The position numbers and the translations under genes are program-made. Source: Pseudoglutamicibacter cumminsii (GTDB lineage Bacteria; Actinomycetota; Actinomycetes; Actinomycetales; Micrococcaceae). From it: 64,000 bases of DNA. The stretch is taken from positions 186,001-250,000 of the forward strand of contig NZ_QFWG01000002.1 in the NCBI RefSeq assembly GCF_003143995.1. The letters are read 5' to 3'. Below, one piece after another: positions 1-64,000 of the stretch (within the stretch, counting starts at the first letter, position 1; the number at the start of each line of letters is the position of its first letter). The notes under the pieces are model-generated. The model made no database searches. It had not been told where the DNA came from and saw nothing but the letters and a program-made list of their open reading frames with translations.

Positions 1-561
<561 letters not shown>

Positions 562-606
562 TCGGTAGTTGTTGCGACGCTAGCTAGATAGCTGGCGTAA
601 TACGTA

Positions 607-655
607 CGATGCGGCGGGTGCCTTCCGTAGGGGAGGTGCCCGCCGCATCGGCGTT
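607..655 (+). terminator. Terminator-like hairpin after rpoC
   Basis: GATGCGGCGGG (608-618) pairs with CCCGCCGCATC (639-649), an 11-bp GC-rich stem. Inside it CCTTCC (621-626) pairs with GGGAGG (631-636) around a GTAG loop. Only a short T-run (gcgttt) follows, so it may be an imperfect intrinsic terminator. Confidence 0.75.
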
Positions 656-796
656 TAAGGGTGTTTATGTTTCGGCAACGTGATGTTGCGTTGGTGTTTG
701 GTTTGCGCTGGCAATGTTGAGGTGTGCGAGCTGCGTTGGCATGCCCATGTACTGTGGGCCGTGCCAATGTAGACCGTTCCAATGTGGGGCCCTATA

Positions 797-820
797 TGGA
801 GATCTCTGTGGAGATCTCTG
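797..820. repeat. 12-bp perfect tandem duplication upstream of rpsL
   Basis: TGGAGATCTCTG occurs twice back to back (797-808, 809-820). Each copy contains the palindrome GAGATCTC. It lies upstream of the proposed rpsL promoter in a stretch (656-839) where I see no gene. Confidence 0.85.
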
Positions 821-839
821 TGGGGTGCGCCACTGCGGA

Positions 840-869
840 TTGTGGTGATAGCGAAAATGCTGATACAGT
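840..869 (+). promoter_or_regulatory. Candidate rpsL promoter
   Basis: TTGTGG (840-845) and TACAGT (864-869) are separated by 18 nt. An alternative -10 is GATACA at 862-867. The start of transcription would be near 876, just before the structured leader at 887. This is by eye only. Confidence 0.4.
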
Positions 870-886
870 TGTTAATCAGAGTTTTC

Positions 887-1040
887 GTGTGGAGAAGTGG
901 ACTCAGTCCGTGTCATTCGCAGGTTGAATGACGTACTCCACACTTTCGCACGCCTCGGACCATGCGGTTTAGAGATCGCGAGAAAACGATAACCGCACGC
1001 ATCGCCCGCCCGTCTTACTTTGTGGGGCACCAGGGTGGGC
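887..1040 (+). ncRNA. Structured 5' leader of the rpsL-rpsG-fusA operon
   Basis: Three helical domains follow one another. Domain 1 is a three-way junction: GTGTGGAG (887-894) pairs with CTCCACAC (936-943), enclosing a GGAC/GTCC hairpin (899-909) and a GTCATTC/GAATGAC hairpin (912-932, 7-nt loop). Domain 2 is TGCGGTT (963-969) with AACCGCA (991-997). Domain 3 is GCCCGCCC (1004-1011) with GGGTGGGC (1033-1040), one G-U pair. The last helix ends 23 nt before the ribosome binding site gtaagga (1064-1070). The pairing is seen in the sequence; a regulatory role, for example binding of S12 or S7, is inferred. I find no coding sequence in the 515-bp gap. Confidence 0.6.
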
Positions 1041-1076
1041 TCGCGGACAGTCCGATCAGCAACGTAAGGACATAGA

Positions 1077-1451
1077 TTGCCTACAATTCAGCAGCTGGTG
1101 CGCAAGGGTCGCGCTCCACAGAAGAACAAGTCGAAGACCCCGGCGCTTGAGGGTAACCCAATGCGACGCGGCGTGTGCACCCGCGTGTACACGACCACTC
1201 CAAAGAAGCCGAACTCCGCACTCCGCAAGGTTGCACGTGTTCGCCTCGCTGGTGGTACCGAAGTTACCGCCTACATCCCAGGTGAGGGCCACAACCTGCA
1301 GGAACACTCCATCGTGCTTGTGCGCGGTGGTCGTGTTAAGGACCTGCCAGGTGTTCGCTACAAGATCGTCCGTGGCGCACTCGACACCCAGGGTGTCAAG
1401 GACCGCGGCCAGGCCCGTTCCCGCTACGGCGCTAAGAAGGAGAAGAAGTAA
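1077..1451 (+). CDS. rpsL: 30S ribosomal protein S12
   Basis: S12 sits at the decoding centre of the small subunit. The 124-residue product has the signatures KKPNSALRK and [11 protein letters not shown]. The lysines whose substitution gives streptomycin resistance in other bacteria (K43 and K88 of E. coli numbering) are both present, so the sensitive form is expected. The start is TTG at 1077, preceded at 6 nt by gtaagga; no in-frame ATG nearby would give a normal N-terminus ([11 protein letters not shown]). It is the first gene of the str operon, and its stop overlaps the rpsG start by one base. Confidence 0.97.
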
Positions 1452-1921
1452 TGCCTCGTAAGGGTCCAGCTCCGAAGCGCCCTATTGTCAACGATCCGGT
1501 TTACGGCTCCGCATTGGTCACCCAGCTGATCAACAAGGTTCTCGTAGACGGTAAGAAGTCCACTGCAGAGCGCATTGTTTACGGTGCACTTGAAGGTACC
1601 CAGGCTAAGACCGGCAACGACCCGGTAGCCACCCTCAAGAAGGCCATCGAAAACATCAAGCCTGCACTTGAGGTTCGCTCCCGCCGCGTCGGTGGTGCAA
1701 CCTACCAGGTTCCAGTTGAGGTCAAGCCTGGTCGCTCGGTTGCACTCGCACTGCGCTGGCTGGTCGGCTTCTCCAAGGTTCGCCGCGAGAAGAGCATGAC
1801 CGAACGCCTCATGAACGAGATCCTGGACGCCTCCAACGGCCTCGGCGCTGCAGTTAAGCGTCGCGAGGATACTCACAAGATGGCGGAAGCCAACAAGGCG
1901 TTCGCTCACTACCGCTGGTAA
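1451..1921 (+). CDS. rpsG: 30S ribosomal protein S7
   Basis: S7 nucleates assembly of the 30S head by binding the 3' major domain of 16S rRNA. The 156 residues match the family length. Conserved parts include the N-terminal PRKGPAPKR and the stretch [12 protein letters not shown], and the protein ends AHYRW. The TAA of rpsL and this ATG share an A, so the two genes are translationally coupled. In E. coli S7 is the repressor of this operon; whether that holds here is unknown. A 13-bp hairpin separates it from fusA. Confidence 0.97.
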
Positions 1922-1930
1922 TCCACGTTC

Positions 1931-1959
1931 TACCCGGTGGCGATCCTCGCCACCGGGTA
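1931..1959 (+). terminator. Intra-operon hairpin between rpsG and fusA
   Basis: TACCCGGTGGCGA (1931-1943) pairs perfectly with TCGCCACCGGGTA (1947-1959) around a 3-nt TCC loop, giving 13 bp. There is no T-run after it, so it may slow polymerase, protect or trim the message, or bind a protein rather than end transcription. fusA follows 28 nt later with its own good ribosome binding site (gtaaggga). Confidence 0.6.
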
Positions 1960-1987
1960 CTGACACTTCAACCGTAAGGGAGACACC

Positions 1988-4102
1988 GTGGCACTCGACG
2001 TGCTCACCGACCTTCAGAAGGTCCGCAACATCGGCATTATGGCCCACATCGATGCGGGCAAGACCACTACTACGGAACGCATCCTGTTCTACACGGGTGT
2101 GAACCACAAGCTCGGCGAGACGCACGACGGTGCATCGACGACCGACTGGATGGAGCAGGAGAAGGAGCGCGGTATTACCATTACCTCCGCTGCAGTCTCC
2201 GCTTACTGGAACAACAACCAGATCAACGTCATCGACACCCCAGGTCACGTTGACTTCACCGTTGAAGTTGAGCGTTCCCTGCGCGTTCTCGACGGCGCTG
2301 TCGCTGTCTTCGACGCTAAGGAAGGCGTTGAGCCACAGTCCGAAACCGTGTGGCGTCAGGCTGACAAGTACGGCGTTCCACGTATCTGCTTCGTCAACAA
2401 GATGGACAAGATGGGCGCAGACTTCTACCACACGGTAGAGACCATCGTGTCCCGCCTTGGCGCTAAGCCACTCGTGATGCAGCTGCCAATCGGTGCTGAG
2501 AACGACTTCGTTGGCGTTGTCGACCTCGTCACGATGAAGGCCCTCAAGTGGGAAGCTGACTCGAAGGGCGACGTCTCCCTCGGCCAGAAGTACACCACCG
2601 AGGAAATCCCAGCCGACCTCCAGGAGAAGGCTGAGGAATACCGCGCGAAGCTCGTTGAGGACGTCGCTGAAGCTGACGAAGACCTCATGGAGAAGTACCT
2701 CGAAGGTGAGGAGATCTCGGAAGCTGAGCTCAAGGCCGGTATCCGTAAGCTCACCGTCTCCGACGAAGCTTACCCAGTCTTCTGCGGCTCCGCGTTCAAG
2801 AACCGCGGTATCCAGCCAATCCTTGACGCCATCGTCGACTACCTGCCATCGCCACTGGATGTTCCACCGATGCACGGTACCGATCCGAAGGACGAGACGA
2901 TTGAGCTGACCCGTAAGCCATCCGTCGACGAACCATTCTCGGCTCTCGCGTTCAAGATCGCGTCCCACCCATTCTTCGGCACCCTGACCTTCATCCGCGT
3001 TTACTCGGGCCGCCTCGAATCCGGTGCTCAGATCCTGAACTCGACCAAGGGCAAGCGCGAGCGCATCGGCAAGATGTTCCAGATGCACGCAAACAAGGAA
3101 CAGCCAGTCGAAGAGGTCGTAGCGGGCCACATCTACGCGGTCATCGGCCTCAAGGACACCACCACTGGTGACACCCTGTGCGCAGCTGACGCTCCGATCA
3201 TCCTCGAATCGATGACCTTCCCAGAGCCAGTGATCTTCGTTGCTATCGAGCCGAAGACCAAGGGCGACCAGGAGAAGCTCTCGAACGCTATCCAGAAGCT
3301 CGTTGCTGAAGACCCAACCTTCACCGTTTCCCTCAACGAGGAAACCGGCCAGACCGAAATCGGTGGTATGGGCGAGCTGCACCTCGACGTCTTCGTCGAC
3401 CGCATGAAGCGCGAGTTCAAGGTTGAAGCTAACGTCGGTAAGCCACAGGTTGCATACCGCGAGACCATCCGCCGCACGGTGGAGAAGGTCGACTTCACCC
3501 ACAAGAAGCAGACCGGTGGTTCCGGTCAGTTCGCAAAGGTACAGGTTACCTTCGAGCCTCTCGAGGTTGAAGGCGACACCATCTACGAGTTTGAGAATGC
3601 CGTTACCGGTGGCCGTATTCCACGCGAATACATCCCATCCGTTGACCAGGGTATTCAGGAAGCCATGGAACTCGGTGTCCTGGCTGGCTACCCAATGGTC
3701 GGCGTCAAGGCAACCCTGCTCGACGGTGCATACCACGATGTTGACTCGTCCGAAATGGCGTTCAAGATCGCAGGCTCCCAGGTTTACAAGGAAGCCATGA
3801 AGCGCGCCAACCCGGTTCTCCTCGAACCGGTCATGGCCGTTGAGGTTCGCACCCCAGAAGAGTACATGGGTGACGTCATCGGTGACCTGAACTCCCGCCG
3901 TGGCTCCATCCAGTCGATGGATGACGCCCAGGGCGTTCGCGTCGTCAAGGCACAGGTACCGCTTTCGGAGATGTTCGGCTACATCGGCGACCTGCGTTCC
4001 CGTACGCAGGGCCGCGCAGTGTACTCGATGGTCTTCGACAGCTACGCTGAAGTCCCGAAGAACGTCGCGGACGAGATCATCCAGAAGTCCCGCGGCGAGT
4101 AA
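1988..4102 (+). CDS. fusA: Elongation factor G
   Basis: This GTPase drives ribosome translocation and, with RRF, ribosome recycling. The 704-residue protein has G1 [15 protein letters not shown] near residue 19, G3 DTPGHVDF, and G4 NKMD near residue 138. Domain IV contains the loop segment [12 protein letters not shown]-like [14 protein letters not shown]. Length and order fit canonical EF-G1 rather than the duplicated EF-G2 paralogue. The GTG start at 1988 is 6 nt after gtaaggga. A 12-bp hairpin follows at 4118-4155, before the separate tuf promoter region. Confidence 0.98.
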
Positions 4103-4117
4103 TTCCTGTGGGGAGAA

Positions 4118-4155
4118 CAAGTGGGCGGCGCTGCCGCGGTAGGGCCGCCCACTTG
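4118..4155 (+). terminator. Hairpin after fusA
   Basis: CAAGTGGGCGGC (4118-4129) pairs with GCCGCCCACTTG (4144-4155), 12 bp with a 14-nt loop. A second smaller hairpin, CCGCCGG (4160-4166) with CCGGCGG (4185-4191), follows. Neither has a clear T-run, so partial read-through into tuf is possible. Confidence 0.6.
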
Positions 4156-4243
4156 CTCACCGCCGGCATAGCTTTATAGGCTTACCGGCGGACGAACAGG
4201 GATCACCGCTAAGGTGAGGGAGATCTCACTGGATCCCGCTGAA

Positions 4244-4306
4244 TTTTCATAAACCAACACGCCATCAGTAGACTGATCGTTAGCATGCTCACCAAAAGAG
4301 TGAGCA
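4244..4306 (+). promoter_or_regulatory. Candidate tuf promoter and leader hairpin
   Basis: TAGACT (4269-4274) has the same form as the -10-like hexamers before rplN and rplM. The -35 is poor (TTTTCA at 4244-4249, 19-nt gap). Downstream, TGCTCAC (4286-4292) pairs with GTGAGCA (4300-4306). The tuf ribosome binding site is aggagg, just before 4344. Confidence 0.4.
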
Positions 4307-4343
4307 GTAATAAGTTTGCTGAAAACAGTTCTAGGAGGAACCT

Positions 4344-5537
4344 GTGGCAAAGGCAAAGTTTGACCGCTCCAAGCCGCACGTAAACGTTGGCACCATCGGC
4401 CACGTTGACCACGGTAAGACGACGCTCTCCGCTGCTATCTCGAAGGTACTGGCTGACCGTTTCCCATCGGAGACCAACGTCCAGCGCGACTTCGACACCA
4501 TTGACTCCGCTCCGGAAGAGCGCCAGCGCGGTATTACCATCTCCATCTCCCACGTGGAGTACGAGACCGAGAAGCGTCACTACGCACACATTGACGCTCC
4601 AGGCCACGCTGACTACGTCAAGAACATGATTACCGGTGCTGCTCAGATGGACGGCGCAATCCTCGTGGTTGCTGCTACTGACGGCCCAATGGCTCAGACC
4701 CGCGAGCACGTTCTGCTGGCCCGCCAGGTTGGCGTTCCTGCACTGCTCGTTGCACTCAACAAGTGCGACATGGTTGACGACGAAGAGCTCCTCGACCTCG
4801 TCGAGATGGAAGTTCGCGAACTTCTGTCCTCCCAGGGCTTCGACGGCGACGACGCACCAGTTATCCGCGTTTCCGCTTACCAGGCTCTCCAGGGCGACGA
4901 GAAGTGGGCTGACTCCATCATGGAGCTCATGAACGCTGTTGACGAGTACATCCCAGACCCAGTCCGCGAGAAGGATCAGCCATTCCTGATGCCAATCGAG
5001 GACGTCTTCACCATTACCGGTCGCGGTACCGTTGTTACCGGCCGTGCAGAGCGCGGTACCCTCAAGCTCAACTCCGAGGTTGAGATCGTTGGTCTGCGCC
5101 CACTGCAGAAGACCACCGTTACCGGTATCGAGATGTTCCACAAGCAGCTCGACGAAGCATGGGCTGGCGAGAACTGTGGTCTGCTGCTCCGCGGTCTCAA
5201 GCGTGAAGACGTTGAGCGCGGTCAGGTTGTTGTCGAGCCAGGCTCGATCACCCCACACACCGAGTTCGAGGCAAACGTCTACATCCTCTCCAAGGACGAG
5301 GGTGGCCGTCACAACCCGTTCTACTCGAACTACCGCCCACAGTTCTACTTCCGTACGACTGACGTGACCGGTGTTATTACCCTCCCAGAGGGCACCGAGA
5401 TGGTTATGCCAGGTGACACCACCGAGATGACCGTCGAGCTCATCCAGCCAATCGCTATGGAAGAGGGCCTCGGCTTCGCTATCCGTGAGGGTGGCCGCAC
5501 CGTTGGTTCGGGCCGCGTTACCAAGATCATCAAGTAA
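4344..5537 (+). CDS. tuf: Elongation factor Tu
   Basis: EF-Tu delivers aminoacyl-tRNA to the ribosomal A site as a GTP complex. The 397-residue product carries [10 protein letters not shown] (G1), DAPGHADY with the catalytic histidine (G3) and NKCD (G4). Domains 2 and 3 are complete, down to the end GRVTKIIK. The GTG start follows ctaggaggaacct. It belongs to the str cluster but is set apart from fusA by hairpins and a promoter-like region, and a good intrinsic terminator lies 58 nt past its stop. It is the only tuf in the window. Confidence 0.98.
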
Positions 5538-5595
5538 GACCCTTCTTACTGATCTGGTGCAGGCCACATCGACATGATGTGAACCAGCCATAACG

Positions 5596-5640
5596 AAAAA
5601 GGGACCCGATTCTCCGTTAGGGGAGTCGGGTCCCTTTTCG
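5596..5640 (+). terminator. Intrinsic terminator after tuf
   Basis: AAAAGGGACCCGA pairs with TCGGGTCCCTTTT (5597-5609 with 5626-5638) around an imperfectly paired inner part. The A-run on the left and T-run on the right would let it work in both directions. Confidence 0.85.
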
Positions 5641-5713
5641 TATGAGGTGGATTGTATCGGCAGCGCTGCATGGTGAAGTGCTACAGCTCGAGGGTTGTGC
5701 TGATCACACTGTT

Positions 5714-5742
5714 TTGTTAATCGGCTCAGAGTGTGGCACACT
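5714..5742 (+). promoter_or_regulatory. Candidate S10 operon promoter
   Basis: TTGTTA (5714-5719) is followed after 17 nt by CACACT (5737-5742) and then GGATAAG. This aligns with TAGACT-AGATAG before rplM and TAAGAT-GGATAG before infA. It is a weak match by sequence; the support is the shared layout. Confidence 0.35.
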
Positions 5743-5828
5743 GGATAAGTTGGCTTTTTAGGGCTAAAGCTCTGCGCCAACAAGATCCCCGCAAAATAAT
5801 CAGGCGTACAACACCGCAACGTTGAAGA

Positions 5829-5907
5829 CACGCCCGAGTGCGTGGATCGGAGCTCGGCCGAGGCAAGGAACCCTGAAGTTTCAGGATTTGGCTCGAAACC
5901 GGGCGTG
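5829..5907 (+). ncRNA. Structured leader of the S10 operon (rpsJ leader)
   Basis: CACGCCCG (5829-5836) pairs with CGGGCGTG (5900-5907), closing a domain. Within it CCTGA (5872-5876) pairs with TCAGG (5881-5885), and CTC/GAG or CCGAG/CTCGG pairings compete around 5834-5862. The 480-bp gap between tuf and rpsJ holds no gene I can support, so most of it downstream of 5750 is probably this leader. In E. coli L4 controls the S10 operon through its leader; a similar role here is inference. Confidence 0.5.
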
Positions 5908-6017
5908 CCGGTCACAGTAAGCACATAGAGAACCAGACCTTCCTGGAAACTATCCGCTGCAGCTGTGACCCGTGAGGCACACATCAATAACAGTGCTAAC
6001 AACGTAAGGAAGACAGC

Positions 6018-6326
6018 ATGGCGGGACAGAAGATCCGCATCCGGCTGAAGTCATACGACCACGAGGTCATTGACACCTCCGCCCGCAAGATCGTGGATAC
6101 GGTCACTCGCGCTGGCGCAACCGTCGTCGGCCCAGTGCCACTGCCAACGGAGAAGAACACGTTCACCGTGATTCGCTCCCCACACAAGTACAAGGACTCC
6201 CGCGAGCACTTCGAGATGCGCACCCACAAGCGCCTCATCGACATCGTGGATCCAACTCCAAAGGCCGTCGACTCGCTTATGCGCCTCGACCTGCCAGCGG
6301 ATGTCAACATCGAAATCAAGCTTTAA
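6018..6326 (+). CDS. rpsJ: 30S ribosomal protein S10
   Basis: S10 is a small-subunit head protein and, in other bacteria, also NusE, a partner of NusB/NusG in antitermination. The 102-residue product, beginning [19 protein letters not shown], has the family length and the long loop region [17 protein letters not shown]. The ATG follows gtaaggaagacagc. It opens the S10 operon, which runs without a terminator to rpsQ. A 377-nt leader upstream is described separately. Confidence 0.97.
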
Positions 6327-6347
6327 TAGGGAGGTGCTGAGATAACT

Positions 6348-6998
6348 ATGACCGCAAGCCGCAACATCAAGGGCCTGCTGGGCACGAAGCTCGGCATGAC
6401 CCAGGTCTGGGATAAAGACAACAACCTGATCCCGGTAACCGTCGTCAAGGCTGACGCTAACGTCGTCACCCAGCTGCGCAACGAAGAGCGCGACGGCTAC
6501 ACCGCGATCCAGATCGGCTACGGCCAGGTAGACCCAACCAAGGTCACCAAGCCACTCGCCGGCCACTTCAAGGCCGCAGGCGTGACCCCACGCCGCCACG
6601 TAGCCGAAGTACGTACCGCTGACGCAGCAGACTACGAGCTCGGCCAGGAACTCACCGTCGAGCAGTTTGAAGCCGGTTCCAAGGTAGACATCACCGGAAC
6701 CACCAAGGGTAAGGGCTTCGCTGGTGCAATGAAGCGCCACGGCTTCGCCGGCGCTGGTGCATCCCACGGTCAGCACAAGAACCACCGCAAGCCAGGCTCC
6801 GTTGGCCAGGCGTCGACCCCAGGTCGCGTCTTCAAGGGCAAGAAGCTTCCGGGCCGCATGGGTGTTGAGCGTCAGACGACCCTGAATCTCACCGTTCACG
6901 GCGTAGACGCAGAGAACAACCTCCTGCTCATCAAGGGCGCCGTCCCAGGTCCTCGTGGCCAGGTTGTCCTGGTTCGCACTGCAGTGAAGGGAGCCTAA
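6348..6998 (+). CDS. rplC: 50S ribosomal protein L3
   Basis: L3 binds 23S rRNA near the peptidyl-transferase centre and initiates 50S assembly. The 216 residues include the start [14 protein letters not shown] and the long extension around [21 protein letters not shown] that reaches the A site. The signature [15 protein letters not shown] is near residue 165. The spacing to rpsJ is 21 nt, and rplD follows after 3 nt, so translation is probably coupled. Confidence 0.97.
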
Positions 6999-7001
6999 CC
7001 A

Positions 7002-7610
7002 ATGGCTATCAAAACCGTAAAGGTTGATCTCCCAGCAGAGATCTTCGATACCGAGGCTAACGTTGCTCTCTTGCACCAGGTAGTTGTTGCGCAAGAGGCA
7101 GCACGCCGCCAGGGTACGCACAAGACCAAGACCCGTGCAGAACGCTCCGGCTCCGGCATCAAGCCGTTCCGCCAGAAGGGTACCGGTCGCGCACGTCAGG
7201 GCTCCATCCGTGAGCCACAGATGCGCGGCGGTGGTATCGCACACGGTCCAGTCCCACGCGACTACTCCCAGCGCACCCCTAAGAAGATGAAGGCAGCTGC
7301 ACTTCGCGGCGCCCTCTCCGATCGTGCACGCCACGATCGCATCCACGTCGTAGAGGACATCGTCACGGGCGACACCCCGTCGACCAAGCAGGCTCGCGAG
7401 AACCTCAAGTCCCTCACGACCAGGAAGAACCTGCTCGTGGTGCTCGAACGCGCCAACGACGTCGCAGCTCTGTCCGTGCGCAACCTTGAGTTCGTACACG
7501 CACTGTTTGTGGACCAGCTCAACACCTACGATGTGCTCCGCGCTGATGACGTCATCTTCACGAAGCTGCCTTCGACGCCTTCATCGGTAAGGAGGACGCC
7601 AAGTGACTAA
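7002..7610 (+). CDS. rplD: 50S ribosomal protein L4, 3' end out of frame by one base
   Basis: L4 lines the peptide exit tunnel. The loop ([14 protein letters not shown]) and the C-terminal [10 protein letters not shown] are present, so the identity is secure. After FTK (codon 7563-7565) the frame reads [14 protein letters not shown], which is unlike L4. Adding one base there restores [13 protein letters not shown] and a TGA at 7604-7606, which overlaps the rplW start as GTGA, the junction type seen elsewhere in this operon. The intact protein would be 201 residues. I take this as a single-base deletion, most likely a sequence error, though a true C-terminal change is possible because only the tail is altered. 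Confidence 0.93.
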
Positions 7611-7911
7611 CATCAACCGTCGCACGGCCCACGACGTCATCGTCGCTCCGGTCGTTTCGGAAAAGAGCTACAACCTGATCGACGAGGGTCAGTACACCTT
7701 CCTGGTGGACCCACGCTCGAACAAGACCGAAATCAAGGCTGCAGTAGAGGAGATCTACGGCGTCAAGGTTGCATCGGTCAACACCAACAATCGCCCGGGT
7801 AAGCGCACGCGTACCCGCTTCGGTTGGGGACAGCGCAAGAACACCAAGCGCGCAATCGTCACCCTCCAGGGCGATGACACCATCGACATCTTCGGCGGTC
7901 CGGTCGCCTAA
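7603..7911 (+). CDS. rplW: 50S ribosomal protein L23
   Basis: L23 surrounds the tunnel exit and docks SRP and trigger factor. The 102 residues include [19 protein letters not shown] at the N-terminus and the loop [20 protein letters not shown] that projects toward the tunnel. The GTG start overlaps the frame-restored stop of rplD by four bases (GTGA), which supports both this start and the view that the rplD frame is disturbed. rplB follows after 34 nt with the site cgaggaac. Confidence 0.97.
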
Positions 7912-7945
7912 GGCAACCGGAGACCACTTTAACGAGGAACAATAA

Positions 7946-8785
7946 ATGGCAATTCGCAAATACAAGCCGACAACGCCGGGCCTGCGTGGCTCGTCCGTTG
8001 CCGACTTCGCAGAAATTACGCGCAGCACGCCAGAGAAGTCCCTTCTCCGCCCGCTGCACAAGACCGGTGGCCGTAACAACACCGGCCGCATCACGACCCG
8101 TCACAAGGGTGGTGGCCACAAGCGCCAGTACCGTCTGATCGACTTCCGTCGCGCAGACAAGGACGGCGTACCGGCAAAGGTCGCTCACATCGAGTACGAC
8201 CCGAACCGCACCGCCCGCATCGCACTGCTCCACTACGTGGACGGCACCAAGCGCTACATCGTAGCGCCAGAGCGCCTCAAGCAGGGCGACCGCGTCGAGT
8301 CCGGCCCGAACGCTGACATCAAGCCAGGCAACAACCTGCCGCTGCGCAACATCCCAGTCGGTACCGTTGTGCACGCAATCGAGCTCCGCCCAGGTGGCGG
8401 CGCAAAGATGGCTCGTTCCGCTGGTGCATCCGCTCAGCTCGTCGCACGTGAAGGCAAGCACGCACAGCTGCGTCTGCCATCCGGCGAAATCCGCAACGTT
8501 GACGTCCGCTGCCGCGCAACCGTCGGCGAGGTCGGCAACGCTGAGCAGATCAACATCAACTGGGGTAAGGCCGGCCGTATGCGCTGGAAGGGCATCCGCC
8601 CAACCGTCCGCGGTGTCGCTATGAACCCAGTCGATCACCCACACGGTGGTGGTGAAGGCCGTACCTCTGGTGGCCGTCACCCAGTCAACCCAGCCGGTAA
8701 GAAGGAAGGCCGCACGCGCCGTCCTAACAAGTCCAGCGACAAGCTCATTGTGCGCCGTCGCCGCACTGGCAAGAACAAGCGATAG
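7946..8785 (+). CDS. rplB: 50S ribosomal protein L2
   Basis: L2 is needed for subunit joining and peptidyl-transferase activity. The 279-residue protein shows [18 protein letters not shown] near residue 50 and [16 protein letters not shown] near residue 225, which includes the histidine implicated in peptide bond formation in E. coli L2. It ends in a basic tail ([10 protein letters not shown]). It sits in the expected place between rplW and rpsS, with a 10-nt gap before rpsS. Confidence 0.98.
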
Positions 8786-8795
8786 GAGCTCTTAG

Positions 8796-9077
8796 ATGCC
8801 ACGCAGCCTTAAGAAGGGCCCCTTCGTTGATCAGCACCTTCTTGTGAAGGTCCTGAACCAGAACGAAGCAGGTACCCGCAACGTCATCAAGACGTGGTCC
8901 CGCCGTTCCATGATCGTGCCGGACATGCTCGGCCACACGATCGCTGTGCACGACGGACGTAAGCACATCCCAGTGTTCATCACTGAGTCGATGGTCGGCC
9001 ACAAGCTCGGCGAGTTCGCTATGACGCGTACTTTCCGCGGCCACGTGAAGGACGACAAGAAGGGCAAGCGCCGCTGA
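8796..9077 (+). CDS. rpsS: 30S ribosomal protein S19
   Basis: S19 contacts the 50S subunit and the A-site finger and forms a complex with S13. The 93-residue product starts [12 protein letters not shown], a typical N-terminus, and has [17 protein letters not shown] near its end. The start follows the site aggagctctt. The 44-nt gap to rplV contains the purine-rich site aggaaaggaaagca. Confidence 0.97.
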
Positions 9078-9121
9078 CCATAGGTCAGAGGTTGCAGCTC
9101 CTTCCTTAGGAAAGGAAAGCA

Positions 9122-9487
9122 ATGGAAGCCAAGGCAATTGCGCGCCACCTGCGCGTTACGCCGATGAAGGCCCGGCGCGTCGTCAATCTTGTCCGCGGCA
9201 AGCAGACGACCGAGGCACTCGCGATCCTGAAGTTCGCCCAGCAGGGCGCTTCGGAGCCTGTGTACAAGGTTGTCGCCTCCGCTGTCGCGAACGCGCGCCA
9301 GAAGGCCGATCAGCAGGGTCTGCCGTTCAACGAGGACGAGCTCTACATCAGCGAAGCTTATGTAGACGAAGGCCCAACCATGAAGCGGTTCCAGCCACGC
9401 GCTCAAGGCCGTGCATTCCGCATCAACAAGCGCACCAGCCACGTCACCGTGGTCGTTGCCACGCCTGAGAAGGGTGGGGAGAAGTAA
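9122..9487 (+). CDS. rplV: 50S ribosomal protein L22
   Basis: L22 lines the exit tunnel with a long beta hairpin; changes in it affect macrolide response in other bacteria. The 121-residue product begins [20 protein letters not shown]. The hairpin segment is [21 protein letters not shown]. No deviation in the hairpin is obvious. The stop abuts the rpsC start directly (taa-atg). Confidence 0.97.
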
Positions 9488-10273
9488 ATGGGTCAGAAGA
9501 TTAATCCAAACGGCTTCCGACTCGGTATCACCACCGACCACGTGTCGCGCTGGTTCGCCGATTCGAAGCTGCCGGGTCAGTCCTACGCTGACTACGTCAA
9601 GGAAGACGTCAAAATCCGCTCGCTGGTGACTGACGGCATGGATCGTGCCGGCATCTCCAAGGTCGAGATCGAACGTACCCGTGACCGTGTACGTGTGGAC
9701 ATCCACACCGCACGCCCAGGTATCGTCATCGGCCGCCGCGGTGCAGAAGCAGACCGTCTTCGCGGTGAGCTCGAGAAGCTCACCAACAAGCAGGTTCAGC
9801 TGAACATCCTCGAGGTCAAGAACCCAGAGATCGATGCGCAGCTCGTAGCTCAGGGTATCGCTGAGCAGCTTGCCTCCCGTGTGGCATTCCGCCGTGCAAT
9901 GAAGAAGGCAATCCAGTCGGCAATGCGCGCTGGCGCTAAGGGCATCCGTGTCCAGTGCTCCGGCCGCCTCGGTGGCGCAGAAATGAGCCGCCGCGAGTTC
10001 TACCGCGAGGGCCAGGTGCCACTGCACACTCTCCGCGCGAACATCGACTACGGCTTCTTCGAGGCAAAGACCACCTTCGGCCGCATCGGCGTGAAGGTCT
10101 GGGTCTACAAGGGAGACGTCACTGATAAGGAACTCGCTGCACAGCAGGCAGCAGCACCAGGCCGTGGTGGCCGTCGCGGCGATCGCCGTGGTGGCGGTCG
10201 CGGTGGCGAGCGTCGCCGTCGTAACGATCGTGGTGCAGCAGCTCCAGCAGCAGCTGAAGGAGGCAACGCCTGA
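9488..10273 (+). CDS. rpsC: 30S ribosomal protein S3 with RG-rich tail
   Basis: S3 forms part of the mRNA entry channel and has helicase-aiding basic residues. The 261-residue protein has the KH-type region ([19 protein letters not shown]) near residue 80 and the signature [20 protein letters not shown]. After about residue 218 it gains a C-terminal tail with [21 protein letters not shown], then an Ala-rich end. Such tails occur in actinobacterial S3, though this one is notably rich in RG pairs. Its TGA overlaps the rplP ATG. Confidence 0.97.
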
Positions 10274-10689
10274 TGCTGATTCCACGTCGCGTCAAGTACC
10301 GCAAGCAGCACCACCCAGGCCGTAAGGGCATGGCATCTGGTGGCACCGAGGTGACCTTCGGTGAGTGGGGCATCCAGGCTCTCACTCCTGCATACGTCAC
10401 CAACCGCCAGATTGAAGCTGCACGTATTGCGATGACCCGCCACATCAAGCGTGGCGGTAAGGTCTGGATCAACATCTTCCCAGACCGTCCACTGACCAAG
10501 AAACCTGCCGAAACCCGCATGGGTTCCGGTAAGGGTTCGCCAGAGTGGTGGGTTGCAAACGTCAAGCCAGGTCGCGTTATGTTCGAACTGGCAGGCGTTT
10601 CCGAAGAGGTCGCTCGCGAAGCTCTTCGTCTTGCAATCCACAAGCTTCCGCTGAAGGCGCGTATTGTGCGCCGCGAGGGTGGTGAATGA
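10273..10689 (+). CDS. rplP: 50S ribosomal protein L16
   Basis: L16 organises the A-site tRNA binding region of the large subunit. The 138-residue product begins [19 protein letters not shown], and the signature [20 protein letters not shown] lies near residue 55, followed by [14 protein letters not shown]. Start and stop overlap with rpsC and lie 4 nt from rpmC, so the three are likely translated in a coupled way. Confidence 0.97.
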
Positions 10690-10693
10690 TCCA

Positions 10694-10987
10694 ATGGCTA
10701 TCGGTTCTAAGGATCTCGCAGTCGACAAGCTCGACGGCATGGACAACGCTCGTCTGAACGAGGAGCTTGCAAACGCTAAGAAGGAACTCTTCAACCTGCG
10801 TTTCCAGGCTGCAACCGGTCAGCTCGAGCAGCACGGTCGCCTGAAGGCCGTCAAGCGCGACATCGCTCGCATCTACACGATTCTTCGTGAGCGTGAGCTC
10901 GGCATCCGCGAGGATGTTGTCGCTACCAAGACTGACGACAAGAAGAAGACCAAGAAGAAGACCAAGAAGGCGGAGGACGCTAAGTGA
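10694..10987 (+). CDS. rpmC: 50S ribosomal protein L29
   Basis: L29 sits at the tunnel exit beside L23. The core ([37 protein letters not shown]) is typical of L29. I chose ATG 10694 ([10 protein letters not shown]), preceded by gagggtggtg, rather than the longer in-frame start at 10664 inside rplP. The 97-residue product is longer than the usual 65-75 because of a lysine-rich C-terminus ([13 protein letters not shown]). Confidence 0.95.
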
Positions 10988-11277
10988 TGAGCGAAAAGGA
11001 GAACGCTGTGGCCGAAGAGGCACAAGCCCGCGGTTACCGCAAAACCCTGCGCGGTTACGTGGTGTCCGACAAGATGGATAAGACCATCGTGGTCAACGTT
11101 GAGGACCGTGTGAAGCACGCCCTCTACGGCAAGGTCATGCGCCGCTCGAAGCGCGTGAAGGCTCACGATGAGAACAACACCGCCGGCATTGGCGACTTGG
11201 TCATCGTGGCTGAGACCCGCCCGCTGTCCAAGGACAAGCACTGGCGCCTGGTTGAAATCGTCGAGAAGGCGAAGTAA
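10987..11277 (+). CDS. rpsQ: 30S ribosomal protein S17
   Basis: S17 is a primary 16S rRNA binding protein. The sequence [19 protein letters not shown] and [22 protein letters not shown] match the OB-fold family. ATG 10987 overlaps the rpmC stop by one base; a GTG at 10984 is also in frame and would add one residue. The N-terminus carries about 10 extra acidic residues. It is the last gene of the S10 transcription unit: a strong terminator begins 42 nt downstream. Confidence 0.96.
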
Positions 11278-11319
11278 GCCAGATCTAGCTATCGGGGCAG
11301 CATCCCGCTGACCCATCTA

Positions 11320-11371
11320 GGCCGGAACTGTGATCGTGCTAACGCGATTACAGTTCCGGCCCTCTTTTTTG
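11320..11371 (+). terminator. Intrinsic terminator of the S10 operon
   Basis: GGCCGGAACTGT (11320-11331) pairs with ACAGTTCCGGCC (11350-11361), extended inward by ATCG/CGAT-like pairs. The run ctctttttt follows at 11362-11370. The next promoter element starts only two bases after the T-run. Confidence 0.92.
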
Positions 11372-11372
11372 T

Positions 11373-11378
11373 TAGACT
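11373..11378 (+). promoter_or_regulatory. Candidate -10 element of the rplN operon promoter
   Basis: TAGACT (11373-11378) lies directly behind the S10 terminator, so the -35 region would fall inside the terminator stem (TTACAG, 11348-11353, 19-nt gap). The same hexamer precedes tuf and rplM. Confidence 0.5.
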
Positions 11379-11418
11379 AGAAAGTCCGTGCGTTAGCTGG
11401 TTGCGCGCGCCCTAAAAC

Positions 11419-11672
11419 AAGTGTGCCAAGACCTAAGGTCTAAAACACTCGTAACGGGCAAGTGAACGGAGACTATCCACCTCCACCAGCTGACATAGAG
11501 ATCAGCCAGCCACACCATCGGCAGCTTATATATCTCAAGCACGGGCTCAGGCCGAAAGCCTCGGCCCTGACCCCTCCACTGGAACGCAACAAACGTTCCG
11601 ACGCATGGGTCAGGGGTAAGCGATGGCCTGAGAAGTCCATTCATTCCGTTCCGCAAGGCTTCGAGTACGAAG
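11419..11672 (+). ncRNA. Structured leader of the L14 (rplN) operon with competing helices
   Basis: A nested fold spans 11546-11632. CTCAGGCC (11546-11553) pairs with GGCCTGAG (11625-11632); inside it CCCTGACCC (11565-11573) pairs with GGGTCAGGG (11607-11615); inside that GGAACG (11581-11586) pairs with CGTTCC (11594-11599). An alternative hairpin, GGCCGA (11550-11555) with TCGGCC (11561-11566), uses bases of both outer helices and cannot coexist with them. Separate hairpins are AGTGT/ACACT enclosing AGACC/GGTCT near 11422-11451, and CTTCG/CGAAG at 11659-11672. The leader of about 310 nt has no supported gene. A switch role is inferred. Confidence 0.6.
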
Positions 11673-11697
11673 AACCAGCGAGACACAGGAGAGACTA

Positions 11698-12066
11698 GTG
11701 ATTCAGCAGGAATCGCGACTGAAGGTCGCCGACAACACGGGCGCCAAGGAAATCCTGGCCATCCGCGTTCTCGGCGGAACCAACCGTCGCTATGCAGGAA
11801 TTGGTGACGTCATCGTCGCCACCGTCAAGGACGCAATCCCTGGCGGAAACGTAAAGAAGGGCGACGTCGTCAAAGCCGTCGTCGTCCGTACCAAGAAGGA
11901 ACGTCGCCGCGTTGACGGTTCGTACATCAAGTTCGACGAAAACGCAGCCGTTATCCTCAAGAACGACAACGAGCCACGCGGTACGCGTATCTTCGGGCCA
12001 GTAGCCCGCGAGCTGCGCGATAAGCGTTTCATGAAGATCGTTTCGCTGGCGCCGGAGGTGCTCTGA
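11698..12066 (+). CDS. rplN: 50S ribosomal protein L14
   Basis: L14 forms bridge B8 with the 30S subunit and binds the silencing factor RsfS in other bacteria. The 122-residue product begins [19 protein letters not shown] and contains [16 protein letters not shown]. The GTG start follows caggagagacta. It opens a second r-protein unit (rplN to rplO) with its own promoter candidate and long leader. Confidence 0.97.
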
Positions 12067-12069
12067 CTC

Positions 12070-12414
12070 ATGGGTGCAAAGATCAAGAAAGACGACCTGG
12101 TACAGGTCCTGTCCGGCAAGGACAAGGGTCTCCAGGGCAAGGTCCTGAAGGTTATCCCGTCTGAGCAGCGCGTGATTGTTGAAGGCGTCAACGTCGTCAC
12201 CAAGCACAACCGTGAAGGCCAGACTGAACGCGGTTCAAAGACCGGCGGCATCGAGAAGGTCGAGGCACCGATCCACGTTTCCAACGTTGCGATCGTTGAC
12301 CCAGAGACCAAGAAGCCAACCCGTGTTGGCTTCCGCCTCGAAACCGTAACCAAGGACGGCCGCGAGAAGACCGTCCGTATTCGTTACGCCAAGGCTTCCG
12401 GGAAGGATCTGTGA
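12070..12414 (+). CDS. rplX: 50S ribosomal protein L24
   Basis: L24 is an assembly initiator protein near the tunnel exit. The KOW motif is visible at the start ([20 protein letters not shown]), followed by [14 protein letters not shown] and the [19 protein letters not shown] region. The 114-residue length fits. It starts 4 bases after the rplN stop, and its own stop overlaps the rplE start. Confidence 0.97.
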
Positions 12415-12983
12415 TGACTGAAACCGCTACGAAGATCCAGCCGCGTCTGAAGACCAAGTACCGCGAAGAGATCAAGGGCGAACTGCAGAAGCAGTTCGAA
12501 TACAAGAACGTCATGGAAGTTCCAGGCCTCGTGAAGGTCGTTGTGAACATGGGCGTTGGCGAAGCCGCACGTGACTCGAAGGTCATCGAAGGCGCAGTAC
12601 GCGACCTGACCGCGATCACCGGCCAGAAGCCACTTGTATCCAAGGCTCGCAAGTCGATTGCACAGTTCAAGTTGCGCGAAGGCATGCCAATCGGCGCCTA
12701 CGCGACCCTGCGCAACGACCGCATGTGGGAGTTCGTCGACCGCCTCGTCACGCTGGCACTGCCACGTATCCGTGACTTCCGTGGTCTGAACCCTAAGCAG
12801 TTCGACGGTAACGGGAACTACACGTTCGGCCTGACCGAGCAGGTTATGTTCCATGAAATCGATCCAGACAAGATCGACCGCACCCGCGGTATGGACATCA
12901 CCCTCGTAACGTCCGCAAAGACCGACGAAGAAGGCCGCGCGCTCCTCAAGGCGCTGGGCTTCCCGTTCAAGAACGAAAACTAA
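12414..12983 (+). CDS. rplE: 50S ribosomal protein L5
   Basis: L5 binds 5S rRNA and contacts the P-site tRNA elbow. The product (189 residues from ATG 12414; a GTG at 12411 would add one) contains [15 protein letters not shown], the conserved [18 protein letters not shown] and a C-terminal [19 protein letters not shown]. The ATG shares a base with the rplX stop. The common actinobacterial gene rpsN/rpsZ (S14) is not found in the 79-bp gap that follows. Confidence 0.97.
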
Positions 12984-13062
12984 ACCAACTACGTCGAAGG
13001 TCCTCCGAAACCAGCCCTAACAGGCGGCGAGGAAACCCCGACGAGGAAGGGCACAAGCCCAC

Positions 13063-13461
13063 ATGACCATGACAGATCCGGTCGCAGACATGCTGACGCG
13101 TCTGCGCAACGCGAACTCTGCACACCACGAGGACGTCACCATGCCGTCCTCCAAGCTGAAGGTCCGCATCGCGGAAATCCTCAAGGCTGAAGGCTACATC
13201 GCTGACTACGCCGAAGAGGACGCCCGCGTTGGCAAGAACCTCAAGATTGACCTCAAGTTCGGCCCGAACCGTGAGCGCGCCATCGCTGGCCTCCGCCGCG
13301 TCTCGAAGCCAGGCTTGCGCGTCTACGCGAAGTCCACTGAGCTGCCTAAGGTATTGGGCGGTCTTGGCATCGCGATCCTGTCCACGTCTTCCGGTCTTTT
13401 GACTGACCGGCAGGCAGAGTCCAAGGGCGTTGGCGGCGAAGTCGTCGCTTACGTCTGGTAA
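13063..13461 (+). CDS. rpsH: 30S ribosomal protein S8
   Basis: S8 binds helix 21 of 16S rRNA and, in E. coli, represses the spc operon. The 132-residue protein starts [19 protein letters not shown] and ends with the RNA-binding signature [22 protein letters not shown]-like segment ([12 protein letters not shown]). An ATG two codons in is an alternative. The ribosome binding site is gaggaaggg. Confidence 0.97.
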
Positions 13462-13478
13462 GGGAAGGGGAAGACACT

Positions 13479-14015
13479 ATGTCACGTATCGGACGTCTTC
13501 CGATCACCGTTCCCTCGGGCGTCGAGGTCAAGATCGACGGCCAAGAGGTATTCGTGAAGGGCCCTAAGGGCGAGCTCTCCCACACCGTTCCTTCGATGCT
13601 GACTGTTTCTCAGGAAGAGAACACCGTCAAGGTCGAGCGTCCGGATGACGAGCGCGAAACCCGCGGCCAGCACGGCCTGACCCGCACCTTGATCTACAAC
13701 ATGATCGTTGGTGTCACCGAGGGCTACTCCAAGAAGCTCGAAATCACCGGTACTGGTTACCGTGTAATGGCCAAGGGCCAGGATCTCGAGTTCCAGCTCG
13801 GCTTCTCGCACCCAATCATCGTGAAGGCCGCCGAAGGCGTTACCTACACGGTTGAAGGCACCAACAAGGTGACCGTTTCGGGTATCGACAAGCAGCGCGT
13901 CGGTGAAGCCGCCGCGAAAATCCACAAGCTCCGTAAGCAGGATCCTTACAAGGGTAAGGGCATCAAGTACGAGGGCGAAGTCATCCGCCGCAAGGTCGGA
14001 AAGGCAGGTAAGTGA
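13479..14015 (+). CDS. rplF: 50S ribosomal protein L6
   Basis: L6 supports the sarcin-ricin loop and the factor binding site. The 178-residue product begins [20 protein letters not shown]. The C-terminal domain has the L6 signature [18 protein letters not shown]. The start follows gggaaggggaagacact. The four-base GTGA overlap with a possible rplR start suggests coupling. Confidence 0.97.
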
Positions 14016-14017
14016 CT

Positions 14018-14389
14018 ATGGCTCTGGCTACAAAGAAGAGCTCCCGGGCTGCCTCCCGCAGCCGTCGTCACGCTCGTGTGCGCAAGCACATCGTGGGCAC
14101 CGCTGTCCGTCCGCGCCTCGTCGTTTCCCGCTCCGCGCGCCACATCGTCGCGCAGATCGTGGACGATGGCCGCGGCGTGACGCTCGCGTCTGCCCGCACC
14201 ATGGAAGCCGATATTCGTGCTTTCGAGGGTGACAAGACCGCAAAGGCTAAGCGCGTTGGCGAGCTTCTCGCTGAACGTGCAAAGGCTGCCGGTATCGAAG
14301 CTGTGGTTTTTGACCGCGGCGGTAACAAGTATCACGGCCGCGTGGCCGCGGTCGCCGAAGGCGCGCGTGAAGGTGGGCTGGCACTGTGA
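14018..14389 (+). CDS. rplR: 50S ribosomal protein L18
   Basis: L18 binds 5S rRNA with L5. The basic N-terminus ([18 protein letters not shown]) leads into the conserved [20 protein letters not shown] region, and [20 protein letters not shown] lies near the end. I prefer ATG 14018 (MALATKK), 6 nt after aggtaag; a GTG at 14012 in the same frame would add two residues. Its stop overlaps the rpsE GTG by four bases. Confidence 0.95.
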
Positions 14390-15087
14390 GTGAAGAAATG
14401 AAGAACGAAGCCCCTGTGGAAGAGCAGAACAACGCCCAGGGCGAAGAGAAGAACGACGCGGGTCAGCGTCGCGGACGTGGCGAAGGCCGCGGTCGCGGTG
14501 AAGGCCGTGGACGTGGCGAGGATCGCGGCCGTGGCCGTGACAACCGCCGTGGCCAGGACGATGACAAGGACAAGTTCCTCGAGCGCGTCGTCACCATTAA
14601 CCGTGTTTCCAAGGTCGTCAAGGGTGGTCGTCGCTTCAGCTTCACCGCGCTTGTCGTCGTAGGTGACGGCAACGGCATGGTTGGCGTCGGCTACGGTAAG
14701 GCCAAGGAAGTTCCAGCAGCCATCCAGAAGGGTGTGGAGGAAGCTAAGAAGAACTTCTTCCGCGTTCCACGCGTTGGCACGACCATCCCGCACCGCGTCA
14801 AGGGCGAAGCCGCTGCAGGCGTCGTTCTCCTTGTTCCGGCTGCTGAGGGTACTGGTGTTATCGCTGGCGGTCCGGTTCGTGCAGTACTCGAGTGCGCAGG
14901 CATTCACGACGTGCTGTCGAAGTCCATGGGCTCGACGAACCAGATCAACATCGTGCACGGCACCATCGCTGCGCTGAAGTCGCTTGAAGAGCCAGCAGCT
15001 GTCGCTGCTCGCCGCGGCTTGGCTCTCGATGAGGTTGCTCCAAGCGCGATGATCCGCAAGATGCAGAACGCGAAGGCAGGTGCCTAA
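14386..15087 (+). CDS. rpsE: 30S ribosomal protein S5 with RG-repeat N-terminus
   Basis: S5 contributes to decoding accuracy and the mRNA entry channel. The core from about residue 60 ([40 protein letters not shown]) is standard. The first 55 residues are an extension that is acidic, then carries repeats of the form [17 protein letters not shown]. The full length is 233 residues against roughly 165-200 in many bacteria. Actinobacterial S5 proteins often have charged extensions; a function as an RNA-binding or condensate-forming arm is only a guess. The GTG start overlaps rplR. Confidence 0.97.
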
Positions 15088-15089
15088 TT

Positions 15090-15293
15090 ATGAAGAACCT
15101 GACTCCGTCTGATGCAAAGCTGAACATCACCCTTGTTCGTTCCGTTGCTGGCCGTACCCCGGCTCAGCGTGAGACGGTACGTTCGCTGGGTCTCAAGCGC
15201 ATCGGCCACACGGTCGAGCGCACTGCAGACGCAGTAACCGTTGGCATGGTGAACAAGGTGAAGCACCTGGTTGAGGTCGAGGAGGCCAAGTAA
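15090..15293 (+). CDS. rpmD: 50S ribosomal protein L30
   Basis: This small (67-residue) large-subunit protein carries the L30 signature [20 protein letters not shown] and [13 protein letters not shown]. It begins two bases after the rpsE stop, and rplO starts two bases after it, so the three genes form a tight translation-coupled block. Confidence 0.96.
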
Positions 15294-15295
15294 CC

Positions 15296-15754
15296 ATGTC
15301 TGAGAACACTGAGAACCCGATCAAGATCCACGATCTTGCCCCGGCACCAGGTTCCCGCAAGTCGAAGACTCGCGTTGGCCGTGGTGAAGCATCCAAGGGT
15401 AAGACCGCAGGTCGCGGTACCAAGGGCACCAAGGCACGTCGCCAGGTACCTGCAGGCTTCCAGGGCGGTCAGCTTCCGCTGCACATGCGCCTGCCGAAGC
15501 TCCGCGGCTTCAAGAACCCATTCCGCACCGAGTACCAGGTTGTTAACCTGACCCGCCTCGAGGAACTGTTCCCAGAGGGCGGCGAGGTTACGGTCGAGGC
15601 ACTCGTTGCTAAGGGCGCTGTACGCAAGAACCAGCCAGTCAAGGTGCTTGGCACCGGCGAGCTGAACGTGAAGCTCGATGTGAAGGTCAACGCCTTCTCC
15701 GCATCGGCTTCCGAGAAGATTCAGGCTGCTGGCGGTTCCGCTACCATCGTCTGA
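15296..15754 (+). CDS. rplO: 50S ribosomal protein L15
   Basis: L15 is a late-assembly large-subunit protein. The 152-residue product shows the glycine- and basic-rich N-terminal arm ([20 protein letters not shown]), [21 protein letters not shown] and the C-terminal [18 protein letters not shown]. It closes the rplN transcription unit; a 15-bp terminator stem starts 53 nt downstream. secY is therefore set apart from the r-protein genes. Confidence 0.97.
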
Positions 15755-15806
15755 ACATACGTTGAGCGGCATGTGACCGTGTAACAGTTACATGTGGCTC
15801 TGCAAG

Positions 15807-15851
15807 GAGGGGCTCTTTCCGATACGCCGGAAAGAGCCCCTCTTATTTTTA
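15807..15851 (+). terminator. Intrinsic terminator after rplO
   Basis: GAGGGGCTCTTTCCG (15807-15821) pairs perfectly with CGGAAAGAGCCCCTC (15828-15842). The run ttattttta follows. Confidence 0.95.
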
Positions 15852-15982
15852 TAGAAGATTCTGCGGTAACAATATGCGTGGATACGCATCAATGGAGCGT
15901 ATCCACGGCGCGCACAAGGCCAAAACATTCCGCTAGGCGAAGATTTCAAACTGTTAGATTAGCCCCAGCCCGTACTTACCGG

Positions 15983-16035
15983 TAGAATCCCAAGAGCTTA
16001 ACTGTGTCTTTGGTCTTTGCGCCATCGAGACACAG
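15983..16035 (+). promoter_or_regulatory. Candidate secY promoter element and leader hairpin
   Basis: TAGAAT (15983-15988) is a possible -10 element; I see no good -35. Downstream, CTGTGTCT (16002-16009) pairs perfectly with AGACACAG (16028-16035) around an 18-nt loop. The secY site gcaaggag begins 16 nt later. The rest of the 311-bp gap between rplO and secY (15852-15982) shows no gene. Confidence 0.4.
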
Positions 16036-16065
16036 GTTTATTGTCCACTTGCAAGGAGTCCACGC

Positions 16066-17372
16066 GTGCTGAGCGCAATATCAAGGGTTTTCAAAACCCC
16101 AGATCTGCGACGTAAATTGCTGTTTACGATCGGCATCATCATCGTCTACCGCATCGGCGTATTCATTCCGGCGCCAGGCGTGGACTATTCGGCGGTGAAC
16201 CAGTGTCTAGCCCTGACTGATACGTCGGGTGGCTTGTATGAGTTCGTCAACCTGTTCTCGGGTGGCGCGCTGTTGCAGGTATCGATTCTTGCGATGGGCA
16301 TCATGCCGTACATTACGGCGTCCATCATTGTGCAGCTGTTGCGTGTGGTTGTCCCACACTTTGAGGCGCTCCACAAGGAAGGCCAGGCGGGTCAGGCTAA
16401 GCTCACGCAGTACACGCGTTACCTGCCGTTGGTTTGGGTATGTTGCAGGCTACGACGCTTGTGACGCTCGCGAATACGGGTAACTTGTTCCCGGGCTGCC
16501 CGGCTCCTGTTTTCCCTGAAAGCAGTTTGTGGACCATTCTGCTGGCTATCGTCGCGTTGACTGCCGGCACGGTCTTCATTATGTGGCTCGGTGAGCTCGC
16601 AACCGAGCGCGGTGTCGGTAACGGTATGTCGCTGCTGATCTTCGTGTCTATCGTGGCTGGCTTCCCAGGCTCGATGATGAACATCCTTCAGCAGAAGGGC
16701 TGGTTCATCTTCTTCGTCGTGATTGTTCTGGGCCTCGTGGTTCTTGGTTGCGTGGTCTTTGTTGAGCAGTCGCAGCGTCGCGTCCCGGTTCAGTATGCGA
16801 AGCGTATGATCGGGCGCCGCACGGTGGGGGGTACGTCGACGTACATTCCGATCAAGGTCAACATGGCCGGCGTGATCCCTGTTATCTTCGCGTCCTCGTT
16901 GCTGACGTTGCCGATGATGCTGGTGCAGTTCAACCAGGATGCCCAGGGCAACATGCCTGGCTGGGCTGAGTGGATCAACGCTAACCTTGCGACGACGTCC
17001 GCGCCGCTGCACATGGTTCTGTACCTGCTCCTGGTATTTGGTTTCACATATTTCTACGTCTCCATCACGTTCAACCCGGTTGATGTTGCAGACGACATGA
17101 AGAAGTACGGCGGCTTTATCCCGGGCATCCGCGCTGGAGAGCCGACCGCTAAGTATCTGGGCTATGTCTCGTCCCGTATCACGTTCGCTGGCGCTGTCTA
17201 TTTGGCGTTGATTGCGGTCATTCCGGTGATTGCGCTGGTATCGGTCGGGGCAAACCAAAACTTCCCATTCGGTGGTACTTCGCTGCTGATTATGGTTGGT
17301 GTTGGTCTTGAGACGGTCAAGCAAATCAACGCTCAGATGCAGCAACGACACTACGAAGGACTTCTGCGATGA
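16066..17372 (+). CDS. secY: Protein translocase subunit SecY, frame broken by an apparent 1-base deletion
   Basis: SecY is the pore-forming membrane subunit of the Sec translocon. The GTG start at 16066 has the site gcaaggag. The first 120 codons are normal (MLSAISRVFKTPDLRRKLLFT through LTQYTRYL). At 16425/16426 the frame then reads PLVWVCCRLRRL and stops at 16464. The following frame (from 16428: VGLGMLQATTLVTLA) continues as normal SecY to the TGA at 17370-17372. One added base turns ctg-ccg-ttg into ctg-Ncc-gtt and gives a full 435-residue protein. Because SecY is essential and both halves are well conserved, a sequence or assembly error is the most likely cause. The stop overlaps adk (ATGA). 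Confidence 0.93.
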
Positions 17373-17938
17373 CAAAGCGTTTGTTGATTGTTGGCCCTCC
17401 GGGCTCAGGTAAGGGTACTCAGGCTGCTCGTATCACTGAGGGTTTGGGTGTTGTAGCGATTTCCACGGGTGACATTTTCCGTGCGAACGTCAAGGAAATG
17501 ACGCCGTTGGGCATCGAGGCGAAGAAGTACATGGATCGTGGTGACTATGTGCCTGACTCCGTGACGAACTCGATGGTTGAGGATCGCCTCGCTCAGGATG
17601 ACGTCAAGGATGGCTTCCTGCTGGACGGCTACCCTCGCACGGTCGCGCAGGTTGAGTTCCTCGACGGTGTTCTGAAGGCTAAGGGCCAGGATCTTGATGC
17701 TGTCATTCTGTTGACGGCTGATGAAGATGAGCTGGTCAAGCGTCTTCTGAAGCGTGCCGAGATTGAGGGCCGCGATGACGACACCGAAGATGTTATCCGC
17801 CACCGTCTTTCGGTCTACAAGGAGCAGACGGCCGATGTGGTTGCTGCCTACCGTGACCGCGGGCTGGTCCGTGAGGTTGATGGCTTGGGTGAGCTCGACG
17901 AGGTTACCGCGCGCATCATGGATGCGTTGAAGGCCTAA
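17369..17938 (+). CDS. adk: Adenylate kinase, short-lid type
   Basis: Adenylate kinase interconverts ATP + AMP and 2 ADP. The 189-residue protein has the P-loop GPPGSGKGTQ at residues 9-18, the AMP-site STGDIFRAN and the signature FLLDGYPRT. The LID is short and lacks the cysteine pairs of zinc-type kinases. Arginines for catalysis are present in RLSVYKEQT context. The ATG overlaps the secY stop by four bases, and a strong terminator follows, so secY-adk is one unit. Confidence 0.97.
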   Translation: MTKRLLIVGPPGSGKGTQAARITEGLGVVAISTGDIFRANVKEMTPLGIEAKKYMDRGDYVPDSVTNSMVEDRLAQDDVKDGFLLDGYPRTVAQVEFLDGVLKAKGQDLDAVILLTADEDELVKRLLKRAEIEGRDDDTEDVIRHRLSVYKEQTADVVAAYRDRGLVREVDGLGELDEVTARIMDALKA

Positions 17939-17965
17939 CCTGACGCGGTTGAGATTTGTTATGGG

Positions 17966-18017
17966 CGGCGCCCGGTCCTCGTTTACGGGGCCGGGCGCCG
18001 TTCGTTTGTTTTTGTTT
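17966..18017 (+). terminator. Intrinsic terminator after adk
   Basis: CGGCGCCCGG (17966-17975) pairs with CCGGGCGCCG (17991-18000). A T-rich tail (ttcgtttgtttttgttt) follows. Confidence 0.9.
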
Positions 18018-18045
18018 GTGGAGTATGCGGAGGAGGGGCGCCGGT

Positions 18046-18864
18046 ATGCGCTCTGTTGAATATAAGAAGCCTGCTGAGCTGAAGCGGATGGCCGATGCGG
18101 GCGTAGTTCTGCGTGAGGCTTTGGACGAGACGGTTGCAGCGGTGAAGCCCGGCGTTACGACTCTGGAACTGGACCAGGTGTTCCGTGGCGTGCTGGATCG
18201 GCACAGAGCGCAGAGTAACTTCTTGGGCTACCACGGTTTCCCGGCCACGATCTGCACTTCCGTCAATGACGAAGTTGTGCATGGCATCCCGGGGGAGAGG
18301 GTCCTCCAGGACGGAGACGTGTTGAAGATTGACGGCGGAGCCATCGTTGATGGATGGCACGCTGATTCTGCGCGGACGGTTTTGATTGGTGAGGTCTCGC
18401 CTGAGGATCAGCGTCTTTCCGACATCACACGTGAGGCGATGTGGGCTGGTATTGCGGCTGCGGCATCGGCTCGTTTTGTGGGTCAGATCGGTCAGGCGAT
18501 CGAGGCATCAGTGCTCGATCAGGGCGGCCATGACCTGGGAATCCTGGAGGATTACTGCGGCCACGGCATCGGTTCAGAGATGCACATGGCTCCGGACGTG
18601 TTGAACTATGCGGCGGATTACCGTGGCCCGCGCATCAAGCCTGGCATGGCGTTGGCGATTGAGCCGATGCTAGTGACCGGCGGCCTGGATACCAAGACGC
18701 TGGCAGATGACTGGACTGTTGTCACGACCGATGGTGGCCGTGCTTCTCAGTGGGAACATACGGTTTTGTTCCATCGTGGTGGCATTTGGGTTTCTACCGC
18801 CGAAGATGGCGGGGCGGCTGATCTTGCTCGTTACGGTGTAACTCCGACGCCGGTACAGGCCTAA
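18046..18864 (+). CDS. map: Type I methionine aminopeptidase
   Basis: The enzyme removes the initiator methionine from nascent proteins. Metal ligands can be placed in KIDGGAIVDGWHADSARTV (two Asp), YCGHGIGSEMHMAP (His), LAIEPML (Glu) and WEHTVLF (Glu). I chose ATG 18046 (MRSVEYKKPAEL), preceded by gcggaggagg at 10 nt, rather than the upstream in-frame start that would run into the adk terminator. The length is 272 residues. There is no SH3-like N-terminal zinc extension of the MetAP1c type. Confidence 0.96.
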   Translation: MRSVEYKKPAELKRMADAGVVLREALDETVAAVKPGVTTLELDQVFRGVLDRHRAQSNFLGYHGFPATICTSVNDEVVHGIPGERVLQDGDVLKIDGGAIVDGWHADSARTVLIGEVSPEDQRLSDITREAMWAGIAAAASARFVGQIGQAIEASVLDQGGHDLGILEDYCGHGIGSEMHMAPDVLNYAADYRGPRIKPGMALAIEPMLVTGGLDTKTLADDWTVVTTDGGRASQWEHTVLFHRGGIWVSTAEDGGAADLARYGVTPTPVQA

Positions 18865-18918
18865 CCTGGATGTTGGGTCGCCTCATTGCCACGCGAGGGC
18901 GATCCGCCTCACACGCAG

Positions 18919-19038
18919 TTGCTTGATTCTGTGATAGTGAGCTAAGATGGATAGCTGGTTGCTTTGCTACGCATTTAACGTTCAAAGTGGCCAGTCAATC
19001 ATCGCTATCTGTCAGCATCATACTGGTGATGTTGATAG
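18919..19038 (+). promoter_or_regulatory. Candidate infA promoter and structured leader
   Basis: TTGCTT (18919-18924) and TAAGAT (18943-18948) are 18 nt apart, followed by GGATAGC as in other r-protein promoters here. In the leader, CTATC (19005-19009) pairs with GATAG (19034-19038), and inside it AGCATCA (19014-19020) pairs with TGATGTT (19027-19033), one G-U. The infA site gcggagga follows at 19051. Confidence 0.5.
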
Positions 19039-19059
19039 GTTCGGACGTTAGCGGAGGAT

Positions 19060-19281
19060 ATGGGTAAGAAAGAAGGAGTCATCGAGCTGGAGGGCACCGT
19101 TACGGAGGCTCTACCAAACGCGATGTTCCGTGTTCGTTTGCAAAATGATCACGTAGTTCTGGCAACGATCTCTGGAAAGATGCGCCAGCACTACATCCGA
19201 ATTCTTCCCGAGGACCGCGTGGTCGTTGAACTGACCCCGTATGACCTCAACCGTGGACGGATTGTCTACCGCTACAAGTGA
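19060..19281 (+). CDS. infA: Translation initiation factor IF-1
   Basis: IF-1 occupies the A site of the 30S subunit during initiation. The 73-residue OB-fold protein starts [20 protein letters not shown], contains [20 protein letters not shown] and ends RGRIVYRYK. It has the usual neighbours rpmJ, rpsM, rpsK, rpoA and rplQ. The upstream leader is about 110 nt and folds into a hairpin. Confidence 0.97.
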
Positions 19282-19413
19282 TCTCTGAAGATCCAGTCAC
19301 GGCGTACCCTGCAGACGGGTCCGCCGTTGGTCTGTGTCTGAAGGGATGTTCGCGTCTGACGTGATGTTTGAAATCAAAAACTGATCAATCAGAAACGTAA
19401 GGACACAACCGAC

Positions 19414-19527
19414 GTGAAGGTCCATCCGAGCGTGAAGCCAATCTGCGACGACTGCCGCGTCATTCGTCGCCACGGCGTCGTTATGGTTATTTGCTCCAAC
19501 CCTCGCCACAAGCAGCGCCAGGGCTAA
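19414..19527 (+). CDS. rpmJ: 50S ribosomal protein L36, zinc-binding form
   Basis: This 37-residue gene is short but unambiguous: it starts [20 protein letters not shown] and ends [11 protein letters not shown]. The four zinc ligands of the C+ form are Cys11, Cys14, Cys27 and His32. The GTG start at 19414 follows gtaaggaca. Actinobacteria often also have a zinc-free L36 made under zinc starvation elsewhere in the genome; none is seen here. It lies 132 nt after infA and 163 nt before rpsM. Confidence 0.96.
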
Positions 19528-19580
19528 GCAAAGCAGCAGACGCACGGCACCACGCCACACATTGAAAATAAGCAGTACCG

Positions 19581-19667
19581 GGTAGCTCAGCTACCGTCTA
19601 CCCTCGGGCTACCAGGAGGCCGGGGCCGCATCGAAACGGTGCGGATGGTATTGCCGAACACCTCCTG
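19581..19667 (+). ncRNA. Structured leader of the rpsM-rpsK-rpoA-rplQ genes
   Basis: CAGGAGG (19613-19619) pairs with CCTCCTG (19661-19667). Inside it CCGCATCG (19626-19633) pairs with CGGTGCGG (19637-19644), one G-U, loop AAA. Just upstream GGTAGC (19581-19586) pairs with GCTACC (19590-19595), and GGGTAG (19580-19585) can instead pair with CTACCC (19598-19603). The rpsM site gtaaggaaga starts 7 nt after the last helix. In E. coli S4 represses the matching alpha operon; rpsD is absent here, so the ligand, if any, is open. Confidence 0.55.
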
Positions 19668-19690
19668 AACACAGTAAGGAAGAGACCACT

Positions 19691-20065
19691 ATGGCTCGTC
19701 TCGCCGGTGTTGATATTCCGCGCGATAAGCGCGCAATCATCGCACTCACCTACATCTATGGCGTGGGCAAGACCCGTGCCGCCGAGACCCTCGAAGCAAC
19801 GGGCATCGACCCAAACACGCGCATCAAGGATCTCAGCGACGATCAGCTCGTGAAGCTGCGCGACCACATCGAGGGCTCCTACACGGTTGAAGGTGACCTT
19901 CGCCGTGAGGTTGCAGCCGACATTCGCCGCAAGGTCGAAATCGGCTCCTACCAGGGTGTGCGTCACCGTCAGGGCCTCCCGGTCCACGGTCAGCGCACCA
20001 AGACCAACGCTCGCTCGCGCAAGGGTCCTAAGCAGACCGTTGCCGGTAAGAAGAAGGCTCGCTAA
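19691..20065 (+). CDS. rpsM: 30S ribosomal protein S13
   Basis: S13 forms inter-subunit bridges and touches the P-site tRNA. The 124-residue product begins [21 protein letters not shown] and carries the helix-two-turn-helix region [20 protein letters not shown]. The C-terminal signature [20 protein letters not shown] is complete, with a basic tail ending KKKAR. The ATG follows gtaaggaagaga. Confidence 0.97.
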
Positions 20066-20117
20066 TCCACGCGGTTAGCTCGCCCAACTTAGAGAAGACT
20101 TTCAGGTAGGAGTAAAA

Positions 20118-20525
20118 ATGCCCCCAAAGGGTCAGGCCACGAGCGCGGCACGTAAGCCGCGTCGCGTAGTCAAGAAGAATGTTGCGCAGGGTCATGCGCA
20201 CATCAAGTCCACGTTCAACAACACCATCGTTTCGATCACCGACCCAACCGGTGCTGTGATCTCCTGGGCCTCTTCGGGCCAGATGGGTTTCAAGGGCTCG
20301 CGCAAGTCGACCCCGTATGCTGCGCAGATGGCTGCCGAGAAGGCCGCTAAGGAAGCACAGCACCACGGCATGCGCAAGGTAGATGTTTTCGTGAAGGGCC
20401 CGGGTTCGGGCCGCGAAACCGCAATCCGTTCGCTTCAGGCTGCAGGCCTCGAGGTTGGCTCCATTCAGGACGTCACCCCGGTTGCACACAACGGCTGCCG
20501 CCCGCCGAAGCGTCGTCGCGTCTAG
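20118..20525 (+). CDS. rpsK: 30S ribosomal protein S11
   Basis: S11 lines the platform where the Shine-Dalgarno helix sits. The 135-residue product has [40 protein letters not shown] and the C-terminal [12 protein letters not shown]. The site is aggtaggagt. In many actinobacteria rpsD lies next; here the following gene is rpoA, after a 167-bp gap with hairpins. Confidence 0.97.
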
Positions 20526-20692
20526 TACGCGGGTTGCGCGCTGGACAACGCAATGCAGTACAAAATGTGTTGTGGAGTCCTGTCCCGGAAGATCCGATGT
20601 TCTTCCCCCGGAGTGGGGAACAACAGTTCCTCATTCACCCAGTCGCCATCTGCAGCGTCATATAGCGGACGCTCGCTGAAAGGACAACATCC
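20526..20692 (+). other. rpsK-rpoA intergenic region with two hairpins
   Basis: GGAAGA (20587-20592) pairs with TCTTCC (20601-20606), and GGAAC (20617-20621) with GTTCC (20626-20630). No T-run follows, so these are not clear terminators. There is no sign of a decayed rpsD gene. Confidence 0.4.
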
Positions 20693-21682
20693 GTGCTAAT
20701 TGCACAGCGCCCGACCCTGACCGAAGATCAGCTGTCTGAGACCCGTTCACGCTTCACCCTTGAGCCGCTTGAGCCAGGTTTTGGCTACACGATCGGTAAC
20801 TCTCTTCGCCGTACTCTGCTTTCGTCCATCCCGGGTGCCGCTGTAACCAGCGTGCGCATCGAGGGTGTTCTGCACGAGTTCACGACCGTTGAGGGTGTCA
20901 AGGAGGACGTCACTGAGATCGTTCTCAACGTGAAGCAACTCTCCGTTTCCTCTGAGCATGACGAACCAGTTGTTGCATACCTGCGCAAGCAGGGCCCTGG
21001 CGTTGTCACCGCTGGTGACATCTCCGCACCTGCTGGTGTTGAGATCCACAACCCAGAGCTTGAGATCGCAACGCTCAACGAAAACGGAAACTTCGATATG
21101 GAGCTCACCATTGAGCGCGGCCGCGGCTACGTGTCCGCCGCTCAGAACAAGCGTGAAGATTCCGAGATCGGCCGTATCCCGGTTGACTCGATCTACTCGC
21201 CTGTTCTCAAAGTGACGTTCCGTGTGGACGCAACCCGTGTTGAACAGCGCACTGACTTCGACAAGCTCGTTCTCGATGTTGAGACGAAGCCGTCGATGTC
21301 CCCGCGTGATGCTGTTGCTTCCGCCGGTGTGACCCTCGTTGGTCTGTTCGGCTTGGCACACGAGCTCAACACGGAATCCGAAGGCGTCGAGATCGGCCCA
21401 TCCCCAACGGATGAGCAGGCAGCAGCTGACATGGCTCTGCCGATTGAAGATCTTGAGCTTACGGTGCGTTCGTACAACTGCCTGAAGCGCGAGGGTGTCC
21501 ACACCGTAGGTGAGTTGGTAGCCCGCTCTGAGGCGGATCTCATGGACATCCGTAACTTCGGCGCAAAGTCGATTGACGAGGTCAAGTCCAAGCTCGACGA
21601 GCTGGGTCTTGCACTCAAGGATTCTCCAGCAGGATACGAAGCTCCTCTGGCGGATGACGACTACGAAACTGAAGAGTTCTGA
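20693..21682 (+). CDS. rpoA: RNA polymerase alpha subunit
   Basis: Alpha dimerises to start polymerase assembly, and its C-terminal domain contacts UP elements and activators. The 329-residue protein has the N-terminal signature [20 protein letters not shown], and the C-terminal domain contains [17 protein letters not shown] and [15 protein letters not shown] near residues 260-305. The acidic end (DDDYETEEF) is usual. The GTG start follows gaaaggacaacatcc. Confidence 0.98.
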
Positions 21683-21756
21683 GTTCGCTCTCTGAAGCGT
21701 CTCGCATGGTCTACCCGCGGTAACGGGCAGGACCTCACTCAAGGAGATTTACGACT

Positions 21757-22305
21757 ATGCCAACCCCAACCAAGGGCCCACGCCTCGGCGGTAGCCCGGC
21801 GCACCAGCGCCTCATCTTGTCCAACATGGCAGGTGAGCTTTTCACTCACGGCCGTTTGAAGACCACGCTGACCCGTGCAAAGCGTCTGCGTCCGTTCGCG
21901 GAGAAGCTGATCACGACTGCTAAGGCTGGCGACCTCAACGCTCGCCGCCGCGTACAGTCCGCGATCGCTCCACGTTCCGCAACGAACAAGAACGCTGTGT
22001 ACGAGCTGCTGACCAACATCGCTCCAGCTATGGCCGAGCGCAACGGTGGTTACACCCGTATCACCAAGATCGGTAACCGCTCCGGTGACAACGCGCCGAT
22101 GGCTGTTATCGAGCTCGTCATGGAGCCGGTTTCCCCTAAGCAGGCTGTTGTGAAGGAAGCTGAGAAGGCTACCGAGCAGGCTGCACCAGAGGTGGAGACC
22201 CAGGAGGATGCTCCAGCCAACGTTGCTGAGATGGATGAAGCCGCAACCCCGGTTGAAGACACCGAAGCTAAGGCTGAAGAAGCTGACGCGAAGGAAGACA
22301 AGTAA
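21757..22305 (+). CDS. rplQ: 50S ribosomal protein L17 with acidic tail
   Basis: L17 sits near the tunnel exit. The core ends at about residue 122 ([25 protein letters not shown]). A further 60 residues rich in Ala and Glu follow ([14 protein letters not shown], then [14 protein letters not shown]), making 182 residues against about 120-130 in E. coli. Such acidic tails are common in actinobacterial L17. The start has the site caaggagattt. A strong terminator ends the unit. Confidence 0.96.
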
Positions 22306-22340
22306 GTCGTCCATCGTGAGCTGAGCATCGCTTAGACCAC

Positions 22341-22385
22341 ACGTAAGTCCCTGCACCGTTTTTGCGGTGCAGGGGCTTACGTTTT
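22341..22385 (+). terminator. Intrinsic terminator after rplQ
   Basis: CGTAAGTCCCTGCACCG (22342-22358) pairs with CGGTGCAGGGGCTTACG (22365-22381), one mismatch or bulge, followed by tttt. Confidence 0.92.
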
Positions 22386-22445
22386 AACGCCCAGACCTAT
22401 GTCTTTGGTGAAGAAACCCGTCGGCCTTTTCGAAAGATACTCCGT

Positions 22446-24461
22446 ATGAACGCGCTGTCCTCCACGAACGCCACAGGGTCTGTCGCTAGACAGAACCTCT
22501 ACCAACGCGGCCTCCATCAACGCGGCCTTCACCAACGCAGTCTCTACCCACGCTCGACTTTTCTGGTTCTTTTGCTGGCCCTGGTCTCGTTCGTATTGAC
22601 TGCTTGCTCGGTCGATATCTCGACTACGCAAAAGATGGATTCGACGGGTAAAGGCACCCGGACGATGACGGCGGTGGTAGAGGTCGAGGACGACGATGCC
22701 GCGAAACTCGATGCGAAAAAGGTCGAGAAATCTCTTAAGAAGGCCGCACCTAAGGGAACCAAGGTTACGAGCGTCAAGAAGAAGGGCGACAAGCTGACCA
22801 TCAAGGTCGAGATGTCCTTCAAAGACATTGACGAGTACAAAGAAGTTCTCAGCAACGCGCTCAAGGCCGGTGATCATAATGCAGATAGCCTTGAAGTCGA
22901 GTTCAGGGCGATCGAGGGGCCTCTGAGGGAGGATGTTCTACTTAAAGAGAACGCCTCTAGCAGGCAATTGCTTGACTGGATGAGCAAGGCACTCATCAAA
23001 GATACGTTGCTGACGAAGAAGGAACTCGAAAAGTTTCGCGTGGAAGATCGCGGAGGAACTCTAGACATTGGCAAAAGTTCTTTCAAGGATCCGCGGACCC
23101 CGTTCTTCGAGTCGAAGCGCATCGATCACGGATTTACGTCGATTCGGCCGTTGATTGAAATCAAACCCGAAGGGTATCGGGTTGCGGTCAGCTACGACAT
23201 GAACAATGTTGGCCGTGATCAAGAGAATGCACGCAGTAAGTGGATTGACTCTGTTATGCCTGAGGGCGCGGAGAAGGTCCGGACTGAGGACAAACGCGGG
23301 ATTCCAAGCCGTGCGACAGTCATAGTGAAGGATGTCAAAGACGAGAAGGAACTGGAATCGTTTCTAGCTCCGTTGCTTGGGGATAAAAACGTCAAATTCA
23401 CGGTAACCGAATCAGAGCATCCAGAGAACCCATTGGCGCGGATTAAGGAGTACAACCTGAGCGTTGACTGCAGTGAGACTTGTTCCAATGGGGAACAGCG
23501 AGCGTTGATTCCTTTTATCTCCGACCCCGACGCCACGTACCGGCGGTCGGGAATAAAGGAGTCGGAGGAAAACGAGCTAGGTTTCACTCAAGGGGCGGGG
23601 TTCCTTGTACTGGCCGAAGTATCTGGAGAGAAAAAGTTTCGAGCTGTTGCGGAGAAGTCTGAGAAGCTGTCCAGCTTTACGGCCTTGCTGAAGCCGGGCG
23701 CGGGCGATGCGGTTTCGTTTGAAGTCGAGGTTGGGGTAGCGCTAGCGCAACTGAACGCAGACGTAGAAGACATTGAAAAGAAACTTGCTCCGAGCGAAGG
23801 CTCGATCACCCCTGAGAAGCGGGGCGAAGAACAGATCTTTACCCTGAAGTGGGAAGGGTCTAACGCGGAAGAACTTGTTAGCAAAGTCAGGAAGAGCTTC
23901 GGTTCGTTCTCGATCACAGAAGAGAGTGAAGGTGCTCTATGGCAGACGACTAAGGGCACTGTGAAACTCAATCCATACACGGATCTGCACACCGACTTCG
24001 AAGCGACTCCACGGCTTAAGGTTGAACCTCCGGCCCTGTCCAGCCTGAGTGGCGATGTGCCAGACGAGGGGTACGATCTGAGGGGATCTACCGCCGAATA
24101 CAGCTATAGCGGCCCGACAACCGTAGGGTTTGTGGTCGCGGCCGCGATTATTGTGGTTGTCATCCTGCTCGTGCTGCTTGTCGTAGTTTTGCGCAAGAAA
24201 AAGGGCGCGAAGGCGAAGGGGACAGGGCAGCGAAGCGTGCAGGATCCTCCGGCATACGTGCAGGATCAAAACCACAGCCATGCGATGCACTGGCAGACTG
24301 GCAACTATTCTGCGCCGCCCGCACCCCCGGCTGGCGACGCCCCGCCGGGTCCTCCAATGCCACCAGCTGAAAACAGTCGAGATTTTGCTCCGCCTCCGCC
24401 AGAGCCGCAACCAGGTGACGACGACGCACCGCCGGCACCACCTGCCCCGCCCGAGAAGTAG
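22446..24461 (+). CDS. Large lipoprotein with C-terminal membrane anchor and proline-rich cytoplasmic tail
   Basis: I do not recognise this 671-residue protein by name. From ATG 22446 the N-terminus has a short repeat (YQRG-LHQRG-LHQRS-LYPRS), a hydrophobic signal (FLVLLLALVSFVLTAC) and a lipobox L-T-A-C. A lysine- and glutamate-rich extracytoplasmic body of about 500 residues follows, the first part of which resembles LppM-like lipoprotein domains. Near residue 560 is one transmembrane segment (VGFVVAAAIIVVVILLVLL) followed by RKKK, then a tail rich in PP pairs (SAPPAPPAGDAPPGPPMPP). It would thus be lipid-anchored outside and reach the cytoplasm at its other end. The codon choice looks more mixed than in its neighbours. 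It interrupts the usual rplQ-truA adjacency and has its own terminator. Confidence 0.8.
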   Translation: MNALSSTNATGSVARQNLYQRGLHQRGLHQRSLYPRSTFLVLLLALVSFVLTACSVDISTTQKMDSTGKGTRTMTAVVEVEDDDAAKLDAKKVEKSLKKAAPKGTKVTSVKKKGDKLTIKVEMSFKDIDEYKEVLSNALKAGDHNADSLEVEFRAIEGPLREDVLLKENASSRQLLDWMSKALIKDTLLTKKELEKFRVEDRGGTLDIGKSSFKDPRTPFFESKRIDHGFTSIRPLIEIKPEGYRVAVSYDMNNVGRDQENARSKWIDSVMPEGAEKVRTEDKRGIPSRATVIVKDVKDEKELESFLAPLLGDKNVKFTVTESEHPENPLARIKEYNLSVDCSETCSNGEQRALIPFISDPDATYRRSGIKESEENELGFTQGAGFLVLAEVSGEKKFRAVAEKSEKLSSFTALLKPGAGDAVSFEVEVGVALAQLNADVEDIEKKLAPSEGSITPEKRGEEQIFTLKWEGSNAEELVSKVRKSFGSFSITEESEGALWQTTKGTVKLNPYTDLHTDFEATPRLKVEPPALSSLSGDVPDEGYDLRGSTAEYSYSGPTTVGFVVAAAIIVVVILLVLLVVVLRKKKGAKAKGTGQRSVQDPPAYVQDQNHSHAMHWQTGNYSAPPAPPAGDAPPGPPMPPAENSRDFAPPPPEPQPGDDDAPPAPPAPPEK

Positions 24462-24474
24462 GCCCGAGAAGTAG
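24449..24474. repeat. 13-bp tandem duplication covering the lipoprotein stop codon
   Basis: GCCCGAGAAGTAG occurs at 24449-24461 and again at 24462-24474. The first copy ends exactly on the TAG stop. Confidence 0.9.
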
Positions 24475-24488
24475 CCGGCGCATGAACG

Positions 24489-24534
24489 CATAAGTGAGGC
24501 CCGCATCGTAGGTTCGATGCGGGGCTCACTTATG
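24489..24534 (+). terminator. Long hairpin after the lipoprotein gene
   Basis: Twenty bases (24489-24508) pair with 24515-24534 (ends CATAAGTGAG and CTCACTTATG) around a 6-nt loop, with at most one mismatch. No long T-run follows. Confidence 0.75.
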
Positions 24535-24578
24535 CTCTGGCATGTCTGGGTGGCGTGTGCGCGGCTAGGATGGGGCTG

Positions 24579-25430
24579 ATGGATATGCAACGGTTCGCGA
24601 TTCGGCTTTCGTATGACGGCACGCCTTTCAGCGGGTGGGCCCGGCAACCGAATCAGCCGAGTGTGCAGCAGGCTGTCGAAGAGGCGCTGTTCACGATCAC
24701 GCGAACGGATGTGCGGACGGTGGTCGCTGGCCGCACGGATGCGGGTGTGCATGCGATCGGGCAGATGATCCACTGCGATCTGGCGCCCGAAGCGATCGCG
24801 AAACTCACGGTGCGGGACAACGCGGCCCCTGTCGAGGAGACCCTGGTGCGTCGCCTCAACGCGGTGCTGTCCCGGACTACGGAGCAAGCTGTCATCATCG
24901 ACTCTGCCCGCGCGGTTCCTCCGGGCTTCGACGCGCGCTTCTCGGCGCTGCGCCGCCACTACCGTTACCTCATCGCTGACGGACCGCATCGCTGGAATCC
25001 GCTGCGCCGCCACGACGTCCTGTTCCACCCACGCGAACTGGACCCCGCCGCGATGGACGAGGCGGCGCAAGGGCTTCTGGGGCTCAACGATTTCTTGTCG
25101 TTCTGTAAGCCGCGCGAACACTCCTCGACGATCCGTGACCTCCAAGAGATCAGCGTGACGCGCTCGCCGGAGGGCTTCGTTGAAGCGCGGCTGAGCGCGG
25201 ACGCGTTTTGCCACCACATGGTGCGCACGATCGTCGGCGCGCTCATCAGCGTAGGCGAAGGTGCGCGCCCCGTGGACTGGCCTGCGCGGCGGCTGGGGGA
25301 GCGGGTGCGCGATGCGAACACCAAGATGGCCGCGGGGCACGCATTGGTCTTGATGGGCGTTGACTACCCGGATGACGACGCGGCATCGGCTCGCGCTGAA
25401 GCGACCCGTGCCCGCAGGGATCAGGAATAG
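24579..25430 (+). CDS. truA: tRNA pseudouridine(38-40) synthase
   Basis: TruA converts uridines 38-40 of the anticodon arm to pseudouridine. The catalytic Asp lies in VVAGRTDAGVHAIGQ near residue 52. LRRHYRYLIADGP, the FCK motif and HHMVRTIVGALISVGEG are also typical. I prefer ATG 24579: TAGGAT (24566-24571) lies 7 nt before it, which would make the message leaderless, as at other genes here. ATGs at 24570 and 24585 are alternatives. The length is 283 residues. It usually follows rplQ. Confidence 0.93.
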   Translation: MDMQRFAIRLSYDGTPFSGWARQPNQPSVQQAVEEALFTITRTDVRTVVAGRTDAGVHAIGQMIHCDLAPEAIAKLTVRDNAAPVEETLVRRLNAVLSRTTEQAVIIDSARAVPPGFDARFSALRRHYRYLIADGPHRWNPLRRHDVLFHPRELDPAAMDEAAQGLLGLNDFLSFCKPREHSSTIRDLQEISVTRSPEGFVEARLSADAFCHHMVRTIVGALISVGEGARPVDWPARRLGERVRDANTKMAAGHALVLMGVDYPDDDAASARAEATRARRDQE

Positions 25431-25505
25431 GTCGCCGGCTGAGCAGGCACAGTAGCGGTAAGCGAGCGCAGCAACGGTGGGCGAGGAGATGCTGGTCACC
25501 ATGAG

Positions 25506-25720
25506 TTGGTCATCGGCCGGAAGTTTAAGCTAGACTAGATAGCTGTTGCGCAGTGCGCTCTTGACACCACCTGTTTACGTGACGGTCCAGTTGCAGGACC
25601 TCTGGTCTGTGAACAGAGCAAGAGAGTAAGCGAACCGGCTACGGCCCTCACCCGTAGTGCGTGTGCGCCGGCGCATCATCCGCACGGCGGTGCGAACCCT
25701 GGTTACCTCACGACAACCAG
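25506..25720 (+). ncRNA. rplM promoter candidate and multi-hairpin leader
   Basis: TAGACT (25531-25536) followed by AGATAGC is the -10 candidate; the -35 is weak (TTGGTC, 25506-25511). Downstream are GGTCC/GGACC (25584-25600), TCTG/CAGA (25606-25617), CTACGG/CCGTAG (25639-25657), CGCAC/GTGCG (25681-25694) and CTGGTT/AACCAG (25699-25720). An L13 leader is known in Firmicutes; whether this is related is untested. The 334-bp gap holds no supported gene. Confidence 0.5.
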
Positions 25721-25764
25721 ATCGAGACCGTCTGACCAGTATTCAACCGAAGGCAAAAAGAACA

Positions 25765-26208
25765 GTGCGTACGTACTCTCCTAAGGCCGAAAACGTCGAG
25801 CGCGATTGGTACATCATCGACGCTGAGGACGTTGTTTTGGGCCGCCTCGCAAGCCAGGCCGCAACCCTGCTGCGCGGTAAGCACAAGCCGACTTTCGCCC
25901 CACACAATGACCAGGGCGACTACGTCATCATCATCAACGCTGAGAAGGTTGCCCTCACCGGCGCCAAGCTCGAACAGAAGCGCGCATACCGTCACACCGG
26001 TTTCCCGGGCGGTCTGCGCTCCACCAACTACGCTGAGCTTCTGGAGAAGAACCCGACGCTCGCAGTGGAGAAGGCTGTCAAGGGCATGCTGCCTCACACC
26101 CGCCTGGGTAAGCAGCAGCTGACCAAGCTGAAGGTGTACCGCGGTGCAGAGCACCCACACGCCGCTCAGCAGCCTAAGACCTTCGAAATCACGCAGGTCT
26201 CCCAGTAA
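25765..26208 (+). CDS. rplM: 50S ribosomal protein L13
   Basis: L13 is an early-assembly protein. From the GTG at 25765 the product (147 residues) begins [21 protein letters not shown], and contains [19 protein letters not shown] and the signature [20 protein letters not shown]. The longer in-frame start at 25657 lies in the structured leader and is rejected. rpsI follows after 42 nt. Confidence 0.97.
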
Positions 26209-26250
26209 CACTGGGCCACCCGATAACGGATATCTTCTAAGGAGACTAAA

Positions 26251-26742
26251 GTGGCTCAGAACGAAGAGCTCACCGAGGGCCAGGTTCCCTCGACTTACAC
26301 GACTGAATCCGCTCCGGTCGCTGAAGCAACCGAAGCAACCCCACGCAACCTGACCGTTGCTGGCTCCGCTGTTGGCCGCCGTAAGCGCGCGATCGCTCGC
26401 GTTCGCGTTGTTCCAGGCTCCGGCAAGTGGACCCTCAACGGCCGTGAACTCGCCGAGTACTTCCCGAACAAGCTGCACCAGCAGGAAGTGAACGATCCGT
26501 TCACCGTTCTGGAGCTCGAAGGCGCTTACGATGTGATCGCTCGCATCCACGGCGGTGGCCCATCCGGCCAGGCCGGTGCTCTGCGCCTCGGTATCGCTCG
26601 CGCGCTCAACGAGATCGACCGCGAGAACAACCGTCCAGCGCTGAAGAAGGCTGGCTTCCTGACCCGTGACGCTCGCGTCATCGAGTCGAAGAAGGCTGGT
26701 CTCAAGAAGGCACGCAAGGCTCCACAGTACTCGAAGCGTTAA
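26251..26742 (+). CDS. rpsI: 30S ribosomal protein S9
   Basis: The S9 C-terminal tail touches the P-site anticodon loop; here it ends [12 protein letters not shown] with the conserved terminal arginine. The core includes [19 protein letters not shown] and [20 protein letters not shown]. The N-terminal 40 residues are an acidic, Ala/Thr-rich extension typical of actinobacteria. The GTG start follows taaggagacta. It forms a two-gene unit with rplM that ends at a terminator. Confidence 0.97.
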
Positions 26743-26772
26743 TTTCGCTCGGCTCCTACATGGAGCGTGCAT

Positions 26773-26814
26773 ACGGGTGGCTCGTCCCTTTCGGGGGCGG
26801 GCCACCCGTCGTTT
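26773..26814 (+). terminator. Terminator after rpsI
   Basis: ACGGGTGGC (26773-26781) pairs with GCCACCCGT (26801-26809), with further G-C pairing inside, followed by cgtttaa. Confidence 0.8.
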
Positions 26815-26992
26815 AAGCTGCCGCGCAATCCACCGAACGGACCCCGCGAAGCAGCCACCGCATCGTGCTGTGTTTTAGCTGTGATAAACCTTACGGAAGA
26901 GTAATAACTGGCTACTTTTAGCGTAAAATAAGGGGTGTTGGAAGCAGTGATGCGTCCACCATTCTCACCATCCACCCTGAAGAAGGAATCGC

Positions 26993-28153
26993 ATGGCTAC
27001 CTCACGCAAAGGCAGCAGCAACTCAACCGCTCAGAGCACGGCGAGCACGGCCAAAGGGGACGTGAAGCCAGCAGAGGCATCGAAGGAACAGACTCCGATG
27101 GTCGCGGAATCCAACCGCGAGCTCCACGGCGAAGAAGCGCTGTACACCGTAAGCGGTACCACGCACCGCCGTGAGGAAAAGGACGAATTCCTGAAGCAGT
27201 TCCCAGACGATGTGGACTACAAGCAGCTCGACAAGACCGAGACCCGCTTCGACCCGATCGAGGAATCGCAGTCGGACCGCATCTCGCAGCTCGAGCTCGA
27301 TGACGACGCATGGCGTCAGGGCTACCCATACAAGAAGAAGCTCGGCCGCCGCGAATATGAAAAAGAGAAGCGCAAGCTCCAGATCGAACTGCTTAAAATG
27401 CAGCGCTGGATGCAGGACAACGACGAGCGCCTCGTCATCATCTTCGAAGGCCGCGACGCCGCAGGTAAAGGTGGCGCGATCAAGCGTTTCACCGAGCACC
27501 TCAACCCGCGTGGCGCACGCGTTGTTGCACTCGCAAAGCCAACCGAGGTCGAACAGACCCAGTGGTACTTCCAGCGCTACATCCAGCATCTGCCATCGGG
27601 CGGCGAGATCGTGCTGTTCGACCGCTCGTGGTACAACCGTGCCGGCGTTGAGCGCGTCATGGGCTACTGCACCCCACGCCAGTACGTCGAATTCATGCGC
27701 GAAACCCCAGAGCTCGAGCGCATGCTCGTGAACTCGGGTATCCGCCTGGTCAAGCTGTGGTTCTCGGTATCCCGTGCAGAACAGTTGCACCGCTTCGCAT
27801 CCCGCGGAACCGACCCAGTGCGTCAGTGGAAGCTCTCGCCAACCGACCTCGCGTCCCTCGACAAGTGGGACGCCTACACCGAGGCCAAGCAGGCGATGTT
27901 CTTCTACACCCACACCGGGGATGCCCCATGGACCGTGGTGAAGTCCAACGACAAGAAGCGCGCACGCCTCGAAGCGATCCGCCACGTCCTCAACACGGTC
28001 GATTACCCAGGTAAGGACCCTGAGGTTGTCTACGCGCCAGATCCGCTGATCGTGGGCTCGGCTGACCGCGTGTTCGAGGCCGACGAGGGCCCAGTGGGCG
28101 AATTCCCGCTCATCGACGGTTTCGCCACGGACGCCTCAAACTCGGACGACTAA
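26993..28153 (+). CDS. ppk2: Polyphosphate kinase 2 family protein
   Basis: PPK2 enzymes move phosphate between polyphosphate and nucleotides. The 386-residue protein has Walker A FEGRDAAGKGGAIKRF near residue 160, Walker B EIVLFDRSWYNRAGVERVMG near 205, and the lid region RFASRGTDPVRQWKLSP. These fit the single-domain PPK2 fold; class I against II or III cannot be decided by eye. The first 60 residues are Ser/Thr/Lys-rich and probably disordered. The start ATG follows ctgaagaaggaatcgc. The region upstream (26920-26940) is AT-rich with TAAAAT, a possible -10. It stands alone between two terminators. Confidence 0.92.
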   Translation: MATSRKGSSNSTAQSTASTAKGDVKPAEASKEQTPMVAESNRELHGEEALYTVSGTTHRREEKDEFLKQFPDDVDYKQLDKTETRFDPIEESQSDRISQLELDDDAWRQGYPYKKKLGRREYEKEKRKLQIELLKMQRWMQDNDERLVIIFEGRDAAGKGGAIKRFTEHLNPRGARVVALAKPTEVEQTQWYFQRYIQHLPSGGEIVLFDRSWYNRAGVERVMGYCTPRQYVEFMRETPELERMLVNSGIRLVKLWFSVSRAEQLHRFASRGTDPVRQWKLSPTDLASLDKWDAYTEAKQAMFFYTHTGDAPWTVVKSNDKKRARLEAIRHVLNTVDYPGKDPEVVYAPDPLIVGSADRVFEADEGPVGEFPLIDGFATDASNSDD

Positions 28154-28192
28154 AGCTCAGCTCGCGTGAGCGAGCCGCAACCTGATTGTTCA

Positions 28193-28235
28193 CCGCGCCG
28201 TGGGTGATGCTTTCCACAGCATCGCCCGCGGCGCG
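28193..28235 (+). terminator. Hairpin after ppk2
   Basis: The arm from 28193 (CCGCGCCG, GGGTGATGCT) pairs with AGCATCGCCC and CGGCGCGG up to 28235, with small bulges and a ttccac loop. There is no strong T-run. Confidence 0.7.
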
Positions 28236-28285
28236 GTTGCGTGTTAGGAAGCGGCTAAGCGCATCAGGGCTCGTAGGATAGGGAT

Positions 28286-29635
28286 ATGACTCGACTATTC
28301 GGCACCGATGGCGTGCGCGGCAGAGCAAATCAACTCCTAACCCCGGAGCTGGCGATGAGCCTCGCTCAGTCGGCGTCCGTGGTCTTGGGCTTCAACGACA
28401 TCGAAGGCAGCCGGAAACCGGTTGCGGTCGTCGCTAAGGATCCGCGCATTTCGGGCTCCTTCATCTCCGCGGCCATCGAGGCGGGGCTCTCAGCTTCCGG
28501 CGTTGAGGTTTACGATGCGGGCACGCTCCCAACCCCGGCAGCGGCGTATCTGGTCGCGGATTTGGAAGCGGATTTCGGCGTCATGATTTCGGCGTCCCAC
28601 AACCCTGCGCCAGACAACGGGATCAAGTTCCTGGCGCGCGGCGGACAGAAGCTCGATGACGCGCTTGAGGACGCGATCGAGTCTCGCATGCAGCTTGAAC
28701 CGTTGCGTCCGCAAGGCGGCGATGTGGGCCGCGTGTACCGCTTCGCTGACGCGGAAGACCGGTACGTGATGCATCTGCTGCAGACGCTGCCGAACCGCCT
28801 GGACGGCCTCAAGATCGTGATCGACGCGGCGCACGGTGCGGCTTCTGGTTGTTCTCCGGATGCGTTCCGCGCGGCAGGCGCTGAGGTCGTGGTGATCGGT
28901 GCGTCCCCGGATGGTTTGAACATCAACGAAGGCTGCGGTTCGACGCACCTCGAGATGCTACAGAAGGCTGTTGTTGAGCACGGCGCCGATATGGGTGTCG
29001 CTCACGATGGCGACGCTGACCGCTGCTTGACCGTTGACCACGAGGGCAACGTGATCGATGGCGACAAGGAGATGGCGATCCTAGCCATCGCTATGCACGA
29101 GGCCGGCAAGCTCAAGGATGACACGTTGGTGGTCACGGTCATGAGCAACTTGGGGCTCAAGCTCGCGATGAAGGAGCACGGCATCAACGTTGTTGAGACC
29201 GCGGTGGGTGACCGCTACGTCCTCGAAGAGATGCGTAAGAACGGTTATTCGCTGGGCGGTGAGCAGTCCGGTCACGTGATTATGCAGGAATTCGCGACGA
29301 CGGGCGATGGCGTGCTCACGGGCCTGCATCTTGCCGCGCGGGTTGCCGCCACTGGTAAGTCGCTCAAGGAGCTCGGCGATGCTGTCACGGTTTTGCCGCA
29401 GGTCCTGATCAACGTGCGCGGCGTCGATAAGGCGGGTGTTGGATCTTCTGAACAGATCCAGGAGGCTGTGGCTGAGGCGGAGGAACGCTTGGGTGACACG
29501 GGCCGCGTACTGTTGCGCCCATCGGGCACTGAGCCGGTGGTGCGCGTGATGGTTGAGGCCGCTACCGAGGAGCAGGCCACCGATGAGGCGCGCCGCTTGG
29601 CGCAGAGGGTGCAGACGGCGCTGCCGCTGGGGTAG
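28286..29635 (+). CDS. glmM: Phosphoglucosamine mutase
   Basis: GlmM converts glucosamine-6-phosphate to glucosamine-1-phosphate for UDP-GlcNAc synthesis. The 449-residue protein begins [14 protein letters not shown], has the phosphoserine loop [17 protein letters not shown] near residue 100, the metal loop [13 protein letters not shown] near 240 and the C-terminal [20 protein letters not shown] (28274-28279) lies exactly 6 nt before the ATG with no ribosome binding site, which points to a leaderless message. glmS, the preceding step, is 1.8 kb downstream. Confidence 0.97.
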
Positions 29636-29696
29636 GCCTGCTCGGTTAGGTCTGTGCGCTGATCGGCGCAGAGAGACGTAAACGGCGGAGATATTA

Positions 29697-29740
29697 AACG
29701 GCTGGGGCCCGGAACCGAATGGTTCCGGGCCCCAGCCGTT
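29697..29740. terminator. Bidirectional terminator between glmM and mscL
   Basis: A perfect 20-bp stem (29697-29716 with 29721-29740; ends AACGGCTGGG and CCCAGCCGTT) surrounds a GAAT loop between convergent genes. Confidence 0.85.
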
Positions 29741-29766
29741 GCGCTTAGCGCGCTAGAAGTTGGTGA

Positions 29767-30177
29767 TTAGCGGGCTACGTGGTCGCCACTGGAGCCCTGT
29801 GCGGTGCCGTTGAGGGCATCGCGGATTTCGGTGAGCAGCTGTACCTGTGGGTCGACTGCTTCTGCTTCCGGGTCGATGCCGAGCTTGCGGTTGCGGCGCT
29901 CGATCATCTTGTTCATTGGCATGACGATGCAGAAGTAGACAGCTGCTGCGATGAGCAGGAAGTTCACGATGGCGGTGAGCAGTACGCCGAGCTTGATGGA
30001 ACCGAAGACGAGCCAGTCGTCGAAGTTCGGGGTGCCCACGAGCATCGCGATAGCTGGCATGAGCACAGCCTGTACGAGTGCGTCGACGACCTTGCCGAAT
30101 GCGGCGCCGATGATGACGGCCACGGCAAGGTCCATGACGTTGCCCTGGGAGATGAAGTCTTTAAAGCCTTTGATCAT
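29767..30177 (-). CDS. mscL: Large-conductance mechanosensitive channel
   Basis: MscL opens under membrane tension and releases solutes after osmotic downshock. The 136-residue product begins MIKGFKDFISQGNVMDLAVAV and has two transmembrane helices (about 17-40 and 66-90) and a C-terminal amphipathic helix (VQLLTEIRDALNG). ATG 30177 is chosen over the longer open frame: TATACT (30184-30189 on this strand) sits exactly 6 nt upstream, so the message should start at or next to the ATG. It converges with glmM across a 20-bp terminator. Confidence 0.95.
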   Translation of the reverse strand: MIKGFKDFISQGNVMDLAVAVIIGAAFGKVVDALVQAVLMPAIAMLVGTPNFDDWLVFGSIKLGVLLTAIVNFLLIAAAVYFCIVMPMNKMIERRNRKLGIDPEAEAVDPQVQLLTEIRDALNGTAQGSSGDHVAR

Positions 30178-30183
30178 GCTTTG

Positions 30184-30189
30184 AGTATA
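30184..30189 (-). promoter_or_regulatory. -10 element of mscL, leaderless type
   Basis: On the minus strand this reads TATACT, six bases before the ATG. The -35 region is not conserved. Confidence 0.6.
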
Positions 30190-30244
30190 TGTGTTTTTGC
30201 TGTGTTTGGGACCCCGAAGAGTGGTTTCCGTAGTGTGATGTGCG

Positions 30245-31282
30245 TCAGATTTTCCGCAAGAGCATGTGGTGAACCGAGTGGTCGGAGTTTTTGGTGAGCA
30301 CAAGCTGGGCTCGACCGCGGGTTGGCCGCACATTTTGGGTGAGGTTGGGCTCGTTGATCCGGGTCCAGATGCTGGTTGCGGTAGCGATCGCTTCGTCGTC
30401 CGTAAGCTGCGCGTAGCGGTGGAAGTAGTTGTCTGGGAGGCTGAACGCTTTGGTGCGTAGCCGCATGAAGCGTTTGATGTACCAGTCGCGGATGTCTCGC
30501 GTGCGGGCGTCAACGTAGATCGAGAAGTCGAAGAAGTCGCTCAAAGCGAGCCCAACGGTGCCATCGCCGCGTAGCCGTGGCGGGGCGAGGACGTTGAGCC
30601 CTTCGACGATCAGCACATCGGGCTGGTCCACGATCGTGTATTCGCCCGGCACGATGTTGTAGAAGTGGTGCGAGTAGGTGGGGACCTTGACGTTGGGCGT
30701 TCCGGATTTCACTTCGGTGATGAAGCGCATGAGTGCGCGCTGGTCGTAGGATTCTGGGAATCCTTTGCGGTCCATGATGCCGCGGCGGATGAGCTCTTCG
30801 TTGGGGTAGAGGAACCCGTCGGTTGTGACGAGCTGAACTTTAGGGGTACCCGGCCAGAGGCTCAAGAGCTCGCGTAGAACACGTGAAGTGGTTGATTTCC
30901 CGACGGCGACGGACCCCGCAACCCCGATGACGAATGGGGTGCGGCGGAAGTGTTCGCCGAGGAACCTGTTGGTTGCCGAGTGTGTTGCGGCTGCACCTTC
31001 GACGTAGAGCGACAGCAAGCGAGACAGCGGTAGGTAGACTTCGCGGATTTCGTCTTGGTCGAGGCGATCGCCGAGCGCGTTGAGGCGTTCGACGTCTTCC
31101 GCGCTGAAAGGCTGCTCCATGGTGTGGGCTAGGCGTGCCCACGTGGCGCGGTCAAGCCCAACGAACGGGGAGCGGCCGCCGGTGCTTTCGCTGTGTGCGG
31201 CATTGGCGGCGTTGGTGCTTTCGAGCGAATCGTCGTCTAGCGCTTCGTCAATGAGGTCCTCAGGGGTGGTCATCCACTTCAT
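30245..31282 (-). CDS. coaA: Type I pantothenate kinase
   Basis: CoaA phosphorylates pantothenate, the first step of coenzyme A synthesis. The protein has the P-loop GVAGSVAVGKSTTSRVL near residue 123, TTDGFLYPN, and the signature SHHFYNIVPGEY with VLIVEGLNVL. I place the start at ATG 31282 (MKWMTTPEDLI): AAAGAT lies 6 nt upstream on this strand. An upstream start at 31327 would add 15 residues, and ATG 31273 would remove three. The N-terminal 45 residues are acidic and variable. The length is 345 residues. Confidence 0.94.
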   Translation of the reverse strand: MKWMTTPEDLIDEALDDDSLESTNAANAAHSESTGGRSPFVGLDRATWARLAHTMEQPFSAEDVERLNALGDRLDQDEIREVYLPLSRLLSLYVEGAAATHSATNRFLGEHFRRTPFVIGVAGSVAVGKSTTSRVLRELLSLWPGTPKVQLVTTDGFLYPNEELIRRGIMDRKGFPESYDQRALMRFITEVKSGTPNVKVPTYSHHFYNIVPGEYTIVDQPDVLIVEGLNVLAPPRLRGDGTVGLALSDFFDFSIYVDARTRDIRDWYIKRFMRLRTKAFSLPDNYFHRYAQLTDDEAIATATSIWTRINEPNLTQNVRPTRGRAQLVLTKNSDHSVHHMLLRKI

Positions 31283-31312
31283 TGTGTCATCTTTGGGGCA
31301 TGCGTGTTGAAC

Positions 31313-31362
31313 GGCCGCGTGGCTCATCCCGCCGTGTGGCCGCGTGGCTCATCCCGCCGCGT
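31313..31362. repeat. 25-bp near-perfect tandem duplication between coaA and glmS
   Basis: The unit GGCCGCGTGGCTCATCCCGC plus 5 more bases occurs at 31313-31337 and 31338-31362, with one difference (CCGTGT against CCGCGT). It lies between the divergent genes coaA and glmS. Confidence 0.9.
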
Positions 31363-31401
31363 GGCACAGCCCGTTAGGGGAGAGGTGATAAGTTTTTTGT
31401 C

Positions 31402-33276
<1,875 letters not shown>

Positions 33277-33285
33277 ACGTTGCGT

Positions 33286-33333
33286 TTCACGCACCCACTG
33301 CCGCTAAAACAATGTGCGCGGTGGGTGCGTGAA
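33286..33333 (+). terminator. Hairpin after glmS
   Basis: TTCACGCACCCAC (33286-33298) pairs with GTGGGTGCGTGAA (33321-33333), 13 bp. No T-run follows; the eamA ribosome binding site comes 8 nt later. Confidence 0.7.
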
Positions 33334-33355
33334 CGGTTTGTAGGAGAAGGCAACA

Positions 33356-34261
33356 GTGTCTCGTCTTCATGCCGTTGCGGCTGCGTTGGGCATCGTCATT
33401 TGGGGTACCCAGTTCGTTGTGGCCAATGCCGCGATGGAGCATATGAGCCCGTATCTGTTGGTGGCGTTGCGGTTCTTGCCGTTGGCGATCATCGCGCTCG
33501 CCGTGGTTCCTAAACCGAAGGTTTCATGGTGGGTCATCATCGGCTATGGGACGTTGATGGGTTCGCTTGAGTTCGGCTTGCTGTTCTTGTCGATGCGGGT
33601 GGGGCTTTCGTCGGGGCTCGCGTCGTTGGTGATTCAGTCTTCGGCGCCGTTGACGGTGATTTTGAGCGCGGTATTGTTCAGGGTTCGGCCTACGATGCGG
33701 GTCGCGGTGGGGCTGCTGTTGTGTGTGGCAGCGCTGGTGGTGATTGGTGCTGGCAGAGGCGGTTCGGCTCCCGTGGCTGGCGTCGTGATTTGTGTCTTGA
33801 GCGGTTTGGCATGGGCGTTTGGCAACATTCTTGCGGGGCGGGTTCGGTGCCGTGAGCCGTTCGCGTTGGCGTTGTGGATGGCGGTTGCTGTCCCGATTCC
33901 GATGCTGGTGCTGGCTTTGATTGTGGATGGTCCGCAGGCGACGTGGGCGGGTGTGTCTTCTTTGTGGGGCCCGGACGCGGTGACTGTCGTGTTGGCTGTG
34001 CTGTATTTGGGCTTGATGTCCTCGGCGGTTGCGACCGGTATTTGGACGTTCCTGATCAGCCAGTATGGTGCGGATCGGATCGCGCCGTTGTCCACCGCGG
34101 TTCCGGTGATTGGCGTTGCGATGGGTGCGCTGGTCTTGCATGAGCCGCTTGGCACTGAGGTGTTGATTGCTGGCGCTGTGATGGTGGTGGGTCTGTTCTT
34201 GGTGACGTATCAGCGCCGCAGGCCGCCGAATCTGTTGGATACGCGAGAGCCGGCCACGTAG
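33356..34261 (+). CDS. EamA/DMT-family transporter
   Basis: The 301-residue protein has about ten hydrophobic segments in two halves, each like an EamA unit (ALGIVIWGTQFVVANAAME, LVALRFLPLAIIAL; second half GLAWAFGNILAGR, ISQYGADRIAPLSTAVPVIG). The family exports amino acids and other metabolites, and the substrate cannot be told from sequence. The GTG start follows gtaggagaagg. A 10-bp inverted repeat (AGAGCCGGCC with GGCCGGCTCT, 34246-34278) overlaps its 3' end and may terminate both it and the convergent galU. Confidence 0.9.
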   Translation: MSRLHAVAAALGIVIWGTQFVVANAAMEHMSPYLLVALRFLPLAIIALAVVPKPKVSWWVIIGYGTLMGSLEFGLLFLSMRVGLSSGLASLVIQSSAPLTVILSAVLFRVRPTMRVAVGLLLCVAALVVIGAGRGGSAPVAGVVICVLSGLAWAFGNILAGRVRCREPFALALWMAVAVPIPMLVLALIVDGPQATWAGVSSLWGPDAVTVVLAVLYLGLMSSAVATGIWTFLISQYGADRIAPLSTAVPVIGVAMGALVLHEPLGTEVLIAGAVMVVGLFLVTYQRRRPPNLLDTREPAT

Positions 34262-34277
34262 GCTGCGCGGCCGGCTC

Positions 34278-34341
34278 TGGTGCGGGGCAGTTGTGGTGCG
34301 GGGTTAGTCGCTTTTAGGAAGCCCCGCGGACGCTTTTAGGA
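34278..34341. repeat. Two interleaved direct repeats in the eamA-galU gap
   Basis: TGGTGCGGGG occurs at 34278-34287 and 34294-34303. CGCTTTTAGGA occurs at 34309-34319 and 34331-34341. The second copy of the latter contains the galU stop (tta on this strand). Confidence 0.85.
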
Positions 34342-35229
34342 CGCGGTGAATTCGTTGAGCCATTCGCGTAGATCTGGCCCGAGGTCTTCGCGCTGGCACG
34401 CGAGTTCGATCACGGCTTTGAGGTAGGAGAGTTTGTCGCCGGTGTCGTAGCGGCGGCCGCGGAAGATGACCGCGGTGACGCCGCCGCCGTCTTCTGCCGG
34501 CATCGCGGCGAGCTCAAGCAGGGCGTCGGTCAGCTGGATTTCCCCGCCGCGGCCTGGGGCGGTGCGTTCGAGGACGTCGAACACCGCTGGGTGGAGCACG
34601 TAGCGCCCGATGACTGCGAGGTTGGAAGGCGCGTCCTCGACCTTGGGTTTTTCGACAAGGTCGGTCACGCGGACGAAGTCCTCGCCGTCGACTTCTTGGA
34701 CGGCCGCGCAGCCGTAGGAGGAGATGTCGTCGGGATCGACTTCCATGAGGGCGATGACGGAACCGCCGACGCGCGCTTGGACGTCGATCATGTCGCTCAG
34801 TAGGGTCGAGGATTCTTCGATGAGGTCGTCGCCGAGTAACACCGCGAACGGTTCGTTGCCCACGTGGCCGGCCGCGCGGCCGACAGCGTGGCCGAGGCCT
34901 TTGGGTTCGCCCTGGCGGATGTAGTGGACGTCGCCGAGCTCGGTTGCGTGCTGGACTGCTTTGAGGAGTTTCTTTTTGCCGGCTTTTTCAAGCTGCTCTT
35001 CGAGGTATGGGGAAGCGTCGAAGTGGTCCTCGAGGGAGCGCTTGGGTGCGCCGGTGATCATGAGGAGGTCATCGAGTCCCGCGTTGACTGCTTCTTCGAC
35101 GACGTATTGGATGGCTGGGCGGTCGACGACCGGCAGCATTTCTTTAGGCATCGCTTTCGTGGCGGGGAGGAAGCGGGTTCCGAGGCCCGCCACAGGGAAG
35201 ACAGCTTTACGGACTGTGAACTGGTTCAT
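34336..35229 (-). CDS. galU: UTP-glucose-1-phosphate uridylyltransferase
   Basis: GalU makes UDP-glucose. The protein has the nucleotidyl-transfer signature AVFPVAGLGTRFLPATKAMPKE-like start (PVAGLGTRFLPATKAMPKE), PAIQYVVEEAVNAG, LPKGLGHAVGRAAGH-type QGEPKGLGHAVGRA, and GRYVLHPAVFDVLE. I use ATG 35229 (MNQFTVRKAV); ATG 35238, three codons earlier, is equally possible. The length is 297 residues. The product is the substrate of the UDP-glucose dehydrogenase encoded at 39214-40569. Confidence 0.95.
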   Translation of the reverse strand: MNQFTVRKAVFPVAGLGTRFLPATKAMPKEMLPVVDRPAIQYVVEEAVNAGLDDLLMITGAPKRSLEDHFDASPYLEEQLEKAGKKKLLKAVQHATELGDVHYIRQGEPKGLGHAVGRAAGHVGNEPFAVLLGDDLIEESSTLLSDMIDVQARVGGSVIALMEVDPDDISSYGCAAVQEVDGEDFVRVTDLVEKPKVEDAPSNLAVIGRYVLHPAVFDVLERTAPGRGGEIQLTDALLELAAMPAEDGGGVTAVIFRGRRYDTGDKLSYLKAVIELACQREDLGPDLREWLNEFTAS

Positions 35230-35337
35230 TCTCCGCATTAAACCAGGCCAGGTTAGCTTGAGGTAAACGGAGGCTATATGTTTGTTCGCTTTCGCGGGGG
35301 TTCGGGAGCCGCGTCTGAACAGCGATAGCATCGAAGC

Positions 35338-35688
35338 ATGATTGTGGGCATCGGTGTTGATGTTGTGGACGTTCCGCGTTTCGAAAAGTTGATCGCGCGG
35401 ACCCCGGCTTTGGTTGAGCGCTTGTTTTGCCCTGAGGAGCGTCAGGTGCGTACGCGTTCCCTTGCGGCGCGTTTCGCCGCGAAGGAAGCGGTCGCGAAGG
35501 CGTTGGGTTCCCCGGGCGGGATGGTGTGGCATGACTGCGAGGTGTGCACGCTTGAATCCGGTGCCCCGGAGCTAGCCATCCGTGGAAGCGTCAAGGCGGT
35601 TGCGGACCAGCTCGGTGTCCGGCGCTGGCACGTTTCGTTGACCCACGATGGCGATGTTGCGATCGCCTATGTGATCGCTGAAGGCTAG
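35338..35688 (+). CDS. acpS: Holo-[acyl-carrier-protein] synthase
   Basis: AcpS transfers 4'-phosphopantetheine from CoA to acyl carrier protein. The 116-residue protein begins [18 protein letters not shown], holding the metal-binding Asp, and has [17 protein letters not shown] near residue 45 and [17 protein letters not shown] at the end. TAGCAT (35326-35331) lies exactly 6 nt before the ATG, a leaderless layout. nnrD follows 31 nt later. coaA, nearby, supplies the CoA pathway. Confidence 0.96.
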
Positions 35689-35706
35689 AAGTCACCAAGG
35701 CTAGAA
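35681..35706. repeat. 10-bp direct repeat including the acpS stop
   Basis: AAGGCTAGAA occurs at 35681-35690, where it contains the TAG stop, and at 35697-35706, just before the nnrD start. Confidence 0.85.
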
Positions 35707-35719
35707 ACCAGGTATCGCG

Positions 35720-37318
35720 ATGCATCTTTTGTTCAGCCCGGATGAAATTCGTGAGGCGGAGGCCCCCATGCTCGCCGCGTGTGAGGCGGCTGGCGATCCG
35801 GATCGGCTCATGCGACAAGCGGCGCACGGGCTCACGGTGCACATCGCACGGACCGTGACGCGACGTCCAGCGCTAGGGGAGCCGACCGTGCCGGCCCCCG
35901 CATCGTTGGCTGTTCAGGTTGAGCCGTCTGCGTCTTCCGGCGCTCGCGCACTGCCTCGTGGTGGACTGCTGCGTGGCGCGCGAATCGTGGGCCTGATTGG
36001 TCCGGGTAACAACGGTGGCGATGGGCTGTATGCGCTAGCGGGGCTGGCTGGCCGCGGGGCACGATGCGTGGCTGTCATGGTTGCGGACCGTTGGCATGAG
36101 CGCGCAGCGGCTGCAGCTCGGGAAGCCGGGGTTGAGATCGTGCTGCACGATCAGGCGCTGGATCAGCTCGCCACAGCGGATGTGATCGTTGATGCGGTTC
36201 TGGGGATTGGAGCCAAGGGTGGGATGCCGATTCCAGGCTGGGATGCAGCCGCGCAGCGGTGGGCCGTTGATGGCGAGCCCCTCGATGCGCTCGTTGTTGC
36301 GGCGGACTGCCCGTCGGGGCTCAACACCGCAACTGGTGCGGCTGATGAGCTCGTTCCAGCCGCTGACATGACGGTCACGTTCGGTGCGTTGAAGCGTGGG
36401 CTCGCGGTGGGTGCGGCGCGAGAGAAAACAGGCGATATCTATCTGGTGGAGATCGGATTGCAGCCGCCGCGGGATATACGGATGATGCCGCGGCTCGTGA
36501 CCCCGGCCGAAGCTGACCGTGAGCTGCTGGCGCCGCATGCGAGCGATCACAAGTATTCGCGCGGGGTTCTGGGCGTGCTTGCGGGCTCGCCGGAGTATCC
36601 GGGTGCCGCGGTTCTGTGCGCGAAAGCCGCCGCGGACATCGGTGCGCACGACGCGGGGCGCGGCGGCATCGGGATGCTCGTGTCCGCGGGCCGCGGGGCT
36701 GGTGGATCGGCCGTGGTGCAGGCTCTTCCGGAGGTCGTGGCGATCGAGCGGGGCGAGCTGACCAAGACCGAATGGCCTGCCGCGGCGCGCAAGGTGAGCG
36801 CGTGGGTCGTGGGCCCGGGGCTCGGCGATGACCCGGAGGATATTGAGCCGGCGCTCGCCGTGATGCGTGACAGCCGCGGCCCCGTTGTCGTGGACGCCTC
36901 AGCGCTCGCAGTGTGGGAGCCTGCGGGGCTTCACGTGCTGACTCCGCATGCGGGAGAGTTCGCTGCGCTCGCGAAGCGTTTGGGAGTGAAGACTGCGGCC
37001 CCAAACGAGGATCCGCTGACCGCCGCACGCGATCTTGCTTCGGAGACCGGCGCGGTGGTTCTGCTCAAAGGCTCAGCGACGGTGATCGCGGGGCCAGACG
37101 GCGCAACCTTCGTAGCGGCATCGGCGGCGCCGACGCTGGCCCGCGCCGGTTCGGGGGACAAACTCGCTGGCGTGGTGGGTGCGATGCTCGCGACCCACGC
37201 TGCCCGTGCCACTTCCAGCGGGGGAGAGCTCAGCCCGGAACGCCTCACCCCGGAACGCATTGCGCAACTGACCGCGGCGGCCGCGGTTCTGCACGGAGTG
37301 AAATACAGCGCCGTATAG
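35720..37318 (+). CDS. nnrD: Bifunctional NAD(P)H-hydrate epimerase / ADP-dependent dehydratase
   Basis: This repair protein converts damaged NAD(P)H hydrates back to NAD(P)H. The N-terminal YjeF_N half (1 to about 235) has LIGPGNNGGDGLYALAGL and VDAVLGIGAKGG. The C-terminal carbohydrate-kinase-like half (about 245-532) has VLGVLAGSPEYPGAAVL, GPGLG, LTPHAGEFAAL, LLKGSATVIAGPDG and ARAGSGDKLAGVVGAML. In the last motif the usual GTGDVLAG is GSGDKLAG, but the catalytic Asp is kept. A proline/alanine linker near residues 50-85 is longer than usual. The length is 532. The start ATG has the weak site accaggtatcgcg. Confidence 0.94.
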   Translation: MHLLFSPDEIREAEAPMLAACEAAGDPDRLMRQAAHGLTVHIARTVTRRPALGEPTVPAPASLAVQVEPSASSGARALPRGGLLRGARIVGLIGPGNNGGDGLYALAGLAGRGARCVAVMVADRWHERAAAAAREAGVEIVLHDQALDQLATADVIVDAVLGIGAKGGMPIPGWDAAAQRWAVDGEPLDALVVAADCPSGLNTATGAADELVPAADMTVTFGALKRGLAVGAAREKTGDIYLVEIGLQPPRDIRMMPRLVTPAEADRELLAPHASDHKYSRGVLGVLAGSPEYPGAAVLCAKAAADIGAHDAGRGGIGMLVSAGRGAGGSAVVQALPEVVAIERGELTKTEWPAAARKVSAWVVGPGLGDDPEDIEPALAVMRDSRGPVVVDASALAVWEPAGLHVLTPHAGEFAALAKRLGVKTAAPNEDPLTAARDLASETGAVVLLKGSATVIAGPDGATFVAASAAPTLARAGSGDKLAGVVGAMLATHAARATSSGGELSPERLTPERIAQLTAAAAVLHGVKYSAV

Positions 37319-37340
37319 CCTACACATCGCCGTCTAGCCT
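37309..37340. repeat. 13-bp imperfect direct repeat including the nnrD stop
   Basis: CGCCGTATAGCCT (37309-37321, containing the TAG stop) and CGCCGTCTAGCCT (37328-37340) differ at one base. Confidence 0.8.
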
Positions 37341-37372
37341 GCTCCGCCCGGCCGTGCGCCGCCCGCGCGGCT

Positions 37373-39213
<1,841 letters not shown>

Positions 39214-40569
39214 TCAGTTACGCTCCGGACCCTTGTGGCCCATGCGGTCCAGCGTCCACCCCGCGGAAGTCCATGCTTGCGGATCAAGCACGTTGCGGCC
39301 ATCGATCATGTAACGATCCGCAACAACCTCACCGAATTCAACCGGGTCAAGGTTCTTGAACTCATCCCATTCGGTCAACAGCAATACGACGTTCGCACCG
39401 TGAGCCGCATCCGCCGCTGACTGCGCGTACCGCAAGCGAGGGAACCGCTTCGCCGCGTTCTTCATGCCCTGCGGATCGTAGACGGACACATCCGCGCCAG
39501 AGGAGTACAAGCGTGCCGCAACATCCAGTGCGGGGGAGTCACGAACATCGTCGGAGTTTGGCTTGAACGCCGCGCCCAGAACCGCGACGCGGGCACCATG
39601 CAGGTCCCCGCCCACGGCACGCTCCGCGAGGTAGATCGCGCGTTCGCGGCGGCGCAGGTTGATCTCGTCCATGTGGTCGAGGAACCGCATCGTGTGCGGC
39701 AAGCCCAGCTCAGATACCCGGGCCTGTAGCGCGCGAATATCCTTAGGCAAGCAACCGCCACCGAAACCGATGCCGGCGTTGAGGAACTTCCGCCCGATGC
39801 GCGGATCCATGCCGATCGCGTCCGCGAGCGTTTTGATGTCGCCGCCAGCGGTCTCCGTGACTTCAGAGAACGCGTTGATGAAGGAGATCTTGGTCGCCAA
39901 GAACGCGTTCGCGGCAACCTTCACAAGCTCGGCCGTTTCGAAGTCGGTGACGACCAGTGGAGTCCCGTCGGCCAGTGGCTTCGCGTACACGGCCCGCAGG
40001 ATGTCCTCGGCCCGCTTCGACTGCACACCGAACACGAGCCGGTCCGGCGTCAGCGTGTCTTCGACCGCGAACCCTTCACGCAGAAACTCAGGGTTCCAGC
40101 ACAGCTCCGCATTGATATCCACGCCGCGCTTAGCCACGAGCTTCTTCAACCGCTTAGCGAGCCGCGCCGCGGTACCCACCGGAACCGTGGACTTACCCGC
40201 GATCAGCGTGTCCTTCGAAACCACGGCACCGAGCGAATCGATCGCCGCATCGACATACCGCATGTCAGCGCCGTGATCGTTTTCGCGCTGCGGGGTGCCC
40301 ACACCGATGAAGTGAACATCCGCATCGGCCACCTCTTGATAATCCGTGGTGAAACGCAAGCGGCCATCGCGCACGTGGCGTTCCAGCATCTCGTCGAGGC
40401 CCGGTTCGTGGAACGGGAGGATCCCGGCGTTGAGACGTTCAACACGTTCAGGTTCAACATCAACACCAACAACCTCGAAGCCGAGCTCCGCCATGCACGC
40501 GGCGTGTGTGGCCCCCAAATATCCGGCGCCGATCACCGAAATCTTCCGCGGTTGTGCTTCGTTTTGCAC
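39214..40569 (-). CDS. UDP-glucose 6-dehydrogenase
   Basis: The enzyme oxidises UDP-glucose to UDP-glucuronate for cell-surface polysaccharide. The 451-residue protein has the NAD motif ISVIGAGYLGATHAA near residue 10, GKSTVPVGTA, WNPEFLREGFAVED, and the catalytic cysteine in GIGFGGGCLPKDIRAL near residue 272. The C-terminal domain has LGAAFKPNSDDVRDSPAL. The GTG start follows gtgaaggagacc. galU, which makes its substrate, is 4 kb upstream. A duplicated 19-bp element carrying a -10-like hexamer precedes it. The symbol could be ugd, udg or tuaD. Confidence 0.95.
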   Translation of the reverse strand: MQNEAQPRKISVIGAGYLGATHAACMAELGFEVVGVDVEPERVERLNAGILPFHEPGLDEMLERHVRDGRLRFTTDYQEVADADVHFIGVGTPQRENDHGADMRYVDAAIDSLGAVVSKDTLIAGKSTVPVGTAARLAKRLKKLVAKRGVDINAELCWNPEFLREGFAVEDTLTPDRLVFGVQSKRAEDILRAVYAKPLADGTPLVVTDFETAELVKVAANAFLATKISFINAFSEVTETAGGDIKTLADAIGMDPRIGRKFLNAGIGFGGGCLPKDIRALQARVSELGLPHTMRFLDHMDEINLRRRERAIYLAERAVGGDLHGARVAVLGAAFKPNSDDVRDSPALDVAARLYSSGADVSVYDPQGMKNAAKRFPRLRYAQSAADAAHGANVVLLLTEWDEFKNLDPVEFGEVVADRYMIDGRNVLDPQAWTSAGWTLDRMGHKGPERN

Positions 40570-40598
40570 GAATGGTCTCCTTCACGGTTGGCTACCTA

Positions 40599-40636
40599 TG
40601 ATCTTAGGCGCTGGGTCTGATCTTAGGCGCTGGGTC
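40599..40636. repeat. 19-bp perfect tandem duplication in the divergent ugd / alr-tsaE promoter region
   Basis: TGATCTTAGGCGCTGGGTC occurs at 40599-40617 and 40618-40636. Read on the minus strand each copy holds TAAGAT, a -10-like hexamer of the type used elsewhere in the window. Confidence 0.92.
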
Positions 40637-40678
40637 GCAAAGCGAGGTGAAGTGCCGGCGAAGGTCTAGGCTAGAAGG

Positions 40679-42517
40679 GTGTCTTCCCACAGTTTTTCTT
40701 CCCCTACCGGCGCTGAAGCATCGGCGGCGCAATGGTTGCATGCGCACGATGCGGTTGCGGCTGCACCTGAACGGTGCGCTGAGATCGACTTGGGTGCGTT
40801 GGCGGCCAATGTTGCGCGCATCCGTGAGTTGGTGGGCGAGGTGCACATCATGGCGATTGTGAAGGCGCAGGCTTATGGGCACGGCGCTGTCGCGTGTGCT
40901 CGGGCCGCGTTGGATGCGGGTGCCACGTGGGTTGGTACCGCACACGTGAGTGAGGCTTTGGAGCTGCGTGCCGCGGGGATCGACGCTCCTGCGCTGTGCT
41001 GGTTGCACACATCGGACACTGATTTTGAGGCGGCGGTTGCCAATGGCATCGATATTGGTGTGTCCGGTTGGGAGTTGGAGCCGGTGATCGAGGCGGCACG
41101 CGCGGTGGGGCGTGCGGCGCGGATTCACCTCAAGATCGACACGGGCTTGGGCCGCAATGGATGCACGGCGGCGCAGTGGCCGCAGCTTGTTGAGCGTGCG
41201 GCCGCGGCAGAGCGTGCAGGCGACGTCCGCGTCGTGGGGGTTTTCTCGCACTACGCGATGGGCGATGAGCCGGAGCATCCCGCGAACGATGCCCAGACGC
41301 GCGCATTCGAGGATGCGCTCGCCGTGGTGGCGGAGGCCGGGCTCGAGCCTGAGGTGCGGCATATCGCGAACACCCCTACGGTGTTTGCGCGCACGGACGC
41401 GATGTATGACATGGTCCGGGTCGGTTTGGGTCTGTATGGGCTGTCGCCGTTCGAGGGCAAGACCTCGGCTGATCTGGGTTTGCGGCCGGTCATGCGCCTG
41501 GTTGCGCACGTGGCTGGGGCCAAGCGGGTCGATGCGGGCCAAGGCGTGTCGTATGGCTTGTGCTGGCATGCCGAACAGCCGACGACGTTGGGGCTGGTTC
41601 CCGTGGGGTACGCCGACGGCATCCCGCGGATTGCTGAAGGCACCCACGTGAGCATCGATGGCGTCCGGTATCCGCTGGTGGGCCGGATCGCGATGGACCA
41701 GTTTGTGATCGATCTGGGGCCCGACGCCGAGCCGGCTGATTACCTGGGTAAAGATGCCGTGGTCTTTGGTGACCCTGAGCGGGGCGAGCCGGCTGTTGAG
41801 GAATGGTCCGAGGCCTCCCGCACCATCAACTACGAGACGGTCACACGGATCTCCGACCGCGTCCCGCGGCGGATGGTTCGGGGCGGGGCTGCTGGCGGCG
41901 GTAGCGCAGCTGCTAGCGGGCACGCCGACAGCTCACTGTCGTTGACGATTGACACCCCGTCGGCAATGCAGCGCTTCGCCCGGGTGCTCGCCGGCGAGTT
42001 GCAGGCTGGCGACGTTCTGATCCTGACGGGCGAGCTCGGCGCCGGCAAGACGACCTTCACGCAGGGGCTCGGCGAGGGCCTCGGCGTTCGTGAGGGCATC
42101 ACATCGCCAACATTCGTGCTGTCCCGCATCCACCCATCGTTGACCGATGGGCCAGCGCTGGTGCATGTGGACGCCTACCGGCTGGGTTCAGCAGACGAGC
42201 TCGAGGACCTCGACCTCATCGACACCGTGGACGAATCCGTGACCGTGGTCGAATGGGGACGCGACCGCGCCGAGGGACTCTCGGAATCGCGGCTAGAGAT
42301 CACGCTTGAACGCCCGATCGGGGGCGGCGCAGCAGAGCAGGCAACAGCGGAACCCAATGGGGACGCCCCTGCACCATGGGAAATCGAAGATGAAGAAGAT
42401 GCCGCGGCACCTCGCATCGTGACGCTGTGCTGGGTTGGCCCGCGCTGGAACGATGCGGCCGTTGCCGGACTGCGTGCCGCGCTCGCCGGGTTCGTTGATG
42501 CTAAGCAGGAGGGCTGA
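40679..42517 (+). CDS. Alanine racemase fused to TsaE ATPase
   Basis: Two enzymes share one 612-residue chain. Residues about 30-400 are a PLP alanine racemase (PLP lysine in MAIVKAQAYGHG near 60, catalytic Tyr in GVSYGLCWHAEQP, RIAMDQFVIDLG), making D-alanine for the cell wall. After a Gly/Ala/Ser linker (GGAAGGGSAAASG) residues about 420-610 are TsaE, with Walker A TGELGAGKTTFTQGLGEGL, SPTFVLSRIH and HVDAYRLGSADELEDL, an ATPase of t6A tRNA modification. Such fusions are annotated in Micrococcaceae. TAGGCT (40667-40672) sits 6 nt before the GTG start. tsaB follows at once. Confidence 0.94.
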   Translation: MSSHSFSSPTGAEASAAQWLHAHDAVAAAPERCAEIDLGALAANVARIRELVGEVHIMAIVKAQAYGHGAVACARAALDAGATWVGTAHVSEALELRAAGIDAPALCWLHTSDTDFEAAVANGIDIGVSGWELEPVIEAARAVGRAARIHLKIDTGLGRNGCTAAQWPQLVERAAAAERAGDVRVVGVFSHYAMGDEPEHPANDAQTRAFEDALAVVAEAGLEPEVRHIANTPTVFARTDAMYDMVRVGLGLYGLSPFEGKTSADLGLRPVMRLVAHVAGAKRVDAGQGVSYGLCWHAEQPTTLGLVPVGYADGIPRIAEGTHVSIDGVRYPLVGRIAMDQFVIDLGPDAEPADYLGKDAVVFGDPERGEPAVEEWSEASRTINYETVTRISDRVPRRMVRGGAAGGGSAAASGHADSSLSLTIDTPSAMQRFARVLAGELQAGDVLILTGELGAGKTTFTQGLGEGLGVREGITSPTFVLSRIHPSLTDGPALVHVDAYRLGSADELEDLDLIDTVDESVTVVEWGRDRAEGLSESRLEITLERPIGGGAAEQATAEPNGDAPAPWEIEDEEDAAAPRIVTLCWVGPRWNDAAVAGLRAALAGFVDAKQEG

Positions 42518-42518
42518 G

Positions 42519-43256
42519 ATGCGCGACGGTGTTCAGAAGATTCTTGCGTTGGACACTTCCTCGGTGGTTTCGGTCGCGTGCGTGACCGTAGGTAGCGGGG
42601 ATGCGGACAGCGCCGGCGTCGAGGTGGTCGCGGAACACGAGACCGATTCCACGACCCGACACGCCGAAGACCTCATCCCTGTATGCGAACGCCTTCTTGC
42701 CGAGGCCGGATGGGATCGTCCCGACGCGGTCCTAGTGGGCGAAGGCCCCGGTCCATTCACCGGCCTGCGGGTCGGGATCGCCGCCGGGCAGACTCTCGCG
42801 TTCGCGTGGGGTGTTGACGCCTACGGCATCTGCTCGCTCGACGGTCTCGCCGCGCAGCTACTGGCCGAAAGCGGCCTTGCCAGCGAGAATGACAGCGATC
42901 TTGCCGCTACAGATGCCGAACCCGTCCTGACAGCGGCGCTGGACGCCCGCCGTCGTGAGCTGTATTGGGCGAGCTATGCACGCAACGGTGCGCGCATCGA
43001 TGGCCCGCACGTGACCAAGCCTGGTGAGCTTCCAGCCGAATATCCCGTGGGTGGCGCTGGCGTGAGCGTTCGCGCTGAAGAGCTCGCTGAGGCCGCGATC
43101 CCGGTTCTCGCTGGCACCGAAACCATGCCGGTGTCCGCGTCATATTTGGCGCGGGCGTGGCACACCGCCGGCATGCCAGCTAACCCGCCCATCGCGCGGT
43201 ATCTGCGGGAGTCCGATGCGGTGGTCCCTGCCTCGATGCAAGGCCGTCAACGATGA
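42519..43256 (+). CDS. tsaB: TsaB, tRNA t6A37 biosynthesis partner protein
   Basis: TsaB is the inactive ASKHA-fold partner that scaffolds TsaD and TsaE. From ATG 42519 (MRDGVQKILALDTSS) the 245-residue product shows VLVGEGPGPFTGLRVGIAAGQ near residue 75 and LDARRRELYWASYARNG near 145. The start is one base after the alr-tsaE stop, with gcaggaggg upstream. The end overlaps rimI (ATGA). Confidence 0.94.
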   Translation: MRDGVQKILALDTSSVVSVACVTVGSGDADSAGVEVVAEHETDSTTRHAEDLIPVCERLLAEAGWDRPDAVLVGEGPGPFTGLRVGIAAGQTLAFAWGVDAYGICSLDGLAAQLLAESGLASENDSDLAATDAEPVLTAALDARRRELYWASYARNGARIDGPHVTKPGELPAEYPVGGAGVSVRAEELAEAAIPVLAGTETMPVSASYLARAWHTAGMPANPPIARYLRESDAVVPASMQGRQR

Positions 43257-43807
43257 GCACCGACTTAGCCCCCGCTACCGAAGCTGAGCTGGCGCGGGCT
43301 CCGGAAGGGTACGTCGTTCGCCGGCTGGACGCGGCCGATGTCGCGGAACTCATGCCGCTCGAGGCCGAGCTTTTCCCGCTGGATCGCTGGGATGAACGCA
43401 TGATGCGCGAGGAGCTTTCGCACCCTGAATGGCGGCAATACTGGGGCGTGGCCGAGCAGGAAACCGGCGTGCTGATCGCGTATGCAGGCCTGCAGTACAG
43501 CCCGCACATCGCGGACGTTCAGACGATTGGCGTGGTCCCTGAGCATTCTGGTCGCGGGGTCGCGAGGTACCTGATGTGGCTCATGGAGTCTCGGGCACGT
43601 GACTGGGGCGCGACCCACATGATGCTCGAGGTCCGCGCTTCGAATGAGCGCGCCATCGAGCTGTATCAACGCAACGGGTTTGAGGAGATCGCGCGCCGCC
43701 GCGGATACTATCCAGGTGGAACGCCCGCCGCGCCCGGCATCGCGAACGCGTCCAGCGCGGGCGAGGACGCCGTGATTATGCACAAAGACATCCGAGGGAA
43801 GGTATGA
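43253..43807 (+). CDS. rimI: Ribosomal-protein-alanine N-acetyltransferase-like GNAT protein
   Basis: This GNAT protein has the acetyl-CoA motif [15 protein letters not shown] near residue 95 and [21 protein letters not shown] near 125, as in RimI. RimI acetylates ribosomal protein S18 in E. coli. Its place between tsaB and tsaD is the usual one. It has an N-terminal extension of about 20 residues and a Gly/Ala insert ([14 protein letters not shown]) near the end. The length is 184. Confidence 0.9.
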
Positions 43808-44916
43808 GCGCCGTGAGTGTTGAAGCCGTACGCGAATCGGTGGACGCGGCACCCGTTGTTTTGGGCATCGAAACCAGTTGCGACGAGACGGGCGTCGGCA
43901 TCGTCCGTGGGACCACGCTGCTCGCTAACGCCGTGGCGTCCTCGGTGGATGAACACGTGCGTTTCGGCGGGGTCATCCCGGAGATCGCGTCGCGCGCGCA
44001 CGTTGAGGCGATGGTCCCGACGCTGCGTTCCGCTTTGGAGACCGCGGAACTCACGCTCGACGACGTGGATGCGATCGCTGTGACCGCTGGGCCTGGCCTG
44101 GCAGGTGCGTTGATGGTGGGTGTTTCCGCCGCGAAGGCTCTTGCGTTGGCCACGGGGAAGCCGCTGTACGCGGTCAACCATTTGGTTGCGCACGTCGGCG
44201 TTGGTGTGCTCGACGGCGGCGAGCTTCCACCGAATCTGGGCGCGGTCCTGGTTTCGGGTGGTCACACGGAGATCCTCAAAGTGGATTCGTTGACTTCTGA
44301 CATCACGATGCTCGGGTCAACTATCGACGATGCCGCGGGGGAGGCCTACGATAAGGTCGCCCGCCTGCTGGGGTTGAGTTATCCGGGCGGGCCGGTCATC
44401 GACAAGCTCGCCGCGCAAGGCAACCGGAAAGCGATCCGTTTCCCACGCGGGCTCACGACCGGCAAGTTCATGGGCACCCCCGAGGAACCGGGCCCCCGCC
44501 GCTATGACTTCAGCTTCTCTGGTTTGAAGACCGCCGTGGCGCGCTATGTTGAGCACTGCGAAGCCACCGGGGAAGAGCTCGTGATCGAGGACGTGTGCGC
44601 CTCATTCCAGGAAGCCGTCGTGGACGTCATCACGTCCAAGGCTGTGATGGCGTGCCGCGAACACGGCCTCACAACCCTGCTGTTGGGAGGCGGGGTCGCC
44701 GCGAACTCTCGCTTGCGTGAACTGCTCGCCGCACGCTGCGCATCCGCCGGTATCGAGCTGCGGATCCCACCGTTCTCCTTGTGCACCGACAACGGCGCGA
44801 TGATCGCCGCGCTCGGCGCTCAACTCGTGATGGACGGGGTAGGGCCCACCGGAACCGACTTCGGAACCGACACCTCACTACCCGTCAGCACGGTGTCAAT
44901 GCTGGCGGACGGCTAG
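43804..44916 (+). CDS. tsaD: TsaD, tRNA N6-threonylcarbamoyladenosine transferase
   Basis: TsaD transfers the threonylcarbamoyl group to A37 of ANN-decoding tRNAs. The 370-residue protein has [15 protein letters not shown] near residue 20, [18 protein letters not shown], the metal-binding [39 protein letters not shown] and GVAANSRLR. It overlaps rimI by four bases. With the TsaE domain and TsaB, three of the four t6A proteins are here; TsaC is elsewhere. Confidence 0.97.
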
Positions 44917-44941
44917 GCCGCCTGCCAGCGCAACCCGCGCG

Positions 44942-46090
44942 TTAGCGATCAAGCGAGGCGTGCAAGCGTTCCGAGTTGTCCTTGACAACCGAGGCCAAGT
45001 CGCCGCCGTTAGCCTCAGCCACGTTGCGTTGCCGTTCGTATTCGCATGGCTGCTGCATCATCGTCGTGATGTGGTTGAGTTCTTCAGCGCAACCGAGGCG
45101 TTCGGCGATAGGGGTGAGGCGTTCGACGTCCTGGGCGATGTGGTCGGTGACCAGCAGCTCGTCGCCGGCTGAGTTCACGATGATGATGGCCTCGCGGCCG
45201 TAGCGGGCGGCACGCCACTTGTTTTCGACGCGGAACCACGGCGTCATGACCGGAATGCTCCAGCCGGCGTCCAACATGTCAGACATTTCGGTCACGAGGC
45301 ATTGTGTGTACGCGGCGACTGCGGCGATGTCGTCCAAGTCAGGAAGGCCGTCGCAGATCCGCATTTCAACCGTCCCGTACTTAGGGACCGGGCGGGCATC
45401 CCAGCGGATCTCGTCCAAAACATCCACGACGCCCGTGTGGAGCATGTCTGCGACGTAGGACTCGTATTCGAACCACTTGGAGAAGTGGAACGGCAGCCCC
45501 GCGGTCGGCAACTGCTGGAACATGAGCGAACGCTGCGAGCCGTAGCCCGTGTCGGTCCCGCCCCAGAACGGCGAAGACGAGGTCAACGCCAGCAGGTGCG
45601 GCTGCTTATTGATGAGCCCGTCGACAATCGGAAGCGCCTTGTCGCGATGGTCAATACCCACGTGGACGTGCACGCCGTAAATAACCATTTGCCGGCCCCA
45701 CCACTGGGTGCGGTCGATCAGGGTCGAGTAGCGGTCCTTATCCGAAACCTCCTGGAGCGTCGGCTCCGCGAACGGGTGGGAGCCCGCGCAATACAGGGAC
45801 GTGTTGAGCGGATCCAAAATATCGCTCACATCGCGGGCCGTTGATGCAAGGTCTGCAACCGCATCGGCAACTTTGTTGTGTACGCCGGTGACGCATTCGA
45901 CCGTGTTCTGCAACAGTTCACGCGTGAGCCGTGGAGCGCCGTCGGGGTGGGTGATGCGATCCTGCTTTTCGAGCTCATCAAGGATGCGGGGCGCTTCCGG
46001 GCGGAGGTCGCCGGTGTCGCGGTCTACGAGTGCGATCTCCCATTCGATCCCCAGCGTCGAGGGCTTGGATGGGGTGAATTCGATGCTCAT
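44942..46090 (-). CDS. Glutamate-cysteine ligase family 2 (YbdK-like carboxylate-amine ligase)
   Basis: The 382-residue protein begins with the family signature TLGIEWEIALVDRDTGDLRP and has YGVHVHVGIDHRDKALPI, SSPFWGGTDTGYGSQRSLMF and VEMRICDGLPDLDDIAAV. The GCS2 family joins glutamate to an amine, often cysteine. In actinobacteria a separate MshC route makes mycothiol, so the substrate here is uncertain. The start follows gcgaggagaccc. It converges with tsaD. Confidence 0.9.
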   Translation of the reverse strand: MSIEFTPSKPSTLGIEWEIALVDRDTGDLRPEAPRILDELEKQDRITHPDGAPRLTRELLQNTVECVTGVHNKVADAVADLASTARDVSDILDPLNTSLYCAGSHPFAEPTLQEVSDKDRYSTLIDRTQWWGRQMVIYGVHVHVGIDHRDKALPIVDGLINKQPHLLALTSSSPFWGGTDTGYGSQRSLMFQQLPTAGLPFHFSKWFEYESYVADMLHTGVVDVLDEIRWDARPVPKYGTVEMRICDGLPDLDDIAAVAAYTQCLVTEMSDMLDAGWSIPVMTPWFRVENKWRAARYGREAIIIVNSAGDELLVTDHIAQDVERLTPIAERLGCAEELNHITTMMQQPCEYERQRNVAEANGGDLASVVKDNSERLHASLDR

Positions 46091-46126
46091 GGGTCTCCTC
46101 GCATCGGTCCTACTGCAATTAGTTGA

Positions 46127-47443
46127 TCATACGGCGGAACCGGGCGTGATCCCACATCCGAAGACCACGCGTTGCTTTCCGATGCGTGTGAGGATCAGCG
46201 TGGCCGTGCCGTCGCCGTGGCCTTTGCCGAGCAGAATTTTCCGCAGCTCTTCCGGCGTGACGTCGAGTCCGCGCTTTTTGATGGTCAACTGCCCGATGCG
46301 GTTGTTACGCACCCAGGCCCGCAGGGCCTTGATTTTGTACGGCATCACCATGTCGATGCGGTAGCTGGTGGCCAGCGGCGTGGTCGATGGTGTGGTGCCG
46401 GTGAGGTAGGCGATGTGCGGGTCGAGGCCGGTTGCGTCGAGTTGTTCCGCGAGATCGGCTACGAGGCCGGCGCGGATCACGGCTCCGGCGGGTTCGTGAA
46501 GATAGGTTGCGTAGGTTGCGGGGTTTGTCAGGTCGCTGTCATGTGGGAGGACGGGAACGTCGTCGCCGAGGGCGAGCGCATCCGGGTCCTGATCGGGGTG
46601 GGCCGCACTCGAGGTGAGCTCCGCAACCTGGTCATCCTTGATGACCAGCGCCGCGCGCCGAACCTGCGCCCGTCGCGCTGCATTGAACCACAGCGTAGCT
46701 TCGACCACGCTGCCGTTGTGTTCAACCCACTGCGCCTCCGCGGTGTCCGGAATCGACTCGTGAGGGATCCCGGGCCCAAGTTTGACGCCCATCGGAAGCC
46801 CGTGGTCAGCCAGCTGCTCCACGAACGAGAGCGGGGGAGAGAACGCCTCCGGGTCCCAGCGCCGCTTGGTGCCGGACGTCGTGCTTTCGCGACGTGCAGG
46901 ATCCATCCACACCGCATCGGCCGCTGAAATATCGACTTCTTCCGCGAGCCCATGCACCACCGTGACGTTAGGGAACGGCGCCGTGTTCACTGTCGCCGCG
47001 GCCGCCGTGACCTCATCCGCTTCAACCGCGGTCACATCGATACCCAACGCCGCCATCGCCATCGCATCCGCGCCTAAGCCGCAACCGAGGTCCGCGACGT
47101 GCCGCACCCCCGCATCGCGCATCCGTCCGGCATGCCGCGCCGCAACCGAAAGCCGCGTGGCCTGCTCGAGTCCCGCTTGCGTCAGCATCATGCGTTCAGC
47201 GAACGGACCGAACTTGCCGCGCGCCTTGAACCGTAGTTCAAGCTGATGCACGACGGCGGCGACCAGCTCCGCTGAATGCCCGGCTTTGCGCAGAGTCAGC
47301 GTGAGGTCGGTTGCGAGCTTCTTGGTTGCGGCCTGGTCAGGGGAGAGCTGAGCGAGCAGCTCTTGGCCTTCAGGCGTGAAAGCGGCCCCTATGGGCTCAG
47401 TGGGGTCAGACGTGATGGAGTCCGGTTTGTTGCTGGATGCCAT
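46127..47443 (-). CDS. Class I SAM-dependent methyltransferase with THUMP-like C-terminus
   Basis: The SAM-binding motif VADLGCGLGADAMAMAALG lies near residue 113, then VTAVEADEVTAAAATVN and DAVWMDPARR. The C-terminal 80 residues (KALRAWVRNNRIGQLTIKKR and LILTRIGKQRVVFGC) match the THUMP-like domain of actinobacterial proteins of this class, suggesting RNA as substrate. The exact target is unknown. The length is 438. The ATG follows gctggaggc. It is divergent from the groES promoter region, 98 bp away. Confidence 0.88.
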   Translation of the reverse strand: MASSNKPDSITSDPTEPIGAAFTPEGQELLAQLSPDQAATKKLATDLTLTLRKAGHSAELVAAVVHQLELRFKARGKFGPFAERMMLTQAGLEQATRLSVAARHAGRMRDAGVRHVADLGCGLGADAMAMAALGIDVTAVEADEVTAAAATVNTAPFPNVTVVHGLAEEVDISAADAVWMDPARRESTTSGTKRRWDPEAFSPPLSFVEQLADHGLPMGVKLGPGIPHESIPDTAEAQWVEHNGSVVEATLWFNAARRAQVRRAALVIKDDQVAELTSSAAHPDQDPDALALGDDVPVLPHDSDLTNPATYATYLHEPAGAVIRAGLVADLAEQLDATGLDPHIAYLTGTTPSTTPLATSYRIDMVMPYKIKALRAWVRNNRIGQLTIKKRGLDVTPEELRKILLGKGHGDGTATLILTRIGKQRVVFGCGITPGSAV

Positions 47444-47540
47444 GCCTCCAGCTTGTCACGAATGTGGGGGAGTCGTGTGCAGCGTGTGCGGCAGGCATGA
47501 TGCGCGTGCGAGGCAGGTGAAGCACGCTCAAGGCGAACAA

Positions 47541-47567
47541 TTGGCACTCATCTTGACCGAGTGCCAG
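47541..47567 (+). promoter_or_regulatory. CIRCE operator 1 (HrcA binding site)
   Basis: TTGGCACTC (47541-47549), nine bases, GAGTGCCAG (47559-47567). It matches the CIRCE inverted repeat TTAGCACTC-N9-GAGTGCTAA with compensating changes at position 3 and its partner plus a further deviation. The groES -35 lies in its spacer. Confidence 0.88.
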
Positions 47568-47582
47568 AAATGTTCCTAGAGT
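47553..47582 (+). promoter_or_regulatory. groESL promoter
   Basis: TTGACC (47553-47558) and TAGAGT (47577-47582) are separated by 18 nt. The -35 overlaps CIRCE 1, and the start point would lie next to CIRCE 2. Confidence 0.75.
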
Positions 47583-47589
47583 GGAGGCA

Positions 47590-47616
47590 TCAGCACTCGG
47601 AAGCCGAGAGTGCTAA
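47590..47616 (+). promoter_or_regulatory. CIRCE operator 2 (HrcA binding site)
   Basis: TCAGCACTC (47590-47598), nine bases, GAGTGCTAA (47608-47616). The right arm is the exact consensus. Confidence 0.93.
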
Positions 47617-47728
47617 ATCCGAGTGCGCAAGCCATCAGCTGCTTCCGGTCGACACCCGCGACGACGCCCGGAGGACGCGTTGTATGGCCCGTACACCTAC
47701 AGGTCTATTACGCAAAGGAGAGGTCCAC

Positions 47729-48025
47729 ATGTCGATCTCTATCAAGCCCCTCGAAGATCGCATCGTCATCCAGCAGCTCGAAGCAGAGCAGACCACCGCT
47801 TCCGGCCTGGTCATCCCAGACACCGCGAAGGAAAAGCCTCAGGAAGGCAAGGTCGTTGCTGTTGGTGCCGGCCGCGTCGACGACAAGGGCAACCGCATCC
47901 CTGTCGATGTCAAGGAAGGTGACGTTGTCATCTACTCCAAGTACGGCGGCACCGAGGTCAAGATCGGCGGCGAGGAGTACCTCGTTCTGTCCGCTCGCGA
48001 CGTCCTCGCAGTAGTCGAGAAGTAA
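47729..48025 (+). CDS. groES: Co-chaperonin GroES
   Basis: GroES caps the GroEL ring. From ATG 47729 ([19 protein letters not shown]), preceded by aaaggagaggtccac, the product is 98 residues. The mobile loop is [21 protein letters not shown], and the end [13 protein letters not shown] is typical. An open frame extends upstream to 47561 but covers CIRCE 2 and the leader, so the longer start is rejected. Two CIRCE sites indicate HrcA repression; no HAIR site was seen. Confidence 0.97.
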
Positions 48026-48078
48026 ACACCCGTTTCTTCACAAACTCTTGATCTAGCGGCCTCCCGGGAATCGGTTGA

Positions 48079-51377
<3,299 letters not shown>

Positions 51378-51398
51378 CGCGCTGTTCCACACAGTTAC

Positions 51399-51438
51399 CG
51401 ATGGTGGCCCCGCTAAGCCGGGGCCACCATCGTTGTTT
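51399..51438 (+). terminator. Intrinsic terminator after guaB
   Basis: CGATGGTGGCCCCG (51399-51412) pairs with CGGGGCCACCATCG (51419-51432), followed by ttgttt. Confidence 0.92.
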
Positions 51439-51485
51439 AACAACGGTTTTCGATGCGGAGGCGGGGCTGTTGGTAACCTTGGAGC

Positions 51486-52628
51486 GTGACTAGCGAGATT
51501 GAAATCGGCCGTTATCGTCGCGCCCGCCGCGCGTATTCCCTCGATGATGTGGCAATTGTGCCGAATCGTCGTACACGTGACCCGGAGGACGTGTCGACTA
51601 AGTGGCAGATTGACGCGTTCACTTTTGACGTCCCGTTCATGGGCGCGCCGATGGATTCGGCGATGTCGCCTAAGACGGCGATCGCCCTGGGCAAGCTGGG
51701 TGGCTTGGGCGTCTTGAACCTGGAGGGTATCTGGACCCGCCACGAGAACCCTGAGGCTGTGCTTGAGGAGATCGCTTCGCTCGAATCTGCGCAGCAGCGT
51801 GGCTCGAACCCGAAGGTGACCCGCCGCTTGCAGGAGCTTTTGGCGGCGCCGATCCGTCCTGAGCTGATTCATGAGCGCCTGGCCGAGATCCGTGAGGCTG
51901 GCGTGGTGGTCGCTGGCTCGCTGACGCCGATGCGCACCCAGGAGCACTACCGTACGGTGCTTGAGGCTGGCGTGGATCTGTTCGTGATCCGCGGGACCAC
52001 GGTTTCGGCTGAGCACGTGTCCGAGGGCCGTGAGCCGTTGAACCTCAAGCAGTTCATTTACGAGCTCGATGTTCCTGTGATTGTGGGTGGCGCGGCCGGC
52101 TACACCCCGGCGTTGCATTTGATGCGCACGGGTGCTGCTGGTGTTCTGGTTGGTTTCGGTGGCGGCGCTACCGGCACGACCCGCCGCGCGATGGGCATTC
52201 ACGTTCCGATGGCGACCGCGATTGCCGATGTGGCTGCAGCTCGCACCGCGTACCTGGATGAGTCGGGCGGCCGTTACGTGCATGTGATTGCCGATGGTGG
52301 CGTCTCTACGTCTGGTGACATCGTCAAGGCGTTGGGTTGCGGCGCGGATGCTGTGATGCTGGGGACGGCTTTGGCCCGCGCTGAGGAGGCTCCAGGCCAC
52401 GGCTGGCACTGGGGTATGGAAGCCGCTCACGAGCGCTTGCCGCGTGGCGACCGCGTATTTGTTGGCACGGTTGGGCCGCTCGAGCAGGTTGTGTACGGTC
52501 CGTCTCACCACACTGACGGCACGTCGAACCTTGCCGGCATGTTGCGTTCGTCGATGGCCACGACCGGCTACGTTGACCTCAAGCAGTTCCAACACGTTGA
52601 CATGGTGCTGGCGCCGTACAACTCGTAG
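51486..52628 (+). CDS. guaB3: GuaB3 family IMP dehydrogenase-related protein
   Basis: This 380-residue protein has the IMPDH barrel (PFMGAPMDSAMSPKTAIALG, VHVIADGGVSTSGDIVKALGCGADAVML) but no CBS domains. It also lacks the GSICTT catalytic cysteine loop: the matching segment is GGGATGTTRRAMGI. This is the GuaB3 group of actinobacteria, whose members in some bacteria act as GMP reductases; the activity here is untested. TAACCT (51474-51479) lies 6 nt before the GTG, a leaderless layout. guaB is just upstream. Confidence 0.92.
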   Translation: MTSEIEIGRYRRARRAYSLDDVAIVPNRRTRDPEDVSTKWQIDAFTFDVPFMGAPMDSAMSPKTAIALGKLGGLGVLNLEGIWTRHENPEAVLEEIASLESAQQRGSNPKVTRRLQELLAAPIRPELIHERLAEIREAGVVVAGSLTPMRTQEHYRTVLEAGVDLFVIRGTTVSAEHVSEGREPLNLKQFIYELDVPVIVGGAAGYTPALHLMRTGAAGVLVGFGGGATGTTRRAMGIHVPMATAIADVAAARTAYLDESGGRYVHVIADGGVSTSGDIVKALGCGADAVMLGTALARAEEAPGHGWHWGMEAAHERLPRGDRVFVGTVGPLEQVVYGPSHHTDGTSNLAGMLRSSMATTGYVDLKQFQHVDMVLAPYNS

Positions 52629-52644
52629 CTCGGGGTCGTTGCGT

Positions 52645-52674
52645 CGTTTGGTCTGGACGCCGTTTGGTCTGGAC
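52645..52674. repeat. 14-bp direct repeat abutting the DUF1275 gene stop
   Basis: CGTTTGGTCTGGAC occurs at 52645-52658 and 52661-52674. The second copy ends one base before the stop of the minus-strand gene. Confidence 0.9.
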
Positions 52675-53385
52675 CTAGAGCTCGACGGCTGTTCTGCGTT
52701 GGCGGCGGTAGCGTCGCCGGCCAACGTCGCCGGCGACTGCCACGCCGATTGTGAGCAGTGCCGTCACGAGGATCCCGAACTCGGGGGAGACCATGAGGCA
52801 GAATCCGCCAGTGAAGGCGCCCGCTAGGAGCGCGAACACGGCGAGTGCGCGGCGTCGGGTTGCTTGACGGCGGTTTTCGCCGGTGAACATGTCTGCGCCG
52901 AGGCCCACGATTGTGCTTGTGACGACGATCGTGTTGATGTCGTTGATGTCGACGCGCCGCCCGGCCGCACCTTGCGCGCCCATAAAGAATGCGAGCAGCG
53001 CGGTGATGATGTGTCCGGATAGTCCATTGAAAGCGTGGTCTGTGGCGATGCCGGCTATGAAGGTGTAGACCGCTGTTGCCAACATTCCGAGACCAACGAG
53101 CGCGAGCGTCGTGGTTGTTTTGAAGGACCAGATGCGGTGTTCTCTGCGTAGGTAGGCTCCAGCGAGCGCGGCGCCGAGGAGGAAGAACACGAACGCGAGC
53201 GCGGGGCGTAGCGCGGAGTGTTCAGAGGCGCCGGAGAGTGTGACGCCGAGGATCGCGACGTTGCCGGTCATGTTGCCGGGGAACACACGTCCGAGCGCGA
53301 GGAATCCGATCGCGTCGATGATTCCTGAGCTGAACGTGAGCACCAGCATGTAGGCGATGTGGCGCCTGCGGATGGAAATGGACAC
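52675..53385 (-). CDS. YoaK/DUF1275 family membrane protein
   Basis: The 236-residue protein has about six membrane segments and the family start AYMLVLTFSSGIIDAIGFLALGRVFPGNMTGN, given here as the parts SSGIIDAIGFLALGRVF and PGNMTGN. The function of the family is unknown; it is predicted to be an inner-membrane transporter-like protein. It is oriented against guaB3 and surf1 and has duplicated sequence at both its ends. Confidence 0.88.
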   Translation of the reverse strand: MSISIRRRHIAYMLVLTFSSGIIDAIGFLALGRVFPGNMTGNVAILGVTLSGASEHSALRPALAFVFFLLGAALAGAYLRREHRIWSFKTTTTLALVGLGMLATAVYTFIAGIATDHAFNGLSGHIITALLAFFMGAQGAAGRRVDINDINTIVVTSTIVGLGADMFTGENRRQATRRRALAVFALLAGAFTGGFCLMVSPEFGILVTALLTIGVAVAGDVGRRRYRRQRRTAVEL

Positions 53386-53386
53386 G

Positions 53387-53419
53387 GCTGGATTCTAACA
53401 ATGCTGGAATCTAACAATG
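53387..53419. repeat. 16-bp imperfect tandem duplication upstream of the DUF1275 gene
   Basis: GCTGGATTCTAACAATG (53387-53403) and GCTGGAATCTAACAATG (53403-53419) differ at one base and share a G. Confidence 0.88.
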
Positions 53420-53495
53420 GTTGTATTTCCGCGGGGTCGGTGCTCACGGAGCCCCGGTTAAGGGCTCGTGCGGGGTGCTCGATAGGATAAGGGGC

Positions 53496-54437
53496 GTGCT
53501 AAAGACTGCTCTTCAACCTAAGTGGCTTGCCCTGCTACTCGCGTGTTTGGTGGTGTCGACGGGGTTTGTGTGGCTGAGTAAGTGGCAGTTTGATCGTTCT
53601 GTGGACCGTGCGCCTACTACGCAGGAGCAGTCCGAGACCGCTGTCCCGCTGGAGAGCCATTTTGAGCCTGGCAAGGACATGACGCATGCGGATGCTGACC
53701 AGATTGTGACGATGAAGGGGCGTTACATCGAGGGCACTCAAGCCTATGTTCAGGATCGTCTTTTCGAAGGTGAGCAGGGTTTCTGGGTTGTTCAGGCCTT
53801 TGAGGTTGATGGCGTTTCTGATGTGATGCCGGTGGTTCGGGGCTGGCAACCGGGTAAGTCTGAGGTTCCGCCCGCAACAGATGCCGATGAGGTCACGGTG
53901 ACGGGCCGTCTTTGGCCGTCCGAGGCGCCGGTCGCCAGAGGGCGGGAGGATGACCTGCATGGGTTGCCGGTGCTGAAGGATGTTTCGGCGGCTCGGTTGT
54001 CGAACATGTGGAACCGCGATGCGTATGCGGGTTTTGTGGTGGTGTTTGAGCAGAGCCCGGACGATGTGAAGGCTGGTGTTGATCAGCTCAAGCATGTATA
54101 TGTTGCGCCGGGGTATTTGCAGGAGAACCAGTTGAATTGGCTCAACGTGTTTTACGGCGTTGAGTGGATCGTGTTCGCTGTGTTCTCGTTGTTTGTGTGG
54201 TGGCGTCTGGTTCGTGATGATTACCAGAATGAGTTGAAGTTTGAGGCTGAGCTGGCTGCGTGGCAGAAGCGGCAGGATGCTCGTGTTGCGCAGGCTCAGG
54301 CTGAGGCTCGGGAACGGTTGGCGGCTCAAGCGTCGGGCCGCGAATTAGGCGATGTCGGGTCGGAAGATGACGCCGGGTCTGAAAGTAACGCTGGGCTGGA
54401 AGATAACGCCGGGTCGGAGAATAGAGAGAACGGGTAA
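53496..54437 (+). CDS. SURF1 family protein with acidic repeat tail
   Basis: SURF1 proteins aid assembly of heme-copper cytochrome oxidase. The 313-residue product has an N-terminal membrane segment (WLALLLACLVVSTGFVWLS), the SURF1 pattern KWQFDRSV, GFWVVQAFEVDG, VVRGW, and a C-terminal membrane segment (VFYGVEWIVFAVFSLFVWW). After it come a charged, probably helical stretch and an imperfect repeat of AGSE/AGLE units. TAGGAT (53483-53488) lies 7 nt before the GTG start. No cytochrome oxidase gene is adjacent. Confidence 0.9.
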   Translation: MLKTALQPKWLALLLACLVVSTGFVWLSKWQFDRSVDRAPTTQEQSETAVPLESHFEPGKDMTHADADQIVTMKGRYIEGTQAYVQDRLFEGEQGFWVVQAFEVDGVSDVMPVVRGWQPGKSEVPPATDADEVTVTGRLWPSEAPVARGREDDLHGLPVLKDVSAARLSNMWNRDAYAGFVVVFEQSPDDVKAGVDQLKHVYVAPGYLQENQLNWLNVFYGVEWIVFAVFSLFVWWRLVRDDYQNELKFEAELAAWQKRQDARVAQAQAEARERLAAQASGRELGDVGSEDDAGSESNAGLEDNAGSENRENG

Positions 54438-54952
54438 TGATGACTGAGCAGAATGGTGTTCCGCGTCCTGAGGATGTCCCTATTCCGGAGGACGATCCGA
54501 TGCCGCAGCGTAAGCAGGGTTTCGGTGGGACTGAGACTCAGATCCGAGGCGCGGCAGTGTTCTTCCGCATCGCGGCGTACACGACCGGTGTCATGTTGTT
54601 GCTGCTTGTGGCCGAGATGGTCCTCAAGTATGCCTTCAATTTGATTGCGTATGCGGGCGGCACGATGTTGCGCACGGGTGAAGCGAATGTGTTCACTCTG
54701 GCTGAGCCGGGCATGGTGGTCGATGGGTTCAACGTTTCGATTGCGGTCCTGATTGTTCACGGCTGGCTTTACGTCGTGTATTTGCTCGCGACGTTCATTT
54801 TGTGGTCCCGTATGCGCTGGGATTTGAAGCAGCTGATCCTGATCGCGTTGGGCGGTGTGATTCCGTTCCTTTCGTTCGTGATGGAGAAGAAGGTGCATCA
54901 GCAGGTTGTTGCGGAACTTGAGAAGAACCCGCAGCAGTTGCGTCGTTACTGA
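54437..54952 (+). CDS. DUF3817 domain membrane protein
   Basis: The 171-residue protein has a hydrophilic N-terminus (PIPEDDPMPQRKQGFGG) and four membrane segments: FFRIAAYTTGVMLLLLVAEM, a short one near residue 60, HGWLYVVYLLATFILW and LILIALGGVIPFLSFVME. The pattern F-R-I-A-A-Y, HGWLYVVYL and R-W-x-L-K fits DUF3817, common next to guaA or surf1 in actinobacteria. Its role is unknown. The ATG shares a base with the surf1 stop, so the two are coupled. Confidence 0.88.
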   Translation: MMTEQNGVPRPEDVPIPEDDPMPQRKQGFGGTETQIRGAAVFFRIAAYTTGVMLLLLVAEMVLKYAFNLIAYAGGTMLRTGEANVFTLAEPGMVVDGFNVSIAVLIVHGWLYVVYLLATFILWSRMRWDLKQLILIALGGVIPFLSFVMEKKVHQQVVAELEKNPQQLRRY

Positions 54953-55006
54953 TCCCACACACTGGTTTGGTACTAAGCACATAGTTAAACGCGATAGGCT
55001 TTGAAC

Positions 55007-56590
55007 GTGACTTCTGCAGTAATTCCCCCGCATCCGCGCCCGGTGCTCGTGATCGATTATGGGGCCCAGTATGCGCAGCTGATTGCTCGGCGTGTACGTG
55101 AGGCTAACGTGTATTCGGAAGTTGTTCCGCACACGTTTTCGACTGAGCAGATCCTGGCTAAGAACCCTGTTGCCTTGATTCTTTCGGGTGGCCCGTCGTC
55201 GGTTTATGCCGATGGTGCCCCGAAGGTTCCTGAAGGCTTGTTTGAGACTGGCTTGCCTACGTTGGGTATTTGCTATGGCTTCCAGGCTATGGCGAATGCT
55301 TTGGGCGGCACGGTTTCGCAGACGAATCAGCGTGAGTATGGTTCGACTCCGGTGTCCTCGAAGGACGAGGCATGCACGCTGTTTGATGGTCTGCCGGAAG
55401 CGCAGATCGCGTGGATGAGCCACGGGGATGCTGTGACTGAGGCCCCCGAGGGATTCACTGTTTTGGCTTCCACGGAGCGCACGCCTGTTGCTGCTTTCGC
55501 TGATGAGGAGCGCAAGCTTTACGGTGTCCAGTGGCACCCTGAGGTTCAGCATTCCACGCATGGCCAGCAGCTTTTGAAGAACTTCTTGTATGAGTCGGCT
55601 GGCTTGAGCCCGGACTGGACTGCTGAGTCCGTGGTGGAGGACCAGGTTGCGCGGATCCGTGAGCAGATCGGTAACAAGCGCGCGATTTGTGGCCTTTCTG
55701 GCGGCGTTGACTCCGCTGTTGCTGCTGCTTTGGTTCAGCGCGCGGTGGGGGATCAGCTGACGTGTGTCTATGTTGACCATGGTTTGATGCGTGCCGGTGA
55801 GTCGGAGGCCATTGAGCAGGCTTTCGGTAAGGCTCATGGTGGCGCTGTGTTGAAGGTCGTTGACGCTTCCGAGGTGTTCTTGGAGAAGCTCAAGGGCGTC
55901 ACGGATCCTGAGACGAAGCGCAAGATCATCGGCGAGCAGTTCATCCGTACGTTTGAGCGTGCTCAGGCTGAGATTGTCGCTGAGTCCGAGGGCGAGGACG
56001 TTGCGTTCTTGGTTCAGGGCACGTTGTACCCGGACGTTGTCGAGTCTGGTGGCGGCGAGGGTGCAGCCAACATTAAGAGCCACCACAATGTGGGTGGCTT
56101 GCCGGAGGACCTCGAGTTCGAGCTGGTTGAGCCGCTGCGTGAGCTGTTCAAGGACGAGGTTCGTGCCGTTGGTACGGAGCTTGGCTTGCCGGATGAGATT
56201 GTTCACCGTCAGCCGTTCCCTGGCCCGGGTCTTGGCATCCGCATCATCGGTGCGGTGGATAAGGAACGCCTGGATCTGCTGCGTGAAGCAGATGCCATTG
56301 TCCGCGAGGAAATGACCAAGGCTGGCCTGGACCGCGAAGTGTGGCAGATGCCTGTTGTTTTGCTGGCTGATGTCCGTTCGGTGGGTGTTCAGGGCGATAG
56401 CCGTACGTATGGCCACCCGATCGTATTGCGCCCGGTCACGAGCGAGGATGCGATGACTGCGGATTGGGCGCGGTTGCCGTATGACTTGATCGCGAAGATC
56501 TCTAACCGCATCACGAATGAAGTTGATGGTGTGAACCGCGTGGTTGTCGATGTGACGTCGAAGCCGCCGGGCACGATCGAGTGGGAGTGA
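55007..56590 (+). CDS. guaA: GMP synthase (glutamine-hydrolysing)
   Basis: GuaA aminates XMP to GMP. The glutaminase domain (1 to about 205) has [16 protein letters not shown], the catalytic Cys in [16 protein letters not shown] and the His-x-Glu in QWHPEVQHS. The ATP-pyrophosphatase domain has the loop [17 protein letters not shown] near 235, and the dimer domain has [13 protein letters not shown]-type [17 protein letters not shown] 55007 is preferred: TAGGCT (54995-55000) lies exactly 6 nt before it, whereas TTG 55001 would fall before the expected transcript start. The length is 527. Confidence 0.96.
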
Positions 56591-56773
56591 TTCCCGAGAA
56601 GGGGACACCTGCCGGTAGCGCTGTAGCGTTGCGGCGCCGGGTGTTTGTGTAGCGCCGCGGTATGTCACATGTGTTGTAGATGCGTGTGGATGCCGCGGCG
56701 TTGCGCATTCTGCTCGGTGGGGTGAACTACCGTTGTGTATTGACGTGCCGTGATGGATGGAGTGAGGAATCAG

Positions 56774-59700
56774 GTGAGCGTGCAGCAGACCCCCGAGACC
56801 CGTTTTCGTGACTGGGTTCAGTCGTTGAGTGGTTCGGCTGGTACGGATTCTTTGTTGCGGTTTGTTCCGACGGAGAAGAACGCGGTTGAACTGACTCACG
56901 CGCATCCGTCCGGTTTGGCGCAGTTTTTGACGGGACGTCGCACTCGTTTGTCGACGCTTCTGCGTGACCCGGTTCAGTACAAGAATGCTCGTCGTACGAC
57001 TCGTGCGATGGCTACGCGCATGCGTGAGATCTCGGAGTCCCGCGGTGTTGATGTGGGTTATTTCGCGGCTGGTTTGGTGACGTGGCGTACGCTGCGTTCG
57101 GGGCGCACTGAGTATTACTCCTCGCCGCTGATGCTGGGCCGTGTTTCGTTGCAGCGCCGCGAGGGTGTTGACGATGAAGAGTTGCAGCTGGTGGGGCGCG
57201 CTACTCCGAATGAAACGCTGCTGCGGTTCTTGAAGAGCTCTTATGGTATCGATGTGCGGCCTGAGGACCTGTTGAAGGCCGGCTACATGACGGCTCGCTT
57301 CAACCCCTCGGGTCCGGTCACTGTTTTGCGTGACATCGCCGCGAAAGCTGGCGCGACCATCGTTATTGAGGACCGAGTATGCGTTTCGACCTTCCCGGCT
57401 GCGAGCGATCCGGTGGACCCTTCGGTTGTTTCGGTGAACCACCCGATCATCGCCGCGTTGCTCGATGAGTTCGCACCGGTTGATGAGGACGCGGGTGCTT
57501 CCTATGACCTGGCGACGAAGGTCGCTGACATCACGGGTGCGGATGAGCCTGAGCCGGGTGTTGCTGATGACGAGGATTCCGCTGACGACGAGGCGTCTGC
57601 CGACGAAACCGTCAGCGATGAAGCTACCGATGACGATGCGTCCGCGGACGTCGCCGCGTCGGAGGACGATGCCGAGAGCGACGCTGAGGAAGACGCTGAG
57701 GAACCTGTAGAGGTTCAGGTTGCTCCGACCTTGCTGGATGATGTCGAAACCCCGGGGGCCGATGACCGCGATCCGGCGGACGAGCTTTTGGTGACCGATG
57801 TTGATGACGATGCGTATGCGGTTTTGGATGCGGTGTCGAAAGGTAAGTCGGTTACGGTCAGCGCACCTCCGGGAACGGATCGCATCAACCTTGCTGTGAA
57901 CGCGGCTGCGCGTTTGGCGGCAGACGGCAAGCGGGTACTCATTGTCGCTGAGCGCGAGTCCACGATGCAGCAGGTCACGGCGATGTTCGCGGACGTGAGC
58001 CTTGAGACGCTGCTTTTGAAGCTTGACCGGAATTCCGATCCGGAGTCGTTGCGTGAGCGTTTGATGGACGCGATTTTGCGTAACGAGCGCGCGGGCGAGA
58101 CGGATACGTCGACGAACGATTCTGTGGCGCGGGCTCGCCGTGGCGAGCTGGTCGAGCATATTCGTTCGTTGCATTCGGTGCGTTCGCGTTGGGGCGCTTC
58201 GCCGCTGGAAGCTATGCAGGAGCTTGCGCGTCTGTCCTCTGAGGCCGATGCTCCCGCGACGACGGTGCGTTTGAAGCGCTCTGTTTTGGATGTGATGACG
58301 GACCGCGGGGCTGTGGTTGAGCAGTTGCAGCGGATTGCTGAGTTGGGTGGTTTCGCTCAGGAGTCTGTTGAGAGCCCTTGGTATGGCTCGCGTTTGCGGA
58401 ACCAGGGTGAGGCTGAGGCCGCGGTTGAGCTGGTCGGCGAGCTTGCCGAGTCGATTCCTGAGCTGTGTGGAACTCTTGAAGAGACGGCGTCTTCGACCCG
58501 CATCAAGCCTGTTGAGTCTTTCGCGCAGTGGGGCGATACGCTGCGGCTTCTGGTTGCTGTTCGCCGTAGCTTGGATCTGTTTGAGCCGGATATTTTCGAC
58601 AAGCCTGTTGATGATTTGATCGCGGCTACGGCCTCGGCTCAGTGGCGACGTGATCGCGGTATTGAGATGTCCGCGATGACGCGTTCGCGTTTGCGTCGCG
58701 TCGCTAAAGAGTATGTTCGCCCGGGCGTGCACATCGATGATTTGCATACGGCGTTGACCCAGGTGCGTGAGCAGCGGGTTGAGTGGGAGAAACTCGCAAC
58801 GGATCGCCGCTACCCGTCGATTCCGGCTGGTTTGGAGCGTGTGTTGCAGACGTTCCGGTCGGTTTCTGCGAGCTTGAATCAGTTGCAGGCCGTGCTTCCT
58901 GAGGATGAGGATCGGTTGGATTCGTTGCCGACCGACGCGCTGCAGGAACGTTTGGCGTTGTTGCAAGAGAAGAAGTCTGATCTGGATACGATCCCTGAGC
59001 GCACGCTTCTGATGGAGACGTTGCGTGAGAAGGGGCTCGGCGAGCTTCTGGATGATTTCGCTGAGCGTCATGTGAAGGCTGACGCGTTGGCGCCGGAACT
59101 TGAGCTTGCGTGGTGGCAGTCGGTTCTGGAAGCGATGATTTCGGGCGATGACTATCTTGCGTTGCAGAATTCGCGGGATCTGGAGAAGATCCGTGCCGAA
59201 TTTGAGCGCGCGGATGCCCAGCACATTCAGCAGGGTTCGGCGCGGGTGCGGGAGGCTCTTTCGCGTCGTTGGAAAGCCGCGATTGCTGATCACCGTGTGG
59301 GTGCGCGGGACATGCGTGCTTTGTTGAAGGTGGGCGATCCTACGCCGCAGCAGCTTGCGGCTTTGGCCCCGGCTGTTGTGGGGTCGGCGACTCCCGTGTG
59401 GGTTGGTGCGCCGCTGTATTTGCCTACGGTTTTGCCGCGTTGGTCGCGTTTCGATGCCGCTATCTTGTTGGATGCGGAGTCGCTTGCGCTCGAGGCATCG
59501 TTGACGACAATCAGCCGTGTCGATCAGGTCGTGGCGATCGGTGACCCGAACACGGGTGTGCCTGCCCGGTTGAATGTCGAGGTCGACAAGCCGTTGACCG
59601 TTGGCAAGGGGGAAGAGCCGCCACTGAGTGCTTTCGAGGCGCTTGGTCGCGTGACGTTGCGCCGTAGCTTGACTCAGAACACGCGGGTTTTGGACGACCG

Positions 59701-60790
59701 TTTCGTTGAGACGTTGAGACCTCAGTATGAGCAGGGTTTGAAAGCTTTCCCGACCCCGGCAACGGTTGATGCGTCTGTCGAGTTGGTAAGGATTGAGGAT
59801 CCGCGTGCAACTGCAGGTCAGGGGACGGTGACGTCCACCTCGACTGAGGTTGAGAAGGTTGTGCGGATGGTCTTCGAGCAACTCACGCAGCATCCTGAGC
59901 GTTCGCTCGCTGTCGTTGCGGGCACTCCTGAACATGCACAGGAGATTGCTCGTGGCATTAGTAATGCTCTTCCGCATCATCCAAGCGCGGTGCCGTCGTT
60001 CCAGCGTCGCCATGAGCCCTTCATCGTGACGTCTGCGGATCGCGTTGATGGCCTGCGTCGTGACTCGGTGATTTTCTCTCTTGGCTTCGCGAACAGTCCG
60101 CAGGGCCGCCAGCCTCAGCATTTCGGTGAGCTGAATGGCCGTAATGGTTTGCGGTTCGTGATGTCGAGCGTTGCCGCGGCCCGTTCGTGGCTGTACCTCG
60201 TGTGCGCTTTGCCTCTCGACCAGCTTGAAGAGCGCATGGTTTTGGCTCATAGCGGCCCGTTGGCTGAGCAGACCCCGGCGCGATCCGGTATGGAGTTGCT
60301 GACTCGTCTGATGCGTTCGGTTGAAGAACCTCGTACGTATGAGTTGTTGAAGCCTGGGTTCAAGACGAGGTCTGCGAAGACTGATGCGCGGCCGGCGGCT
60401 GGCGTCGATCAGAAGGCGTCCGATGCGGTTGCTTGCCGTGACGGGCATGGCGGCGCTTTGATGGCGGACTTGGCTGATCGTCTGCGTGGCTACGGGCTTA
60501 CTGTTATCCAGCATCCGGGTTTCGGAGTGGATCTGGCGGTGTATGGCCCGGTATGGCACGAGCGTCGTCCGCTCGCGGTTTCCGTGGATTCCTCGCCGGA
60601 GTATGCGCGGCAGTCGGTGCGTAGCCGTACGCGTACCGTACCGGCGGCTCTGAAGCGTCGAGGATGGAAGCCTGTTCAGTTGTGGACGATCGACGTGTTC
60701 AAGGACCCTGATGCAGTCGCACGGAGCATCGCTTCGCAGCTCGGTGTTGATGCACAGCGCGGCGTTGATGCGTCCGCGCAGGAATCGTGA
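56774..60790 (+). CDS. DUF4011/SF1-helicase-like giant protein with degenerate ATPase and nuclease motifs
   Basis: This protein of about 1338 residues has the layout of DUF4011 proteins. A DUF4011-like N-terminus (DSLLRFVPTEKNAVELTHAH) comes first, then an acidic linker (about 245-330), then an SF1 UPF1-like core and an MTES_1575/Vsr-like nuclease end. The key residues are altered. Walker A reads SAPPGTDRINL (57860-57892) where GPPGTGKT is expected; motif II reads LLDAES (59471-59482 encodes DAES) in place of DEAS/DEAQ; motif III reads IGDPNTGVP in place of GDxxQLPP. The nuclease region keeps VDLAVYGP but has AVSVDSS where IECDG is usual. Starts at 56750 and 56753 are also open; I chose GTG 56774 because gtgagga lies 6 nt upstream. 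It follows guaA. Confidence 0.8.
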   Translation: MSVQQTPETRFRDWVQSLSGSAGTDSLLRFVPTEKNAVELTHAHPSGLAQFLTGRRTRLSTLLRDPVQYKNARRTTRAMATRMREISESRGVDVGYFAAGLVTWRTLRSGRTEYYSSPLMLGRVSLQRREGVDDEELQLVGRATPNETLLRFLKSSYGIDVRPEDLLKAGYMTARFNPSGPVTVLRDIAAKAGATIVIEDRVCVSTFPAASDPVDPSVVSVNHPIIAALLDEFAPVDEDAGASYDLATKVADITGADEPEPGVADDEDSADDEASADETVSDEATDDDASADVAASEDDAESDAEEDAEEPVEVQVAPTLLDDVETPGADDRDPADELLVTDVDDDAYAVLDAVSKGKSVTVSAPPGTDRINLAVNAAARLAADGKRVLIVAERESTMQQVTAMFADVSLETLLLKLDRNSDPESLRERLMDAILRNERAGETDTSTNDSVARARRGELVEHIRSLHSVRSRWGASPLEAMQELARLSSEADAPATTVRLKRSVLDVMTDRGAVVEQLQRIAELGGFAQESVESPWYGSRLRNQGEAEAAVELVGELAESIPELCGTLEETASSTRIKPVESFAQWGDTLRLLVAVRRSLDLFEPDIFDKPVDDLIAATASAQWRRDRGIEMSAMTRSRLRRVAKEYVRPGVHIDDLHTALTQVREQRVEWEKLATDRRYPSIPAGLERVLQTFRSVSASLNQLQAVLPEDEDRLDSLPTDALQERLALLQEKKSDLDTIPERTLLMETLREKGLGELLDDFAERHVKADALAPELELAWWQSVLEAMISGDDYLALQNSRDLEKIRAEFERADAQHIQQGSARVREALSRRWKAAIADHRVGARDMRALLKVGDPTPQQLAALAPAVVGSATPVWVGAPLYLPTVLPRWSRFDAAILLDAESLALEASLTTISRVDQVVAIGDPNTGVPARLNVEVDKPLTVGKGEEPPLSAFEALGRVTLRRSLTQNTRVLDDRFVETLRPQYEQGLKAFPTPATVDASVELVRIEDPRATAGQGTVTSTSTEVEKVVRMVFEQLTQHPERSLAVVAGTPEHAQEIARGISNALPHHPSAVPSFQRRHEPFIVTSADRVDGLRRDSVIFSLGFANSPQGRQPQHFGELNGRNGLRFVMSSVAAARSWLYLVCALPLDQLEERMVLAHSGPLAEQTPARSGMELLTRLMRSVEEPRTYELLKPGFKTRSAKTDARPAAGVDQKASDAVACRDGHGGALMADLADRLRGYGLTVIQHPGFGVDLAVYGPVWHERRPLAVSVDSSPEYARQSVRSRTRTVPAALKRRGWKPVQLWTIDVFKDPDAVARSIASQLGVDAQRGVDASAQES

Positions 60791-60813
60791 CAGGGCTGTT
60801 CTCATGACAGGGC
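60788..60813. repeat. 9-bp direct repeat including the stop of the DUF4011-like gene
   Basis: TGACAGGGC occurs at 60788-60796, where it begins with the TGA stop, and at 60805-60813, overlapping the ATG of the next small gene. Confidence 0.75.
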
Positions 60814-61037
60814 CGCGGCGTCGTAGGGTCGCGTCGGTTCCGCCGACGCGGCTGGGCGGAAAGCCTGCTGATCTCGTGGGTTCGTGGGAAGCTGACCTTC
60901 CCACGAACCCGGCGCTGCGTGAGGGGGTGTCTCACGTGGTTGGGCCTTCACAACGTTCCCAGGACGAGGAAGAACAGCCAGGGGATGCTGCACTTCTCGC
61001 TGAGCGGCCGCCGCATTGGAGCGGGCCGGCTTCTTAA
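60804..61037 (+). CDS. Small orphan protein ending in a PPHW motif
   Basis: The 77-residue open frame begins MTGPRRRRVASVPPTRLGGK and ends ALLAERPPHWSGPAS. Actinobacteria have many short uncharacterised proteins of this look after helicase genes, with an LL-x-x-x-PPHW ending; that resemblance is from memory. There is no strong ribosome binding site. A 14-bp inverted repeat lies inside the frame, so this could instead be a 3' untranslated region. It may be coupled to the giant gene, 13 nt upstream. Confidence 0.5.
   Translation: MTGPRRRRVASVPPTRLGGKPADLVGSWEADLPTNPALREGVSHVVGPSQRSQDEEEQPGDAALLAERPPHWSGPAS
60878..60910. terminator. 14-bp perfect inverted repeat downstream of the giant gene
   Basis: GGGTTCGTGGGAAG (60878-60891) pairs with CTTCCCACGAACCC (60897-60910), loop CTGAC. 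No T-run follows on either side. It falls inside the open frame of the 77-residue orphan. Confidence 0.6.
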
Positions 61038-61051
61038 GACTCGCGCGCACG

Positions 61052-61792
61052 TCACCGCTCGCTCTCGCCGGGCCTGCGGATCACCAAGGTGACGCTTCCG
61101 CGCTGGTGAGCCGCGGACACCACCGGCGCCTGGTCTTCGGTGACTTCCAAGACCACGATGGCGCCGTCGGCATCCTGCTTACCTATAGGCAACCAATCGG
61201 CGGCGGTATCGGGGGATCCCGCCCACAAGACCTTGGCGCGGGCTGCGACCACGTCGGTGTGGACATCACCTACTTCATCCGCGCGGGTCAGTACAACGTC
61301 AACGTAGTCGCCGCGTCGCACAAAACCTGCGGAAACCGTGTTCGACAATGCCACACCCACGGCGACGTGCCCCGCGCTGACTTCGCGGAGCATCTCAGAG
61401 CCAGCGACTGCGGACTCATGAAGCGGGACACCCGCCGGCCAGTCGACAGCAAGAGTTTGCCCCACAACATCGGATGTGCGAGTGAGGGCACCGTCCGGAG
61501 CGGAGCCCAGCAGCTCAACCGTCGTGAGGTCATCAGCAGTCACGGATTGTCCGGCTGCGATCGCATGGGCTGGTGCAACAACGCTCGCTCGGGGAGGGGC
61601 CTGGGCAGATACGATGCTGAGCCCCAGGCCTACGCAACAGAAAGCGCTCACCGCGGCCACCAGACGTCGATGGGCGTGCCACCATTCCGCCGGAGTGCGG
61701 CGGGGCCGTGCCAAGCGTTGGGTGGACGGTGACGAGCGCTCTCGGCGATTGGACTGGTTCCGAGGGGAGCGGGGCCGGGACAACAGGTTCAT
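61052..61792 (-). CDS. SAF-domain protein (CpaB/FlgA-like)
   Basis: The 246-residue protein has a basic N-terminus, one membrane segment (LVAAVSAFCCVGLGLSIVS, about 45-63), and a SAF domain (APAHAIAAGQSVTADDLTTVEL, given as AHAIAAGQSVTADDL, then VDWPAGVPLHESAV). CpaB proteins with this domain help build Flp/tad pili; others bind cell-wall sugars. No tad genes are nearby, so the role is open. The gene lies upstream of, and reads away from, the cyclo-ligase gene on the same strand. Confidence 0.85.
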   Translation of the reverse strand: MNLLSRPRSPRNQSNRRERSSPSTQRLARPRRTPAEWWHAHRRLVAAVSAFCCVGLGLSIVSAQAPPRASVVAPAHAIAAGQSVTADDLTTVELLGSAPDGALTRTSDVVGQTLAVDWPAGVPLHESAVAGSEMLREVSAGHVAVGVALSNTVSAGFVRRGDYVDVVLTRADEVGDVHTDVVAARAKVLWAGSPDTAADWLPIGKQDADGAIVVLEVTEDQAPVVSAAHQRGSVTLVIRRPGESER

Positions 61793-61891
61793 GGAACCCA
61801 GTCTTGTTCGTCCGGAACTTCACCGGGGAACTGCCAAGAAATCTGTGGATGAGCCCTGTTCAAAGGCAATGTGTGGATACAGAAACTGCTG

Positions 61892-62542
61892 TTAGCGCAG
61901 CGGATGCAGGTTGTGAGGCGTCCACACGTAGTCGGCTACCGCATCCCACGGCTCGGCAGGGACCTCGCCGGTGGGGTAGACCTCATCCTCAAACACCGCC
62001 GCGACCAGAACCGAGCCGGCTGGAAGGGTTTCAACAAACCGGTCATAGAATCCGCCGCCTTGCCCGAGCCGTAGCCCGGCCCCATCCACGGCCAGCGCCG
62101 GCAATACGACCACCATCGGATGCGTCGGCAGTTCAAGCTCTTCGCCGCCAACCGGCTCAGGAACCGGCGCGACTGATCCGGTGGTCATTTCAAGATCAGG
62201 ATGCCACCGGACCCAACTCATGCACGCATCAGGCAAGCTCCGCGGAACCGCAACGCGCAGACCCGCGTCGTGCAGGGACCGCATCGCAAGCGCAACATCG
62301 GGTTCGGTATCTGCCGCGCAATATGCGAGCACAACTGGAACAGCACCTTCTGGCGTTACTTGCCGCGCCACTCGGATGACCTCAGCGGAGCGGCACGCGA
62401 AACCTTCAGCGGCAGCCTTTCGCGCATCGGCGCCACGTTGACGACGAACGGACCTGATGTGGGAACGCAGGGCCTTCTTCGCGATGCTTGAGACAATGGC
62501 GTGCGGGCCGGCCTGAGGCAGATTGGCTGTGGTGTCTTCCAC
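61892..62542 (-). CDS. 5-formyltetrahydrofolate cyclo-ligase
   Basis: The enzyme uses ATP to return 5-formyl-THF to 5,10-methenyl-THF. The 216-residue product has the N-terminal KKALRSHIRSVRRQ, the substrate region PRSLPDACMSWVRW and the signature GLRLGQGGGFYDRFVE near residue 168. The GTG start follows ctcggagcattccc. It is followed on the same strand by the SAF-domain gene 99 bp on. Confidence 0.92.
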   Translation of the reverse strand: MEDTTANLPQAGPHAIVSSIAKKALRSHIRSVRRQRGADARKAAAEGFACRSAEVIRVARQVTPEGAVPVVLAYCAADTEPDVALAMRSLHDAGLRVAVPRSLPDACMSWVRWHPDLEMTTGSVAPVPEPVGGEELELPTHPMVVVLPALAVDGAGLRLGQGGGFYDRFVETLPAGSVLVAAVFEDEVYPTGEVPAEPWDAVADYVWTPHNLHPLR

Positions 62543-62722
62543 GGGAATGCTCCGAGAATGTCGATGAGGGATGGTTTGCAGGCAGTCTCACCAAATAAGA
62601 GTTACATTGATGTAGTTTAGTGCCAACACACCGCGAAAACTCCCGTGATCTTGGGGTTTATGTCGTTAGCGTTATATAAGAAAACCGTTCAGACTTCCGT
62701 TGATATCTACCAAGGAGGGCGC

Positions 62723-63553
62723 ATGACCGCCGACGCAAAGCGCTCGCAAGGACGCCTCAAAATCCGTTGGGGCCGGCTCAGTGTAGCCGCGATTGGTGCC
62801 CTGGCTTTGGTGGGGGCGCCTGTTTTCTTGGTGCTTGCCGCTCTGACTCCGATGAGCTGGTGGTGGCCGCTGGCTAGCGTCCTGATCGCTTTTGGAACGC
62901 TAGTTACGTTGCGTACGTGGGCTGTTCAGGAGCGTCGTCAGGAAGCCTGGAAGCGTGCGGCTGAAGAGGTTGCCGCGCAGCACGAGCAGGAAGCAGCTGA
63001 GACTGACGAACAGTCTGAGGTTGCGACCGATGCTTCGGAGGTCGCGGCCGAAACCGAAGCTTCTGATGAGCTGAACGACGCGCAGGAATCCGCAGAGACG
63101 GAGACCGCTGAACAGAATACTGAGCAGGCCGTTGCCGAGGCGGAAGCGGACGACGCCCCGTTCGATGTCGACGGCGGTGTCGACGGCGGCGCTGAGCCTG
63201 CAGCTACCGATGCGGAAACCACTGCGGAAGCTGAAACAGACGCCGATGCTCAGGCAGAAGCCGACGCAACGTCTGAGGCAGAAGCCGCGGAAGAGGCGTC
63301 GGGCTCTGAGGAAGCGAAGCGTGTTGCTGAGGCGACGAAGGCCGGTAAGGGCTGGGTTCCGAATAAGCTTCCGGCACCTGGTTACGCCTCCAAGGCTGAG
63401 GCTCGCCGCGAGAAGCCTGAGCCGTTCCAGGTTGAGGAGAAGAAACCTGAAGAGGTCACGTCGATCCGCAAGTCTGAGCGCGCACGTGCTGAGCGTGAAC
63501 GTCACCAGAACGCGTTGGATCTGGACGACATCATGAACCGTCGTCGGGCATAA
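62723..63553 (+). CDS. Membrane protein with long Ala/Glu-rich acidic segment
   Basis: I do not recognise a named family. From ATG 62723 (site caaggagggc) the 276-residue product has two membrane helices (VAAIGALALVGAPVFLVLAAL and WWWPLASVLIAFGTLVTL, about 20-65), a helical basic stretch (VQERRQEAWKRAAEEVAAQ), and about 120 residues of Ala, Glu, Asp and Thr with almost no basic residues. A conserved-looking end follows: GWVPNKLPAPGYASKAEARR and LDLDDIMNRRRA. The C-terminal part is probably cytoplasmic. The composition suggests a flexible acidic spacer holding a short functional tail off the membrane. Confidence 0.8.
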   Translation: MTADAKRSQGRLKIRWGRLSVAAIGALALVGAPVFLVLAALTPMSWWWPLASVLIAFGTLVTLRTWAVQERRQEAWKRAAEEVAAQHEQEAAETDEQSEVATDASEVAAETEASDELNDAQESAETETAEQNTEQAVAEAEADDAPFDVDGGVDGGAEPAATDAETTAEAETDADAQAEADATSEAEAAEEASGSEEAKRVAEATKAGKGWVPNKLPAPGYASKAEARREKPEPFQVEEKKPEEVTSIRKSERARAERERHQNALDLDDIMNRRRA

Positions 63554-63600
63554 GCCACGTTAGTAGTCCCGATGCATGACACATCGGAGTAATCTTGGAG

Positions 63601-63634
63601 AGGCGTCGATCACGTTTGTGATCGACGCCTTTTC
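63601..63634 (+). terminator. Intrinsic terminator
   Basis: AGGCGTCGATCAC (63601-63613) pairs perfectly with GTGATCGACGCCT (63618-63630), loop GTTT, followed by ttttc. Confidence 0.93.
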
Positions 63635-63653
63635 AGCATGATTGGATAGAAGA

Positions 63654-64000
63654 ATGTCGGAGATCAAACAGTCAGCCAAGCTCAACAATGTTCTGTATGA
63701 CATCCGTGGGCCTGTGCTTAAGGAAGCGCAACGTATCGAAGAGCAGGGCAACCGTGTCCTGAAGCTGAACATCGGGAACCCCGCGCCGTTCGGTTTTGAG
63801 GCGCCCGATGCGGTGTTGGTTGACATGATCCGGAACCTTCCGCACGCGCAGGGGTATTCGGATTCGAAGGGCATTTTGTCTGCCCGCACTGCTGTCAGCC
63901 AGTACTACCAGACCAAGGGCATCCAGACCATCGGGGTCGATGACATCTACCTTGGCAACGGTGTTTCTGAGTTGATCCAGCTGAGCTTGAACGCGTTGCT
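63654..64000 (+). CDS. Alanine-type pyridoxal-phosphate aminotransferase (partial, 5' end)
   Basis: The first 115 codons are present. The start MSEIKQSAKLNNVLYDIRGP is followed by LKLNIGNPAPFGFEAPDAV, AQGYSDSKGILSARTAVSQYY and DIYLGNGVSELIQ, as in the AlaA/AspC-like aminotransferases that make alanine from pyruvate and glutamate. The PLP lysine lies beyond the window edge. The start has only weak upstream purines (tagaaga). Confidence 0.93.
   Translation, partial: MSEIKQSAKLNNVLYDIRGPVLKEAQRIEEQGNRVLKLNIGNPAPFGFEAPDAVLVDMIRNLPHAQGYSDSKGILSARTAVSQYYQTKGIQTIGVDDIYLGNGVSELIQLSLNAL

Follow-up and report, generated by a model that had tools for sequence, protein, structure and literature searches.

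A conserved three-way-junction RNA upstream of rpsL in Micrococcaceae, a probable ribosomal-protein leader of the str operon

The window analysed here, a stretch of 64,000 nt from a draft genome of Pseudoglutamicibacter cumminsii (Micrococcaceae), carries the end of rpoC, a str operon in the order rpsL-rpsG-fusA-tuf, and rpsJ, with gene names assigned by reading the translations (Table 1). A long hairpin 3' of rpoC is presumably the rpoC terminator, parting this gene from the str operon; it was not picked up by the T-run terminator scan, and the Rfam search of the window returned only a meaningless microRNA match for it (E 4.5). Further downstream, an extended -10 box is followed by helices P1 to P5 and by the rpsL ribosome binding site. 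The initial annotation had proposed five helices within positions 887-1040, placed between a promoter candidate and the ribosome binding site of the S12 gene; direct reading of the sequence recovered all five where they had been drawn, and both flanking signals as well. On the minus strand, opposite rpsG and fusA, there is also an open frame of 898 codons (1424-4120), probably a codon-bias artefact of this strongly coding stretch.

Table 1. Features of the rpoC-rpsJ region, in coordinates of the window.
Feature	Position	Strand	Basis or remark
rpoC end	to 561		read from translation
Long hairpin 3' of rpoC	608-649	+	near-perfect inverted repeat; 11 exact base pairs at the foot, GATGCGGCGGG/CCCGCCGCATC
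Extended -10 box of the rpsL promoter, TGATACAGT	861-869	+	family pattern TGnTAnnnT
P1 5' arm, closing helix of the three-way junction	887-894	+	covariation; swap test z 6.30
P2 hairpin GGAC-UCA-GUCC, 4 bp	899-909 (899-902/906-909)	+	read from sequence
P3 hairpin GUCAUUC-GCAGGUU-GAAUGAC, 7 bp	912-932 (912-918/926-932)	+	covariation, all 6 modelled pairs
P1 3' arm	936-943	+	pairs with 887-894, 8 bp; same basis as 5' arm
Conserved linker UUUCGCACGCCU	944-955	+	19-sequence alignment
P4 UGCGGUU/AACCGCA, 7 bp	963-997 (963-969/991-997)	+	swap test; family form GGUC...GACC
P5 GCCCGCCC/GGGUGGGC, 8 bp with one G-U	1004-1040 (1004-1011/1033-1040)	+	genus-level hairpin
rpsL ribosome binding site AAGGA, outside the junction	1066-1070	+	read from sequence
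rpsL (S12), TTG start	1077-1451	+	open reading frame; protein matched in 58/59 genomes searched
rpsG (S7), start codon sharing 1 nt with the rpsL stop	1451-1921	+	open reading frame
fusA	1988-4102		read from translation
tuf	4344-5537		read from translation
rpsJ	from 6018		read from translation

Of 98 distinct family sequences, 96 carried the -10 pattern, with its hexamer starting 19-27 nt (median 24) before the P1 core; transcription is accordingly predicted to begin immediately upstream of P1. The start predicted from this box in the window falls near position 876, about 10 nt before P1, which agrees with the initial annotation in that its reading depended on a start no further downstream than position 943. 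A strict promoter scan of the window returned no site at the rpsL leader.

To compare relatives, rpsL regions were fetched by protein (37 family genomes matched, with loci from 30). Inspection revealed the junction in all 31 Micrococcaceae loci obtained in this way, three of which (L016, L020, and L025) carry a degenerate form, and a covariance-model search of the rpsL-chosen loci matched 29/29, the weakest at E 0.0011. The same element occurs in Nesterenkonia sp. Act20, whose S12 is 90% identical to that of the window. In a MAFFT alignment of 19 members with a short P2, which was not fitted to the structure, 97.5% of 323 cells were paired across the three helices and both sides had changed at 8 of 17 pairs. 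The covariation score of this alignment was 0.230; shuffling lowered it to 0.117 (0/500 as high), and sliding the partners to 0.096 or less. In the count of further pair types the alignment did not stand out (188/500 shuffles as high). Indeed, RNAalifold recovers the same junction unaided. Across 89 distinct sequences both sides had changed at 11/17 pairs, with a score of 0.208 vs 0.104 shuffled (0/500) in an alignment itself fitted to the structure by the model, and changes on both sides affected all 6 modelled pairs of P3 across the family. The window differs from the family consensus at six pairs, all compensated: C-G, A-U, U-A, and U-A in P3 where the consensus has U-A, G-C, C-G, and G-C, and A-U and G-C in P1 where it has C-G and A-U. 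The strong covariation of junction pairs across Micrococcaceae, named beforehand as the finding on which the proposal hinged, bears out its structural part: the junction at 887-943 is a real, conserved RNA structure.

Thermodynamic stability is a less telling measure. The claim that the leader shows more order than expected holds for the junction alone, with a z of -3.33 in the window and a mean of -2.54 in a set of 79 distinct family sequences, 67 of which fell below -1.5, but not for longer stretches, as the folding energy of the 196-nt leader is unremarkable (z -1.69; 7/200 shuffles equally good) and that of the 126 nt from 875 to 1000 similar (z -1.54; 14/200). A control stretch in the rpsL coding sequence also beats its shuffles (mean z -1.59, n=31). 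In the minimum-energy structure of the 196 nt the inside of P1 is paired otherwise, and the centroid is the junction as described here; the 126-nt fold contains the junction, with P4 displaced by pairing of the 5' tail. Folding energy of the long stretch is therefore only moderately unusual, and the comparative data, that is, conservation and compensatory change, are decisive.

P1 closes two arms, P2 and P3. P2 comes in two forms, the 4-bp hairpin with a three-base loop found in the window and a long hairpin found in other genera, the latter closed by GGA/UCC in 19 of 23 cases in its own minimum-energy fold. P3 has a stem of 6-7 pairs whose loop is conserved in part, and the joining segment J2-3 varies among members (GU, GG, AU). 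The linker that follows P1, UUUnGCACGCCU, is nearly invariant; UUU, A, and GCC of its pattern UUUnGCAnGCC are shared by 19/19 aligned sequences. Neither the shuffle test nor the swap test, in which a sequence's own strands are compared with strands swapped between related species as units, uncovered a consistent pairing partner for it. A pairing of UUnGCAC with GUGCGA was discarded as a general feature (p <=0.05 in 11/94; swap test z 0.27). Loci L197, L205, L207, and L227, which do not have the linker pattern, were omitted from the pairing, shuffle, swap, and folding-z tests.

P4 takes the form GGUC...GACC in many genera and UGCGGUU...AACCGCA in the window. Its swap test yielded z 4.51 (p 0.0004) with a control at z 1.27, P1 as positive control reaching z 6.30, while the signal against shuffles was weak (p <=0.05 in 9/94; control 2/94). 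MAFFT and RNAalifold, applied with 15 further divergent loci omitted, revealed no common fold of linker plus P4, nor was one found downstream of the linker, so that it is the swap test that argues for P4, a helix with weaker family-wide support than the junction. P5 was evident by eye in the 4/4 genus members examined (L002-L005). The proposed five-helix leader is accordingly narrowed, in that the three-way junction is kept family-wide and P4 more loosely, whereas P5 was seen in the genus only. A further helix between the 5' tail (RAUUGUUU) and AAACGA of P4, termed P0, looks suggestive in single sequences and is used in the minimum-energy fold of 875-1000. It was nevertheless rejected as a claimed helix, given p 0.05 in 8/94 vs 0/49 and 3/94 in controls and a swap test (z 2.12, p 0.024) barely above its control (z 1.87, p 0.036), which leaves pairing of the tail into P4 as a possible arrangement. 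Separately, in several family members, L007, L013, and L015 among them, the rpsL start codon lies by eye in a possible small hairpin, GGACAC-GAAA-GUGCC, directly 3' of the ribosome binding site.

We assessed the distribution of the junction with two covariance models, R1, built on 19 sequences, and R2, built on 99 sequences drawn from 124 family loci, several of them repeats (L003 and L005 among those left out). R1 matched 251/295 Micrococcaceae genomes and 31/32 genera, with two matches in a single genome (G174), and R2 matched 284/295 genomes and 32/32 genera, with one match per genome. The 11 genomes negative with R2 belong to genera g3 (7), g6 (2), g11 (1), and g24 (1). Some of the weakest R2 matches likewise come from g3 and g6, and the g3 loci L016 and L020 have a degenerate, AT-richer junction. 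At E <=0.01, 24 of 297 genomes of an order sample and 2 of 396 genomes of a phylum sample matched, all of them Micrococcaceae and none outside the family. Relaxing the threshold to E <=1 in 39 order genomes brought in seven non-family genomes at E 0.04-0.95, as many as expected by chance. Similarly, 55 other loci, that is, actinobacterial rpsL regions including two without a readable rpsL start, gave no match at E <=1. Among the sampled genomes, and at E <=0.01, the junction is therefore found only in Micrococcaceae. All 99 copies examined, 29 picked by rpsL alone and 70 by an R1 match, precede rpsL, the match starting 168-286 nt (median 194) before the start codon; L047, L164, and L167, without a readable rpsL start, were dropped.

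Our best reading, to which we assign a probability of about 0.6, is that 887-943, extended by the linker (to 955) and in a looser sense by P4 (to 997), is a cis-acting ribosomal-protein leader within the untranslated 5' part of the str operon mRNA, of a type that the searched literature does not describe. The evidence for structure is strong, and we infer the ligand and the mechanism. A protein of the str operon in excess over 16S rRNA would bind the junction and lower operon output, and one such site near the 5' end of the transcript could suffice for the control of both rpsL and rpsG. With about 120 nt between the end of the junction and the ribosome binding site, control would probably be remote and pass through the variable GC-rich hairpins that follow, which would either terminate transcription early or close off the start region; we do not propose that the start site is covered directly, and no sequestration of the rpsL ribosome binding site was seen. 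E. coli is known to control its str operon, and cyanobacteria are considered likely to do so. The present element is a sharply defined candidate regulator, carried by almost all sampled genomes of a single family and with a consensus ready for testing.

As for the ligand, S7 appears likelier and S12 comes second. S7 is a primary rRNA binder and the known E. coli str repressor, and rpsL and rpsG overlap or adjoin here; in the consulted parts of PMC10931766, S7 is described as acting at an intercistronic site and as a primary assembly protein, and S12 as binding late. The two genes overlap by 1 nt in 26/31 loci and are separated by 1 nt in the remaining 5/31, so that no rpsL-rpsG spacer exists in any of them and an E. 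coli-type S7 site cannot exist there. This is in keeping with the earlier expectation that control at this site would differ from that at the classic E. coli one. We found no sequence likeness to 16S rRNA in either the window leader (101/200 shuffles align as well) or the family consensus (112/200), in a comparison by sequence only for which the 16S came from a congener (G002), none being found in the window's own draft genome. The leader as a 16S mimic at the sequence level was therefore discarded, its alignment being no better than those of shuffles. Likeness to the protein's rRNA site is not required of every known ribosomal-protein leader. An upstream open reading frame was also rejected, as no frame is open family-wide (stops in 27, 30, and 36 of 79 sequences in the three frames); in single sequences some frame across the junction stays open long (median 75 codons; below 20 in 2/99) because the DNA is GC-rich.

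Other explanations have to be weighed against a ribosomal-protein leader. The structure might influence expression with no ligand of its own, for instance as a stable 5' end that shields an abundant mRNA from decay or that frees the ribosome binding site. Such a role would suit a junction that begins about 10 nt after the predicted start, given the -10 box in 96/98 sequences, and that leaves the ribosome binding site outside. However, a mere cap needs no conserved unpaired bases, and several loop and junction bases plus most of UUUnGCACGCC are near-invariant, which suggests recognition; we consider a ligand-free leader unlikely. The same conserved unpaired positions, set in a compact three-way junction, would fit a riboswitch or another sensor of a small molecule or tRNA serving the translation operon. 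Metabolite sensors usually govern several operons, whereas R2 finds one match per genome, the 99 copies examined all stand before rpsL, and Rfam offers no match, all of which makes a sensor very improbable.

Transcription attenuation, with a terminator alternating with an antiterminator as predicted for rpsL leaders of other bacteria, could draw on the GC-rich hairpin at 1004-1040, but the consensus scan of the window detected no T-run terminator-like site within 887-1076 and the region downstream of the linker shares no common fold, so that we regard this mechanism as rather improbable. That the conservation resides in the DNA, as a promoter or regulator site, or reflects chance inverted repeats is hardly credible: the element does sit directly behind a conserved promoter, yet compensatory change at 11/17 pairs, with a score reached by 0/500 shuffles, is not expected of a DNA site. 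Collectively, these data confirm the leader as initially observed and partly support the earlier interpretation of it as a ribosomal-protein or other ligand-binding leader.

Outside Micrococcaceae, 34 of 56 actinobacterial rpsL regions contain a box close to CGACACGCCCGACCGCGGGGGUCGG, a count made without shuffle control. The box observations as a whole, before rpsL or rpsJ and inside or outside the family, draw on loci L034-L068, L153-L172, L238-L261, and L265-L294. When 296 phylum genomes were searched for the box as a pattern, allowing up to 2 mismatches, 58 matched. The reversed control pattern also matched 35, which indicates that the weaker hits are mostly chance. Thirty of these loci were fetched: 24 have at most one mismatch and precede rpsJ (20) or rpsL (4), and the other 6, each with 2 mismatches, are situated elsewhere. 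The window carries a box before rpsJ as well, at 5827-5850, and a sequence model of the box matched 115/120 Micrococcaceae genomes, with 30/30 checked loci before rpsJ. None of 28 Micrococcaceae rpsL leaders contained the box, CGACACRCCCG..CGCGKGGG, the single match (L025) being downstream of rpsL. No consensus helix emerged from 46 aligned copies, nor did Rfam match the box in the stretches scanned. As to individual cases, G115 has two rpsJ box copies about 300 nt apart (C1:446500-446529 and 446807-446833), and all five sampled genomes of genus g21 (G023, G072, G095, G114, and G131) show no rpsJ box match and keep the rpsL junction. By eye, the rpsL leaders of other Actinobacteria (L033-L068, L153-L172) often present a -10-like box, then a GUGCCCG-loop-CGGGC hairpin, and then something like CUCGCGUGCG. 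The Micrococcaceae linker might conceivably be a diverged copy of the box, but the box model R3 misses the linker and the likeness is confined to CACGCC.

Micrococcaceae thus resemble many other Actinobacteria in the rpsJ leader but not in the rpsL leader, which suggests that the latter may be a replacement of the box. A tentative scenario, possible and still the less probable way to read these data, would have Actinobacteria first running the str and S10 operons via one shared box, and an ancestor of Micrococcaceae swapping the rpsL box for a three-way-junction leader with a ligand of its own (S7 or S12) and keeping the rpsJ box. If so, control of S12, S7, EF-G, and EF-Tu would have been uncoupled from the S10 operon, a replacement of a regulator in a core ribosomal operon that is traceable to one family. 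A box shared by rpsL and rpsJ would in turn provide a handle on the coordination of ribosome synthesis in Actinobacteria, including antibiotic producers and pathogens.

We finally set the leader against known systems. Rfam 15 gave no match in the window leader (E <=5). Another 14 loci, including 5 from Micrococcaceae, were scanned at E <=0.5 and had none in their rpsL leaders either; their sole match, in L044, is below the cut-off and about 700 nt from rpsL. In the open full-text literature, subscription papers and most supplements aside, we found no description of the Micrococcaceae rpsL leader or of the rpsL/rpsJ box. The consulted parts of PMC11109978 describe an rpsJ motif in Peptostreptococcaceae and no rpsL leader, and those of PMC8269248 and PMC6429828 contain no rpsL leader either. 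As far as the searched literature goes, the Micrococcaceae junction is thus best read as an undescribed ribosomal-protein leader. As such it would fall into one class with the 20 r-leader candidates reported by Eckert and Weinberg (2020), several of which are actinobacterial (L17, L31); Table 1 of that article lists no S12 or S7 leader, earlier leaders standing in its supplement (PMC7247131, in part). With the rpsL leaders that Naville and Gautheret (2010) present as multiform attenuators it shares the position before rpsL, but those are terminators with T runs, none of which was found in the window leader (PMC2965389, in part). It is placed in the same operon as the E. coli S7 site and likely has the same purpose, that site, however, being located in an rpsL-rpsG spacer absent from the Micrococcaceae loci (PMC10931766, in part). 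Meyer et al. (2009) reported for 'Candidatus Pelagibacter ubique' an rpsL motif with covariation, a likely ribosomal-protein regulator whose partner is not named in the consulted part of the article (PMC2704228). Like the Micrococcaceae leader, this motif lies between rpoC and rpsL and forms a covarying three-stem junction on P1. It is reported in that part only from Pelagibacter and marine metagenomes, and a comparison by eye with its text description sets a bulged P1 and a near-invariant J2-3 against a P1 without bulge in the 19 aligned members, and a variable J2-3, in Micrococcaceae.
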